NCBI GenBank assembly: GCA_013420905.1
Contig: JAAXNY010000008.1
Location: forward strand, 1,550,001 to 1,614,000
Source of the DNA: Collybia mongolica
Taxonomy: Eukaryota > Basidiomycota > Agaricomycetes > Agaricales > Clitocybaceae
Length of the DNA: 64,000 bases
Reading direction: 5' to 3'
This document shows, one piece after another, positions 1-64,000 of this stretch (position 1 is its first letter; each line of letters begins with the position of its first letter). The notes beneath the pieces are model-generated. The model ran no database searches. It saw only the letters and a program-made list of their open reading frames with translations, and was not told where the DNA came from. Position numbers and translations under genes: made by a program.

Positions 1-121
1 ACACCATTAACCTTCATCACTCAGGATATCGTGTCTGATGGTGCTTGCTGTCAACACAGGTTCGTATGGCGGGTAATATAACTTTGCACAAGCTGTGAAG
101 TTCAGTTGACCGCTGCGCTGC

Positions 122-1048
122 CTAAGGACAGATCTGTAGAGCCCTCATCAATAACGATAGATACCACCCCGTCAAACCCCATACTTCAATGCGGCCTTTG
201 TTCCCCTCATCGACAAGCCCTTTCTCGTTCGAGGCGGCAGTGACGCTTAGTATATCTCCAGCATCTGCAACTATGAAATCGGTAACATCTAATACTGTAT
301 ACGGCCTTTCGTTCCGAAACAGACTTGATCTCATCCTTGACGGGACCGCCAATGAAGTTAGCGGGATGTGAAATGCGGCTGCGACTTCACGCTGTGAAAT
401 ATCATCCTGAATTGAAGTAAGATCGATGGATGGAAGTGGATCGTCCTCGGAGATCGCCATCTCAGTCGACGACGATCTAACAAACCCCTGTTCCCCCAGC
501 AAATTCATTTAGTACAAACGGGCAGCTAAGGGATGTCGCTTACAACAAATGGCCAGACTCGCATATCGCCTCGAAGGGTCAGCTCAGGGGGCCACAATTC
601 TCCGAGAATTTCTACTCGCTCGGGTCGAATTCCGAGCTCTTCATAGGTCTCTCGTAGTGCAGTTTCCGAGAAGGATGTATCGGTCTAGTCAAAGTTAAAG
701 TCTTCAAATTCACATCTTACTTCCTTTACCCACATCATCCATTCTTCCACCCGGGAAACTGTATGGCATAACAATGTCCTCAACCGTCTTGACATCTGAT
801 CTTGAACTCATGACATACCTCAATTCTCCTGAATGTGTCCTCAACGTCTTACCACGGACCTCCAACAGGATGCTCGGTATTCCCCTAACATTGCAAAACG
901 GAATCAAGACAGCGGCGTTTCCTATAGTGAGATCCGCATTCGCTATGACTTTCCGTGATGTAGGTTGTGAAATACGCGTAAGAGCATTGCGGATTGCTCG
1001 TAGTGTCCTGGGGGTGAGAGGCTGTGTTAGCGAAAGAAGTGGCGACAT
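122..1048 (-). CDS. Nudix hydrolase, CoA diphosphatase (Pcd1/NUDT7-like)
   Basis: Four exons by my reading: 1048-819, 758-734, 684-544, 487-122, giving 253 aa with all phases consistent. The three introns are 60, 49 and 56 nt; the second has a weak GTGGGT donor. The joined protein has the CoA-pyrophosphatase pattern: LRTHSGELSFPGGR, then eleven residues after GG to TALRETYEELGI, which is the Nudix box, with the REx2EE metal-binding glutamates in exon 3. Family knowledge: these enzymes hydrolyse CoA or oxidised CoA to 3',5'-ADP and phosphopantetheine, usually in peroxisomes or mitochondria. The C-terminus does not end in an obvious SKL-type signal. Start chosen at the ATG at 1048; upstream in-frame codons are not ATG. 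It lies tail-side of the UNC93-like gene on the same strand. Function is assigned from motif only. Confidence 0.85.
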
Positions 1049-1290
1049 CGAGACCTTCACTTGTCCTAGACAGGCTAAACACGTCAAAGTTGTATGTAGG
1101 TATTTGTTGTAACATATCTCCGGCCAGTGTACGGTAGGTTGCCAGTCATATTGGCACGAGGACCCCCACGAAAGAGCATGCCTTATTCTCTGGGTCAGAT
1201 GCCCATCAAACGAGATTTCAATACGATATAAAGGAATCTATTTGCGTTGTTACGAGACAATTGCCATGACCGTGGGATCTATAAAATGGG

Positions 1291-4200
1291 TTAAATTTTC
1301 TGCAAGGATAACTTGAGGAAGATTGTTAAAAATAGACATTTCAGGACGAACGAAGAGTTAATGCCGAACGAAGCACATTGCCCCCAGGACTCAATACCTC
1401 TCAGGAGTTTCGTCGAACGAGTCAATTCACTTGTTCCGTCACCAAGAGATCCGAAGGACCAGTACTGTTCAACGTATAGGGATAAGGATCACGCTCGATT
1501 GATTGGTGAAATCAACTTACCAAATAATTTTGAACGAGATTGCCTGCGGTGTTGAGCATCCCATACAAGGCAAAACCACGTCCAAAGCCAGAGCTTAACC
1601 AGTCAAGCTTCCCTGGGTTATTCTTATTATATTCGTGCTGGATTATGAGGGCCCAAATTAACATGCCCGAAAAGTATGTCATGACGAAGGCACCAGGACA
1701 CTGGGCTCACGTCTACCAAGGGGACGACTTGATGAGTCAATTTGGATTATACAGTTAATGGACATATTCGGAGAGACAGGTTCTGGTTATCCAAGAAAAA
1801 CCCGAGGATAGTTGTACCAGCAACGCCCGAGATGGCACTTAGAAATGAAGCAAGAGCGCGCGCTCGCACCTAGGACAGGGCTAGATTCATTTAAGAAAAT
1901 TGGAGGAGGAAGTAACACGCCGAGAAATACAGTGTTAAAAAAGTGGACGCGTATCCCCAGTAAAACCAACTGCCTAGGGACGCAAGTAAATACCAGAAAT
2001 CATGACCGATATACCATCCCATTACTGAAAAAAAGGGGTAGTAAGGGGCCCATTTTCCTTGAGATGACTGTTTTGCCCAGTAATTTGATTTGATCGCGGG
2101 TAGATGTGCGAGCGTCTACTTTGACTGCCGACCCATCCTCTCGCCGGACCATATCTGGGTTCGAGATTAGGAAGGCTGTGGGAAATGTGAGGACCTGCAA
2201 GGCAACGAAGGCTAGGAGCGTTGCGAAAGAAATCTTTCCTCCTGTGGAACGATGAACGTTCACGCCAAGATTGATGGCGCTGTATGAGTTGTTAACATCA
2301 GCAAATCCTGATCAGTCTGGTGCCTAGTGTGACAGCACTGTGCAGAGACCTACAGTACCACAGAGTCCACAGTACACGTCCCTATAGTGGCAGCTCTGTA
2401 TGGTGACACAGATCTTCTGTGAATCACTGTGTAAGCTATCATTTTCACTGTGTATAACTGCACAGGACAGGGGGATTCCCTATAGAGATTTCCAGTCATA
2501 CCTATCCTCTGTATTGTTTTGGGTAATGCAATGAATTCAGGCAAGGAATGTTCAACATTAGAGGATCACACAGGTTCACAAAATGAGGTGGCAATAAATA
2601 TATTCGCCAGCATGGGTATAAGCGTAAATATAAGCTGAAAATATATGGCAGATGGGAAGCATATGGTAGATTAAGGATGGGTTACTAATTAGTTGAGAAT
2701 GATATCGAGATTCATGTCATCCGGGGTCAGCTTCCCTTTCTTCAATTGCATCCTGGAATAAACATGAGTCGGTTCAAGTACTAAGGATACATGAGCACTT
2801 GCCTTCCAACCCTGCCGACGCCCTCCAACATATCACCAAACCTCATACCATGATAACGATCCCCCCCAAGACCACCAATAAGACCCATGACCACCTTGTG
2901 TATTTCTGCATATCCATCAGGCCATTAGTGCAATGTAGCAATCATACTGGGGTCGTCGAGGGATAGGGAGGTCCCTTGCTGCATTGTTGTGCCATTGTTG
3001 GGGGTAGTTCCAAGTTTGGGGCCATAAGCATAAGTGTGATGTGGCAGGTGTACGAGGGTGGGTGAACATACCTGGTGGGTACTTCCTGACATGGGACAGG
3101 CAGTTAGCATGATGTGGCACTAGGGATGGCCAGAGATTGAGGGAGGTGGAGAGGGGGGCTGTTGTCCAGTCATTGTCGATGGTGATGAAGGTGGGTGGTT
3201 GTTTGCACGAGCTACCTTCGAACAAAAGCACTAAGTATTTTGAAACTCAGCCTGAGAAACCCGCACACCACTCAAACGGGTGTGGGTTTCGACCATAATG
3301 CATGCACATACCCACCCAAATATGTACTTCTTGGAGCAGGCATGGAGAAGCAACAACACCATCAAGGGAGATGTGGTAGCATTGGCATGAGTACAAATGC
3401 TTGCAGGTTTAATCCCTTGGTTCGGCACAAAGGCCAATCCAAGATTGTTGAAGGAAACTACATCAGAATACAGTAACATATCCTTCCTGAATAAATACAT
3501 AGATGAGGAGCTATTTTATGCATCTTATTAGTTCCCATTACAGTTTTTTTTATCAAGCTACTTGTTCAACAACATGGACTTAGTGGCTAATCTGACATGA
3601 TCTGTATAGAAATAAGGGCTCCTTTATGATGATGTACAGGCCCGAAACATCCAAACAAAGCTGCACAGAGAAGGCCCAATCTGTACAGGCCAAATGTACT
3701 CTATCCAACTCTGCACAGAACTGTGAAGTCAAAGTCCAGCTCTGCATAGCACTGTGAAGACACCAATGAATTTGAGAGACGCTGCGGTTCCTGTCGGCTA
3801 TTTGTGGGAAAAATCAGGGTTTGCTGATGAAGGCTAAATAGTGATTTAACATAGGTACAAGCTAACGTACCCTCCAACGATTTGACCGCTATTTTTGAAT
3901 GCCAACCAGATTGCTAAATATCTTCCCCGCTTTTTGTGTTCAGGATATGCCAAAACAATTGCGCCCTAAATATAATAAAACATCAGCGGTCTATGAGCAG
4001 TCCTGCTGGGAAAATGCTGACCTCTGCGGCCCAGTACAAACCAGTCGATATACCACAAGTGGCTGCTGCAAATATGACGAACCATTCCTTTGATAGATGG
4101 TCAAACAAATGTTCAAGTTAATGAGATAATACATACAGTTCCATATCGGTTGTTCTGATCTAAAAAGGGCATATGAATGAGAAAACTAGTGAGGGGGATA

Positions 4201-4770
4201 TACACATCCTTACACAGCGATGCCGAATATGGATCCCAGCCTAAGCTTCCCAGTATAAGTGTGTACCTGACTCCGATTAAGTTTACTGCGAGAGCGCTCG
4301 AGATACAAAACAGGCCCATGATAGCGAACACGATCCTAGAGCTGTGCTTCAGCAGAACGCTTTGACACTGTCACAGTAACTGTCATACGAGTTTCCAGCG
4401 CTATGGTGAGGTCAGTATACAAATGGTGGAAAAGTGACCTAATTTTGGGGCGCACTTCACAAGGTATGGTTCAAGGGCACCCCCCGCGCCTAGACTATTG
4501 GTCGCGTTCCTATGTCTCTTGAGTCGCTAGTCCGGCATCTATTCAATAGAAAAACATACCATAGACCAGGCCCAAGGAAACTGATACTGTTCAGTGGTAG
4601 TAAGAGTAGTTGGTAAGATCAGACACATAAGATCGGACACAATGAAACACGAACAATCCGATAACCAGGATCTGGAATAGAGTGCTTCGGAAAAACATAT
4701 TATTCACTTCAACAGTCTCATTGTCATGACCTCGCTTCTCGTCTGCATAGAGTTTTGAAGCAGCGCTCAT
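1291..4770 (-). CDS. UNC93-like major-facilitator membrane protein (DUF895 type)
   Basis: Multi-exon gene. Exons by my splicing: 4770-4655, 4586-4560, 4509-about 4456, 4335-4214, 4159-4137, 4087-4022, 3965-3871, 2279-2026, 1973-about 1900, then exons near 1830-1755, about 1705-1520 and 1465-1291. Diagnostic pieces are FRSTLFQILVIG, LWNATNSLGAGG, WFVIFAAATCGI, AYPEHKKRGRYLAIW, NVHRSTGGKIS and VRARALASFLSAI. These follow the order of UNC93/DUF895 proteins, which have about 11-12 membrane helices; substrate is unknown. Junctions near 4456, 1900 and 1755 are uncertain: I found no phase-correct GT donor for the exon ending near 1900 (only a weak GC site), so a mutation or a missed exon is possible. 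The C-terminal stop at 1291 is tentative. The intron 3870-2280 is 1,591 nt, unlike the roughly 50-nt others, because of an inserted element. Confidence 0.8.
2296..3829. mobile_element. TIR-bounded non-autonomous DNA element inside an UNC93 intron
   Basis: An 18-bp imperfect terminal inverted repeat (CATCAGCAAAYCCTGAT) lies at 2296-2313 and, reversed, at 3812-3829. Subterminal CTGTGCAGAG-like motifs recur in inverted form at about 2335-2350 and 3711-3765. The interior shows no transposase I can recognise. It accounts for nearly all of the 1,591-nt intron of the UNC93-like gene, leaving the splice sites about 15 and 40 nt outside it. No clear target-site duplication was found, so the outer ends may be off by a few bases. 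Confidence 0.65.
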
Positions 4771-5669
4771 AGTCGAAGATTAAAGGCTATTGAAGGCATG
4801 CTCCGACTTTTGTGAGGTTTGGTGGTATACGCAGACCACGGTTCGGTAGATGTCGCCATCATGACGAAGCGTGGGCCCGTGTTGAGCTGTCTGGTATCGC
4901 TGTTGAAAATTTTGGCAATGGTCACCTTTTCTTTCAATTTTTGTTTGGTTCCTCTTGAACTCTGTATTAGCTCGGCGCAGTAAAAATAGCGTACCATGAT
5001 ATCACCTTTGCTTACAACCGCCTTCCTTCTGACAAATCCGCCAGGCTACAAAAGGAAATCATTACTGTACTGATACGACCTACTCTTCATGCACGAGCTA
5101 AAGACCCGTGCCTTCGGCACGGTGCCACACCAATGCTTCATCCCACTAATTGGCACAATTGTTAATCCAAATAATATATATTACTTTAATTTGATATGAT
5201 AGGCTCATGCTTGAAGGAAAAGCATATGAGCTACTATTAATCTATGGTTATACATTGAGGTGCTCACATATCATAGGTTGTTTGTATGTGACATTTATAC
5301 CTGTTAACTACCTGTGATCCTGGCAATTACCTACCAATCTGCTGAAACTTATATAATTCCATGGTATAAAAAGCCATAGGTGCTTGAAATTAGACTTACC
5401 TGGGTTAGAGAGGTAGGTCAGATCCCCAACACCTGTAGAATCATATGTGGCCTTTCCATACTATTGCAAGGAGGGTGCCCAATTCTGCCCACACTGTCAC
5501 AACTTGCGATATCAACATTTGCTCATTGTTCATCAGATCCCCTGCTGTCAGTACACCTCTGCTATCAGCACCTCTTGCTATTGGCACCTGTACACCCTGT
5601 TATTGTGATACCCACTATTGCCACTCATATGCCTTACTCATTGCATCACCATCAGAGCACAGTGACTTG
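4771..5669. other. Intergenic, UNC93 upstream region and unassigned repeat sequence
   Basis: About 300 bp is presumably the UNC93 promoter. A strong 7-bp stem with a TTCG-type loop (CCGTGCCTTCGGCACGG) sits at 5107-5123. From about 5230 the sequence becomes CpG-poor repeat-like DNA with no recognisable coding potential. Confidence 0.4.
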
Positions 5670-5925
5670 CTTGTATATAATGTACCTTGTGACTCTGAGC
5701 CACATGGCAACAATGGGACTTTATAGCTATTATCTAGAGTAAGTAAATAGAATAGAGACCCCTAGTAGAGGAACCCAAGGAGAATACTCTTTGGATTCCT
5801 CTGCTAGGTAAGTAGACAGCATTTACCTGACTTCTTAAATATGCCTTTGGGTTTCTCTGCAAGATCTCATTCTGGCCAACCTTGGGTTAGTACAGCATGG
5901 CATAGGGTTGCCCTTACAACTATCA
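5670..5925. repeat. Interspersed repeat, second copy at about 42,675-42,918
   Basis: The same orientation and clearly similar sequence occur in both places, including CTGAGCCACATGGCAACAAT, the ATAGAGACCCC block, the CTGCTAGGTAAGTAGA block and a terminal ATAGGGTTGCCC. It has LTR-like character but no ends or coding sequence could be tied to it. Confidence 0.6.
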
Positions 5926-7199
5926 ACTACCATTTTTCTGTGCCTGTATCATTCTTTACAGTAATTAGCTCATGGCACAGGTATTCCAACAGATATTGTT
6001 CCCCTGACCCATAAATCCATAATCCCAAACAAATTTCAGAATGGCCAAGGATTAACCAAATTATGATCACAATAGAATCTTTTCATTTTTTTGAGTGGAG
6101 CCCTACTTTGGGGGCCCCAAGGCCTGTTTTGTTTCCCACAGATTCCTGCAAGCTAGACAAATATCCATGCCTGTATGGGGTCAGGTAGAAAACCTGCAAG
6201 AGCACCTCATATGCCCCTCCTGGAGCTACAAAAGTAAAGAGACAGAACCCACTACTAAAGGAGCAGAAATCTTGAGTTTAATACTAATTACTACTACAAC
6301 CCACTCCAACAGCAGGGGGATTGACCGATGTTTTGACAGGATCACATGATTTTAGATAGTCATGTGCAGGGCATGTGATGTGTGAGGCCCATGGAGGGCC
6401 CAGGTTGATCTGTCTGTCTATATTAAAGTACTACGGCCGTGTGAATTTGATTGTGACTAATCCTGACTAAGCGCTGACTAAGTCTGACAAAGCAGCAAAA
6501 AAGTTGTCTTTTAAGTAGAGTGCTGACTAAGGATGACAAAGCAGGAAAATTGTTGAAGTCACATGCCATGTCACCTGCTCAAGTCACCTGCTTAAGTCAC
6601 CCTTAATTACCACAATAAATTCTAACATTACATATCTTGCTTTAAAAACTAATACATTATATATTTAAAAAAAAATCTATCCAGGTAACATGCTAAGACA
6701 CATACTAGTCACCTGATCTGCAACACCACATCACATGACCTCCAAAGCGGACTAAGTCAACAAATAACAAACAATACCTATTAACCTTAAGCTGCCTCAT
6801 AAATTTCAGATGCTCAAACTGGAAAAAAAAAAGTATTTAAATGGTGCCACTACCCATAAAATTACAAATCAAAGTAGAACATGGAAAGCATGCAGATAAA
6901 AATGGAAATGAGTTTATCTGAGCAATTTGGTTGTTAATCCATAAATTAACATAAAATGTTCTAACACTACAAAGCCTGCTTTAAAATCTGATACATTCTA
7001 TTTTGAAAAAATTACTCTCTGTCTAACCCTATCTTTAGAACAATAGGAATCCAGTGCAAATGAGTAAGGGAAATAGTAATACATGGTTGAGAGAAATATT
7101 ATAGGTAGAAGAAACATTGATTCCAAGGATTTTGAATAGAGCTGATCCCTATCAAATTAGAGCAATAACAACTAACTTTTCACATAATAATTTGCAAAT
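5926..7199. other. AT-rich repeat DNA without recognisable genes
   Basis: CpG-poor sequence with many TGACTAA/AAGTCA motifs at 6450-6620 and loosely repeated lines around 6640 and 6960. I see no gene. The right end may be decayed upstream Helitron sequence, because a helicase fragment begins at 7200. Confidence 0.4.
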
Positions 7200-7852
7200 G
7201 TGATAGGAATTGACTACACAATATTGGACAGCATTGTTGCCTTTGATGCAGTCAACTGGCTATTCCAAAATATTAGAGGAGATGATAGAGCCTTTGGTAG
7301 GCTAATTATAGTATTTGATGGTGCAGACTGTGGGGATGAACTTCAAATACTCAAACTAAAGAAAAATCTGTACTTATATGGTGTTACTAATGATAAAATG
7401 AGACTTTCCAAATGGCAAATTGAAATTGGCCATGGGAAGCTTACAGATGGCAATGGAAATGTCACCTTACCTAGCCACTTTTATGATGCTGAGAATACTG
7501 TGGAGTCTCTAACTGACACATTATATCCTGACATTGGAAACCCTGTTCTAAAACCTGATACATTTTACCCTGAGAGAGCTATTCTTTCTGCCAGAAATGG
7601 TGATGTTGACTCTCTCAATAAAAAAGTACTGGATATGTTTCCTGGAGATGGCAAGATGTACCACAGTGCAGATTGTATTGCATATGAAGGAATTGATGGA
7701 GCTGAAGCAATATACCCTGTTGAATATCTGAATGTTATCAATGTATCAGGGCTACCTCTATCTATGTAAGCTAACTTAAAAAGTGGGGTGCCATGTAATG
7801 ATATTGCACAATTTGAACACAGTTGATAGTCTTTACAATGGGTCAAGGGAAA
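7200..7852 (+). pseudogene. Helitron Pif1-like helicase fragment
   Basis: A 189-residue open stretch (7200-7769) reads as the C-terminal half of a Helitron helicase: DAVNWLFQNIRGDDRAFG, GHGKLTDGNGNVTLP, ERAILSARNGDVDSLN, YHSADCIAYE, PVEYLNVINVSGLPLSM. Coding continues in another frame (KVGCHVMILHNLNTVDSLYNGSRE), so a frameshift and a stop intervene at about 7770. The Q-rich core after VF.GD is replaced by unrelated residues, and there is no Rep domain. The reading frame ends exactly where the Tc1 copy begins at 7853. A dead relic. Confidence 0.8.
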
Positions 7853-7854
7853 TA

Positions 7855-9462
7855 CAGTGGCTCAAAAAACTGCCCCAATGTTTGTACATTTTTGAAAGAT
7901 CAATATGGTATGAAGTGCTGACATAAGCAGGGGACCTGGGGTAATTATGTAAGATACTATGACATCGTGGCTTTCCAATGGACCCTGGATCATGTGATTT
8001 GGATCAATATCCATTAAGCTATAAGCCAAACAAAATGGCTACTCATTGGGGCAGTTTTTTGACCCTTATCTTATTTTCCATTATTCTGGCATTTATGATC
8101 CAATGCAAGAACATTATGGACTGTGGGAAGAATAAACAATGTCATGTGACTTTATTTGTATCAATTTGACATGTTGGAATTGGTTCAATCATCTTCTTGA
8201 CCTCTTACCACCATCATGAAAGCCATTTCTACTGCTCAGCACAATACTGTTGTTTCTCTCCTCAATGAGGGCTATTCTCAGCGTCAAATCAAGGAGAAAA
8301 CTGGTCTAGGGAAGGGTACCATCAGTAGGATCAGCAAAGATGTGGATGGAAACAAAGAAAACAACCTTGGTGGCCGCCCCTCCAAGCTGTCTGTTCGTGA
8401 CAAACAGTCAATTATTCGTCAAATCAAGTCAGGGAAGCTTGATAATGCAGTTCAGGCTACCCAATTCATCAATGGCATCATCCCCAATCCTGTCACACCC
8501 CAGACAGTCAGAAATGCACTCAAGGAAAATCAATTTTATGCTGCTACAAAGAGGAAAGCTCCTCTTCTCAAACGAGCCCATCGCATCCGGCGTCTCCAGT
8601 TTGCAAAATATCATGAAAGCTGGACTGTGGAGGACTGGAAAAGGGTTCTATGGACAGATGAGACCAAAATCAATAGGATTGGGTCAGATGGAAAGGTTTA
8701 TGTCTGGAAACAAAGGGGAGAACCACCATCTGATAGAACAACATCACCTACTGTCAAACATGGAGGAGGAGGAAACCTCATGGTATGGGGTTGTATGGGG
8801 TGGAATGGAGTGGGAAAGCTCATAGAGGTGCAGGGGAACATGGACAAGGTTCAATACTGTGAAATTTTGGAGAGTGGAGTTCAGGAAAGTTTTGAGAAGT
8901 TGGAAATGGTGGATGGCGAGCGCTACTTTCAGCAAGATAACGACCCCAAACACACATCTGGACTGGCCACACAGTGGTTTGAAGACAACAACATTCAAGT
9001 CCTTGGCTGGCCTGCCCAATCCCCTGACATGAATCCAATAGAACACCTTTGGGAACATCTCAAGCGCCGTCTTAAAGAATATCCGACACCACCCAAAGGA
9101 GTACATGAGTTGTGGGATAGATTGGCTGAAGAGTGGGGTGAAATTCCACCAGAGGTATGCCAAAACCTGATAGAAAGTATGCCCAGGCGGATACAAGCAG
9201 TTATAAAGGCAAAAGGTGGTCATACAAAGTATTAGATAGAAAATTAATAGAGGGTCAAAAAACTGCCCCAATGAGTAATCATTTTGTTTGGCCTATAGCT
9301 TAATGGGTTTTGATCCAAATCACATGATCCAGGGTCCATTGGAAAGCCACGATGTCATAGTATCTTACATAATTACCCCAGGTCCCCTGCTTATGTCAGC
9401 ACTTCATACCATATTGATCTTTCAAAAATGTACAAACATTGGGGCAGTTTTTTGAGCCACTG
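7855..9462 (+). mobile_element. Tc1/mariner element, copy 1 (full length)
   Basis: 1,608 bp, starting CAGTGGCTC and ending in its complement, flanked by TA at 7853-7854 and 9463-9464. The terminal inverted repeats are about 212 bp (7855-8066 and 9251-9462). Each arm has a mirrored core at both ends: AAAAAACTGCCCCAATG at the outer tip and its reverse complement at the inner border. It is inserted in Helitron debris. Confidence 0.95.
8216..9235 (+). CDS. Tc1/mariner transposase (DD34E), copy 1
   Basis: 339 aa, uninterrupted and intronless. Residues about 1-45 form a first helix-turn-helix (EGYSQRQIKEKTGLGKGTIS), followed by the GRPS linker hook near 53-56 and a second helical DNA-binding region to about 125. 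The catalytic domain has D148 (WTDET), D241 (QQDNDPKHTS) and E276 (NPIEHLW), with 34 residues between the last two as in Tc1-type enzymes. A glycine-rich GGGGNLMVWG lies between. Family role: cut-and-paste transposition into TA. All catalytic residues are present and the TIRs are intact, so this copy is plausibly autonomous. It encodes the same protein as copy 2 residue for residue. Confidence 0.95.
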   Translation: MKAISTAQHNTVVSLLNEGYSQRQIKEKTGLGKGTISRISKDVDGNKENNLGGRPSKLSVRDKQSIIRQIKSGKLDNAVQATQFINGIIPNPVTPQTVRNALKENQFYAATKRKAPLLKRAHRIRRLQFAKYHESWTVEDWKRVLWTDETKINRIGSDGKVYVWKQRGEPPSDRTTSPTVKHGGGGNLMVWGCMGWNGVGKLIEVQGNMDKVQYCEILESGVQESFEKLEMVDGERYFQQDNDPKHTSGLATQWFEDNNIQVLGWPAQSPDMNPIEHLWEHLKRRLKEYPTPPKGVHELWDRLAEEWGEIPPEVCQNLIESMPRRIQAVIKAKGGHTKY

Positions 9463-9464
9463 TA

Positions 9465-11451
9465 TATCTCAGATCCTCACATTCACATTACCTTCATCAC
9501 TGAAAATGGCGGTAACAACAGTGAACATAGCTCATTTCATCTCTGGACAATTGCCTACATTCACTGACAACGTAGAGGTCCTGAAGACATGGCCAATCCC
9601 ATCTCACAACCTTCTCCACAACATCCAAGCAAAGGCTGTTGAAATGCAAGCAAAGTCCATTCGTTATCCCCATCTGCCCACATCCCATCCAGCTCGACGA
9701 CTCTACTTCCCACTTTGGATCTTGACCTACTGGCAAGAAACTTCCTTGTTATGCATGTACGTTATAGGGCCATGGACGTCATTTCTGCACACACACAATG
9801 CGCTGACTCTATGGATTGTGATGACAACGACAAGCTGTACATAGTGGGGGAGGAAGGGGGCCTTGTGTCAACTGCTGATGCAGAGTGTGCTTCAAGGGAA
9901 TCCGTTAATGGCAAGATCATTGATGCAACTCAGGGTTGCCAAGCTGTAGAAGGACGTGGTAAGCGCAAGAAGTGTGCAAACATCCTCTATTCGTCAAGTT
10001 TTTGGGCCGTGAATGACAGCAGCGACGAGGAGTAGATTTAGAAATTTTTTAGCTGTGAATATTCCCTTTTAGGAAATTTTCAAGTGATTTTTGTCACGGT
10101 CTTCAAAACTTGTTGTGACCAATGACATGGGCCATATCTCTTCACTTCACAGACCGTTGTGACGTGTGACTGAAGAGTAGGTTGTATCAGGACAGTAGTC
10201 ACTGTCACCACTTTTGCAGCCATTCATACTCTAGCTTTTTTTACTGTCAATGTCGTCTACGTAGGCAGAGGAAGAAGAATGCATAGGGTCCAGTAGCTGA
10301 CCCCTAGTATATAAGTGCATCACCACGCTCTCAAACCGTTCTGACCAAGAGGTGGCAGATCGGACCATTGTGGACATTGGATCTGGCTCCCAGTTCAGAC
10401 AGCAGTGATTTCTGAAATACAGCAGGCCACCAGCAGCCATAAACTCAACTAACCCAGCTGAAACCCAGCTGACCTCGGCATGAACTTGGCACCCATAATT
10501 TGTGAAGATAAGTTTGTTTGAATCATTGAACCTGTCACCTCAAGTAAGGATTAAAAGTCTTGGGTATTAGGTGTAGTTATTAAGTACAAATGACATCCAG
10601 TGATATGAACATGATAGACAAATGAGTTCATTAAACTGATGTGCTCATACTGGCATCAACTTGGAAATACATCTGAAATATATGTCATGAGGAATAATAG
10701 TGGGTGAAAACTACACAGGATCTATCAGCAGAAAGGGCTGGAGGGTAAGGTGTGGATGCTGTAATGGCATCAGGTGTTGGGGTCTGCAAGGAGCATCACC
10801 ATGTGAGGTCCACTAGCATCAACATGCCATTGTAGGAGTGAGACATTGGGGCAGACATGCCCAAAAGTTCAAGTCAAGAGTCTGGGAGAACACATCATGG
10901 TTGTCAACAGTCAAGATAACAAAGATGTGAAAATTTTGCTTAGTTCAATGGTTGCTTACTGTTGATGTCATTGGATGCTAGCCCTGACTTGCCATCCTGC
11001 CATGTGCCAACACAACCCACAACAATTTCCTTATTTGGGGGGGGGGGGGATGCCCTGCCATCAAACATGTCCAAGATCCACCAATCTGCCACCTCTTGGT
11101 TCTGACAGTTTTTTTTTTTTGATTCAAACTTTTATATACTGCTGTACACAATACAGTTGCAGTCATGAGAATTATAATTAAACAATAGCTGTTTGGGGGA
11201 TAGGGATAGAAATGTGTGCAATAGCTGCCATTGCATAGTGGCAGGTACAGTATGCACACCCCATTGGAGTTGCAGCAGGGGCTCTGGTGTAGGCCAGCAG
11301 TCACATGCCCTTTGGACTGGGCACCAGATGTTAGGATCAGGGGGGGGTCCCCCCCTAGGCTAGCCCAGAGACCATTGTAGCTGAATCCAGAGCCTCACCT
11401 GACTTAGCCATATTGTAACTCACTAGCAGCAGCACCTCAGGTGGAGTGTAA
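9465..11451. other. Unassigned accessory DNA between Tc1 copy 1 and a split LTR
   Basis: Contains an open stretch at about 9715-10035 (+, about 100 aa, ending WAVNDSSDEE) that I do not recognise and that may be a relic. From 10,036 to 11,451 I see only CpG-poor intergenic-type sequence, including a G run at 11,038-11,049, a T run at 11,109-11,120 and GGGGGGG/CCCCCCC at about 11,341-11,356. No gene can be supported. Confidence 0.35.
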
Positions 11452-12189
11452 TGACATGGCCTGAAATTGCTTGCACTTGTGAAGTCAACAAGCAAGGCTA
11501 TTAGTATCATTTCTAATAACTGAGTAAATGGTATTGGAGGATTAGAGTTGAGCTCCAAGACAGCTAATCAGAGTGAACTAGTCTAATGATTAATACACTA
11601 TTGGTACAGAGGACTATGAGTATGGACTATTATTAGTTCTATTCACCATGCCTGGTTATGACCTCAGTATCTTAATAATGAGTAACCATTGTAGTATAAC
11701 ATCATTAGTCCAGGGATCATCATTAATGAGAGAAGTAATTGTAAATTCAGGACTTGTACACACCTGAGGTCAGAGTCTAGTCAGGAACACTTGGTGTTAA
11801 CTACTGGAAAGATGGAACACTGTGAATGACAACTGGAATGATTAGTAAAGTAAACCCCCTACCCTGATACTAAGGTAACAGTTTTGGTTGACAGTCAGGA
11901 GAAGTAAAAAGACAGTACTGCACAGTTTAGAAATAACCAAGTGTGCTGCCAAGCACTGATAAGAGTTTAACCAGAACTCTTGATAATCAGCCAAGTAATA
12001 AGTAACAACATAAATGGTGTGCATGCCAAGTTATAAAAGATGAGTCAGTATTTAAACACAAACCCTTGGCACACTGGGGGTCTTGTTTTGCATAAATCTC
12101 TCTTCCTTAAAAAATTAGTTAATCATAGTTTGTACACTATAAATAGACCATAGGTAGGTAGTGCAGAAGTAAGGAATCTCACCTGCACT
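11452..12189 (+). repeat. Left part of an LTR (family LTR2) split by a hAT insertion
   Basis: Matches the first about 740 bp of the 1,216-bp LTR seen in full at 44,712-45,927 (reverse orientation) and at 56,198 onward. It starts TGACATGGCC against TGATAGGGCC in the other copies. It stops at 12,189 with the octamer CCTGCACT and resumes after the same octamer at 19,314. No internal retroelement sequence follows at 19,709, so it is a solo or truncated LTR. Confidence 0.8.
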
Positions 12190-12729
12190 TAGTGTTTAAA
12201 GGTTGTGTTAAGCAACCACCAAATGACCGTGACTGTGACTGGACCAGACCACTTGTAACCACAACCATGGTTGGTGGTCATGCCAAAATGTAGGTGGTCA
12301 TGGTCCTTGGTTAAACAAAATCTAGAAATTTCTTGAACCACCATTAACTAGTTATAACCAGTTATGACCAGTTAAAGTTTGTTGAACTTGGAAAAAAATT
12401 TTGCAAGTACTTTTACTTTTACAATGATCAGCAGACACAATAAATATATATCCAAACAAGTTTTCACTTCAGCATGAGAACATCTCATCTATGTGACACT
12501 CATATACAACAATCTCAGCATAATTATAGCTCACATGTTGTCATCCCATGTAGTATCTATTCTCCAGATAGCTTCAATGATACTTCAGATTATCTGTTTA
12601 CATAGTATCAGTTCTCCAGATATGCTTCAGATTATCTGTTTACTCCCACCATATAGGATGACATTTACTTAGAAAACCTACTTAAGCTGGATGAAAACGG
12701 AGACAACCTGTATCTTGTTCCTCCCTACC

Positions 12730-15700
12730 ATGGTGAAGGGCAAGTCACAAGCCCAGCTTCCACAACCTCCTCCTTCACGATCCTCTAACCATCTTAAATG
12801 TATGCATGGCAAAAGCACCAGCAGTGCCAAACAGGAAGCCAGCAACAATGATCCAGATGACAACCCTGACAAGGACAACATTGAGGACAACATTGAAGAG
12901 CCTGTTTCATTGAGGCACAAGCACCACACACAGTTATCAACCAAGGGTAAGGCCACCACCACAGGCAAGAAGAAATCGGCTTCTGCAAAGGCTCCACCAA
13001 GGAAGATGGCCAACACCAAACAACCTGTCATGAAGAGGAAGAGGATGGCATCTCCCATGGAAGACTGTGATGACACCAATCCAAGGGCTGCAGATGACAA
13101 CAATGAGGAGCAGGTCTCAAATGGCAGCATGGGCAAGGATGATGAGATCAATGATCAGGTGGTTGAAGACAAGGGAGATGCCAGTGGCACTGAAGACAGT
13201 GAGGCCACTGCTGAACAAGCTGTGGTGGATGAGGACAAAGACGAGGTGAGGGTCAGTTCCTGATTGAATATCATGATTTGATGGCTTACCTTCAGCAGTA
13301 TGAGGACAGGTTAATTGATGGCCACCAAATCATCATGCTGAAACACCACATGCATAAGAAGGACCTAGCAAGAGATGTCAATCTTATGTTTTTGGACTGG
13401 TGCTTGGTGAACTTCACTTACCAGAATGGAAAGACAGAGTCCATAAAGGGGCACTGGTGCAAGACATGCCTGTGAGTGTCCAGAAAGTATAGCAAAAACA
13501 GTTGCTTACTGTTCTCCAGTGCAAACAAAGAATACATCATAAAAAACAGCAAATGCAGGGCGTTCATTACAGGCTACAACTCCACATGTCATTATCATTC
13601 CCACGCATTCCATTGGGAACTTTACAAGTTGACGTGTAAGGCAGCAGGCGCAGCACTACATCATCATGCCATTCCATGTGAGCTTTGGCAAAAGTTATTG
13701 AAGAAAGCTAAAGGGGAGAAAGAAGTAGTTCAGCAGATGCTCACATTCAAAAAAGTTTTTGTTGCATGCCATTGCACAGTTCATGGTATGTGATGACCAG
13801 GTATGTGGTGTCAATTGTCCAGCAGTCATTGACTGATGCTCCACCCAGTTGCTCGCAGTTGCGAATAAGGCAGTTTTTTGGAACTGCTTGGTCACAATGA
13901 GGCCAAAGTCAAAGTTGAAGGAGCTGCCATCCACACATGACGTGACTGTACATATACACAATGAGTTTGTCAAGTATCTGAAACAATTAAATGAAACTTT
14001 CAAGGTATATCAGTTTCCTATTTCATACACAGGAATGAAAACTTACTTTCACCAGGTGGCATGAGGAAATGTGTCCATCACAGCAGATGGGTGGACCACA
14101 GACAAGATGAGTAAGGGTTTTCTGGACATCACTGCCCACTGGATTGATGTCAAAGAAGATGTCTTGAAGGATGAATGAGTGGTTCAGCACTGCATTTGAT
14201 GGTTGTGGGGTTCAGAGGCATAGAGGGGAGTCATGATGGGGAGAACATGGGGCAATACTTGATTGGGGTGATGGACTGTGTGGGTATAATGGGAAAGGAA
14301 TTTTCAAAAATCAGTCTCATGCACTGACCAACAATTTCATTCATGTACTGATGTCATCTGGATAACTTAGCTGTTTTGCACAACACTCGATAATGCCACT
14401 GTGAACACAACATCCTGTCAAACTGTGGAGGTTGTCCACAAGGTCTGCAAGCTTCCCACATGGTCTGCCAAAGAAAGCCAGCTTCCGTGAGTACAATTCC
14501 TATTCATTGAAAATGCACTCACCTAATTGCTACATAGATGTCTCGGCCATGTTGTCAACCTTGGCAACATCAGTTTCATCTGTTGAGAATGCAAACACCA
14601 TCTGGGAATTTGATCCCAGCCTTTCTGAGAGCAGGGTCTTGAATGGCTCACTTGACATGATTGTGGCAGTGTGGACTCTAGCAATCAAGGTACATGTTCA
14701 ACTATTCTCACTCCCAAGTCACTCTTGTGCTCACTGTTCTTGTAGATCCAGGTGTCACCTCAGCAAATCAAGTACTTCCAGTACCTCCAGAAGACTGATT
14801 GCAGCATTTAAAAACCACTCAAGATCCCCCTCCCTTCAAATGTGTGATGGGGAATGGTGTATAGCATGCTTGATGGGATGATAATCCTTCAGGAGGTACA
14901 TTTCAATGACAACATCAAATGTTTGATATTGCTCAGGGTATTATCAGCCACTGAATCTCTTCATCAACACTGCTGACCATAAGTTCAGACCTATCACCTT
15001 GCAAACAGGTGGGCAGGTTTCAAAGAAGGTCCCCTGGTCTGTGTTCAAGTTGGGTGAGGAGGATTGGAAGTGGGTTTGAGATGTGTGTGAAATTCTTCAG
15101 GTAGCTATTCAATTCTTATTTTGTTTGTATTTGACTACATAATGATGTCATCAAGGATACACATGCCATCCAGCAAGCATTTGTGTCTGAGAAACAACCC
15201 ACTCTCTGGCATGTTATCCCCCAAATTGAGCAACTCTTAACAAAATGGGAGGAAAAGCGCAATGACCCATGCTTCGCATATCTTAAGGACACTCTTCAAG
15301 ATGGGATTGAAAAGCTCAACAAGTATTATAGGGCATTCAATAGGATACCAGTTGTCCTTTTTTCTCTTTGTGAGTTTTATATTTATTTCTGTAATTTGCT
15401 AATCTATCCCCTTTTCCCATAGTTTTGCACCCCTACTACAAACTTGACTACATCACTCATGCCTGGGGTGGTCCAGCCAAACAAGAAGAAGCAATCCTTG
15501 CTGGTGACTTTGATGCTAAAGACTGGCAGGACAAGGCAATGAAAGCACTTGAAAAAGTGGTAAGTCTTTTATTATATTATATTCTATCTAGCTAATGGTT
15601 CATTGCCTATAGCTCAAGAAGTACTTCAAACTGACAATGCCCATGGCAGGTCCATCTACCACCACTGCTGGCCCAACTCATCAATGCAAGTGCAGTGATT

Positions 15701-16217
15701 TTGATGCCCACCGTCAAGAGCTTCTTGCTTAACAACCTGAGGAAGGGGGTGAAGGGTGGAGGTCCGAAATGAGGAGTTACCTGAAATCCCATCCAAGGGA
15801 TGTCTCCCTAGACACAGACATCATTAAGTGGTGGGCAGTACATGTCAATATCATTCTCTCCCCTCCTCTCCATTTATTAAAACTAATCTACAGAAGAATC
15901 ATAATAAGTATCCAACCCTCATGTGGATCACCCTCAACATCCTCACTGTTCCCACCTTGTCTGTCCCTTGCAAACAACTGTTTTTGGCTGGAAAACTCAT
16001 CGCAACCAATTGCCACTCTTGTCTTGGTTCCGATTGCTTCAAAGAAATTCAAATCATGAAATTAGCATGGAAGGACAACATCTTCGACCTTGCAGCATGG
16101 AATGCAGGACAGGTTGAGGAAATTGATATGACCAAATTTGAACAAATTTTTGTGGAGGATGCTGCTGTGGCTACTTGGGATGAAATTATGAAAGATCATG
16201 CCTTTGAATTGGATTGA
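12730..16217 (+). pseudogene. hAT-family transposase, broken
   Basis: Coding pieces run in family order over several frames. A lysine/serine-rich N-terminus (12,730-13,240) is followed, after a likely intron ending at 13,294, by a BED-like zinc finger (HWCKTC, then CRAFITGYNSTCHYH.H). Next come NFVKYLKQLN-type helices, GNVSITADGWTTDKMSKGFLDITAHW (about 14,070), GSHDGENMGQYLIG, LDNASNN-like sequence, IKYFQYLQKTD (14,770), EKQPTLWHVIPQIEQLLTKWEEKR (15,190), VLHPYYKLDYI (15,423), and the dimerisation region with SVPCKQLFLAGKLIATN (about 15,960) and MKLAWKDNIFDLAAWN (16,060). Stops occur inside domains, for instance after DVLKDE at about 14,176, and several frame changes cannot all be introns. 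Not functional as it stands. Confidence 0.85.
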
Positions 16218-16553
16218 TATGTCTCCATGTATTTCATTTTTGTCTTTACTTTGTACTTTTACTTTGTATAAAATGGATTCTTTGTTTGCATGCCCTTTGT
16301 GCCAAGCCCCTACATGCATTTTGGGCACATGATAATGGTGACCTGTCCAACCACTGGGTGATGTGTCCTTTACCCAGCTGTCATCATCCTCAATGCCACT
16401 CATCTGAACGTGAGGATTCCTGAGCAGCTGTGGCCAGGTATGTCCCCTTCCCTCCTCAGTTGTCCTAGTACTGACAATATGGCATTGAACTGTCAATAGT
16501 ATGGGGAGCGCAGGTGTGCCTGCATCCTCGGTTCCATCACCCCATCTCTGCAT

Positions 16554-16935
16554 TCAACATTGGCCCCCCACCACCTGTCACATCATTTCTTAGCAGGCCT
16601 CTGTCCACCTCCCTGCCTGTCTCTGCATTCAACCCTGTCTCTGCATTCAACAGTATGCCTGCCCCCTGTCTCTGCATTTGACATCAGCCCCCCACCGCCC
16701 ATCACATCATTTCTTAGTAGGCCTCTGTCCACCTCCCTGCCTGTCTCTGCATTCAACCCCATCTCTGCATTTGATGGTATGCCCACCCCCTCAGTTCCAT
16801 CACCCTGTCTGTCTCTGTGTTTGACATTGGCCCCGCAGCTGCCAGTCACATTGTTTCCATTTGTTATATTAGCTGGCCTCCATCTACCACCCTGCCTGTC
16901 TCTGTGTTCAATCCTGCCCCATCCCATGTGCCCCA
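16554..16935. repeat. Pyrimidine-rich tandem repeat, unit about 129 bp
   Basis: A block starting ...CCCCCCACC and containing CACATCATTTCTTAG, GGCCTCTGTCCACCTCCCTG and CCTGTCTCTGCATTCAAC occurs at about 16,563-16,640 and again at about 16,690-16,760. Shorter CCTGTCTCTG units continue to 16,910. It lies inside the hAT element downstream of its transposase. Confidence 0.7.
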
Positions 16936-17157
16936 TTTTTCATTATGCCACATTCCAAGTGTTCAGTGTGAGAAACTCAGGTATATGCACCTTCATTTCA
17001 TTACCTACAGTTTAACTAGTGATTCCGTATGCTTGACTTGCAGCTACAAGTACTATGGTCCCACCCTGCCCCCTTCATCATCCTGACTTCTATATTGTCC
17101 AGTTCAGAGACCTACCCATTGCCCAGCACCCTCTTGTATACTGTGCTCTTGTGGTAC

Positions 17158-18900
17158 ACTGACAGTGACAAGTATGGTCAATAACATGTTTAACGTTTTT
17201 GACTACATATCTCTGATAGAAATCAAGAGGCTTTCAATTGGACGGCTGAAGACGTTGCTGGACTCTAGTCAAGGAAGTCAATGACTTAATAACAAAGTGG
17301 ATGAAGACCAATGTGATTGAAACGACAGGCCGCCAGGCAGGTGGTAGAATCAACACATTATATGGTTTGCCAAATGGCAATTCGCAATATCAACAGCCTA
17401 AAGTACAAAGTACTCTGATAGACTCAAATTGAGGGATCATAAACACAAATCAAAGTCAATAGGCTTAAATCAAGGTCAAGAGGACAAGTTGAGGTCAAAG
17501 AGTGCAAGAAAAGAGTGGATGTGAATTGCTGTCCTAGATCTATACATAACAGAGGCTTTTTATACATCAAAAACTGTACCTAAGCTGGTAAATGTTATGA
17601 TGGAGTCTGTATTGCAAAAGTGAGGGGAAATAGGGGTATATCTAAAAGGGGTACCATATGATGGCATTGTGCTAAATCTACAAGGGTCATCAATACTTTA
17701 AATTGAAGTCAGCCAGCCCGATCGGGTGGGGTCAGGTTCGTAATCCGAAACGGAATCAAACTGACACATGTTGGGCATGATCAGTTGTTGAAACGTGCTG
17801 GTCGCACAATCCAGCCATAGAGAGGCAAGATGAAAGGAACAGAGAGAGAGGAATGGGATGTTACAAGTCTTTAGTTTACTAAAGACGAGTTCTTTATCAA
17901 CCCAGTTTTCGGGCAGAAAGGTGATTCATTCATTCATTCATATTTCAACACTGCGGGAAAATATTTCCATAATGGGATTTTTCTTCTCTTATGGCTTTTT
18001 ACAGCATTTCTCCACAAATACAAAGTATTGTGATGTGATTTGCATGTATTTGGGATGCTTACATAATGCCTTTGATGATGCCATCAAAATTATGCATATC
18101 TAATATTTCAAAGTGTTGTGCTTCAAAATTTATTTTGTGATTTTCTCCATAACCAGTAAAGCTATTAACTTTGTTTTTATATGTTTGGAATGTACAAACA
18201 TGGCTCTACAATTTCCTTGTTGAGCACATTTTTCCCATGGTCTATTTTGAGCGAAATATTAGAAATGTCCAGATTCAGCTAGTTTTGAAGGTCTGTGTAT
18301 TATACCAAAGATGAACAAACATCTTATAACAACAATGACCCTTACCAAACATGACCCTTGTGGGAAATTATCCTAAACATTGGAAAAACTACTACTATAT
18401 TTACCTGAAATACAAAGAGGATTGAATTCTCTATTTATTGACATATGTCACATGATCTATTCCATCACATAAGCATACCAAATACATGACAACAATCTGA
18501 ATGCTCATTTAGTGTCCATGATCCTGGGAAAAGTAAGTTCTGATGGTTTTTGTGCACAGGCATTGCTTATTTGCTTGGTAACATTTTCCCAGGGTCACAT
18601 GACCTCTATAAACTATCATCTACATTGTTTCTAGTCATTTACAACTTCCTGAATGTGGAATGGACTTATTTCTCCTAAGAAAAGAAATAAAGAATGAGAA
18701 CCTGCCACACAGTGTGTTGACCCACTCCACCCAAGTGATCAGAGGGGTATGAAGTCATGATGAGTGTATAGACAAGTCACAGACTTGCCAGGATGATATT
18801 GAAGTCAAAGTTGAAGTCGGAGTCGAGGTCAAAGAAGAGGAGACAATATTGTTGTCAAAGATATTGGTGTACGTGCGTAGCATGAGTGCAAGTGTGTCAA
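17158..18900 (+). mobile_element. Chromovirus-related fragment carrying an 852-bp insert
   Basis: 17,158-17,860 is the reverse complement of about 45,985-46,690. 18,736-18,790 is the reverse complement of 45,928-45,985. 18,790-18,900 matches 60,171-60,280, the sequence immediately upstream of integrase in the large chromovirus. Here the two flanks of the LTR2 insertion in that element are joined without interruption (GACTTGCCAGGATGAT). It includes a partly coding stretch (GRQAGGRINTLYG at about 17,330). Confidence 0.7.
17885..18736 (+). repeat. 852-bp interspersed repeat, copy A
   Basis: Begins ACGAGTTCTTTATC and ends CACTCCACCCAAGT. Its reverse complement, of identical length, is at 46,706-47,557. 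The two copies differ at only scattered positions. It contains a short ATTC microsatellite near 17,925 and no recognisable coding sequence. The flanking sequences differ completely between copies, so it moves as a unit; no TIR or duplication was identified. Confidence 0.8.
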
Positions 18901-19313
18901 CACCTAGCTTGAGTCATGATGATAGCTTCTGCTGTGGTTATTTTTTTTACTATGGTATGTGTCAACTCTTGTCTACTTAATTGTAATGTCAACTAACGGT
19001 TTCATTTTAGTTGATATGTATTGTTGCCCATAATATGAAATATCTGTGAGTACCTTTGGTACTCGCACTGTTTTAATGTGTAGGCTGATGAATAAAACTA
19101 GCCCTGCATGTACATATTATACTAGTGGCCTCCTGCACGCCGCTTTCATGATGAGATCTAACCAGTCATAACCACTTGTTGTGACTGTACCAAACTGGTT
19201 CTGGGTGGTCTGGTCCGATCTTTGACCCCTTGCAAAATTTTTTTAGTAGTCATGGTCCTTGGTTAAGGGTCTCAGATCAAAAAAACTGGACTGGACTGGA
19301 CTTTAAAACACTA

Positions 19314-19708
19314 CCTGCACTTCATGCTACAATAGGATATACAAATCATATTTGTTAAAACACTATTGCATGTGCAAACTAAGGACTTGATTACTTCAAA
19401 TTGTCTTGATTGGCATTTTCTCAAAGCACTTGGCTAAGAGATTGCAGAATTGAAGAGTCTAGTTCACTTGGAACCTAGTACTTGTATTGTCTATTGGAAT
19501 TTTTAGGCGCTTGGCCTTTGGTACACTTGGTACCTCTGTTAAAAGTCACTTGGACTTATTGATCTGCTTGGGATCATTAATAATTTAAACATACATTTGG
19601 TACTAAGTCACTGTTTGTGTGTTGAGTGTTAGATTTGGTGTGTGTGTGAGTAAGAGATTACATTTCATAGCATCAGCATGCTTATAGCCTAGGAGTCCCT
19701 GTTTAGCA
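19314..19708 (+). repeat. Right part of the hAT-split LTR2
   Basis: Resumes the LTR2 sequence after the duplicated CCTGCACT and runs to the LTR 3' end (TATAGCCTAGGAGTCCC...). Aligns with 47,558-47,889 and 59,649-60,170, but with a roughly 100-bp internal deletion around the ...AAAGCTTTGTCC... block. It also contains the TGTGTGTGTGAG microsatellite common to all copies. Confidence 0.8.
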
Positions 19709-20090
19709 GGGATGGTTCCACACCTGGCATAAGTATGTGGTCTAGGGAACATCAAATGAGAACACTCCTGGATTGTCCTCAAGGAACTTGATGAGCCAGC
19801 AATAGCTCATCCTAGTCCTCAGGTGGGATGCCCTTTGCTGAAGGGAGCAGTCCAGTAAGATGTGACACATGGTCTCCAATGGAGTGGTGCACTCGGGGGC
19901 AGCTGCATTTTCTTGGGGGAAGAAACAGTCTCAATATGCACCAATTGGTCCATGGCCTGTTACAGCCTGGGCCAACTTGGTAGTGGTGTTGTTGTTGTTG
20001 AACACTCTGGAGAGCCACAGTCCATCTTTAAGGTGGTTGGGGTGAAGTAGTGACTTCTTGTAATCAAAGAGGTTATGAGTCCTTATGTTT
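19709..20090 (-). pseudogene. LINE ORF2 C-terminal fragment
   Basis: On the minus strand the sequence reads HPNHLKDGLWLSRVFNNNN, then LAQAVTGHGPIGAY, a cysteine/histidine-bearing tail (ECTTPLETMCHILLDCSLQQ) and frame breaks. This resembles the post-RNase H region of fungal LINE ORF2 proteins (TGHG..GAY followed by H..C). It may be the displaced 3' end of the LINE whose RT and RNase H lie at 23,640-27,856. Confidence 0.65.
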
Positions 20091-20733
20091 ACATAAGTAA
20101 CTCGTTCATCATCCTGGGTTTGCGGGGAAAATTCAGTGTACCCAACAAGATCCAGTGTTGTTTTTCCCATGGTTAGTAATTTTGAAGTACATCAGTAAGA
20201 CTTTGTAGTCGTGGAAATATTTTTCTAACTGTGGGAATCAAAATTAGCCGACATGTGGATTTTGAGCAAAAAAGGCAACTGCTAACATAAGCTGCATTCA
20301 ATACTATAATTTCAAGTTAATTGGTCTTATGTTGGGATATCTCAAGAATTAATTAATAACTGTCCACTGCATAATCAAGCTTACAAGAGGCTTGTTCCGC
20401 TTTGGGTCAAACCTTTCCCACAATACAAAATATTGCATATCTCCACAATGACAAGACCTATGGATGCAATTTAAATTACTAGTGTTAGATATGGTGAAGT
20501 AGTACCTCATGTATATGTTTGTATGTATTTATATTTGTTTGTATTTTTCTAAACATCATCCACTACCATTTTCTTGCTCCATATTACAAATGAGTACTTT
20601 CTGTATATCAGTTCACCACACATCTGGCCAAACAAACCATAATACTAAAGAAATTTCCCACAATATAGATGATGCATATTTCAGCAAATACAAAGCTGAT
20701 GGACATGCTACTACTAGACATTGTAAAGGAATA
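20091..20733. repeat. Interspersed repeat, copy of 39,640-40,420, ending in two array units
   Basis: CATCATCCTGGGTTTGC through TCTAACTGTGGGAATCAAAATTAGC matches 39,655-39,850, and 20,395-20,733 matches the 250-bp units arrayed at 40,040-42,130. The palindrome at 39,961 is absent here (the site reads CACTGCATAATCAAGCTTAC). Confidence 0.7.
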
Positions 20734-21411
20734 CAGTAGGCAACAAAACTGTTTCAATGTTTTCACATTCTGTAAAGATGCATCCATATGTCAGAAAATA
20801 AAAATTGGAAAAATATGAAAAAATTACAGAAGCTGCATTGATGTCATATAATGTTGCTTACATAATGTATTTGCACCACTTCCATTTTTGGTAGCAAAAT
20901 CACAGGATACATACAAAGCCATCATTGAAATGGTTTTGTTGCCCATCATTAAAAAGTAAGAAAGTGGTAAAACTAGTACTTGGTATATCCTCCTTTGGCC
21001 CTCAACACTGCAGCAATACATCTAGGCATGCTCTCAATCAATCCTTGACAGACAGACTTATCTATTGCTTCCCACTCCTTCTCCACTTGCTCCCAAAGCT
21101 CATGCTGGCTGTGTGGAGGATTTTTATATTCATTGAGCTTCATTTTGAGGTGATGCCAAAGATGTTCAATAGGATTCATGTCAGGTGACTGTGCAGGCCA
21201 CTTCATAACATTGAAACCATTGTCCTTGAACCAGTTTTGGGCCTTCTTGCTTGTGTGTTTGGGGTCGTTGTCCTGCTGGAAGATGATATCAGCAGGGGTT
21301 TTCCCATAGTGATGAAGGGAATCTTGAAGCTCATCCTCCATGATGGATACATAGAGGTCTGCATCCATCTTTCCCTCAATCCTGGTTGCATATCCAACCC
21401 CATTGTGCAGT
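20734..21411 (-). pseudogene. 5'-truncated second Tc1-family element with transposase C-terminus
   Basis: One end is intact: TA then CAGTAGGCAACAAAACTG at 20,734, related to but distinct from the TIR of the 1,608-bp family. On the minus strand, 21,411-20,973 encodes GVGYATRIEGKMDADLYVSIM, then IIFQQDNDPKHTS (second Asp) and PDMNPIEHLWHHLK (Glu), ending AKGGYTKY. The DNA-binding domain, the first catalytic Asp and the other TIR are missing, so it is inactive. Protein identity to the other family is only moderate. Confidence 0.85.
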
Positions 21412-21423
21412 GGTATTCCAGAG

Positions 21424-23060
21424 GGTGGGGGTTGTCTAAGGTCTGGGGCTGTGCATCAGTGAAATACTTGCCCATATATGTACATTGGATAAATACTGTG
21501 GGGGTACCAGAAGTGTATATCAGCCCACTAGAGCTGTACAAATAGTACAGGAGCAAAGTATCAGTAATAAGTAAACTACTATTTGTGAAAGGGATCAAAA
21601 CATATCACAAGGTAGATAGAATTACACCAAGGTAGTCCCAAGGTAAACAGCAGCATATAGGTGTATATACAATAGAATATCTGAGCAACTAGATGTGGGG
21701 CACATATGTACTCATCCGACACACATCTGGTTTGGGCACTGGGGTGGTTGGCACTACTTGGTCTAGACAGCACATCCAGGGGTGTGCACCCACTCACCAG
21801 GTGATGGTTCTACCATATGGAATACACCACTGCACCACCCATATCCACCATGCTAGCTGCTCACTAGCAGATGTGGGCAGGCAGTCACTGGTGATGTGGC
21901 AGGTGCCTCTGTGGTTCTTGTTGCAGCCCTTATTGTTGTGATTTGGCAGTTGTTATTATCACTGAGAGGGGTGGGTAAGAGAGGGTGGTGGTATCTATGG
22001 CAGTAGGACCTGGCATTGTATTTGGCAGTGTTGTGCACAATTACAAGGCAGGGAGGTGATGGGAGGGGCAGCTGGGGATGTAGTAGTGGTGGTTGACAAC
22101 AAGGCTGATGGATGATGTGGCACCCATCAACAATACTCAGCCATTGCCAGTAATGGCCAAGAGTGGGCAGCAGGGGGTCATTATAATAACAAGCACCTTG
22201 GACTGGCAAGCTCATATTGCTAAATGGTTAATCTGCATGCTTTATGCACATGTCATGTAACCTTGAGCCTTGTATTTGACTCCAAAAAATGGCATTTTTG
22301 TGCATTAGATAAGCAATGGTAACTACAATTAAGCAAGGAATTTGGACAGTCTGCATGGACTCCATGAGGAGTTGTTTTAAGCTGGGTCTGAGCATCCAAC
22401 TAACAGTGTGAATTTATGGACTTAGCTTTGACTTGGCTCAGAGGCAGACTGCCAATTAAGCAGGGCTCCCTGCCAAACAGGGTCTGAGCTAGTCTGCAGA
22501 CATCTGCATTTGTCTGTGTGGTCTGTGTGGCTCATATAGCTCAGTGTAAAGTCCCCAGAGAAGCTACTGAGTTGGTTGTGTATTTGGAATATACAAATAT
22601 GGATCTACATTTTCAAGTTTGTTAATTTTTTTACACAGTCCATCTCTGAGAGTCTGAGTCCCTACTTTACCACTTGACTTGTTTTTAAGGGAAGTGCCTA
22701 GATATATATGGATACCATTTATTATTGGATATTTGTATAGATGTTAGAATGAGAAAGACAAAAGAGGAGAGAAGTTCCAAAAGTGTCTAGATGAAGTGCT
22801 AGAATGACCACAACAGTTGTATTAGCAACAGTGTAGCTAAGTCTAGTACAGGTAGCTTGGTGATGTGGTATTGAGCATGTGAGACAAGGAGTCACATTTC
22901 TAAATCTAAAAATAGGATCTATAAACACCAACTTCTATTGGCAATTCATTTGCAGTTGCTGATATCATACACCATGGATATGGGTGAAGTTGTAAGGGCA
23001 TCACTTGTTTGTCCACATCTAGCCATCAGGATTGCTATTACACAGCTTGCATAGCCTCAC
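21424..23060. repeat. Interspersed repeat, uninterrupted copy of the chromovirus target
   Basis: 21,424-21,476 matches 42,269-42,325, 21,477-22,840 matches about 42,995-44,358, and 22,826-23,035 matches 63,277-63,475. This copy has the empty site AGCAACAGTGTAGCTAAGTC where the other holds the 18.9-kb chromovirus, and the empty site TAGCCATCAGGATTGC where the other holds a poly-A insert at 63,475. Probably an LTR or another old element; no coding sequence was recognised. Confidence 0.75.
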
Positions 23061-23639
23061 TGTTACATCTATCATCCTAATATGCATTGCCTTAACCCCT
23101 TGATAAATAGTAGTGTACTCTGGACTGACATATCACAGATGGATTGTTGCATCAGTAGAGTTACTGATATCAGATTCTGTTGTTATTTGAGATGTAGCCA
23201 CAATGTACTGTATATAAGGTGCCCCTTTCTCTCCATGAAAGGGCACCTTTGTAATAGACTTGGATTGGGTTCTCTACTTGTGATCAAGCCTCTAGTGCTC
23301 TATACTCATTCCTTCCCTGCATGGCTTTTCATACTATGCATACTGCTCCCTGCCTGAGCCTCTTGGCAACATGGCCCCTCACAGAAGTGCAACAAGTATT
23401 TGGCAAGCTCAAATGTGTGGTCATGTTACATCTTCATGTTGTGCATCCATCAGGCCTTCCATGTTGTCAAGCTGCAATCCAATTCTAGGACAATGCCTGA
23501 CAAGTGTTCCAGAACCAAACTTATCAACAACAAAAAGCAATATAAAGTTGAAGAGATTCTGGATAGCTAGTTCTACAACAAGCTGGTTCTAGAGGTATAA
23601 AGAAAAGTTAATCAAAAAAAAACATAAGGACTCGTATCT
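23061..23639 (+). other. Repeat DNA with a possible gypsy pol relic
   Basis: Around 23,515-23,590 the plus strand reads KLINNKKQYKVEEILDS.FYNKLVLEV, with one stop. This resembles the linker and start of a chromodomain at the end of gypsy integrases. Nothing else in this stretch could be assigned. Confidence 0.35.
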
Positions 23640-25071
23640 GCCAGTAATGGCCCTCTACCTCAAGTTGAGGAACTGGCAGCTGATGTACTCCCTCTTCCTG
23701 AACAGAGATGTCCAGGCCTCAGTCATACAATCAACTGCAGCGACATGTGCTTTACTAAGTGAGATGGGAGAGGCCTCATTTACAGGCACCTTGATGTTGG
23801 TGACAGTGAGATGTGCCTTGTGGTGTTCACCCATGGTGCATGCCTTAGAGACATGATGGAGGGTGATGGAGAAGGTCCTGTCTGCATCTAGCCACTAAGT
23901 TAGAACTACACAGGCAGGGATGGAGCTTGGTTGGCCCAAGTGAGCAGATGTGTCCAGAATGGTATGCAATGCATTAGTGGAGTCTGAGTACACATGGATG
24001 CTTTTGACATCCTGTGTGCCTGGTATGAGAAGTGTTTGAACAATGCCTCCTGCCATTGCCCACAGTTCTGCATCATCTGAAATGGCCATGCCACAAGGGG
24101 CCCAGTCCTGATATAGTGATCCATCAAACCAGGTGCACCAGAGGGCAATGGCTTGGTGGGGGAGGTTGGGTACAGATGCATCACAGACAATGCTGATGGC
24201 CTCTTTGCTGTGAGAGTTGAAGAAGCAGGAGCCTGTAAGGCCCTCTTGTCTCTGTTCAAAGAATGTCTTCCTCTCATCTGCTTTAGCAGGGGGAGTAGGT
24301 GTGAGGTCATAGATGACTTGGGTTTCCATGAGGTCCAGGGGGCATCTTCCTGGTTTACTCAGTGGGTGGGTGGGTCAAGGTCAAAGTTGGCAGGATTCAT
24401 GCTTGCATGGGCATCCTTGGTGGCTGACCTGATGTTCCTCCTTTGTCCTGGAGGGAGATTTATAACAGAGTATTTATGGTTTCCATCAATGAGATTTCTG
24501 AAGGCATGGGAGTACTTCAGAGTACAGATGTGGGTGAAGCTCCTATCCACAAGTTTGCAAATGTGCAGATGAATAGGGGGTAGGCCAGCAAGGGTTTCAG
24601 AGGCTGCATTAGGGGAGGTACAAAAGGCACTGGTGATCCAGAGCAGCATGCCTCTGCATTTTCCAAAGGAAGTCAAGGGGTCCTTGGAGGCAGGCACCCC
24701 CAAAGTTCCATAGTCTGCATCTGTACATGGCTATTGGTAGGACACACACATAGTACAGAGTATGCTTGTGTTTGGGTCTAAGCCCTCTCACAGAGTTGCC
24801 AAGTGTGAGCATTGCCCACACCAAGGTCAGGGCTTTGTTGGTGTAGTGCTTGACATGTTCCTTAAAATTAAGGGACCTGTCAAAGAAGAAGCCCAAGTAA
24901 TGCCAAATGGAATTCAAGTGGAGGGGGGTGTCTCCTGTGTAAGGAGCATACCCTAGCTTGATGTTTGGGTTGTCATCATTGTACTTATGAGAGAAATGAA
25001 ATCCCTCTGACTGGAGTGTTCCAGAATGAGGCCAAGAGCCTTGGTAAGGAAATGCATGATGGCATAAGCTT
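23640..25071 (-). pseudogene. LINE ORF2: RT thumb to RNase H, broken
   Basis: Minus strand, reading downward. LGYAPYTGDTP and WHYLGFFFDRSLNFKEHVKHYTNKAL (24,920-24,830) are the post-catalytic RT region. A frame break follows, then an RNase H domain (24,329-23,895: WFDGSLYQDWAPCGMAI, DAELWAMAGGI, IHVYSDSTNALH) with its D, E and D positions retained, and then sequence to about 23,640. Several stops and frame changes are present. The upstream RT core continues at 27,633 on the far side of an insertion. Confidence 0.8.
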
Positions 25072-25990
25072 CGACGCTTCTTGATCTTTTACCACCACCA
25101 TCCGACTGTGGGAATTTGTCCCTCCTGCAATAGGTCATCCCTAAACTACCTAACACCTCATCCCTAATCGACATCACCTTTCATCAGACCACTCTTTCGG
25201 CCTGGGCCACCATCCTTTTATACCATATCCAAATTTTTAACTTATCAGAGCTGATCCTAACTATCTGCAGGGTCATCTCATCTTGCCTGTACTGGGGGCT
25301 TCACTAATCCGTTCACATCCACCTCATCAACTACCAGGCCACATGAGGACACCACAACTCTAGTACTCTGCTTCACACAGATCCTTAGGGAGCATCACCG
25401 CCAACATTCTCGATGATTTATTCATACTTGCTTAACCACTACACCCAAACACAAAAGGAGGAAGGGGTCTGGCCCCCGATCAGCTATTGTCCCTGCACAG
25501 AGCACACCTCTTGGGGAGAATGCCAGTTTATCATCCAATGGTGGGATTTGGCAGCCTCATTTTGGAGGGGAGTCATCACTTTGGGAGAGTGGTGTGGAAC
25601 AGGGGGGCAAGTAATAGGGGGACTCAGGAGAGGGGGAGCAGGTTTGAGGTATGGGTTGTTCATTTAGATTGGACATTTATCTTCGACACTGGGGGGGAGT
25701 AATGGGTTTCCAGGGCGACCTGAAAATACCAGGGGGGGAGTGGAATGGGGTACCAACATGAAGGGAGGGGACCATGCCCCAACAAGCAAAGGCAAACCTT
25801 TAAGGTGTTGGGAGGTTCAGACATGGTACAGTACAATACCATTGGACTGCAGGTATCCTCAGTCTAGACCCATAATATGACCTGGAGAGCAACTTAGTGT
25901 ACAGCTCCACCCTGATGGCCCATTACAGATTACTTAGTGGTAATAGGTATTTATGCCTGCATGTAGCTGGGTCAAACCCACATGTGCTTA

Positions 25991-27598
25991 CAGTGGCTCA
26001 AAAAACTGCCCCAATGTTTGTACATTTTTGAAAGATCAATATGGTATGAAGTGCTGACATAAGCAGGGGACCTGGGGTAATTATGTAAGATACTATGACA
26101 TCGTGGCTTTCCAATGGACCCTGGATCATGTGATTTGGATCAAAACCCATTAAGCTATAGGCCAAACAAAATGATTACTCATTGGGGCAGTTTTTTGACC
26201 CTCTATTAATTTTCTATCTAATACTTTGTATGACCACCTTTTGCCTTTATAACTGCTTGTATCCGCCTGGGCATACTTTCTATCAGGTTTTGGCATACCT
26301 CTGGTGGAATTTCACCCCACTCTTCAGCCAATCTATCCCACAACTCATGTACTCCTTTGGGTGGTGTCGGATATTCTTTAAGACGGCGCTTGAGATGTTC
26401 CCAAAGGTGTTCTATTGGATTCATGTCAGGGGATTGGGCAGGCCAGCCAAGGACTTGAATGTTGTTGTCTTCAAACCACTGTGTGGCCAGTCCAGATGTG
26501 TGTTTGGGGTCGTTATCTTGCTGAAAGTAGCGCTCGCCATCCACCATTTCCAACTTCTCAAAACTTTCCTGAACTCCACTCTCCAAAATTTCACAGTATT
26601 GAACCTTGTCCATGTTCCCCTGCACCTCTATGAGCTTTCCCACTCCATTCCACCCCATACAACCCCATACCATGAGGTTTCCTCCTCCTCCATGTTTGAC
26701 AGTAGGTGATGTTGTTCTATCAGATGGTGGTTCTCCCCTTTGTTTCCAGACATAAACCTTTCCATCTGACCCAATCCTATTGATTTTGGTCTCATCTGTC
26801 CATAGAACCCTTTTCCAGTCCTCCACAGTCCAGCTTTCATGATATTTTGCAAACTGGAGACGCCGGATGCGATGGGCTCGTTTGAGAAGAGGAGCTTTCC
26901 TCTTTGTAGCAGCATAAAATTGATTTTCCTTGAGTGCATTTCTGACTGTCTGGGGTGTGACAGGATTGGGGATGATGCCATTGATGAATTGGGTAGCCTG
27001 AACTGCATTATCAAGCTTCCCTGACTTGATTTGACGAATAATTGACTGTTTGTCACGAACAGACAGCTTGGAGGGGCGGCCACCAAGGTTGTTTTCTTTG
27101 TTTCCATCCACATCTTTGCTGATCCTACTGATGGTACCCTTCCCTAGACCAGTTTTCTCCTTGATTTGACGCTGAGAATAGCCCTCATTGAGGAGAGAAA
27201 CAACAGTATTGTGCTGAGCAGTAGAAATGGCTTTCATGATGGTGGTAAGAGGTCAAGAAGATGATTGAACCAATTCCAACATGTCAAATTGATACAAATA
27301 AAGTCACATGACATTGTTTATTCTTCCCACAGTCCATAATGTTCTTGCATTGGATCATAAATGCCAGAATAATGGAAAATAAGATAAGGGTCAAAAAACT
27401 GCCCCAATGAGTAGCCATTTTGTTTGGCTTATAGCTTAATGGATATTGATCCAAATCACATGATCCAGGGTCCATTGGAAAGCCACGATGTCATAGTATC
27501 TTACATAATTACCCCAGGTCCCCTGCTTATGTCAGCACTTCATACCATATTGATCTTTCAAAAATGTACAAACATTGGGGCAGTTTTTTGAGCCACTG
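25991..27598 (-). mobile_element. Tc1/mariner element, copy 2 (full length)
   Basis: 1,608 bp, TA at 25,989-25,990 and 27,599-27,600, 212-bp TIRs, transposase on the minus strand. I saw no nucleotide difference from copy 1 in the stretches compared. The other copy of the host retroposon (63,475 onward) gives the empty TA site. Confidence 0.95.
26218..27237 (-). CDS. Tc1/mariner transposase (DD34E), copy 2
   Basis: 339 aa, identical to the copy 1 transposase at every residue, with D148, D241 and E276 intact and an uninterrupted frame. Inverted relative to copy 1. Identity of protein and element length indicates very recent transposition, or ongoing gene conversion. Confidence 0.95.
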   Translation of the reverse strand: MKAISTAQHNTVVSLLNEGYSQRQIKEKTGLGKGTISRISKDVDGNKENNLGGRPSKLSVRDKQSIIRQIKSGKLDNAVQATQFINGIIPNPVTPQTVRNALKENQFYAATKRKAPLLKRAHRIRRLQFAKYHESWTVEDWKRVLWTDETKINRIGSDGKVYVWKQRGEPPSDRTTSPTVKHGGGGNLMVWGCMGWNGVGKLIEVQGNMDKVQYCEILESGVQESFEKLEMVDGERYFQQDNDPKHTSGLATQWFEDNNIQVLGWPAQSPDMNPIEHLWEHLKRRLKEYPTPPKGVHELWDRLAEEWGEIPPEVCQNLIESMPRRIQAVIKAKGGHTKY

Positions 27599-27632
27599 TA
27601 ATATTATTATATGACAAAAAAAAAAAAAAAAA

Positions 27633-27856
27633 GATGGCATAAGCTTGCCTGAGCTTAATGAGGTTTTCCTCCCAGGTAGGCAGGTGGACAATAATAGTGC
27701 TGTCATTGATGTAGGAGATGAGGTCCAGGCCTGTAGTTGCCTGATAGAACTCTTTGAGGAAAGGGGCCAGGGTGAGGGCAGATAGGATGGGAGAGAGGAC
27801 AGAGCCTTGTCCCAGTCCTACACTGGTGGGGAATTTTGGGGACACATCGTCGCCCT
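27633..27856 (-). pseudogene. LINE reverse transcriptase core fragment
   Basis: The minus strand reads VGLGQGSVLSPILSALTLAPFLKEFY, then DLISYINDSTIIVHLPTWEENLIKLRQAYAI. This is the RT palm with the YxDD box changed to YIND. It is the continuation upstream of 25,071 across the poly-A insert; the two halves share the duplicated GATGGCATAAGCTT. Catalytically dead as read. Confidence 0.8.
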
Positions 27857-28025
27857 ATACATAGGAGGTTTCCCGCCCCACTAGATAGGATCGAAAGATC
27901 ATTCTGACAGTTGACTTGTTATGTAGTCCGCTCCAAACACGCTGAGAACTAATTGTGCACGTGACCATTTTAACTCTTTCCGAGTTCTTTCCTCAGATTT
28001 CCTATGTCGACTTGCTCTTGTTGAA

Positions 28026-30087
28026 ATGCGCGGTTATCATATTTGCATCGTCGTAGATCAAAAGACACGGGCATCATTATCACAACCTCAACCAACCGAC
28101 GTTTTTCTTCCATTCCATCTCTTTCAACGTCTCCCGACACATAAAACCGGAAATTGCTCATACGCAACTTTCAATTCACAATATAAAGACTATAGATTTG
28201 GCCCTCTTCGAGTTGACTGGGTGGATTTTGAGGATATGAGCCGAGCTTCATTTAGTGCTATCGGGAAGGAGAAGAATCCCGGACGAGGTTTGCCAAATTC
28301 ACAATTTACGTCGAAGGCATCTTTAAATACTCAGAAAGTTAGGGCCCGTGGAGGCGACTTTTGTTCCTAACACTCGAAGAAAGTCTGGGACGACGAATTT
28401 ACCAGAGGGTGTGGTCCACGTATTCCGTGACTCGGCGAGCAAACCCCCTCAAGACGAGCTTGTGTCAATAACTCCCCCAATGGATGAAGCAGCGGATGGG
28501 GTGATGCTAGGAGTTCTAGCGGTTCCGTCGTGGATGACTCCCTCCGACTTCTTGGCTTTTGTAGCGCCAGCGGCAGAAAGCATAGCACAATTGCGCATAA
28601 TACGGTACGCAGTATTGGGTTTGCATCCTTCGCACATTTCATTGAGATTCATGCTGGTAGTGATTCGGCACCCAATCGTTCAATTGTAATTATCAAATTC
28701 TTCAATCCGGCCGATGCTGCTGAATTTGCAGAAGCATACAACGGCAAGCCCTTTAACTCCATGGAGGTCTGTTCTCGTGTAAACTCTGATAGTTATTGCG
28801 CCTTGACACGGCACTTAAATAGCCTGAAATATGCAACATTGTTCATGTTTTATCTATCAGCATCGGTACCGACAACTTGCTACCTCAAACAATCTCGCGT
28901 CTGGGCTCGACGCAAACACCAGTTTATGAACTCCCAACTTGTCCTGTGTGTCTTGAACGAATGGACTCAGCTATCACAGGGCTTATCACTGTCCCTTGTT
29001 CTCACACGTTCCATTGCACATGCCTCAGTAAGTGGGGAGACAGCCGGTGAGATTTAAATCGACCCACAAATTCCTCAATGTGTTCAACCTTAGTATTTTT
29101 AGGTGTCCAGTCTGCCGGTATTCTCAGACTCTCATGTCGTCACATCCCACTGCTTCATCTTCCACACGCCCTAGTGTTCCTATTCCTTTCGCAAACCCCA
29201 CTTCTCCAACATTATCGGCTTGTTCATCGTGTTCATCGACCATGAATCTTTGGATATGTCTCATCTGTGGCAATATCGGGTGTGGTCGGTATGGTCGCGC
29301 ACACGCAGAGGCACACTACCAAGCCACCACACATCTTTATGCCTTGGAGTTGGAAACCCAACGCGTCTGGGACTACGCGGGGGACGGTTATGTCCATCGT
29401 CTAATTCAAAACAAAGCAGACGGGAAGTTGGTCGAACTGCCGAGTGCAGCCTCTTCGATGGGTGTTGCACAGAGAGATGGCGGCCTTGGTCCCAGCCCAG
29501 CAGACACACTTAGCGCTGAGAAAATCGAAGCAATTGGGATTGAATATTCGTATCTGTTGACTTCACAATTGGACTCTCAGCGTTCCTTCTATGAGGAGCA
29601 AACCACAGAACTGAAAGGCCAAGTCGACGAGTTAAGAGGCCTGGTTGAAAGGCTGCGCCGAGAGTTTGAGGTAGAACGCCATAATGCCACGGAAGATGCT
29701 TTGTGTAGGAAGCGGGAGGAGGACGCGAGAGTGGCTGAAGCTATTAAGGACAAGGTCAAGGCAGAGAGTCGAGCCGAAAAGGCGACAGACTTGGCGAGGA
29801 AGTTTGAGAGAGACCTGAGAGAAGAACGGGCGGTTAGCGAAGGGCTGATGAAGAACATTGCCAAGATGAGGGAGAGGGTTGAAGAAGCGGAGATGGAGAA
29901 GAAGGACTTCGCGGAAAAGATACGAGACCTCGAAGATCAACTCAGGGACGTAATGTTCTTTTTAGAAGCCAAGACGAAAATTGAGAATGGAGAAGGGGTG
30001 GGCGCTGAGCTTGCTGGTGGTTCTGTCGAGGTCCCCGTACCATTACCGAAAAGTAAATCAAAGAAAACGAGAAGTAAAAAAGGGTAA
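28026..30087 (+). CDS. BRAP2/Etp1-like RING and UBP zinc-finger protein
   Basis: The N-terminal BRAP2 domain reads [12 protein letters not shown], then [16 protein letters not shown] and [40 protein letters not shown]. Introns: about 28,336-28,383 (tentative), one near 28,608-28,642 (tentative), 28,767-28,822 and 29,047-29,102. The exon from 28,823 then reads PEICNIVHV and a RING ([27 protein letters not shown]) spanning the last intron. A UBP-type zinc finger follows ([34 protein letters not shown]...TH), then a coiled coil at about 29,530-29,960 and a basic tail. Known relatives (mammalian BRAP/IMP, yeast Etp1) bind ubiquitin and act in MAPK signalling or stress/ethanol responses. The start ATG is the first in frame. 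Convergent with the Ste50-like gene. Confidence 0.9.
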
Positions 30088-30520
30088 TGCACATTCTCAC
30101 CACTTGGTTGTGATACGTACCATGCTATCGTCCATACATCTCTTTATATCATTTTATTATTGCACAGTTGCGATGGTGCATCGTAAGGTTTTAAACCTGT
30201 TGCAAACTACGTAAATTACATACTCAACAGGGGATCCAGTTGGGGTGTCATTGTAATGATAAACGAAATAAAGAAGATATGTGAAATATACAGTAAGTAT
30301 TCAAATGATGTAACTGGTCATCACATCCTGCAAGGACAAGAAAGTATAGAAGAGCTGTCCGTGATATGAGGTTCAAGTCAGTAATCTTAGCGGTTGCTCT
30401 GTTAGAGACTGTTGTGAGCATCGCTTATGGTCGAAATACAGTCAGGATGGAGTGGGGAAACAATCAAGATAGATGAGTATGAATACGAAGTAAGAGGAAT
30501 TAGATTACCGTTGCTGCCGG
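30088..30520. other. Intergenic between convergent genes
   Basis: Holds the 3' ends of the BRAP2-like and Ste50-like genes. An AATAAA-like AAATAAAGAAG at about 30,267 could serve as a polyadenylation signal for the left gene. No ORF or repeat was recognised. Confidence 0.5.
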
Positions 30521-32963
30521 TCATGTCTGTGGTGGGAACGCCGACGACATTGGTGATACTTGTGGTTGGTTGACGTCATCAGATGCGTTTATTAGATGTG
30601 ATGGAATGCTTCCTGGAGTAGGTGGGACATTGCCAGTCGGAGCAAGTTTGCCAATAAACCACGACTAAGGCACAACGCCGAATTAGCAGTGCACAGCAGA
30701 CATTGATGACGAGAACTGACAGGTACCCAACCACGGTCACCACCTTCTTCTTTGACAGCCTATCATGGCGAGAGTAAGAATTTCAATTCGAAGGGGAAAT
30801 GATAAACCATACATAGGACCAATGGTTGTATCGCTTGAAAACTCGTAAAGCATCGTCCTTAACTAGATCGAGCTCTTCTTCGCCTTTCTTCTTATAGTCC
30901 ATCAAAGCAATTCCTGGGAAACTGGTCGAAATGATGCTGAGCGGTAGAATTGGGGTCTTGGAAATGGGTGTTTGTGGCGGTGATCCTGAGTTGGATGATC
31001 CTTTAGCTGCTGTCGCCTCGGCGATGGCGGATGCAACGGGAACATTAGTCTCAAGCAGGCAACCGGCTGGTACCCATCCTTGCTTAGCGGTATCCGTCTC
31101 GACTATGCCAGAACCAGTTGGGTCCCGTTGAACAACCCACCAGCCTCGGGCTCGGGATAAAATAACAAATGTGTCTCCTCTGGAACATCACATATGAGCA
31201 AAACGAGAAGGGAAAAGTTGTGTTACCCACACGACCACATCGAACTCGTCTTCCTGCTCAGCCATATAAGGATAAATGGCAACTGCATATGATACACCGG
31301 TGGAAGCCATAGGGATATCCCTTGCGCTCGTGCTGGCATTTGGGGGTTGATCGCCTGGCTCCGATCCCCGCATTCTGGATGTTTCAGCACCATGAGATGT
31401 TGAACCACTAAGGGTAGTGCCAGTTATAGCTGTCGAAGTAGAAAGGTGTATGCCTTGTTGAGTCGCTAATGCAGGCGTCACTGTGGTTTCGTCTTTTGAA
31501 TGTCCATCCACGGCAGGTGACAGGGTACCTGAGTCCGGCCAGCCAGGTTGAGGACTTAGAGAGGATACCATGGGTGTTGGCGTTGACAAATCTTGCACCT
31601 CTAACCTTGGCGGTCGATTTATTGTGCGTGAAGTGGATGGTGACTTTGTGTGACCATGAGTTGCAGTTGTCACACTCGAGTCTGTGGTCATTACAGAGGA
31701 AGCTTTGCGAGCCGCGTGTTTCTGCTGAGCAACGGCAATCGGTGATCGTATGTCCTTGATGTGCTTTAACATAAATACGGGATTCTTTTTGGCGTCCTTG
31801 AGTTTTTGGAATAGCAAAAGGGGCTTCTCGTCGTAGCTCAGACAGCGTTCAATACGATTCCCTGATGTTAGCCCTTAATAAAGCGCATCAAATACAGGGA
31901 GAGCATCCTACCTGTTGAACCGTAACAAATAAACATGGCATAGCTCTGCCAGTTATCGTTGTTGATGCGATACTTCTTCAGTGCAGCTGGGAGAACTTTC
32001 CAAGTTGGATCTTCTAAGCTGACTTTAAAGCTCTTGTTGAGATTTTCGGAACTCTCCTGCTTCTGCGGCTTTGGCGCAGACTGGTTGAGATTAGGCGAGT
32101 CTGTTATATTTACGGGTGGTCGCGATTTCTCAGAAGATGTTGAGCTTGATGCCAAATGTGAAGGTCCCATAACGCGATTGAGAGGGGGGATATCGTGTTC
32201 TAATTGCTGTGGAGAGGGATGTGGAGATTCAACGGCGTCAAGCTTCGTTGGCGACTTTTGGGGTTTGATATATTGGGCCCACTTAAAAGACGGTTGCCTA
32301 TGTAGTGGGCTGTGTTCGTCCTATAGAACCGTTACATGGGTGGCTCCACACGAATGAGGACGTAAACGTACGGAACGCGGAAGTGAACTCCGGATGTGAT
32401 TAAATTCCTCCAAAAATGACTGCAAGGTGTTATTCAGGTTGCGATTATCTTCCTCCAAGCTGCGTATTCGCTGGCCTGAATAATTCCGTGAGCTATTGCA
32501 GTAAGCGTCATGAAACAATCGACCTTGCCTTGATCTTTGATCATTGAAAAGAGATTTTCGATAGACAACCCTTCCACGCGCTCGAGAGCTTCCGCTATAA
32601 TTCCAAAATAAGACAGGGATACTATAGAGTTACAATGCTACTTGCACGGCGGTACATAGTGATCCGCATCGATAGGGACATTGTGAGCAAGCTTGACCAA
32701 GTAAACGGCCTTCAGAATCGCCAGCCGCTGGCCGATTGTGGTAACGCCAACTGACTTGAGGCCGTCAGAATCGAGAAGACACAGAACATCTCCAGAAATA
32801 GTGTGTTCTATGGAGTAAATTAGTCTAGAGGGCAAGGGGCGCTCAGCAATGACGAACCTCGGATTTGACTTTCATACTGGGGGTATCCTAAACTTGAGAA
32901 CCAGTTATGGACGTCGGTTTCATCCCACTCGAGAATATGGCGGCCTCCTGTGGGGATGTCCAT
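30521..32963 (-). CDS. Ste50-type MAPK adaptor (SAM, RA, two SH3 domains)
   Basis: Spliced on the minus strand from the ATG at 32,963. Exons 1 and 2 (32,963-32,858, 32,807-32,646) encode a SAM domain (WDETDVHNWFSSLGYPQY...LLDSDGLKSVGVTTIGQRLAIL). The intron 32,645-32,595 appears to be GC-AG (GCAAGT). Next come a coiled segment (RIRSLEEDNRNLNNTLQSFLEEF), a Ras-association domain (DPTWKVLPAALKKYRI...YAMFICYG...NRIERCLSYDEKPLLLFQKLK), a Ser/Thr-rich linker, and SH3-1 (AVAIYPYMAEQEDEF...GWWVVQ...GWVPAGCLLE). SH3-2 (GIALMDYKKKGEEELDL...HWSY|AVKEE...RGWVP|SWFIGK) runs to the stop at 30,521. Known role: links the MAPKKK Ste11 to Cdc42/PAK in pheromone and osmotic pathways; basidiomycete members carry SH3 domains that yeast Ste50 lacks. 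No frame break was seen. Confidence 0.9.
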
Positions 32964-33169
32964 GATATGAACAGGATAGAAGGGTAGGTAGGTAGAAAGG
33001 GGAAGGCAGGCTCGAGGCTCGAGACAGAACAGACTTGAGCTTGAACAAGCCCCCCGCCCGAATTAGCGTCTTGGCCACGTGCCATTCGGCGGAAACATAT
33101 CACACCCAAACGCTTATGTCACCCCATTCGCATATGCGTATACCTGCCTAGCCTTCAGTTGCTCTCTCT
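32964..33169. promoter_or_regulatory. Shared divergent promoter region (206 bp)
   Basis: The only DNA between the start codons of the Ste50-like gene (minus) and the plus-strand gene at 33,170, so both promoters must lie here or overlap the coding ends. A CTCGAGGCTCGAG repeat lies at about 33,010-33,022 and ATTCGCATATGCGTAT at 33,127-33,142. No TATA box stands out. Confidence 0.5.
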
Positions 33170-36100
33170 ATGGATGACCCATGGGCCAATGCTTGGGGCG
33201 AGCCTACGAAACGCGATGCTGACTCGCCCTCTACTACCAACGATGCCCACGACTCAGAAACTGACATCGCCATGCCTTCATGGGCAACTGGAGCCGGTGT
33301 AAAATGGGCTGAGCCATCTGATGCACAGGGTTCCTTATGGGACGCGACTTTGCCTTCGAAAGAATGGGCCGTATCGCCCTATGACAGTATATATCTAGGT
33401 AAAGGCTCCGTGGATGAACTTCCACAACCCAGTGACCCCCCGTCACCGGACCCCACCGGACCATCGCCCCCAGCACCATCGCCACCAGCAACGCCCTTAT
33501 ATCCAGTTGAGACTAGATCGCTAGAAGGCAATACAGTCACCTTACAACCTTCGTCACCTGCTGCATCATCTTTCAATTCGGTTTCGCCGCCGGGCAGTCC
33601 TGATGCTTTTGGAACGTTCGAGACAGGCCTTGATAATGGTGAACCTGACACGGATCCTTGGTCGTATCCCGGCGTTATTTCCAATTCAACCTCTATCGAG
33701 GCTGATGCTTGGGGTGGCCCAAGGTGGGAAGCAACCAGTTCTGTAGCGGACGTTTCGTTAGACAATAAAGCTGTCGATGAATGGGAAAAAGCCAAGCAAC
33801 AGAAGGAGAGGCAAGACCACCACGTTGTTCGTCCTCATCTCCGAGACCTTATCTGCGTTACCTTATAATATTACAGCCGCCGCAAATGCTAATATCAATC
33901 CTACATCAATTTGAAGAGTTCTCCCTTGAGTTATGGCCAAAGGCTACTGAAGCGTCCGATCGAGAGGTTGACAATAGGAGCCAAAATTGGCAAAATGGAA
34001 TTGAAGGAATCAATGGTCTGTGAGTACACCCTCGAGTAATGTGACTGCAATACTGTTGTACTAATATTTTGAATACTCCTTTGCTAGTATAAGTACCGTT
34101 GATAAATTCATCCCTCAAAACTTGACGTTACCTCCCTATGTCTACTTTCCGAAAACATTCACTTCGAAATATATGGGAGAATCGCTTCGTTGCACGAGAC
34201 ATGTAGCAACGACGCGATTGAGTCCTCTGGCAATATATCTGGCTTCTAAGGGATCAACCGCATGGGAAACTTCAGTAAAGTCAAGGCCAGAGAATCTGAA
34301 AGATGATTTGTTGCCCCCAGGTTGGCGAGTGATAGAGAAAGAGAAAGATACTACCTCTCTGGTAGCAGATGCCAAGAAGAAAGCAAGTGGCGGTTTACTA
34401 TCATTCTTTGGACGAAGAGGTGGTCCTACCCCGCCTTCGGCTGTAAGTCAGAGTCGTCCTGCATCTCCAGTTCAGCCTCCCAGCGGTGCTTCTATGGTGG
34501 CTCCTTCCTCGTCTGTCAGTATTGGTTCTTCCAGAGCAAGTGTGGATAGTGGTAGTTCCCAACAGATACGTTCTACTACCCCAGTAGCTTTGTTTTCACC
34601 GGTTAGACTATCAACGACGTCCCTGGAGTCTGTTTCTGCCACACCTGCTCTAAGCTCTACCCCATCCATATCATCTCCATCTCCACAACAAAACCCACCC
34701 GAGCCAAATCCTACATCTGCAGTATCGCGTTTTCTCACCCGTTTCTCTCGAAGTAAAACGACTGGATCCAGCCCTCGAAACTCTCTCGCTTTGTCAACGG
34801 ACGATCTCGAATTCCTATCCGATATCGTTCCAAGTGCGAATGACGAAGCGGATGAAGCATCTCAGCTCAGGGAGCTATCAAGTATGGTCAGATCATCACC
34901 ACTGCCAACAAAACTCCCCCCACCTTTGCCACCTCCTCCTAGACTCTTACCTTTAGCCAGAGTCTCACCAAATAACTCGACCTCGAATGATCAAGATACA
35001 AGGCAAACATCCGGGATCAATGATGACCTTTTATCAATGTTCAATTCACCAGTAATAACCCCACCCATTGCTTCACCCGATCCCGAACCCCAAGCCTCTC
35101 CATTCTTCAAACCTTTTACAAATACCCTGATGGCCAGACCCATTTCCCCACCCACTCCCGTCGTTGAAGCAACCCCCTCAGCTAAAAGCCAATTCTCTTC
35201 AACATTTGATTTGTCTCCTGCTTCCCCTTCTGCATCTAGGACCCGTACTCTTCTTCCTCTGAAACGAACTCCTGTAGCAGTTATGACAACTAGTAGGGGA
35301 TCTACGCCCCCTCCTAACACCTCGTTCGCTCTTTTGCCTCCTCCTCCCTCACCGCGTGTACCGCCATCTATTCCTCCATCGCTTAATATCGGGGCCACTT
35401 CGGCAAGAACTTCAACGCAAGTACCAGTTCCTTCTCAGAAACCCCAACAAACATCTTTAAAAGAACCCAGTGTATTTGAATCTACAGACGATGATGATTT
35501 CTCTGATTTCCATTTAACGCCAGTCATTGCGACAACGTCATTCGATTCCAGCATTTCATCTGTATTCTCAGACAAGAGTCTTATATCGTCCTCGAGTGTT
35601 AGCACGTCTGGCACAAAAGATTTTATTGACGACTTTGATGACTTTGTCTCCTCGCCTCTCCGAACTGCCTCGCCTCCACATCCGCCAGAAAAACCCATCT
35701 TGTTTGGACACAAGCTTTTACACCAACCACTGCCACCTCGAAGCACCTCCCCGACCAAACCACAACCTCGCCCACCTCGTCGTGTATCACGTGCCGCCGA
35801 CCATCAGAGGACGATGAGTTTACTTGACATTGCCGCCACGCGCCAAGGAAGGTGGCCAGCCCCGCCATCCCCTCTTCCTCATGTGCTTCCTCCCCCGCCA
35901 GCGAATATAACCCCATCTGGTTTCAATATTTTCAACGAAGACTCGACTCTCGGGCCATCTGTATCCTCTCCCGCAGCTTTCCCCGACTCTGACATAACTC
36001 GTCGGCCCCCCAATCTCCCTCTTCCGGTAGGGTTTGGGACGTCGCCTTCTCCACAACTTAGAGCAATTGCACCACCAATCACTACTCAACAAAATGGAGG

Positions 36101-36200
36101 TGTGAAGTCAAACATATCGAGTGCACCTCGGACATCCCCCGCAGCGGCAAGACCCGGAGGGCTATCTGCTCAAGAACTTTCATTTTTTGAAGGGATTTAG
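33170..36200 (+). CDS. Long low-complexity protein with W- and acidic-Phe clathrin-accessory-like motifs
   Basis: Three exons, 33,170-33,826, 33,877-34,019 and 34,088-36,200; introns of 50 and 68 nt; about 970 aa; ATG start MDDPWANAWGEP. The N-terminus has repeated tryptophan motifs (DPWANAW, PSWATGAGVKWAEP) and DAFGTFETG. A folded-looking core follows (ILHQFEEFSLELWPKATEASD..., NLTLPPYVYFPKTFTSKYMGESLRCTRHVATTRLSPLAIYL). The long Pro/Ser-rich C-terminal half contains DDDDFSDF (about 35,485), FIDDFDDFVS (about 35,622) and ends GGLSAQELSFFEGI. I do not recognise a named family. DFxDF and FGxF motifs resemble peptides bound by adaptin or GGA ear domains in epsin/aftiphilin-type trafficking accessories; that is inference. 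Transcribed away from the Ste50-like gene. Confidence 0.8.
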
Positions 36201-36827
36201 CATCAGCATGCTTTCCTTCCGTGATACTGCCTAGAGAAATGTGGTAGGAAGTGCAGGAGGGGGGAACTGCGTATGGTATATGGGGACGTCGTTCAATGGG
36301 TATCGACTTCCACGTCATAGCAACCAAGAGGTGGCAGATCAGACGGATCTTCTCAGGTAGCCTTCCTCTCCCCAAATACTTAAGGACAGTGTTGCAGTTT
36401 GTGCGACAACCTGATTAATTTTGCGTCACCTGACGTGTACAACTGTTGTAACAACGATAAACAGTCACGAAATCGTGTGTTTTTTTAAATGATATGTAGA
36501 AGATTAAAGAGCAACCGTTCTTTCCAATTTTTAATTCTTATCAGCAGTCATTTCATCTTGGCCCGTAAATTTTGACCGATTTTGCTGATTTTACCTAGCC
36601 GATACGATAAGTCGTTTCGCAACTCTGATTGGCTGGAACGAGCGGATATGCCAATAGGAGGGCCAGAAACTTGGGCCCACAAAATTTGTTCAGTTGTGAA
36701 ACGACTCTAATGAATCCAGCTATATCGAACAGAGTTAGAATCGATTTTGACTGGGCTTGATCAATATATTCATTCTTGTCTCTTCGATTGTCCCAATGAA
36801 TAAGAAATACCATCAATACAAAGCTGA
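36201..36827. other. Intergenic, 3' side of the 33,170 gene into repeat region
   Basis: No gene recognised. The GC content falls from about 36,470, marking the edge of the host island; a T run lies at 36,479-36,486. Confidence 0.5.
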
Positions 36828-37575
36828 CACTGCTGGCACTGAGTCATTTATCTGGAGGAAATATGTGGTTCAGATAAATGTCTCATCAGTTACACTGTGT
36901 ATATCTGGTAGAAAAATAATGAATATTTTCACCAAAAGAATCTGTGATGAACTTGCCATTTATCTGATATGTTTCCTTTGGGGGTATTTTGAGTTCATCT
37001 GTGAATTCTTCTTTGAGAAGTAGAGCAGAAAAATGTGGGGTATTTCCTATATGTTTCTTGGAAAAACACTTTGCATTTGTCTTTGGCTATTTTGGCAGGA
37101 TAAAGAGAAAATATTTCCCAAAGATGTTTCTTGGGGAAAAACTGCCTCTTTATCTTGGAGATATATCCAAACCCCCATGTTTCTCAAGGTAAAACTGCCA
37201 GAAATGGAAAAATGTTAAATTATTCCTTTGGAAACATGGGTGTTTGAGTATATCTCCGAGGTAGAGTGCAAAAATTTCCAGGAGAAATACAATTAAAGAA
37301 ATACTTCCCATTTATCAAGAACAAGGATGGAAAGCATTTTTGTTGGAAACACAAAGGAAAGACCCTGCATTTTTCTGCTCTACATCTCGAAGGAAATTTC
37401 ATGGATGAACTCCGAATATTTCGGAAGAAAGCATATCAGATAGACAGTGAGTTCATCTTGTATTTTTCAAACAGAAATATTGATTGTATTTGTAGCAGAA
37501 ATATGTGATGGAAATGACAAGACATTTTTATGAATATAGTATTTTCTCAAGATAAATGGCTGGATGCCAGCAGTG
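36828..37575. mobile_element. Fold-back MITE, 748 bp, nearly full-length inverted repeat
   Basis: Tips CACTGCTGGCACTGAGTCAT and its imperfect complement (GGATGCCAGCAGTG), flanked by TGA (36,825-36,827 and 37,576-37,578). The two arms, about 36,828-37,190 and 37,210-37,575, pair along most of their length: the segment around TTCTGCTCTACTTCTC at about 37,012-37,030 pairs with 37,371-37,390. CACTG tips and a 3-bp duplication fit a CACTA-type non-autonomous element. No coding sequence. Confidence 0.75.
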
Positions 37576-37592
37576 TGAAATGCAGTATTATA

Positions 37593-38149
37593 CCAGGGGA
37601 GTCCCACTGGAAGATTCCAATGCCTTCACTTCTCTCAAGTTTTGGTCATTGTTATGCTCAGGGTCCTTGCCTCATTGGGCAGGTGTCATCAGTCCCACAT
37701 TGCCAATTGCTCAATACTATTTTATAGATAATTAGTACAAGTATTTAGATATATGTTTGATGTACTGTATTCTGACTAAGTATATGCAACCATTTACAAG
37801 GTGAGGGTTGTCTTGATGAGGTAGACCCTTCCAAAATTCCTGAGCCTGCGCATTTCCTACAAAGTTCATAATAACCACATGTGTTCACTGCATTGATTAC
37901 ATTGCTCTGTGGCCAACCATACTGATCTTGCCAATCTGTGGTATTCCTCTCACCAACTCCAAGCACTATTTCTTCTACTTTGGTAATATGTGATTGGACA
38001 AGAAGTTGGTGAGGGAGGTCAACAAGGGAGATTATCCCTTATCAGGTGGGACTGATGGCACCTGCCTAATGAGGAAAGGACCCCGAATATAATGATGTGC
38101 AAAACTTGACAGAAGTGAGGGCTTGGAATCTCCTGGTGGGACTCCCCTG
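37593..38149. mobile_element. MITE with about 110-bp terminal inverted repeats
   Basis: Left arm 37,593-37,700 (CAGGGGAGTCCCAC, ATTCCAATGCCTTCACTTCT, ...CTTGCCTCATTGGGCAGGTG, CATCAGTCCCAC) pairs with right arm about 38,045-38,149 (GTGGGACTGATGGCACCTGC ... GTGGGACTCCCCTG). TA lies on both sides. The core 37,700-38,045 has no gene. It begins 17 bp after the fold-back MITE ends. Confidence 0.75.
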
Positions 38150-38712
38150 TATTATACAGTATGATTGTTGAAAATGTTGGTTCATTTGGTTAATTATGCA
38201 AATTTTATCCAGGACATCACCATGCCCACTAGGGTTTTTGGTTCATTTGGTCAAATTAACCATGTAGGGTTTTCCTGATGGGGAGGCACCTGCAGCAATG
38301 GGGAGGAACCAACAACGGATGGGGAGGGGAGGAATGAATGGTGACTTGCCAAGCGAGGGGGAAGTTGGGCTGATGTGCCTGACCTCAACAGCCATTACTC
38401 AATGGTATAAGAAAGCTACCACCATCTTTGCAGTGCTCCAGAGAATGACTATGGCTCATACAAAACAGACAGCAAGAAAACCTCATGGAGGTATCTGTTG
38501 CATCTTGACTATGTTTCAATGCCATTCCAATGAGTTTAGGTAAAGCTCCTCACAACCAACTTGCCTCAAAGCAGCTTTGGTACACAAACCATATGTTTGC
38601 ATCCATGGGCCACAATTTCTTGCTAAGTATTTCCTGGTCAGTGACAGTAGGGGAGCTCAAAGTTGTAGCTGCACATGAATCAAAAACCCCATCCTCAGAG
38701 AAGTCTGTTCAT
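38150..38712. other. Unassigned repeat DNA between MITEs
   Basis: CpG-poor; GTTCATTTGGT repeats at about 38,181 and 38,241. No ORF with recognisable similarity. Confidence 0.4.
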
Positions 38713-39162
38713 CTGATCTGAGGCCCCCAGAAGCTCCCTTATATGTTTGGATTTTTTTTTCACCAGAACAGACCTCAAATCTGCTATATGGGTGGGGTTT
38801 ATGTCATCAAGTATAAAACATACCAAAAACCATAAAAGAAAAGAAAAACATAAGAATTTTTGAGACAAGAAAGACTCAAACATACATATTGAAGTATTAT
38901 GTCAAGTAAATTTGTGAGATTTGGATATCATTCTACCTCCTGGAGTCCGGATCTTCCATCTACAACTATCCTTTCATGAGGACCTCTACTAATCAAAAAA
39001 GAACCCCAAGGAAGGTCTGAAATCCACTATATACAGGCTGAGGATTTTGCCAAAATCACCTCAAATCTGCTATTCTGGGCTGGGAAAATCATGATTTTGG
39101 GGGTCTCAAATCCACAAAAAGATTCCAAACATATAGAGGAGCTTCTGGGGGCCTCTGATCTG
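38713..39162. mobile_element. MITE with about 55-bp terminal inverted repeats
   Basis: CTGATCTGAGGCCCCCAGAA at 38,713 and its imperfect complement (CTTCTGGGGGCCTCTGATCT) ending at about 39,162. The match continues through ATATGTTTGGA and a short T-rich stretch. A direct internal motif, CCTCAAATCTGCTAT, recurs at 38,770 and 39,059. No coding sequence. Confidence 0.65.
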
Positions 39163-39640
39163 TTGCACCAGTCCAATTCATGCAAGAGCTGAACAGAGAA
39201 ACATTGACATGCATGCATGCATGTTCAGAGGGAGGACTGGGACTCAACTCCCACCTTTACACCCTCTCCCCCTGCAAAAATGTGCACAAAAGCAAGGGGA
39301 GGGGCAAAATTCACAGTCCAATGCATTCTCATACCCAATCCATTCAGGTCATGCTCCTTCAATCATTCAACCACTGCATTTTAAAGCTGAACACCATGCC
39401 ACATCACTCACTCAAGATCACCTTGAGTGGGAGGGAGAAACTATGCCAAGCATTGAGGAGGATGATGTGCTCTATGTGATGAAGCTTCTTTCCACCTTGA
39501 ATGAGGTGTCAAGGGGAGTATCTGATGGAATCTACAACAAGTACCAACAGTGGGTGATTGTTTAGATCTTTGTTGATGTACAGTGCTGGGCTGAAATCCA
39601 TTCTAGCCTTGTAGACCAGTGTGAGGAGTTTCTTGTTATG
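39163..39640 (+). other. Short open stretch of unknown identity
   Basis: About 39,209-39,565 is open on the plus strand (HSGHAPSIIQPLHFKAEHHA, then EEDDVLYVMKLLSTLNEVSRG). I do not recognise it. It could be part of a retroelement gag or a chance ORF; no start context or neighbours support a gene. Confidence 0.25.
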
Positions 39641-39960
39641 TTTACATAAGTAACTTGTTCATCATCCTGGGTTTGCAGGGAAAATTCAGCATACCCAACA
39701 AGATCCAGTGTTGTTTTTCCTATGGTTAGTAATTTTGAAGTGTTCCAAGAATTCATTAGAACATGATCAGTAAACATTTTGAAGTATATCAGTAACACTT
39801 TGTAGTCATGGAAATATTTTTCTAACTGTGGGAATCAAAATTAGCTGACATGCAAGCAAAAAAGACAATTGCTAACATGGGCTGTATTTAATAATATAAA
39901 TTAAAGTTGATTAGTCTTTCTTGGGATATCTCAAGAATTAATTAATAACTGTCCACTGCA

Positions 39961-40029
39961 TAATCATGCTTATGTTTGTCGACTATGCTGTTAGAGCTAA
40001 CAGTGTAGTTGACAAACATAAGCATGATT
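39961..40029. repeat. Near-perfect palindrome, about 68 bp
   Basis: TAATCATGCTTATGTTTGTC (39,960 on) is mirrored by GACAAACATAAGCATGATTA (to about 40,029), with CTGTTAG/CTAACAG next to the centre and two bases at the axis. The related copy at 20,370-20,385 lacks it and reads straight through, so about 58 bp were gained here. Confidence 0.85.
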
Positions 40030-40039
40030 ACAAGAGGCT

Positions 40040-42130
40040 TGTTCTGCTTTGGGTCAAACTTTTCCCACAATACAAAACATTGCATATCTCAACAATGGGA
40101 AGACCTATGGATGCAATTCAAATTGCTACTACTAGATATGGTGAAGGGCTACCCAACTGGTATATTTATATGTGTTTGTATTTGTTTGTTCACCTTCAAA
40201 CATCATGATCAAGAGTAGCTCTCTCACTACAAGCATGTTACAAATGAATATCAAGCTTGTGTATGACTTTGCCACACAGCTAGCCAAACAAATAATACCA
40301 TCAAAGTTCCCACAATATAAATCATTGCATATCTCAACAACAACAAGGCCTATGGATGTAATTTAAATTGCTAGTGTTAGATATGGTGAAGTAGTACCTC
40401 ATGTATATGTTTGTATGTGTTTACAGTAATACACTGGTCATCTGTACACCAAAAATGGTTTTGCACTCAGAACAGTGAAATACAGTCCCCATGCCAAATT
40501 CTTGAGTTGCATCATGTAAATTAACTTCAAAATATGATGACTACCAAGTTTTGAGGACATCCACTGCCAACTGAACATTTGATGATGGCTTGAACACAGA
40601 GGTGCCTGTTTTGGCCAAAATGGGTCATCTGCACACTGCCACTGCACTGTGAGAAAAGTGTGGGGTTATCAATCTTTTGTGATACCATCATCATTACTCA
40701 CCATCTGAGCCTGTTGTGGTTGAGTATGATAACCTTCTTATTTTTGATGTAATACTCCTGCTCAAGTTCTTTGCAAACCCTATGGAGGCCAGGCTTCCTC
40801 CCTGGACCTGGCTTGGCCTGTTCTTCCTTGTATTAAAGTACTGCACAAGCCATGAGGCAGTTATGCTCTTCTTGTGCAAGCTGAGCATTTTTTATTGCAG
40901 ACAGTGCTTTATGGGGCATGGAGTATGAGAAGGAGGGTATGTTCCTGTTGCATGGGCCCAAGATACAAAGAATAGATGAGTTTTTTGCAAATAATGCTTT
41001 GTGACATGAGGTGACATGGTGACTGTGGTCACACATGTCAAAACACCCCCTGAAGATGTAAATTGCATGTTCTCCATGATCTATGCAACAATTCATATGG
41101 AACCTTGAGTGGGCATTGTATCTACATGCTGTCTGAAGGATTGGGCACCATCCAATATAACATAATGTGTGAGGACACCACACCACAGTCAAAATACAAT
41201 TTTATCACCAGGCACCAAATCCAGGCAAAGTGATACCAGGAAGTGCCTGAATTTGATTCCTCTTGACTTGTGTGTTGTAAATGGTAGCCTTAGTTAGTAT
41301 TCACCTGAGAGAGCCCATATTGACCCCAAAACATGTGTGGTTGGAGAGAAAAAGCCGCCAAGTGTACAGGTGAACCATAGTGTACAGATGACCAGTGTAT
41401 TACTGTATATTTGCTTGTATTCTTCTAAACATTATCAACATCATTTTTCTTGGCCCATATTACAAATGAATACTGTCTGTATATTACTTCATCACACATC
41501 TGGCCAAACAAACAATAATACTAAAGAAATTTCCCACAATATAGATGATGCATATCTCAGCAAATACAAAGCTGGTGGATGTGCTACTACTAGACATTGT
41601 AAAGGAACACATTATGTGTATATTTATATGTGTTTGTAGTTATTTGTACTCTTCCAAATCTCATTATCAACAACAGCTTTTTTACTACATATTACAAATG
41701 AATATCATCTGTATATTACTTTGCCAACCTCTGGCCAAACAAACAATATTAATGAAGTTCCCATAATTTAGATGATGCATATCTCAGCAAATACAAGGCT
41801 AACAGATACAATTGAAATTGTTACTACTCCTAGACATGGTACATCAAGAAATGTATATTTATATTTGTTTGTACCTTTCCAAATTTGATTATAATCTCTT
41901 GTTATATCTATTTTAATATCACATTTATATATTACTTGGTCAAAAGCATAGCCAAACAAGTCAATGTGGATGCTCCTAGAATCTATAATGCTCAATATCT
42001 TGACAATGGCTAGCTATATGAGTATGGTTAAATATAGTATGTGATAATACAAGAAAAAAACACTTAACAGGCATATGTACATTTGTTTGAACTTTGTCTT
42101 TGATGATGATATCTATTCTTAGCATATCTG
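40040..42130. repeat. Degenerate tandem array, about 250-bp unit
   Basis: Each unit contains TTCCCACAATAYARATNATTG/GATGCATATCTCA, then GCTACTACTAGACAT..., a GTATATTTATATGTGTTTGTA block, a CATATTACAAATGAATA block and TGGCCAAACAAACAATA. Units begin near 40,056, 40,311, 41,528 and 41,758, with a weaker one after 41,940. The pogo-like element at 40,424-41,405 interrupts one unit. Two units of the same kind lie at 20,395-20,733. Confidence 0.7.
40424..41405 (-). mobile_element. Pogo-like element, 982 bp, with broken transposase N-terminus
   Basis: TIR CAGTAATACACTGGTCATCT at 40,424 and its complement ending at 41,405, flanked by TA (40,422-40,423 and 41,406-41,407). On the minus strand, about 40,923-40,710 reads KALSAIKNAQLAQEEHNCL, a stop, then YKEEQAKPGPGRKPGLHRVC and KKVIILNHNRLRW. 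This resembles the helix-turn-helix N-terminus of fungal pogo/Fot transposases. No catalytic domain remains, so it is non-autonomous. Confidence 0.75.
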
Positions 42131-42268
42131 ATAAGTTCTTGATTAACCCAGGATGCAAGGCTAGAAATAAAATATTAAATGTTGAATAATTGATATACAT
42201 TTCAATATTGTGGGAACTTATTTCTATTATAGGCATTTGGATTGATATTACTTCCTTACATCACACAA
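42131..42268. other. Unassigned short gap
   Basis: Low-complexity AT-rich sequence between the tandem array and the next repeat; nothing recognised. Confidence 0.3.
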
Positions 42269-44358
42269 GTGTGGGGGTTGCCTATGGTTTGGAGCTGTGC
42301 ATTAGTGAAATACTGCCCACACCCTACCACACTGTAAAGGGCTGCATCACACTGAGTGTTAGGAGGGGGGATTGATATGAGCAGCAGGGTTCAGCCACAC
42401 AGGGAAGGGGGCAACAGAGGACTAAGTGGGCTTTTGTAAGGGGAATGCCCAATTCCACACACATGGCTCTGAATTCACACATCAGACATTGGCATTGGCA
42501 TCATGATTGGACATCAGCATCAGCACTTGCACTTCCACATCAGTACTCATGCTCAGTACTTGTGTTCAGACATCAGCACTCATGCTCAGTACTTGTGTTC
42601 ACACATCAGCACTTGTGCTTGCACATTGGATTCCAGTTGGAGTACATCAGCTTCCCATCAGAGCATATTGGTTCACTCATAGATAGTGTACACTATGATC
42701 CTGAGCCACATGGCAACAATGGGGCTCCATGGCTATTGTTTAGAATAGGTACATAGGATAGAGACCCCTGGCAGAGGATCCTCAGAGTATTCTCTTTGGA
42801 TTCTTCTGCTAGGTAAGTAGATAGCCTGTTACTTGACTTCCTAAATATAACTTTGGATTCCTCTGCTTGATCATACATTGGCCAACTTGGAGTTAGCACA
42901 GCATGATATAGGGTTGCCCTTACAGTTTTATTGCAAGAAATTTGGGCCTAGTTTATTGCAAAGGTGCTATCTGTAATTGAGCAGCCCAATCTATATATAG
43001 GTACATTGGATAAATACTGTGGGGGTACCAGAAGTCTATATAAGCCCACTAGAGCTGTGCAAATAGTACAGGGGTAAAGTGTCAGTAAGAAGTAAAACAA
43101 TATTTGTGAAAGGGATAAGAACATATCACAAGGTAGATAATATTACACCAAGGTAGTCTCTAGGTATACAGCAGTATACAGGTGTATATACAATAGAGCA
43201 AGGTATATCTGAGCAACTAGATGTGGGGCACATATGCACTCACCTTACATACATCTGATTTGGGCACAGGGGTGGTTGGCACTACACAGCACATCCAGGG
43301 GTGCACACCCACTCACCAGGTAATTCTACCATATGGAATACAGTACTACACCACCCATGTCCATCATGCTAGCTGCTCACTAGCAGACGTGGGCAGGCAG
43401 TCACTGGTGATGTGGCAGGTGCCTCTGTGGTTCTTATTGCAGCTCTTATTGTTGTGATTTGGCAGTTGTTATTATCACTGAGAGGGGTGGGTATGAGAGA
43501 GGTTGGTGGTATCCATGGCAGTGGGACCTGGCATTGTATTTGTCAGTATTGTGCACAACCAAAAGGCAGGGAGGTGATGGGAGGGGCAGCTGGGGATGTA
43601 GTGGTGGTGGTTGACAACAAGGCTGATAGGTGATGTGGCACCCATCAACAATACTCAGCCATTGCCAGTAATGGCCAAGAGTGGGCAGCAGGGGATCATT
43701 ATAATGACAAGCAGCTTGGACTGACAAGCTCATATTGCCAAATGGTTAGTCTCCATGCTTTATGCACATGTCATGTAAACTTGAGGCCTTGTATTTGACT
43801 CTCCAAAATAATGCATTTTTGTGCATTAAATAAGCAATGGTAACTATGATTAAGTAAGCAATCTGGACAGTCTGCATAGACTCCATGAGGAGTTGTTCCA
43901 AGCTGGGTCTGAGCATCCAAGTAACAGTGTGGATTTATGGACTTAGCTTTGACTTGGCTCAGATGCAGACTGCCAATTGAGCAGAGCCCCCTGCCAAATG
44001 GAGTCTGAGCTCAGTCTGCAGACATCTGCATTTGTCTGTGTAGTCTGTGTGGCTCATGTAGCTCAGTGTAAAATCCCCAGAGAAGCTACTGAGTTGGTTG
44101 TGTATTTGGAATATACAAACATAGATCTACATTTTCAAGTTTGTTAATTTTTAATACAGTCCACCACTGAGAGTCTGAGTCCCTACTTTACCAGCTGACT
44201 TGTTTTCAAGGGAAGTGCCTAGATATATATGGTTACCTTTTGTCATTGAATATTTGTATAGATGTTAGAATAAGAAAGACCCAAGAGGAGAGAAGTTCCA
44301 GAAGTGTCTAGATGAAGTGCCAGAATGACCACAAAAGCTGTATTAGCAACAGTATAGC
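42269..44358. repeat. Interspersed repeat, copy interrupted by the chromovirus
   Basis: Same family as 21,424-23,060. About 670 bp (42,326-42,994) is extra relative to that copy and includes the repeat shared with 5,670-5,925. The copy is cut at 44,358 after AGTATAGC and resumes at 63,277 with ATAGCTAAGTC. Confidence 0.7.
42490..42640. repeat. Short-unit tandem repeat (CATCAGCACT...CTTGTG)
   Basis: Repeated CATCAGCAYT followed by CATGCTCAGTACTTGTGTTC, with shorter variants; about five imperfect units. Confidence 0.7.
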
Positions 44359-44543
44359 TGTCATGAGTCAATTTTATCTAATCTTTTATCTATTGTTCTA
44401 TGATGTTCTATAAGGTTCCACCACAGTAGTATATGCGCAGTCCATAGTTACATGCATTATCCTCATGGTCTTTAGTATATAGTTTGTTGTTTGTAGTAGA
44501 TAGGACTCTAACTCAAAACTGTTGGTTTTTCTTAATCCTAACA
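44359..44543 (+). repeat. Chromovirus 5' LTR
   Basis: 185 bp, TG...CA ends. About three differences from the 3' LTR, one of them CpG (GCGCAG) to CpA (GCACAG) at about 44,434. Confidence 0.9.
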
Positions 44544-44711
44544 TTGTTTCAAGTTACCACCTGTGACCAGATCCCCTTCCTTGACACTGCTTCACATTCG
44601 CATTGATCCCTGTCAGTTAGGAGTTGTTCCCGTCACTTCCCTCTCTTCTTCTCTAACCAACAATCACCACACCCACTACACATTTTACATTCTCCTCAAA
44701 CCTATCACCGC

Positions 44712-45927
44712 TGAAGGGGGGCTCCTGGGCTATAAGTGTGCTGATGCTATGAAATGTAATCTCTTACACACACACACACCAAATCTAACAATCAACACAC
44801 AAACGGTAGGAATTGCCTGTTTTGAGTTCGGGTTCAAGTGCTTGAAAGCACTAAGCTTTGAATAGTACTAGTCAAGGCCCTTTCCAATGATCTCTCAACA
44901 GGTTTGACTCGGACAAAGCTTTAACACAAGTTTAAAACTTGCTAGGTATATTTATAATATCTTTCGATCCAATAGACTGAGTACCAAGTGTACGTTCAAT
45001 TATTAATGATCCCAAGCAGATCTATAAGTCCAAGTGACTTATTAAACAAACAGTGCCAAGTGCACTAAAGGCCAAGTGCCTAGTAATTTCAACAGACAAT
45101 GCGGTACTAAGTTCCAAGTGAACTAGGACTCTTCAATTCTGTGATCTCTTCAAACAATTCCAATCAAGACAACTTGAAGCAATCTGAGCCTTAATTCGGG
45201 CATGCAATAGTGTTTCAACAAATATGATTTGTGTACTCTATAGTAGCATGAAGTGGGGGCAAGATTCCTTACCTTTGTGCTACTCATCTACAGTCTATTT
45301 ATAGTGTACAAACTAAATATCATAAGGAATTGTAAATTTTATATGGAACTGCACTCCCCTGCACCAAGGATCTGTATTTAATGCTGACTTGTCTTCTACA
45401 ACTTGGCGCGCGCGCCATGTGTGCCAATTATGTCGTTACTTGTTACTTATCAAATATTAAAAGAGCTGGCTAAACTCTTATCAAGGCCCGACCGCACACT
45501 TGGTTATTTAAAACAGCGCGGCACTGTCGTTTACTTCTCCTGATCATCCCAGTTGTTATTCACGGTGTCCCGTTTCTTCCAGTAGTTAATACCAAGTGCC
45601 CCTGACTAGGATTGGGTTGTGCAAGTCCTGAATTTACAATTACTTCTCCTATTAATGATGATCCCCAGACTAATGATATCATACTACAACAGTTACTTAT
45701 GAATTAAGATACAGAGGTTGTAACTGGGCATGGTGAATAGGACTAATAATAGGCCGTACTCATAGTCCTCTGTACTGATAGTGTATTATCCATTAGACTA
45801 GTTCACTCTGATTAGCCGTTTTGGAGCTCGACTCTAATCCTTTATTACCGTTTACTTGGTTATTAGAAATGATACTAATAGCCTTACTTGTTGACTTCAT
45901 AAGTGCAAACAATTTTGGGCCCTATCA
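44712..45927 (-). repeat. Full-length LTR2 (1,216 bp), inverted, without internal sequence
   Basis: Starts TGATAGGGCC (45,927) and ends ...CCCCCCTTCA (44,712) on the minus strand. It is followed by chromovirus leader rather than the primer-binding site seen after 47,889. Its outer flank (GACTTGCTGG) matches the left side of the site whose right side (CCAGGATGAT) follows the other LTR2 end at 60,171, implying rearrangement. It is the best reference for the LTR2 family and keeps several CpG dinucleotides (GGCGCGCGCGCC at about 45,404) lost from other copies. Confidence 0.85.
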
Positions 45928-46705
45928 CCAGCAAGTCTGCAACTTGTCTATATGCTCATCACAACTTCATACCCCTCCGATCACATCCCATTCCTCTCTC
46001 TCTGTTCCTTTCATCTTGCCTTTCTATGGCTGGATCGCGCGACCAGCACGTTTCGACAACTGATCATGCCCAACACATGTCAGTTTGACTCCGTTTTGGA
46101 TTATGAAACCTGACTCTGCCCAATCAGGCTGGCCAACTTCAAATTAAAGTATTGATGACCCTTGTAGATTTAGCACAATGCCGTCATATGGTATCCCTTT
46201 TAGATATACCTCTATTTCACCTCACTTTTGTGATACAGACTCTGTCATAAAATTTACCAGTTTAGGTACAGCTTTTGACATATAAAAAGCCTCTGTTATG
46301 TAGATCTAGGACAGAAATTCACATCCACTCTTTTCTTGCACTCTTTGAACTTGACTTGTCCTCTTGACCTTGATTTAAAGCCTACTGACTTTGATTTGCA
46401 TTTACGATCCCTCGATTTGAGTCTATCAAAGTACTTTGTACTTTAGGCTGTCGATATCGCAAATCGCCATTCGGTGAACCATATAACGTGTTGATTCTAC
46501 CACCCGCCTGGCGGCCTGTCATTTCAATCACATTGGTCTTTGTCTGCTTCGTTATCAAGTCGTTGACTTCCTCAACTAGAGTCTGGCAATGTCTTCAGCC
46601 GTCCAATTGAAAGCCTCTTGATTTCTATCAGAGATAGTCGAAAACATTAAATGTGTTATTGACCATACTCACCACTGTCAACAGGTGTGTCAGAATTTCA
46701 TTTGG
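45928..46705 (-). pseudogene. Inverted chromovirus internal fragment
   Basis: Reverse complement of 17,158-17,860 plus 18,736-18,790. In the minus direction it contains IEMTGRQAGGRINTLYG-like and GVKLTCVGHDQLSKRAGRAIQP coding runs separated by stops. Orientation is opposite to the LTRs and integrase of the host element. Confidence 0.65.
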
Positions 46706-47557
46706 ACTTGGGTGGAGTGGGCCAACACACTGTGTGGCAGGTACTCATTCTTTATTTCTTTTCTTAGGAGAAATAAGTCCATTCCACATTCAGGAAGTTG
46801 TAAATGACTAGAAACAATGTAGATGATAGTTTATAGAGGTCATGTGACCCTGGGAAAATGTTACCAAGCAAATAAGCAATGCCTGTGCACAAAAACCATC
46901 AGAACTTACTTTTCCCAGGATCATGGACACTAAATGAGCATTCAGATTGTTGTCATGTATTTGGTATGCTTATGTGATGGAATAGATCATGTGACATATG
47001 TCAATAAATAGAGAATTCAATCCTCTTTGTATTTCAGGTAAATATAGTAGTAGTTTTTCCAATGTTTAGGATAATTTCCCACAAGGGTCATGTTTGGTAA
47101 GGGTCATTGTTGTTATAAGATGTTTGTTCATCTTTGGTATAATACACAGACCTTCAAAACTAGCTGAATCTGGACATTTCTAATATTTCGCTCAAAATAG
47201 ACCATGGGAAAAATGTGCTCAACAAGGAAATTGTAGAGCCATGTTTGTACATTTCAAACATATAAAAACAAAGTTAATAGCTTTACTGGTTATGGAGAAA
47301 ATCACAAAATAAATTGTGAAACACAACACTTTGAAATATTAGATATGCATAATTTTGATGGCATCATCAAAGGCATTATGTAAGCATCCCAAATACATGC
47401 AAATCACATCACAATACTTTGTATTTGTGGAGAAATGCTGTAAAAAGCCATAAGAGAAGAAAAATCCCATTATGGAAATATTTTCCCGCAGTGTTGAAAT
47501 ATGAATGAATGAATGAATCACCTTTCTGCCCGAAAACTGGGTTGATAAAGAACTCGT
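46706..47557 (-). repeat. 852-bp interspersed repeat, copy B
   Basis: Reverse complement of 17,885-18,736 with the same length; includes GAATGAATGAATGAATC at about 47,503. The junction at 47,557 directly abuts a truncated LTR2, so this insertion or a linked rearrangement removed the first part of that LTR. Confidence 0.8.
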
Positions 47558-47889
47558 AATAAGTCACTTGGACTTATAGATCTGCTTGGGATCATTAATA
47601 ATTGAACATACACTTGGTACTCAGTCTATTGGATCGAAAGATATTATAAATATACCTAGCAAGTTTTAAACTTGTGTTAAAGCTTTGTCCAAGTCAAACC
47701 CATCGAGAGATCATTGGAAAGGGCCTTGACTAGTACTATTCAAAGCTTAGTGCTTTCAAGCACTTGAACCCAAACTCAAAACAGGCAATTCCTACCGTTT
47801 GTGTGTTGATTGTTAGATTTGGTGTGTGTGTGTGTAAGAGATTACATTTTATAGTATCAGCACACTTATAGCCCAGGAGCCCCCCTTCA
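47558..47889 (+). repeat. Truncated 5' LTR2
   Basis: Corresponds to the last roughly 330 bp of the 1,216-bp LTR. Contains the TGTGTGTGTG run at 47,821 and ends CCCCCCTTCA. Confidence 0.85.
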
Positions 47890-48098
47890 TCTGGAGCCCA
47901 CCGCAAGGGTTCAGAGTTTTGAATAGTCTAAAAAGAGCATCTTTCTTTGAAAAATATTATACCAAGACGAGTAACATTGTCTACAAATTGAAGTAGAGCA
48001 GAGAAAGTTTAGTCAATCTGTCTCAAGAGCTGTGCCCACAAGCCAGCTCGTCAAACAGACTAACTAACCAGCCACTTGCAAGACAAATAGCTACAAAA

Positions 48099-49859
48099 AT
48101 GCAGAAGACTAAAAATTTGCAAAACACTGGAGTAACAGAGCCATTACCACCTCCTAGACACGCACGCACATGAGGATCTTCACAACCAGCCTTTGGATCT
48201 TCAGGACCAAGGCAAGTATTTAGAACCCCAGAGCCCTTAGGAAACATATCAACTACTAGTAGACCAGTAGCACGCAGAAGATTGTCTGTAGTAAACCCAG
48301 TAGCAAACCCAAACTTGTTAGCTACTCAGAACTGTTCAGTAATCATGACTGAACCCCCTTGTAAATATATGCCCCAACCAGGCGTCCGTGATGCACCAGT
48401 ATTCAAAGGAAAAGAGCCCACAGGTTTAATCCAGTTTCTGGAGCGCATGGAGGTCCTATGGAAGGAGTGTAACATTACAAATGATGAAGAAAAGAAGTTA
48501 ATGTTAGGAAAATACACAGACCTACAATCAGAGAATGAGTGGAGAGCATTAGACCACTATAAAACAGGCACTTGGATGGATTTCAAAACAGAGTTGATCT
48601 CTAGTTATCCAGAAGCACTCGATCAAGTAGAAGGATCAGTAGCCAAGTTAAAAGCAGTGTGTTGTGCCAACCCATGTATTGGAGTAACCGATGAGGCCAC
48701 ACTGAAAAAGCTAAAGCGTGAATTCAAAGCAGAATCTATTAAACTCTTGGGAGTCAGGCCACCTATTATCTCTAACCAAGAATTAGTTACCAAGTTCTTG
48801 GGGTGTCTAGACAAAGTCTTCAGATCCCAAGTACAAGGAAGGCTAACCCTGTTAGGGAATAATCAGTCTAATGCCACACAGGCAGGACAGGCCATGGCTA
48901 CAAACAACCAAGCAGATCCTAACACTATTGCCGAAGCTGCTGCACTTGCGCAACAAAAAGGAGATCAGTATGATTTGGAGGAAGTTATAGCAACTGCAAT
49001 CAGCATTTCTGAAGGCGTAGCCAACATGAATATTCCAGACACAAATAGATCTTTCATAATGTCTGTAACAGCAGCAGCAGCACCCAAGATCAAAGTAGAG
49101 ATGGACGAAATAAAACAACAAATAGTTAATTTATTAGACTGTCTCCAAGTAAATGAGAAGAATACAAGGAGTGGATTTGAGGATGTAATGAAAGCGCTTC
49201 AACAAGCAACTGTTCAGAACCATGCCATGAATAGCGTGCCCCAGCAGCATCAGTATCAGAATCAGTATGGAAAGCCTAAAGAAGGACAACCGCAGAGACC
49301 AAATGTGTATAAATCTCACTACTGTTTTACACCCGGACACTTCATCATGGCCTGTCCCAAGAAACAGAAATATTTCGAAGAAGGAAAAATAAAGACCAAT
49401 GCAAATGGAGGAGTATGCCTACCAGATGGATTGTATATTCCCAGAGAACCAGAAATGGTATCATTGAAAGATAAAGTGGAACACTTCCATTCAAAGAAGG
49501 TAGCTGCCCTTTATTACAGAGATGTCACAGAAGGACCCGCTCCAGGAGTATTGTCAGTTATGCATCAGTCACATAATGCAGTAGACAGTAATAACAACAT
49601 TGGAACCTTGAAAGCCCTAATGGCACAAATGGCCCAATTTCAAGTGCAACAAATGTTGGGACAACAGAGTGTGCAAACTGCGTTGCCAGTACTGCCTCAG
49701 ATGCAGAAACAGGAATATATAAATAATAACTATAATCCTACTGCAAAGAGCGCGCCGAATCCTGACATAGTAGCCTTACAAGCACAAATTAGTACTTTTT
49801 TAGGGCAGGTAGCAGAGCTCAATAACCAAAACAAGGTTAAAGAGTTGGGTTTCAATTAG
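48099..49859 (+). pseudogene. Retroelement gag with nonsense codon and damaged zinc knuckle
   Basis: The only upstream in-frame ATG is at 48,099 (MQKTKNLQN). An in-frame TGA at 48,171 follows 24 codons, and the frame is then open to the TAG at 49,857. The capsid-like part includes FKGKEPTGLIQFLERMEVLWKE, NEWRALDHYKTGTWMDFKTEL and SYPEALDQVEGSVAKLK. The nucleocapsid knuckle reads SHYCFTPGHFIMAC: the C-x2-C-x4-H-x4-C pattern is met except that its first Cys is Ser (TCT). Packages genomic RNA in intact relatives. The TGA is what CGA would become by C-to-T change. An internal start at 48,345 is possible. Confidence 0.8.
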
Positions 49860-49864
49860 GTCCA

Positions 49865-51582
49865 ATGAAGGAGGCTAAGGAACACGCTAGACCTATGACT
49901 AGGTCACGTTCCAAGAGACAGCCTGAGGACCTTAGTAAAAATAGAAATAGTCATCAAGAAAGTATAAGTAATGATCCAGAGAGTAGTCAGAGTAGCAGCA
50001 AAGAGGAGCCAGTAGCGCTGCCTCCTAGGAAAAAGAAAGTGAGAATTGTTGAACCATCAGTAAAGTCACCCGTATGAAAAGAATTGCCCTACATTGATGT
50101 GCCCGCAGTACCCTACATACCCTGGAGAACGGAAAGCAACCCTGGACCAGTTGATCCGCTACCTAATTTTAATACCAAGTGCAGTCCGACTTATGAAACT
50201 AAGTCCCTGATAGAAGTAAAAATAAAAAATGGTGATATAATTGCAAAAGTGTTAGACAATCCTATCACATTGACTATGGGAGAGTTAATGGGCTCGTCAA
50301 AAACCATTAGAGATGGAATAAAGAATATTGTAACTGCCAGACGTAAATCCCTCACCCAAAGGGATGCTAACTTGCAAATAAATGAAACAGATGAGGAAGA
50401 CGCCTTACCCTTTGGGAGGGACTGGGAACTTGATGATAACTACTTACAGCATGACACGCTACCAGTAGAGTCAATCCCATTCCAGTCTTTCTTCATCTCA
50501 GAGTATGACCGCGGCAGAATACCTAAGGGATCTATAATATGTGGAGACCCAGTCCTACAATATTTAGAGTCTTTACCAGCCAGGGAAGAACCCAAGCAGT
50601 TGTATGTAGCAAAAGAGTCGGCATCTTTGCGTGCAGTATATCCAGTAATAAATGGGGTAGGAACAGAGGAATCATTATTAGATGGGGGATCCCAAATAGT
50701 ATCAATGGCTAAGCAAACGGCTTTAGACTTGGACATTTCATGGGATCCAGACATTGTCATACACATGCAGAGTGCTAATAAACAAGTAGAGAAAACAGCG
50801 GGACTAGCACGCAACGTCCCTTTCTTGTTTAATGACATGGCCATTTACCTCCAAGTACATATCATAAATTCACCCACATACAAAGTATTGCTTGGGAGAC
50901 TGTTTGATACGCTCACAGAAAGTCAGATCAAAAATGCTAGAGACAGGGGACAAGTAGTCACTATCACAGACCCTAACATGGGACAAAGGTGTACTATCCC
51001 TACCCATGCAAAGGGATCACTGCCTAAGCTGTTGAAAAGACAACTGGAACAGGATTTTCGGCCTTCAATGAATTAATCCAAAGTGATCAAGGAGAGCTAG
51101 CCATAGAAATTGCTGAAGATGAGAATGGAAACTTTATTATAACAGGTTATAGACACCCTACTGATAAGTGGAATTTTGGTCACAAAGAACTTAGAGATGT
51201 CTTTTTGTCTAGAAGTGATGTAAACATGAATAGTACAGTGCCTGAACGCGAATTACTAGCCATGTACTTGGCTTCAGTAGATGAGCATGATGGACCAGTA
51301 ATAAACTATGAGCATAACAGAAGGGACCAGACAAGTACACCCACTAGACCTATGACATATGCTCAAGAACAGCCCATGCTCAATAAGACTTTAAGTAAAT
51401 TAAAGCAGTGGCAAATTGGCACTAATGAGCATGGTCTTGGAACAGTAACAGGTGATAAGTGTAATATTAGAGTCCAATTAGATCAGTCCAATTCAGAGTC
51501 AAGTTCTAGTAAGGAGACCAAGGAGGGGATAGCTCCAGCGCTACCACGGACTACTAAGTCACACCACAAGTTACATAGGTAA
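49865..51582 (+). pseudogene. Retroelement aspartic protease region with stop and frameshift
   Basis: Open from the ATG at 49,865 with a basic, serine-rich leader, an in-frame TGA at 50,075-50,077, and the same frame to 51,076. The retropepsin-like core has ESLLDGGSQIVSMAKQTALDL (the family motif D-S/T-G appears as DGG), SANKQVEKTAGLARNVPF and YLQVHIINSPTYKVLLGRLFD. A coding-like segment in another frame follows to 51,582 (ELIQSDQGELAIEIAEDENGNFIITGYRHP...), so a frameshift lies at about 51,060. Instead of continuing into RT, the sequence ends here. Gag lies in a different frame six bases upstream. Confidence 0.75.
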
Positions 51583-51729
51583 TGAATCAGTGTAGAAACA
51601 AAAAGCAGTAAAGACAGTATAAGCAACAAAGCTAAGCAGTAAGGACAGTGTTAAGCCGAGTAAAGACAGTAATACAAAGGAGTGTGGAGAGGGACACCAT
51701 AACAGAGGAGGAAGTTAATTGGACTGCCC

Positions 51730-53112
51730 TCAAACAGATATGAAGTCATCTTCAACTTCAGGCAAGGGCATGTCAGCCAGAGCTACCTCCTCCTTGTCAT
51801 CATCATCCTGGTCATGGACTTCAGTAGCGCTTGCAGTGGCAGCCTTGTTAGAGCCTCCCTCCAGAGCCGCCTTGTTCATTAGACCGTTAAGGCAGGTGAC
51901 TTTGTCCATAGTGGTGTCACGACACTTCAATAAGAAGGACACTGTATGACTGATCTCCTCCAACTCAGCGCAGTAGTTTAAAAGCATCCTACCAAGGGCT
52001 TGCTTGGTGTGCAACATGGGATTGCCCACATCAGCAATCAAGCGTGCCTGGGCTAAGACTAAATTGTGCTCCTTGGAGGGACGGAAGTCAATAAAGACGT
52101 GAGTATCTTGTACACAGTTAGTATAAAATTAGAATCATCTATTAATAGAAAACGTACCCTCTGCAGATGCCTTTGGATCTTCATCCAGGGTGTCCTGCCT
52201 TGTACGCTTTTTGGGACAAAGAGTGCTGCCGTGATTGAGCTCGGAGTGCTTACCATCCTGTAAGAATAAGAAACGAAGTAATAGTCAAAGTAAAAACAAG
52301 AACGGGTACCTTGATGGCAGCCTTTTCAGCTTTAGTCCTTTTGATGTGGGGAACCTTAATGTTCTCCTTCTCTTTTCGACTACAGGTGATTGGACCTTCA
52401 CTGAGGAGACGACTAGTCACTGGTCCAGAGACAGCAGCGCTGGCTGTAGCACTGGAATCAATGACCATATTCTTGAGTAAAGAAGAGACGCCATTGAGTA
52501 TGTCGCGCACTGATAGCGCGGTAGCTAAAAAGAAACATACCAAGTCAGTACCAGACATTTCAATGTCACCATTATATTTACCACCAGCAATAACTTCACC
52601 TGGAATAGCGGTACCATCCATGTCACCACCAGTGGCAGGGACCTAGTACCAGGATACCATAGTTTAAGGACAGTAAAGTACAAGATAAGGTAAAAAGCAC
52701 GCACTGTGGTTAGAGAGAGGTGCTCAGTGCGGACCTTTTTATGGTGACAGTGAATAGCGGCAGTAAGAGTCACAATGTTACGATAGATGGGCTCTTGAAG
52801 TAACTCGGGGTATACATGTTGTAGTCCCTGGAATGCCTTATGGATGCCAAAGATAACATTTTGCCAGGACTGCTCCATCAGAACCCTTTTGGATCCAGTC
52901 AGGAGTAACTGTAAATTGTAAAAGTTGGTTATGATAATGGCGTTATAAAGATATTTACTTGGTAAAAAGTGTACCGTGGTTTTGCCTAACTTCCGGACAC
53001 TGACCCTTTGTTCAACAAGGGTGTCCATTGATAAACGAGCTTGAAAGGTGTTCCACTGAGCTTGGACCATCTTGAAGTTCTTGATGTCTTGATAGTTGGG
53101 GAGGCCAGTCAT
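51730..53112 (-). CDS. Antisense cargo gene B of the LTR2 element, unknown function
   Basis: Five exons by GT-AG splicing with every phase consistent: 53,112-52,975, 52,908-52,705, 52,642-52,310, 52,257-52,158, 52,106-51,730; 383 aa, no internal stop. Starts MTGLPNYQDIKNF. The middle has WQNVIFGIHKAFQGLQHVYPELL. A basic stretch (KRTKAEKAAIKDGKH) could be a nuclear signal. The last exon is helical (TKQALGRMLLNYCAELEEISHTVSF) and ends in a strongly acidic tail (HDQDDDDKEE...EVEDDF). I recognise no family. It runs opposite to gag and protease and lies inside the LTRs, so the retroelement genomic transcript would carry it unspliced. It could be a captured host gene or a lineage-specific retroelement gene. 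Confidence 0.65.
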
Positions 53113-53932
53113 AATGATGCAGAGGAAATTGGTCTATCTTTCGAAACAGAACATTGTAACAAGAGTATAATAAAGTCTGGCAATGTCTTTTGAAAAATAG
53201 CATGGCCAATGCCCTTTTTATACCTCTACAACTAGGGAAGTGCTACCCAGCCTCTTATTTGTTGCGCATGTTCTACCCCAGAAAAATTTGTACATTTCAA
53301 TTGAACATGTCCGAGATGCATGCCTAATTGAAATGCTGAGCCCAATTTAAAAAGGAGCTCTGTAAAAATTCATGTGGAGCACAACAGTGTCCACATGACA
53401 ACTGGGATAGTTGTATTCAGTGTTGAGGGGGAGATGGGTATAAGCAAAAATTGATTTGGAAAATCCTATCAAGTTTACAAGGATCAAAGTATCAGCGATC
53501 ATGCCACGGTCTTAATGATTGAGAGGATTGCACCAGAATTAACCAAGCACTATTTATAACTTAAGTAGCCGGTGCAAGGTTGGAAGATTTCTTATGAAGA
53601 CAATAGAACAACAGAAAAAGCAGTTGTATTGTTTATAGTCCGGGGGACTGTATATAAGTATGTGTGTTGGACTTCAATGAAAATTGAAGCCCAACAAAAG
53701 CCAGGGGAATGAGTAGTAGTAATAAAAGGGCACAGGGGCCCGGGAAAGCACAAGTAGATAAAAATAGATGGGGGGGCGCAGCGCAGCTACTCCTCCTTGC
53801 TACCAGGCACGGACAAAGAGGAGGCTTATGACAAAGAGCCATCATCAACCTCTGATTTGTCCTCTGAGGGTGGCCAAGGGAGGTTCTGAAACTCCGCATA
53901 AAAGAGGAGAGTGCTCTCTGTGGCTGGCATAG
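53113..53932. other. Spacer between the two antisense cargo genes
   Basis: About 820 bp holding the 5' region of gene B and the 3' region of gene A. No ORF of note. The plus strand has CTATTTATAA at about 53,549 and an AATAAAAGGG at about 53,720; nothing else was recognised. Confidence 0.4.
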
Positions 53933-55744
53933 TCAGCAAGAGGTTTTGAAGGCCCTCCAGGCCTTCCTCCTCATATAACCAACAATGGTGCCAACTATGC
54001 GCACCAACAAAGAGTCACGCATTTCAAGCGCACAGTTAGTGGCCTGAATTACCTCCATGGCAAGAGTGTCTGCACTGTCCAGCTGAGCATATGCTTCAGT
54101 GACCACTAGTAGAATAAGTAAAATCATTTGTAAACAAAAAGACAAAAAGAAAATGGCTCACTGGAGATGCCCACACCAAGCATAGGCCTCAGATCCTCCC
54201 AGAGCCTGGCGCACTTCTGGGGAGTGAGGCTGAAGCTGCACTTCCCCTTCTTGGCGGTAGTGCATTCAATGCATGGTTTACCCCAACCGTTGAAGGAGCA
54301 CTCAATGTCGCCGCGGGTGGTGCACATCGTGCAGGGGTAGCCAACCTAGTAAGAATGATCAGTAACAAGAAATAAAGTGATAATAAACATACAGTAGAGC
54401 GCCGAGGCGCAAGGTCAGACAGCAGGGATGTAATAGGAGACCATAGCGGCATAGGCTCCTGGTTGGGAACCAGCGCATGCTTATGGCATGGCGCCTGAAC
54501 CCCATCCCTAGAATGAGTGGTCTTACGTGACCAACGAGGAGAAAGGGCCGCAGGAGGCAACAACTCCGCGACTCCCTCTTGAGCCAGCTGGCGCGCAATC
54601 TCTTGATCAAAGAGCTGAAGCTCAGGGACCTCATCGCTAACTGGCAGCTGCTCGGAGGACTAAAAAGATAAAAATAAGTAAAGATAAATTGGGTTTAAAA
54701 TAGAAAGGAGACATACGGGACCCACCTCCGTGGGACGCAGCACGGAATCACTGCCAGCCCCTTGGGCACGTGACATGTCAGACTAGAATTTTGAAATCAA
54801 GTCAGGAATAATATAAAGCTCTTGTAGTAAAGGATTGCATACCTGGGGAACTGCGTGGCCTTTGCCCTTGGGCCCAGCATTGCGCTTCCTCTTAAGGGGC
54901 TATTGAAATAAGTCAACAACAGAAGAAAAGTAATAAAAGTAGAAACTGATGAACTGGGGGTGTCAAAACCAGGGAGCGCACAGGCAAGGGTGTGGCAGAC
55001 CAGCTGTCCCGGTACTGATGGTAATGGCACGGCATGCCAACCATGCGAGGGGGGACAAGGAAAGTATCCTGGAAGATACTGTCACTGTTGTCGCGCTCAT
55101 AGCGCGACCCCACCTGGTCCAGAACTTGCTCCACAGTGGGAGCCTGACCCTAAAGTAAAAAGTAATCAGTATGACAAGGACAGAGTAGAGAAGTAAACAT
55201 AAGCCATTCACCAAGAGAATGGAATTGTTTCCCAGGTCAGCTGATATAACTGTGTGCCAGGAAGACCACAAGGCTTCGTGCGCTTCAACCGGGATGTGCA
55301 TCACCTGAAGGTGAAGCACGCGCAGAAGGAGAATAGCTGGGTATGGTAGCAAGAAATGCGCACCACGGACCATGCCAGTGATTGTGTCCTGGGACCAGAA
55401 AATAAGTAATTAGTAAAAGGTTTTTAACAAGTAAAAGATGGGCGTACAATCAGCAAGGAGCAATGATTGACGAAGTCAATTAAATCATCAAGGTTGAGGG
55501 GCCCCTGATGGTCCATACGAGGCGCAAGTTCCTCAGCCATGATGATCCACCCTTGTTCCATGGCGACAAAGATGTCGCCCTCGGCATCTTTGAGGAGGTT
55601 GGAGAATGAAGGGATGGGCTGGTCCACGTAGACCATAGCAGGGGAACGGCCCTCAGTCAGTAAAATCGTGTTGGAGAGCAAAAGAGACAGTGCGGAAGGC
55701 AAGTGCAGAGCATGAGCCATGGCAGAAGTGGAAGAGGAAGACAT
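53933..55744 (-). CDS. Antisense cargo gene A of the LTR2 element, Zn2Cys6-like protein
   Basis: Eight exons by GT-AG splicing, all in phase: 55,744-55,448, 55,388-55,212, 55,149-54,955, 54,899-54,843, 54,782-54,717, 54,659-54,393, 54,345-54,162, 54,105-53,933; 471 aa with no stop. Start MSSSSTSAMAHALHL; an in-frame ATG at 55,873 is an alternative. Exon 4 is a basic KRKRNAGPKGKG patch, a likely nuclear signal. Exon 7 carries a six-cysteine cluster, C-x2-C-x7-C-x8-C-x2-C-x7-C (PCTMCTTRGDIEC, then KPCIECTTAKKGKC), close to the fungal Zn2Cys6 spacing. This suggests DNA binding, but the family is not recognised. The C-terminus is helical. Antisense to gag. Confidence 0.7.
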
Positions 55745-56197
55745 GTTATTTAAAAAGGGTTGGAGCAGTTGAGCAATGCGAATAGCAAGGAAGTTTAGAA
55801 ATGGGCTGTAAAGTCCAAATTGTCTAAAACCTAGCAAAAGTGAGAGCTTTTTAAAAAAACCACAACCCTGCATTGCAAAGCTCTAAAGGACAAGCAGGAG
55901 CACCAATCTCTTGCTGAAGTGTCAGAAACATAACAAGAGAAATGCTCAGATGACTGAAATATCTGTAAAGTGATGTCCAAATGTCAAGTACTCTCTCAGG
56001 AGAAGTATATAACTGTCACGATCCTGATGGGAAGTAGACCTCTGGGCTTGATCCCAACATCACGCGCCTACCTGTCTAAAAGCAGGAACTGTGGTGACCT
56101 TGTACTGGATGATTAGACACGTGCAGACCTGAAGTATTGGACTAACATGCCGGCAAAGAGAGACTGAGGACAGTCTACATTTGTGGTGTGGGGGAGA
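55745..56197 (+). other. Retroelement 3' spacer and polypurine tract
   Basis: Upstream region of cargo gene A on the minus strand, ending in a purine-rich GTGGTGTGGGGGAGA (56,183-56,197) immediately before the LTR TGATAGGG. This is the expected position of the plus-strand priming tract. Confidence 0.6.
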
Positions 56198-56685
56198 TGA
56201 TAGGGCCCGAAATTGTTTGCACTTATAGAGTCAACAAGTAAGGCTATTAGTATCATTTCTAATAACCAAGTAAACGGTAATAAAGGATTAGAGTCAAGCT
56301 CCAAGACGGCTAATCAGAGTGAACTAGTCTAATGGATAATACACTATCAGTACAGAGGACTATGAGTATGGCCTATTATTAGTCCTATTCACCATGCCTG
56401 GTTACAACCTTGGTATCTTAATTCATAAGTAACCGTTGTAGTATGATATCATTAGTCTGGGGATCATCATTAGTAGGAGAAGTAATTGTAAATTCAGGAC
56501 TTGCACAACCCAATCCTAGTCAGGGGCACTTGGTATTAACTACCGGAAGAAATGGGACACCATGAATAACAACTGGGATGATCAGGAGAAGTAAACAACA
56601 GTGCCGCACTGAATAATGGAGGTTGCTAGGCAATGATAGTAGAGATTGGCATGAGCCAATTTCCTGGGAGGTGCTGTTTAAGGTA
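56198..56685 (+). repeat. 3' LTR2, left part
   Basis: Aligns with the LTR2 reference to about 56,627 (AACAGTGCCGCACTG). The next 58 bp to the transposon do not align, and about 0.3 kb of LTR is missing between here and 59,649, so the transposon insertion was accompanied by a deletion or came after one. Confidence 0.75.
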
Positions 56686-59646
56686 CAGACAGGGTCAAAA
56701 TTTTGGTGTATGCCTAAAAAAATAGCTAAAAATATGAAAAATGCACCAATTGACTCCTTTTTTATCATTGAGTTTGATTCCAACAAAAAAGGGAAGTTGA
56801 AGTAAAGGTTGTTGCAATAAAAAAAAAAAATTCTGCCATGGCTCGAGGCTGACCTGCAAAGAAACAGAAAAATACATCAGGTCTATGCAACCAGGGATGC
56901 ACAACCCCATCAACACTGCCATCAGCATATCCAGACCTCATGGACACCAACAGCTTTAATGAACTTGAGGATCTTGGACTTCAGTTTGACAGCACAAGAG
57001 TTGATTGGTGGAGAGAAGAGGTTATTGATGATGGATCTGACATTGACTTGGATGAAAGTGTCATGGACCTTGATGATCTGGAGGATGAGGAATTTACGCA
57101 GAGACTTGTGGAGATGGCAATGAGAGAAGATGAAAACGATCCAGACTGGGTTCCTGCAAGACTGAAAACCAGAAAACACACCAAGAAAGGTCAATCACCT
57201 GCCTCCATTTTTGTCCTGTTGATAAACTTTGTAAATAAAGGGCGGCCAGAAACATATGCAACAGGACCAGATGTCATGAGCAAATCCATTCGCACCGCCC
57301 AGCGTTATGCTAAATCATGGAAGGGTCAAACAAGTCTCGATAACTTCAACTTCAGGAGTACAAACCTCCCTGCATCTTTGAAGCCAGCTGTGCATGCACC
57401 ATTCAAGAATGCTCCACGTACAACCCAAAAACATCCTGCAAAAAAAACCCTATCACCTATCCTCACAGCTGCTGCCCCAACAACCAAAATTTCAACTATC
57501 CCTTGCGTTCGACAAACATCCCAATCACCAAGTTGTGGGGCAATCAGCATTGTCAATTCTGATGAGGAAAGCAGGGGAGGAATGGGTGAAACAGCACCTA
57601 GATCTGATGCTGAATTGGAAAGGATTGAAGCTGAATGTGAAGAGCTTCCATTAGTGGAGGAAGATGCAGAGGCATGGGAAGAGGAGCTTGACACAAATGT
57701 CCAAGACCCTAATGTTGAGCATGAAAGCTGGGATGAGCTGAGGAAACAAATCAAAAGCAATCTGAAGAAACAGAGTAAGACCTTACTGCTGTCCTGCATC
57801 AATCAACTCATGATCCTCTCCAACTTTGCCACCCTATGGCTGAAAGTGTTCTCTCGCATACAGGCCAGTGTGGAGATTGCACAGCAATGGCATGAAGGCC
57901 AAGGAAACTGGTTCGCTCGTCAAGTTCACACTCTTGCTCATCACTATCAGATATTTGAGCAACTTCATAGGGAAAAACAAGGGGGGAGTCGAACCGCAAG
58001 GTCGTGGTTGCATGATGAAACTGTCAAGAAGAAGGTTCTTGATTACTTGACTAACCTCCCAACTGGGAAGGTGACACCCGGTGCTTTGCAGAAGCACATC
58101 AACAATGTGGTTTTCCCAGAGTTGAACATCAAACCAAAGAAACCTCTCACCATCCGGACCGCTCAACGATGGCTGATTAAGCTGGGATGGCGGCACACTC
58201 TTGTTAAGAAGGGGGTTTATATGGATGGTCATGAATGTGCTGATGTTGTCCAATATCGTAACAATGAATTTTTGCCTCTCATGGCTAAGTTTGAGGCTCG
58301 AATGGTTCATTACAAGGGGCAAGAAATGAGAAGAGTAGAACCAAAATTGTTGGAAGGAGAAAAGGAGATTGTCCCACAATTTCATGATGAATGTTGTTTC
58401 CATGCAAATGACCAGTCAAGTCGTGCATGGTGAGTTCTTTTTATGCAATCTATTTCATATCCAATAAATGGATTGCAGGCTTTGGGATGGAGAGCAACCA
58501 CTTCATAAGAAAGGGCATGGACAGCTTATCCATGTTTTGGATTTTATCAACCCGGAGACAGGAAGGCTTGTTGTTTGTGACACTGATGGCAATATCACCT
58601 GTGACGCACAAAAGATCATTTATCCAGGCTCAGATGGTGATCCCTGGTGGGACACGAAGCAGCTATTGACTCAAATAGAAGATGCCCTTGATATTTTCGA
58701 GACTGCACATCCCAGAAAACAAGGCCTTTTCATCTTTGATCAATCCTCAGCCCATGCCTGTCTCCCACCAGATGCCTTAAAGGCCTTCAAAATGAACAAA
58801 TCTGATGGCAGCAAGCAAAGGAAGCAGTGCAACACTGTCATTCCAATGTCAAACCCTTCTGCAGAACAACATGGCAAACCCCAGGCAATGACTCTCCCTA
58901 ATGGACAGCCCAAAGGTCTCCAAACTGTGCTCAAAGAGTGTGGTTTCACAGGCTTGTGCAAGCTGAGGGCAAAATGTTCACCAGATTGCCAATTGAGAGT
59001 CAGAATTGTTGCATGGCTTGTTTCCTCAGCCAACAGGAAGACTTCCAGAACCAACTGTCTCAACTCAAGACTCTGATCAAAGCAAAGGGACATGAATGCA
59101 TTTTCCTACCAAAATTTCATTGTGAGCTCAACCCAATTGAAATGGTATGCCTATCTTCCTCAGCTGGTACTCCAGGGCACTTACAGAATTGCTGATAGTA
59201 CTGGGGTTGGTGTAAATATTGTTACCAAGAGGTAGAGAAAAAAACCTTCCAGGATGCAAAGAATGCAGCTCGGCAGTACCTTGATGCATGTCCAAACGAA
59301 GTTATTCGGTGGTTCATCAACCAATCGTGGCACTTTATGAGTGCATATCAGATGGGATTAACTGGGAAAGCAGCAGAATGGGCCGTAAGAAAGCAAAGAC
59401 AACATTGTGCAGTCTCTTGAAGCGCCATGATGGCAATTGATGCTGTGCTGAACCCTGCATAGACCCCCCATATGTACTGATTTTTGGCCTGAAAATTTTG
59501 GCACTGCTAAAACATTGTTGGAAATTTGATTTGATAGTGTTTTTGGACATTTTCAGACCTCCTGAGAATGAATCTGGGTTCAGAATTCCATAAAAAAATC
59601 TGGTTTGGGCACTATAAAATTTGCAGTGTTTGATTGTCCCCAACTG
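56686..59646 (+). mobile_element. DDE transposon, 2.96 kb, inside the 3' LTR2
   Basis: TA at 56,684-56,685 and 59,647-59,648. Tips CAGACAGGGTC and (reversed) CAGTTGGGGAC are weakly similar, so the TIR is short or decayed. It contains one transposase gene (56,940-59,420). Confidence 0.65.
56940..59420 (+). pseudogene. Basidiomycete DDE-superfamily transposase, one frameshift
   Basis: Exons 56,940-58,429, 58,479-59,144 and 59,199-59,420 with GT-AG introns of 49 and 54 nt. N-terminus acidic (WWREEVIDDGSDIDLDE), then a DNA-binding middle (RSWLHDETVKKKVLDYL, TIRTAQRWLIKLGWRH). Catalytic motifs: FHDECCFH (first Asp, 58,386), LFIFDQSSAHA (second Asp, 58,737) and CELNPIEM|YWGW (Glu, spanning the last intron). 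A one-base deletion near 58,989 shifts the frame between KCSPDC and the continuing IESQNCC segment, so this copy is broken as read. The family has many relatives in mushroom genomes; I do not assign it to a named superfamily beyond DDE. Confidence 0.8.
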
Positions 59647-59648
59647 TA

Positions 59649-60170
59649 TACAAATCATATTTGTTGAAACACTATTGTGTGCCCGAATTAAGGCTCAGAT
59701 TGCTTCAAGTTGTCTTGATTGAAATTGTTTGAAGAGATCACAGAATTGAAGAGTCCTAGTTCACTTGGAACTTAGTACCGCATTGTCCGTTGAAATTACT
59801 AGGCACTTGGCCTTTAGTGCACTTGGCACTGTTTGTTTAAGAAGTCACTTGGACTTATAGATCCACTTGGGATCATTAATAATTGAATGTACACTTGGTA
59901 CTCAGTCTATTGGATCGAAAGATATTATAAATATACCTAGCAAGTTTTAAACTTGTGTTAAAGCTTTGTCCAAGTCAAACCCATCAAGAGATCATTGGAA
60001 AGGGCCTTGACTAGTACTATTCAAAGCTTAGTGCTTTCAAGCACTTGAACCTGAACTCAAAACAGGCAATTCCTACCATTTGTGTGTTGATTGTTAGATT
60101 TGGTGTGTGTGTGTGTAAGAGATTACATTTCATAGCATCAGCACACTTATAGCCCAGGAGCCCCCCTTCA
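59649..60170 (+). repeat. 3' LTR2, right part
   Basis: Resumes at ACAAATCATATTTGTTG and runs to CCCCCCTTCA at 60,170; matches 47,558-47,889 closely in its second half. Confidence 0.85.
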
Positions 60171-60618
60171 CCAGGATGATATTGAAGTTGAAGTTGGAGT
60201 TGAGGTCGAAGAAGAGGAGACAATATTGTTGTTGAAGATATTGGTGTACGTGCGTAGCACAAGTGCAAGCATGTCATTGTTCCAGATCATATCTGTAGAT
60301 TTCATTACAGGTTTACCAGAGTCAGAAGGCCATGACTCAATCATGAATGTCATTTGTAGGCACAGTAAACAATTGTACTCCATCAAGTGTCACAAGTCCA
60401 TTGATTCAGAAGGCATGGCATGGCTATTTAGAGATCATGTTTGGAGACATGAAGGACTCCCTGAAGTTGTCATTAGTGATCGAGGACCACAGTTTGCATC
60501 GGAGTTTACTTGGGAATTGTACAAATTAATTGGCATTAAACAGAATTTATCCACAGCATATTACCCTCAAACAGATAGACAAACTGAACGAGTCAACCAA
60601 GAAGTTGAACAATACTTA
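60171..60618 (+). pseudogene. Chromovirus integrase core, interrupted
   Basis: An acidic run (DDIEVEVGVEVEEEET) at about 60,174-60,222 precedes the integrase catalytic core: VDFITGLPESEGHDSIMNVI (first Asp), then VVISDRGPQFASEFTWELYK (second Asp) and QTDRQTERVNQEVEQYL (Glu). The frame is cut at a TTA codon by Tc1 copy 3, whose TA target lies in that codon. Confidence 0.85.
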
Positions 60619-62226
60619 CAGTGGCTCAAAAAACTGCCCCAATGTTTGTACATTTTTGAAAGATCAATATGGTATGAAGTGCTGACATAAGCAGGGGACC
60701 TGGGGTAATTATGTAAGATACTATGACATCGTGGCTTTCCAATGGACCCTGGATCATGTGATTTGGATCAATATCCATTAAGCTATAAGCCAAACAAAAT
60801 GGTTACTTATTGGGGCAGTTTTTTGACCCTTATCTTATTTTCCATTATTCTGGCATTTATGATCCAATGCAAGAACATTATGGACTGTGGGAAGAATAAA
60901 CAATGTCATGTGACTTTATTTGTATCAATTTGACATGTTGGAATTGGTTCAATCATCTTCTTGACCTCTTACCACCATCATGAAAGCCATTTCTACTGCT
61001 CAGCACAATACTGTTGTTTCTCTCCTCAATGAGGGCTATTCTCAGCGTCAAATCAAGGAGAAAACTGGTCTAGGGAAGGGTACCATCAGTAGGATCAGCA
61101 AAGATGTGGATGGAAACAAAGAAAACAACCTTGGTGGCCGCCCCTCCAAGCTGTCTGTTTGTGACAAACAGTCAATTATTTGTCAAATCAAGTCAGGGAA
61201 GCTTGATAATGCAGTTCAGGCTACCCAATTCATCAATGGCATCATCCCCAATCCTGTCACACCCCAGACAGTCAGAAATGCACTCAAGGAAAATCAATTT
61301 TATGCTGCTACAAAGAGGAAAGCTCCTCTTCTCAAACGAGCCCATCGCATCCAGCGTCTCCAGTTTGCAAAATATCATGAAAGCTGGACTGTGGAGGACT
61401 GGAAAAGGGTTCTATGGACAGATGAGACCAAAATCAATAGGATTGGGTCAGATGGAAAGGTTTATGTCTGGAAACAAAGGGGAGAACCACCATCTGATAG
61501 AACAACATCACCTACTGTCAAACATGGAGGAGGAGGAAACCTCATGGTATGGGGTTGTATGGGGTGGAATGGAGTGGGAAAGCTCATAGAGGTGCAGGGG
61601 AACATGGACAAGGTTCAATACTGTGAAATTTTGGAGAGTGGAGTTCAGGAAAGTTTTGAGAAGTTGGAAATGGTGGATGGCGAGCGCTACTTTCAGCAAG
61701 ATAACGACCCCAAACACACATCTGGACTGGCCACACAGTGGTTTGAAGACAACAACATTCAAGTCCTTGGCTGGCCTGCCCAATCCCCTGACATGAATCC
61801 AATAGAACACCTTTGGGAACATCTCAAGCGCCGTCTTAAAGAATATCCGACACCACCCAAAGGAGTACATGAGTTGTGGGATAGATTGGCTGAAGAGTGG
61901 GGTGAAATTCCACCAGAGGTATGCCAAAACCTGATAGAAAGTATGCCCAGGCGGATACAAGCAGTTATAAAGGCAAAAGGTGGTCATACAAAGTATTAGA
62001 TAGAAAATTAATAGAGGGTCAAAAAACTGCCCCAATGAGTAATCATTTTGTTTGGCCTATAGCTTAATGGGTTTTGATCCAAATCACATGATCCAGGGTC
62101 CATTGGAAAGCCACGATGTCATAGTATCTTACATAATTACCCCAGGTCCCCTGCTTATGTCAGCACTTCATACCATATTGATCTTTCAAAAATGTACAAA
62201 CATTGGGGCAGTTTTTTGAGCCACTG
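60619..62226 (+). mobile_element. Tc1/mariner element, copy 3 (full length)
   Basis: 1,608 bp, TA at 60,617-60,618 and 62,227-62,228, 212-bp TIRs. Differences from copies 1 and 2 that I could identify are T at 60,803, 60,808, 61,160 and 61,181 and A at 61,353, every one a C:G to T:A transition. Confidence 0.95.
60980..61999 (+). CDS. Tc1/mariner transposase (DD34E), copy 3
   Basis: 339 aa, open throughout, differing from copies 1 and 2 at three residues: R61C, R68C and R125Q, each from a CpG-containing arginine codon. The catalytic D148, D241 and E276 are unchanged. The substitutions lie in the DNA-binding and linker region, so TIR recognition may be weakened. Host context is a dead integrase. 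Confidence 0.9.
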   Translation: MKAISTAQHNTVVSLLNEGYSQRQIKEKTGLGKGTISRISKDVDGNKENNLGGRPSKLSVCDKQSIICQIKSGKLDNAVQATQFINGIIPNPVTPQTVRNALKENQFYAATKRKAPLLKRAHRIQRLQFAKYHESWTVEDWKRVLWTDETKINRIGSDGKVYVWKQRGEPPSDRTTSPTVKHGGGGNLMVWGCMGWNGVGKLIEVQGNMDKVQYCEILESGVQESFEKLEMVDGERYFQQDNDPKHTSGLATQWFEDNNIQVLGWPAQSPDMNPIEHLWEHLKRRLKEYPTPPKGVHELWDRLAEEWGEIPPEVCQNLIESMPRRIQAVIKAKGGHTKY

Positions 62227-62228
62227 TA

Positions 62229-63091
62229 CGACTCTTCATCAATTACCATCAGGATGATTGGGCACAGCGGTTACCAATTGCCAAATTCTCATACATATAA
62301 CAACCGAGTCTCTAGCACAACTGGAGTATCCCCATTCTATGCAACTAAAGGACAAAATGTCAACACAGGAATCTCCCTACGAAAAGAAGGACAACTGAAA
62401 TCTCATGACAAATTTGTGCTTAAAATGGAACATATCCGAAAAGAAACGGAAGCAGCACTTACCTCTGCAGCCAGAGACATGAAGGAGTTCTACAATCATG
62501 GAAGAACCCCACAGGAATATAACATCAGCAATAAAGTCTTAGTCAATGCCTCACACATCACAACAGGATGACCAAAGAAGAAACTGGATTGGAAATGACT
62601 CGGACCATTTGAGATTACTGTACAAAGAAGATCTCTAACACAGTCTATGAAGTTAAGTTACCGGAATCTTACAAGATTCACCCAAAATTCCATGTTTTGA
62701 AATTACGGAAGTTTGTTGAAGATGAATTTGACTGACCACAACCACCAAAGGTCAAACTAAATGTTAGAGGTAAAGATTGGGAACTGGAAAAGGTATTAGC
62801 ATCATGGATCACAAATGGAAGACTTGAATACCAAGTCAAATGGAAGAATCATCCAGACCGCCACAATACTTGGGAGTTAGAAACATGACTCCAAAATGAT
62901 TTCCCTCGTGCTGTCGCTGAATTCCACCAACAACACCCTTCTGCTCCAAAACAACTATCTATGATTGATTTCTCATCTATTCCTTTTATGCCTATGCCTG
63001 AACAGTTGACAGAACCCATTGAAGAAGATCTTTCCACTGAGAAACATCTCAATTGCCTCTATTGGAAATCTCAGTCTTAAAAGGGGGGTAA
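62229..63091 (+). pseudogene. Chromovirus integrase C-terminus and chromodomain, broken
   Basis: Continues integrase after the Tc1: LFINYHQDDWAQ, a frame change, then NNRVSSTTGVSPFYATKGQ and LKMEHIRKETEAALTSAA. A chromodomain follows at about 62,758-62,890 (WELEKVLASWITNGRLEYQV, KWKNHPDRHNTWEL), with stops before and after it, and a tail (AVAEFHQQHPSAPKQL). The tract AAAAGGGGGGTAA at 63,079-63,091 is the polypurine tract before the 3' LTR. The chromodomain in relatives guides integration to heterochromatin marks. Confidence 0.8.
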
Positions 63092-63276
63092 TGTCATGAG
63101 TCAATTTTATCTAATCTTTTATCTATTGTTCTATGATGTTCTATAAGGTTCCACCACAGTAGTATATGCACAGTCCATAGTTACATGCATTATCCTCATG
63201 GTCTTTAGTATATAGTTTGTTGTTTGTAGTAGATAGGACTCTAACTCAAAACTGTTGGTTTTTCTTAGTTCTAACA
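63092..63276 (+). repeat. Chromovirus 3' LTR
   Basis: 185 bp, same ends as 44,359-44,543. Followed by ATAGC, the duplicated target. Confidence 0.9.
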
Positions 63277-63474
63277 ATAGCTAAGTCTAGTACAGGTGGC
63301 TGGGTGATGTGGCATTGAGCATGTGAGACAAGAAGTCACATGATTTTAAATATAATAATAGGATCTATAAACACCAACTTCTATTGGCAATTCATTTGCA
63401 GTTGCTGATATCATACACCATGGATATGGGTGAAGTTGTAAGGGCATCACTTGTTTGTCCACATCTAGCCATCT
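63277..63474. repeat. Continuation of the interspersed repeat beyond the chromovirus
   Basis: Matches 22,835-23,035 and is itself cut at about 63,475 by the reversed poly-A retroposon (T tract CTTTTT). Confidence 0.75.
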
Positions 63475-64000
63475 TTTTGGATCATATAATAATATTAAGC
63501 GCATGTGGGTTTGACCCAGCTACATGCAGGCATAAATACCTATTACCACTAAGTAATCTGTAATGGGCCATCAGGGTGGAGCTGTACACTAAGTTGCTCT
63601 CCAGGTCATATTACGGGTCTAGACTGAGGATACCTGCAGTCCAATGGTATTGTACTGTACCATGTCTGAACCTCCCAACACCTTAAAGGTTTGCCTTTGC
63701 TTGTTGGGGCATGGTCCCCTCCCTTCACATTGGTACCCCATTCCACTCCCCCCCTGGTATTTTCAGGTCACCCTGGAAACCCATTACTCCCCCCCAGTGT
63801 CGAAGATAAATGTCCAATCTAAATGAACAACCCATACCTCAAACCTGCTCCCCCTCTCCTGAGTCCCCCTATTACTTGCCCCCCTGTTCCACACCACTCT
63901 CCCAAAGCGATGACTCCCCTCCAAAATGAGGCTGCCAAATCCCACCATTGGACGATAAACTGGCATTCTCCCCAAGAGGTGTGCTCTGTGCAGGGACAGT
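63475..64000 (-). mobile_element. Poly-A retroposon, second copy, continues past the window
   Basis: Reverse complement of 25,480-25,990 plus 27,601-27,614. The A tract is only about five residues (TTTTT at 63,475). It includes the CCCCCCAGTGTCGAAGATAA segment. Two or three CpGs differ from copy 1 by transition (for example GCGCATG here against CATGTGC). Confidence 0.8.

What the first reader, a model, noticed from the sequence alone, without database searches (positions are those of the whole stretch)
51730..55744. LTR retroelement carrying two intact, intron-containing antisense genes
Seen: two minus-strand gene models of 8 and 5 exons whose 11 introns are all GT-AG and phase-consistent, with no stop in 471 and 383 codons, sitting between the protease end and the purine tract/3' LTR of a gag-protease element. 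Inference: antisense orientation would let introns survive a retrotransposition cycle, because splicing acts only on the opposite transcript. The element's sense genes are broken by nonsense codons while the antisense genes are not. One encodes a Zn2Cys6-like cluster, the other an acidic-tailed basic protein, so they could regulate the element, counter host silencing, or be captured host cargo. I know of no described basidiomycete element with this layout.
Basis: partly seen in the sequence, partly recalled or inferred. Interest (0 to 1): 0.9.

Follow-up and report, generated by a model that had tools for sequence, protein, structure and literature searches.

The report
Retrotransposon with two spliced antisense genes
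A jumping element found about a hundred times in this fungal genome carries, besides its own copying genes, two extra intron-containing genes on the opposite strand, and the pattern of changes between copies shows that selection has kept both proteins.

Summary
The gene models are real. The window holds a damaged copy of a Ty3/gypsy-type element of about 14.2 kb: LTR, gag, protease, RT-RNase H-integrase, antisense gene 1 (383 aa, 5 exons), antisense gene 2 (8 exons, 520 aa in most sister copies examined), LTR. This copy has lost about 3.5 kb of pol, so it only looks like a gag-protease element. Gene 1 is intact here; gene 2 is frameshifted in exon 8.

Marker counts in this genome agree: gag 109, pol 110, gene 1 103, gene 2 107. 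Of 77 gene 1 sites with a pol marker nearby, 76 face it on the opposite strand. Both genes show purifying selection (dN/dS 0.16-0.29; pol 0.07-0.19). An exon-intron junction occurs 101 times; two spliced junctions, 0 times. Five young copies have 4-bp target duplications. Collybia nuda has a 64%-identical annotated relative of gene 1.

Function is inferred: nuclear accessory proteins serving the element. Antisense genes at this position are known in plant Tat/Retand elements and Botrytis Boty. Two genes with 11 introns in a probable basidiomycete element look like a new variant. No transcript data were available.

The parts
47557..47889 (+). 3' part (last 333 of 1216 nt) of the element's 5' LTR; the rest is missing
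   Evidence: direct repeat with 59838-60137 and inverted copy of the LTR at 44712-45927
48174..49859 (+). gag remnant, 561 codons open; 619 in a young sister copy; CCHC knuckle
50078..51076 (+). protease ORF remnant, 332 codons open; 409 in a young sister copy
51028..51582 (+). pol remnant: start and C-terminal tail of the pol ORF, now fused across the deletion
51469..51486 (+). junction of a deletion of about 3.5 kb (RT, RNase H and integrase lost in this copy); 18 nt aligns on both sides
51730..52106 (-). antisense gene 1, exon 5 with stop; acidic tail
   Evidence: Collybia nuda relative
52158..52257 (-). antisense gene 1, exon 4; basic stretch PKKRTRQ
52310..52642 (-). antisense gene 1, exon 3; contains a possible 27-nt mini-intron at 52525-52551
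52705..52908 (-). antisense gene 1, exon 2
52975..53112 (-). antisense gene 1, exon 1 with ATG
53211..53223 (-). TATA-type box GTATAAAAAGGGC about 100 nt before the gene 1 ATG
   Evidence: kept in 8 of 8 aligned sequences; 1 match in the window with 0.04 expected
53787..54105 (-). antisense gene 2, exon 8; frameshifted in this copy by a one-base deletion, so that reading ends at codon 471
54162..54345 (-). antisense gene 2, exon 7; six-cysteine cluster C-x2-C-x7-C-x8-C-x2-C-x7-C
54393..54659 (-). antisense gene 2, exon 6
54717..54782 (-). antisense gene 2, exon 5
54843..54899 (-). antisense gene 2, exon 4; basic stretch PLKRKR
54955..55149 (-). antisense gene 2, exon 3
55212..55388 (-). antisense gene 2, exon 2
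55448..55744 (-). antisense gene 2, exon 1 with ATG
56183..56197 (+). purine-rich tract just before the 3' LTR (approximate limits)
   Evidence: sequence read
56198..56611 (+). 3' LTR, first 414 nt
56612..59645 (.). foreign insert inside the 3' LTR; 277 nt of LTR missing at the site
59646..60170 (+). 3' LTR, last 525 nt

Best explanation
Shown: the two minus-strand genes are standing parts of a Ty3/gypsy-type LTR retrotransposon family with about 100 copies in this genome, placed between integrase and the 3' LTR, antisense in nearly all linked sites, and under purifying selection. Shown: their introns persist in genomic copies while no spliced copy was found at the two junctions searched. Inferred: the sense genomic RNA, transcribed from the 5' LTR, passes the antisense genes through reverse transcription with the introns inert, because their splice signals are on the other strand. 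Inferred: after integration the two genes are transcribed towards pol from promoters inside the element (a TATA-type box precedes gene 1), spliced, and translated. Inferred: both proteins act in the nucleus for the element, gene 2 as a cysteine-cluster DNA- or protein-binding factor and gene 1 as a basic, acidic-tailed helical partner. They would control transcription of the element or counter its CpG-linked silencing; a transcriptional role is also what has been proposed for the antisense ORFs of plant Retand elements.
For: Marker counts at up to 3 mismatches: gag 109, pol 110, gene 1 103, gene 2 107, reversed controls 0. Layout: of 100 listed gene 1 sites, 77 have pol within 5 kb, 76 of them opposite and downstream, 69 within 60 nt of the median spacing; of 100 gene 2 sites, 86 have gene 1 within 5 kb, 84 on the same strand and downstream. 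LTR start next to gene 2 in 29 of 30 loci, one of them by a 30-nt match only.

Coding: gene 2 reads 520 codons in 15 of 24 distinct copies. In 9 young copies (96.0-99.8% identical to each other) gene 1 reads 383 codons in 9 of 9, gene 2 520 in 8 of 9, all introns GT-AG in 9 of 9. dN/dS: gene 1 0.27-0.29 in 5 chosen of 21 possible pairs, gene 2 0.16-0.29 in 6 chosen of 300; codons without CpG 0.09-0.19; pol 0.07-0.19 in 4 pairs.

Retrotransposition: 4-bp duplications in 5 of 5 copies with both ends in hand. Introns: 101 unspliced junctions against 0 and 0 spliced. A young copy has open gag, protease and pol frames; its pol is closest to Ty3 in the PDB. TATA-type box in 8 of 8. Collybia nuda relative of gene 1, 64% over 390 columns. 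CpG observed/expected 0.95-1.00 in the 9 young copies, 0.30-0.58 in 13 older ones including the window.
Against: No RNA or protein evidence of any kind. No homologue of gene 2 and no Pfam family for either protein, so the nuclear and regulatory role rests on basic stretches and the cysteine cluster. Structure models were too poor to use, pLDDT 44 and 39. Over all sites, exons of gene 2 differ more from the window than introns do in 24 of 24 comparisons; the coding signal is clear only in the codon-position and dN/dS tests and is sharper when CpG columns are set aside. Apart from the window's own deletion, 11 exon indels were seen in 7 copies, only 3 of them multiples of three. In 11 of 24 distinct copies one or two gene 2 introns have lost GT-AG. 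Five of 74 gene 2 sites with pol within 8 kb are on the same strand as it.
Confidence: 0.6

Rival explanations
1. The two proteins are working parts of the particle or of the integration step (for example a nucleocapsid helper, chaperone or nuclear-import factor), not regulators of transcription or silencing.
For: Both are conserved about as strongly as a helper of replication would be; gene 1 is basic and its relative is modelled as mostly helical, though at pLDDT 39.
Against: A particle protein would be expected in the sense frame with gag; antisense expression needs integrated DNA of the element and separates it from gag expression (inference).
Confidence: 0.2
2. The antisense genes are captured host genes carried as passengers.
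For: They have spliceosomal introns of 47-66 nt and look like host genes; gene 1 has an annotated relative in Collybia nuda.
Against: They are as numerous as gag and pol, selection on them is close to that on pol, and no host parent was found. Host searching was limited: the own-genome searches scored only the best 40 candidates.
Confidence: 0.1
3. The antisense RNA itself is what matters, as a limiter of copy number or a source of small RNA, and the coding frames are secondary.
For: Antisense and sense transcripts would overlap over about 4 kb; antisense RNA regulation is proposed for other elements (passages of PMC7264820).
Against: Low dN/dS and 3-5 times more change at codon position 3 mean the proteins are selected.
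Confidence: 0.05
4. The exon models are an artefact of linking open stretches.
For: A free exon-chaining script also produced other long chains with wrong junctions, so open length alone proves little.
Against: The models hold in sister copies, with selection by codon position. Two of four gene 1 junctions fall in conserved gap-free stretches of the Collybia nuda alignment and a third in a less conserved one.
Confidence: 0.02

Closest known systems
Plant Tat/Retand-lineage Ty3/gypsy elements with antisense ORFs between pol and 3' LTR (Grande gene23, RIRE2, Retand, PvRetro13)
   Same: Antisense coding genes at the same place, present in most copies, long pol-3' LTR region of 2.9-6.6 kb, own promoter and nuclear protein reported for Grande, proposed regulatory role (passages of PMC11963269 and PMC7264820)
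   Different: Retand proteins mostly carry the TRP28 domain, which neither protein here has. The word intron does not occur in either paper's text. Here there are two genes with 11 introns in a fungal element.
Boty of Botrytis cinerea with antisense gene brtn
   Same: A fungal LTR element with an extra antisense gene between pol and 3' LTR (as cited in PMC7264820 and PMC8365987, passages)
   Different: An ascomycete element with one named antisense gene. Zhao et al. 2011 itself was not read, so introns and sequence likeness could not be compared.
HBZ of HTLV-1 and APH-2/3/4 of related deltaretroviruses
   Same: Spliced antisense genes on the 3' side; HBZ, APH-2 and APH-4 are described as nuclear, and several affect LTR-driven transcription (passages of PMC10186651)
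   Different: Their promoters lie in the 3' LTR. Here a TATA-type box lies inside the element before gene 1 and the genes have 4 and 7 introns; no bZIP family hit.
VANC anti-silencing proteins of Arabidopsis VANDAL transposons
   Same: A model for an element-encoded protein that removes silencing marks from its own family (abstract of PMC10398659)
   Different: Plant DNA transposons (recalled); likeness is functional only and is conjecture here.
Bdelloid rotifer LTR elements with ORF3 (GDSL, DEDDy, env)
   Same: Extra genes described as separate transcription units expressed from spliced messages (passages of PMC5408684)
   Different: The passages seen do not say that the ORF3 genes are antisense; the enzymes are of known families.

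Membership tests
Ty3/gypsy LTR retrotransposons (Metaviridae) | Domain order gag, protease, RT, RNase H, integrase | tested here: met
   Young copy L059. RNase H and H2C2 integrase domains pass Pfam's cut-offs; RVT_1, rve, the protease and the CCHC knuckle are below theirs.
Ty3/gypsy LTR retrotransposons (Metaviridae) | RT closest to Ty3 | tested here: met
   Best PDB match Ty3 Gag-Pol, E 6e-28; no tree built
Ty3/gypsy LTR retrotransposons (Metaviridae) | LTRs TG...CA with short target duplication | tested here: met
   LTR 1216 nt, 4-bp duplication in 5 of 5 copies with both ends
Ty3/gypsy LTR retrotransposons (Metaviridae) | tRNA primer binding site after the 5' LTR | not tested
   Sequence printed, not compared with tRNA genes
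[quoted passage not shown]
Plant Tat/Retand antisense-ORF elements | TRP28 domain in the antisense protein | tested here: not met
   No Pfam hit at E 5 for either protein
Boty with brtn | Homology to brtn | not testable with these tools
   brtn sequence not held; gene 1 and gene 2 searches returned no Botrytis protein
HBZ-type antisense retroviral genes | bZIP domain | tested here: not met
   No Pfam hit
HBZ-type antisense retroviral genes | Promoter in the 3' LTR | tested here: inconclusive
   TATA-type box is inside the element for gene 1; promoter of gene 2 unknown; no transcript ends
Zn2Cys6 fungal transcription factors | Pfam Zn_clus match | tested here: not met
   No hit at E 5
Zn2Cys6 fungal transcription factors | Six cysteines spaced C-x2-C-x6-C-x5..12-C-x2-C-x6..8-C (recalled) | tested here: not met
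   Six cysteines kept in 18 of 20 sequences, but with x7 between the second and third
Transduced host gene | Present in only a few copies, host parent known | tested here: not met
   As many copies as gag and pol; no parent found, with limited searching

The most novel reading that the evidence does not exclude
A five-gene retrotransposon that uses both strands: replication genes on the sense strand and, on the other, a two-protein nuclear counter-silencing or transactivation module whose introns are shielded from removal by orientation. That would be a fungal counterpart, arrived at independently, of HBZ and VANC.
Probability: 0.25. Interest if true: 0.82.

Novelty: new variant of a known kind. 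Interest (0 to 1): 0.62.

Why it matters
Introns are normally lost when genes pass through RNA, so their persistence in an LTR element is a clean natural test that orientation protects them. About 100 copies of graded CpG decay, and selection on two unknown proteins, make the question of what antisense accessory genes do for an element directly testable in a fungus. If similar gene pairs sit in other Agaricales genomes, some 'orphan' predicted genes there are element genes.

Tried and rejected
A free exon-chaining script found long chains whose junctions the sister copies do not support, so open length was not used as evidence. Overall exon-against-intron divergence and indel lengths did not mark the exons as conserved; codon positions and dN/dS did. 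AlphaFold models of exon 7 and of the Collybia nuda protein were too poor for a fold search. Two searches for gene 2 relatives found nothing; both scored only candidates sharing words with the query. A host-gene insertion at this one site was rejected by the copy counts. For a sixth copy (C1:4936695) only the 3' end lay where predicted, so its duplication was not read. Seven of 31 other gene 2 sequences were dropped from the alignment as partial (L005, L009, L011, L014, L016, L017, L020), and L023 and L036 are one copy. The exon 7 protein alignment used 14 of the 20 sequences seen. Paper searches timed out and 37 was rejected for its wording, so the statement that no basidiomycete case was found in print rests.
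Full report
What is there. The minus strand holds two spliced gene models exactly as described: gene 1, 5 exons at 53112-51730, 383 codons; gene 2, 8 exons from 55744, first stop after 471 codons; 11 GT-AG introns of 47-66 nt. They lie between a gag-protease-pol remnant and the 3' LTR that begins at 56198.

The element. DNA of gene 2 recurs in the same genome (46.0 Mb, 26 contigs): 40 matches were scored out of 128 candidates, at 82-100% identity including the window itself. The LTR is 1216 nt, TG...CA, with a solo copy in reverse at 44712-45927. In a young sister copy the sense strand reads gag (619 codons), protease (409) and a pol frame open for 1333 codons to the end of the fetched stretch, with RT, RNase H, H2C2 and integrase domains; RT and integrase core fall below Pfam's cut-offs, but the best PDB match is Ty3 Gag-Pol, E 6e-28. 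One copy measures 14,234 bp from LTR to LTR (positions). The window copy is a defective one: 561 and 332 codons remain open in gag and protease, about 3.5 kb of pol is deleted at 51469-51486, the 5' LTR is cut, and the 3' LTR holds a 3.0-kb insert.

The antisense genes belong to it. Conserved 30-letter markers, at up to 3 mismatches, count 109 for gag, 110 for pol, 103 for gene 1 and 107 for gene 2, with 0 for each reversed control. The markers were chosen as conserved among copies already fetched. Of the first 100 listed sites of each, 77 gene 1 sites have pol within 5 kb, 76 of them on the opposite strand and downstream; 86 gene 2 sites have gene 1 within 5 kb, 84 on the same strand and downstream; 77 pol sites have gag within 8 kb, 75 in normal order; 74 gene 2 sites have pol within 8 kb, 69 in the expected opposite and downstream order and 5 on the same strand. 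Sites without a partner may be truncated, interrupted, or lack one among the listed 100. The start of the LTR lies beside gene 2 in 29 of 30 loci, in one of them by a 30-nt match only.

They are coding and selected. In 24 distinct copies with the full gene 2 region (7 partial sequences dropped), 15 read 520 codons; 13 keep all seven GT-AG introns and 11 have one or two introns that have lost GT-AG. The window's 471 codons come from a one-base deletion in exon 8 that none of the 23 other copies shares. For gene 1, 4 of the 6 copies first examined read 383 codons. In 9 young copies, 96.0-99.8% identical, gene 1 is open in 9 and gene 2 in 8, and all 11 introns are GT-AG in 9. At columns free of CpG, pairwise differences in gene 2 are 0.035, 0.022 and 0.114 for codon positions 1, 2 and 3, with introns at 0.079; in gene 1, 0.026, 0.011 and 0.058, introns 0.080. 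dN/dS is 0.27-0.29 for gene 1 (5 chosen pairs of 21), 0.16-0.29 for gene 2 (6 chosen pairs of 300) and 0.07-0.19 for pol (4 pairs); in codons without CpG it is 0.09-0.19, 0.10-0.13 and 0.07-0.12. Results against: over all sites exons of gene 2 differ more than introns in 24 of 24 comparisons, and of 11 exon indels outside the window's own, in 7 copies, 3 are multiples of three. Those 7 copies have CpG observed/expected of 0.30-0.58, so they are among the decayed ones.

Introns and retrotransposition. Five of five copies with both ends in hand have 4-bp target duplications (ACGG, ACGT, TCGG, GCGA, CCGG), so they moved as LTR elements; a sixth attempt gave one end only. The script itself tested for a 5-bp duplication, which was negative in all five; the 4-bp ones were read from the printed flanks. 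The exon 3/intron 3 junction of gene 1 occurs 101 times; the spliced exon 3/exon 4 and exon 1/exon 2 junctions occur 0 times. No unspliced control was run for the exon 1/2 pattern, and 3 mismatches limit the test to fairly close copies. The simple reading is that the sense RNA is the copied template and the antisense splice signals are inert on it.

Relatives. A protein search with gene 1 found one hit, a hypothetical protein of Collybia nuda (BDZ94DRAFT_1234893), 64% identical over 390 columns; the exon 1/2 and 3/4 junctions fall in gap-free conserved stretches, the 4/5 junction in a less conserved one, and the 2/3 junction cannot be judged. Whether that gene sits in an element could not be seen. 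Gene 2 had no hit in two searches. Neither protein has a Pfam match at E 5.

How it may work. Gene 1 has a TATA-type box about 100 nt before its ATG, kept in 8 of 8 sequences, so a promoter inside the element is likely; gene 2 starts 454 nt from the LTR and its promoter is unknown. Gene 1 has a basic PKKRTRQ stretch and an acidic tail; gene 2 has PLKRKR and a six-cysteine cluster kept in 18 of 20 sequences. That such basic stretches direct proteins to the nucleus is recalled knowledge. CpG content falls from 0.95-1.00 of expectation in the 9 young copies to 0.30-0.58 in 13 older ones including the window, which fits methylation and decay of silenced copies but does not prove it. A nuclear role in expression or counter-silencing of the element is therefore my best reading, at 0.6 for the whole statement; the structure is close to certain, the function is not.

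What is known. [quoted passage not shown]), and cite brtn in Botrytis Boty (Zhao et al. 2011 was not read). Spliced antisense genes are known in deltaretroviruses (passages of PMC10186651). I saw no account of multi-intron antisense gene pairs in a basidiomycete element in the listings of the seven searches that ran. I file it as a new variant of a known kind.

Noticed in passing
L039-L048 (young copies of the element): All five target duplications read ACGG, ACGT, TCGG, GCGA, CCGG, that is NCGN: the integrase may prefer a central CG.
   Followed up: partly
L037, L051-L058: Among 9 young copies gene 1 varies at 15 of 1152 coding columns and gene 2 at 102 of 1548; gene 1 introns also vary less (4 of 226 against 16 of 376), which suggests regional homogenisation or recombination between copies.
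   Followed up: no
52525-52551: A 27-nt stretch in gene 1 exon 3 that starts GT, ends TTTTTAG and keeps the frame; the Collybia nuda protein has a 9-residue gap there, so it may be an ultra-short or vanishing intron.
   Followed up: partly
8201-9235, 26218-27252, 60965-61999: Three copies of a Tc1-like transposon (DDE_3 in the one tested) that are 99.6-100% identical over about 1.6 kb; another copy sits inside gene 2 of L034.
   Followed up: partly
56612-59645: Insert in the 3' LTR with open frames of 526 and 202 codons and no Pfam hit at E 0.01.
   Followed up: no
44712-45927: A solo LTR of the same family in reverse orientation, lying between the copies of a 185-nt direct repeat at 44359-44543 and 63092-63276.
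   Followed up: no
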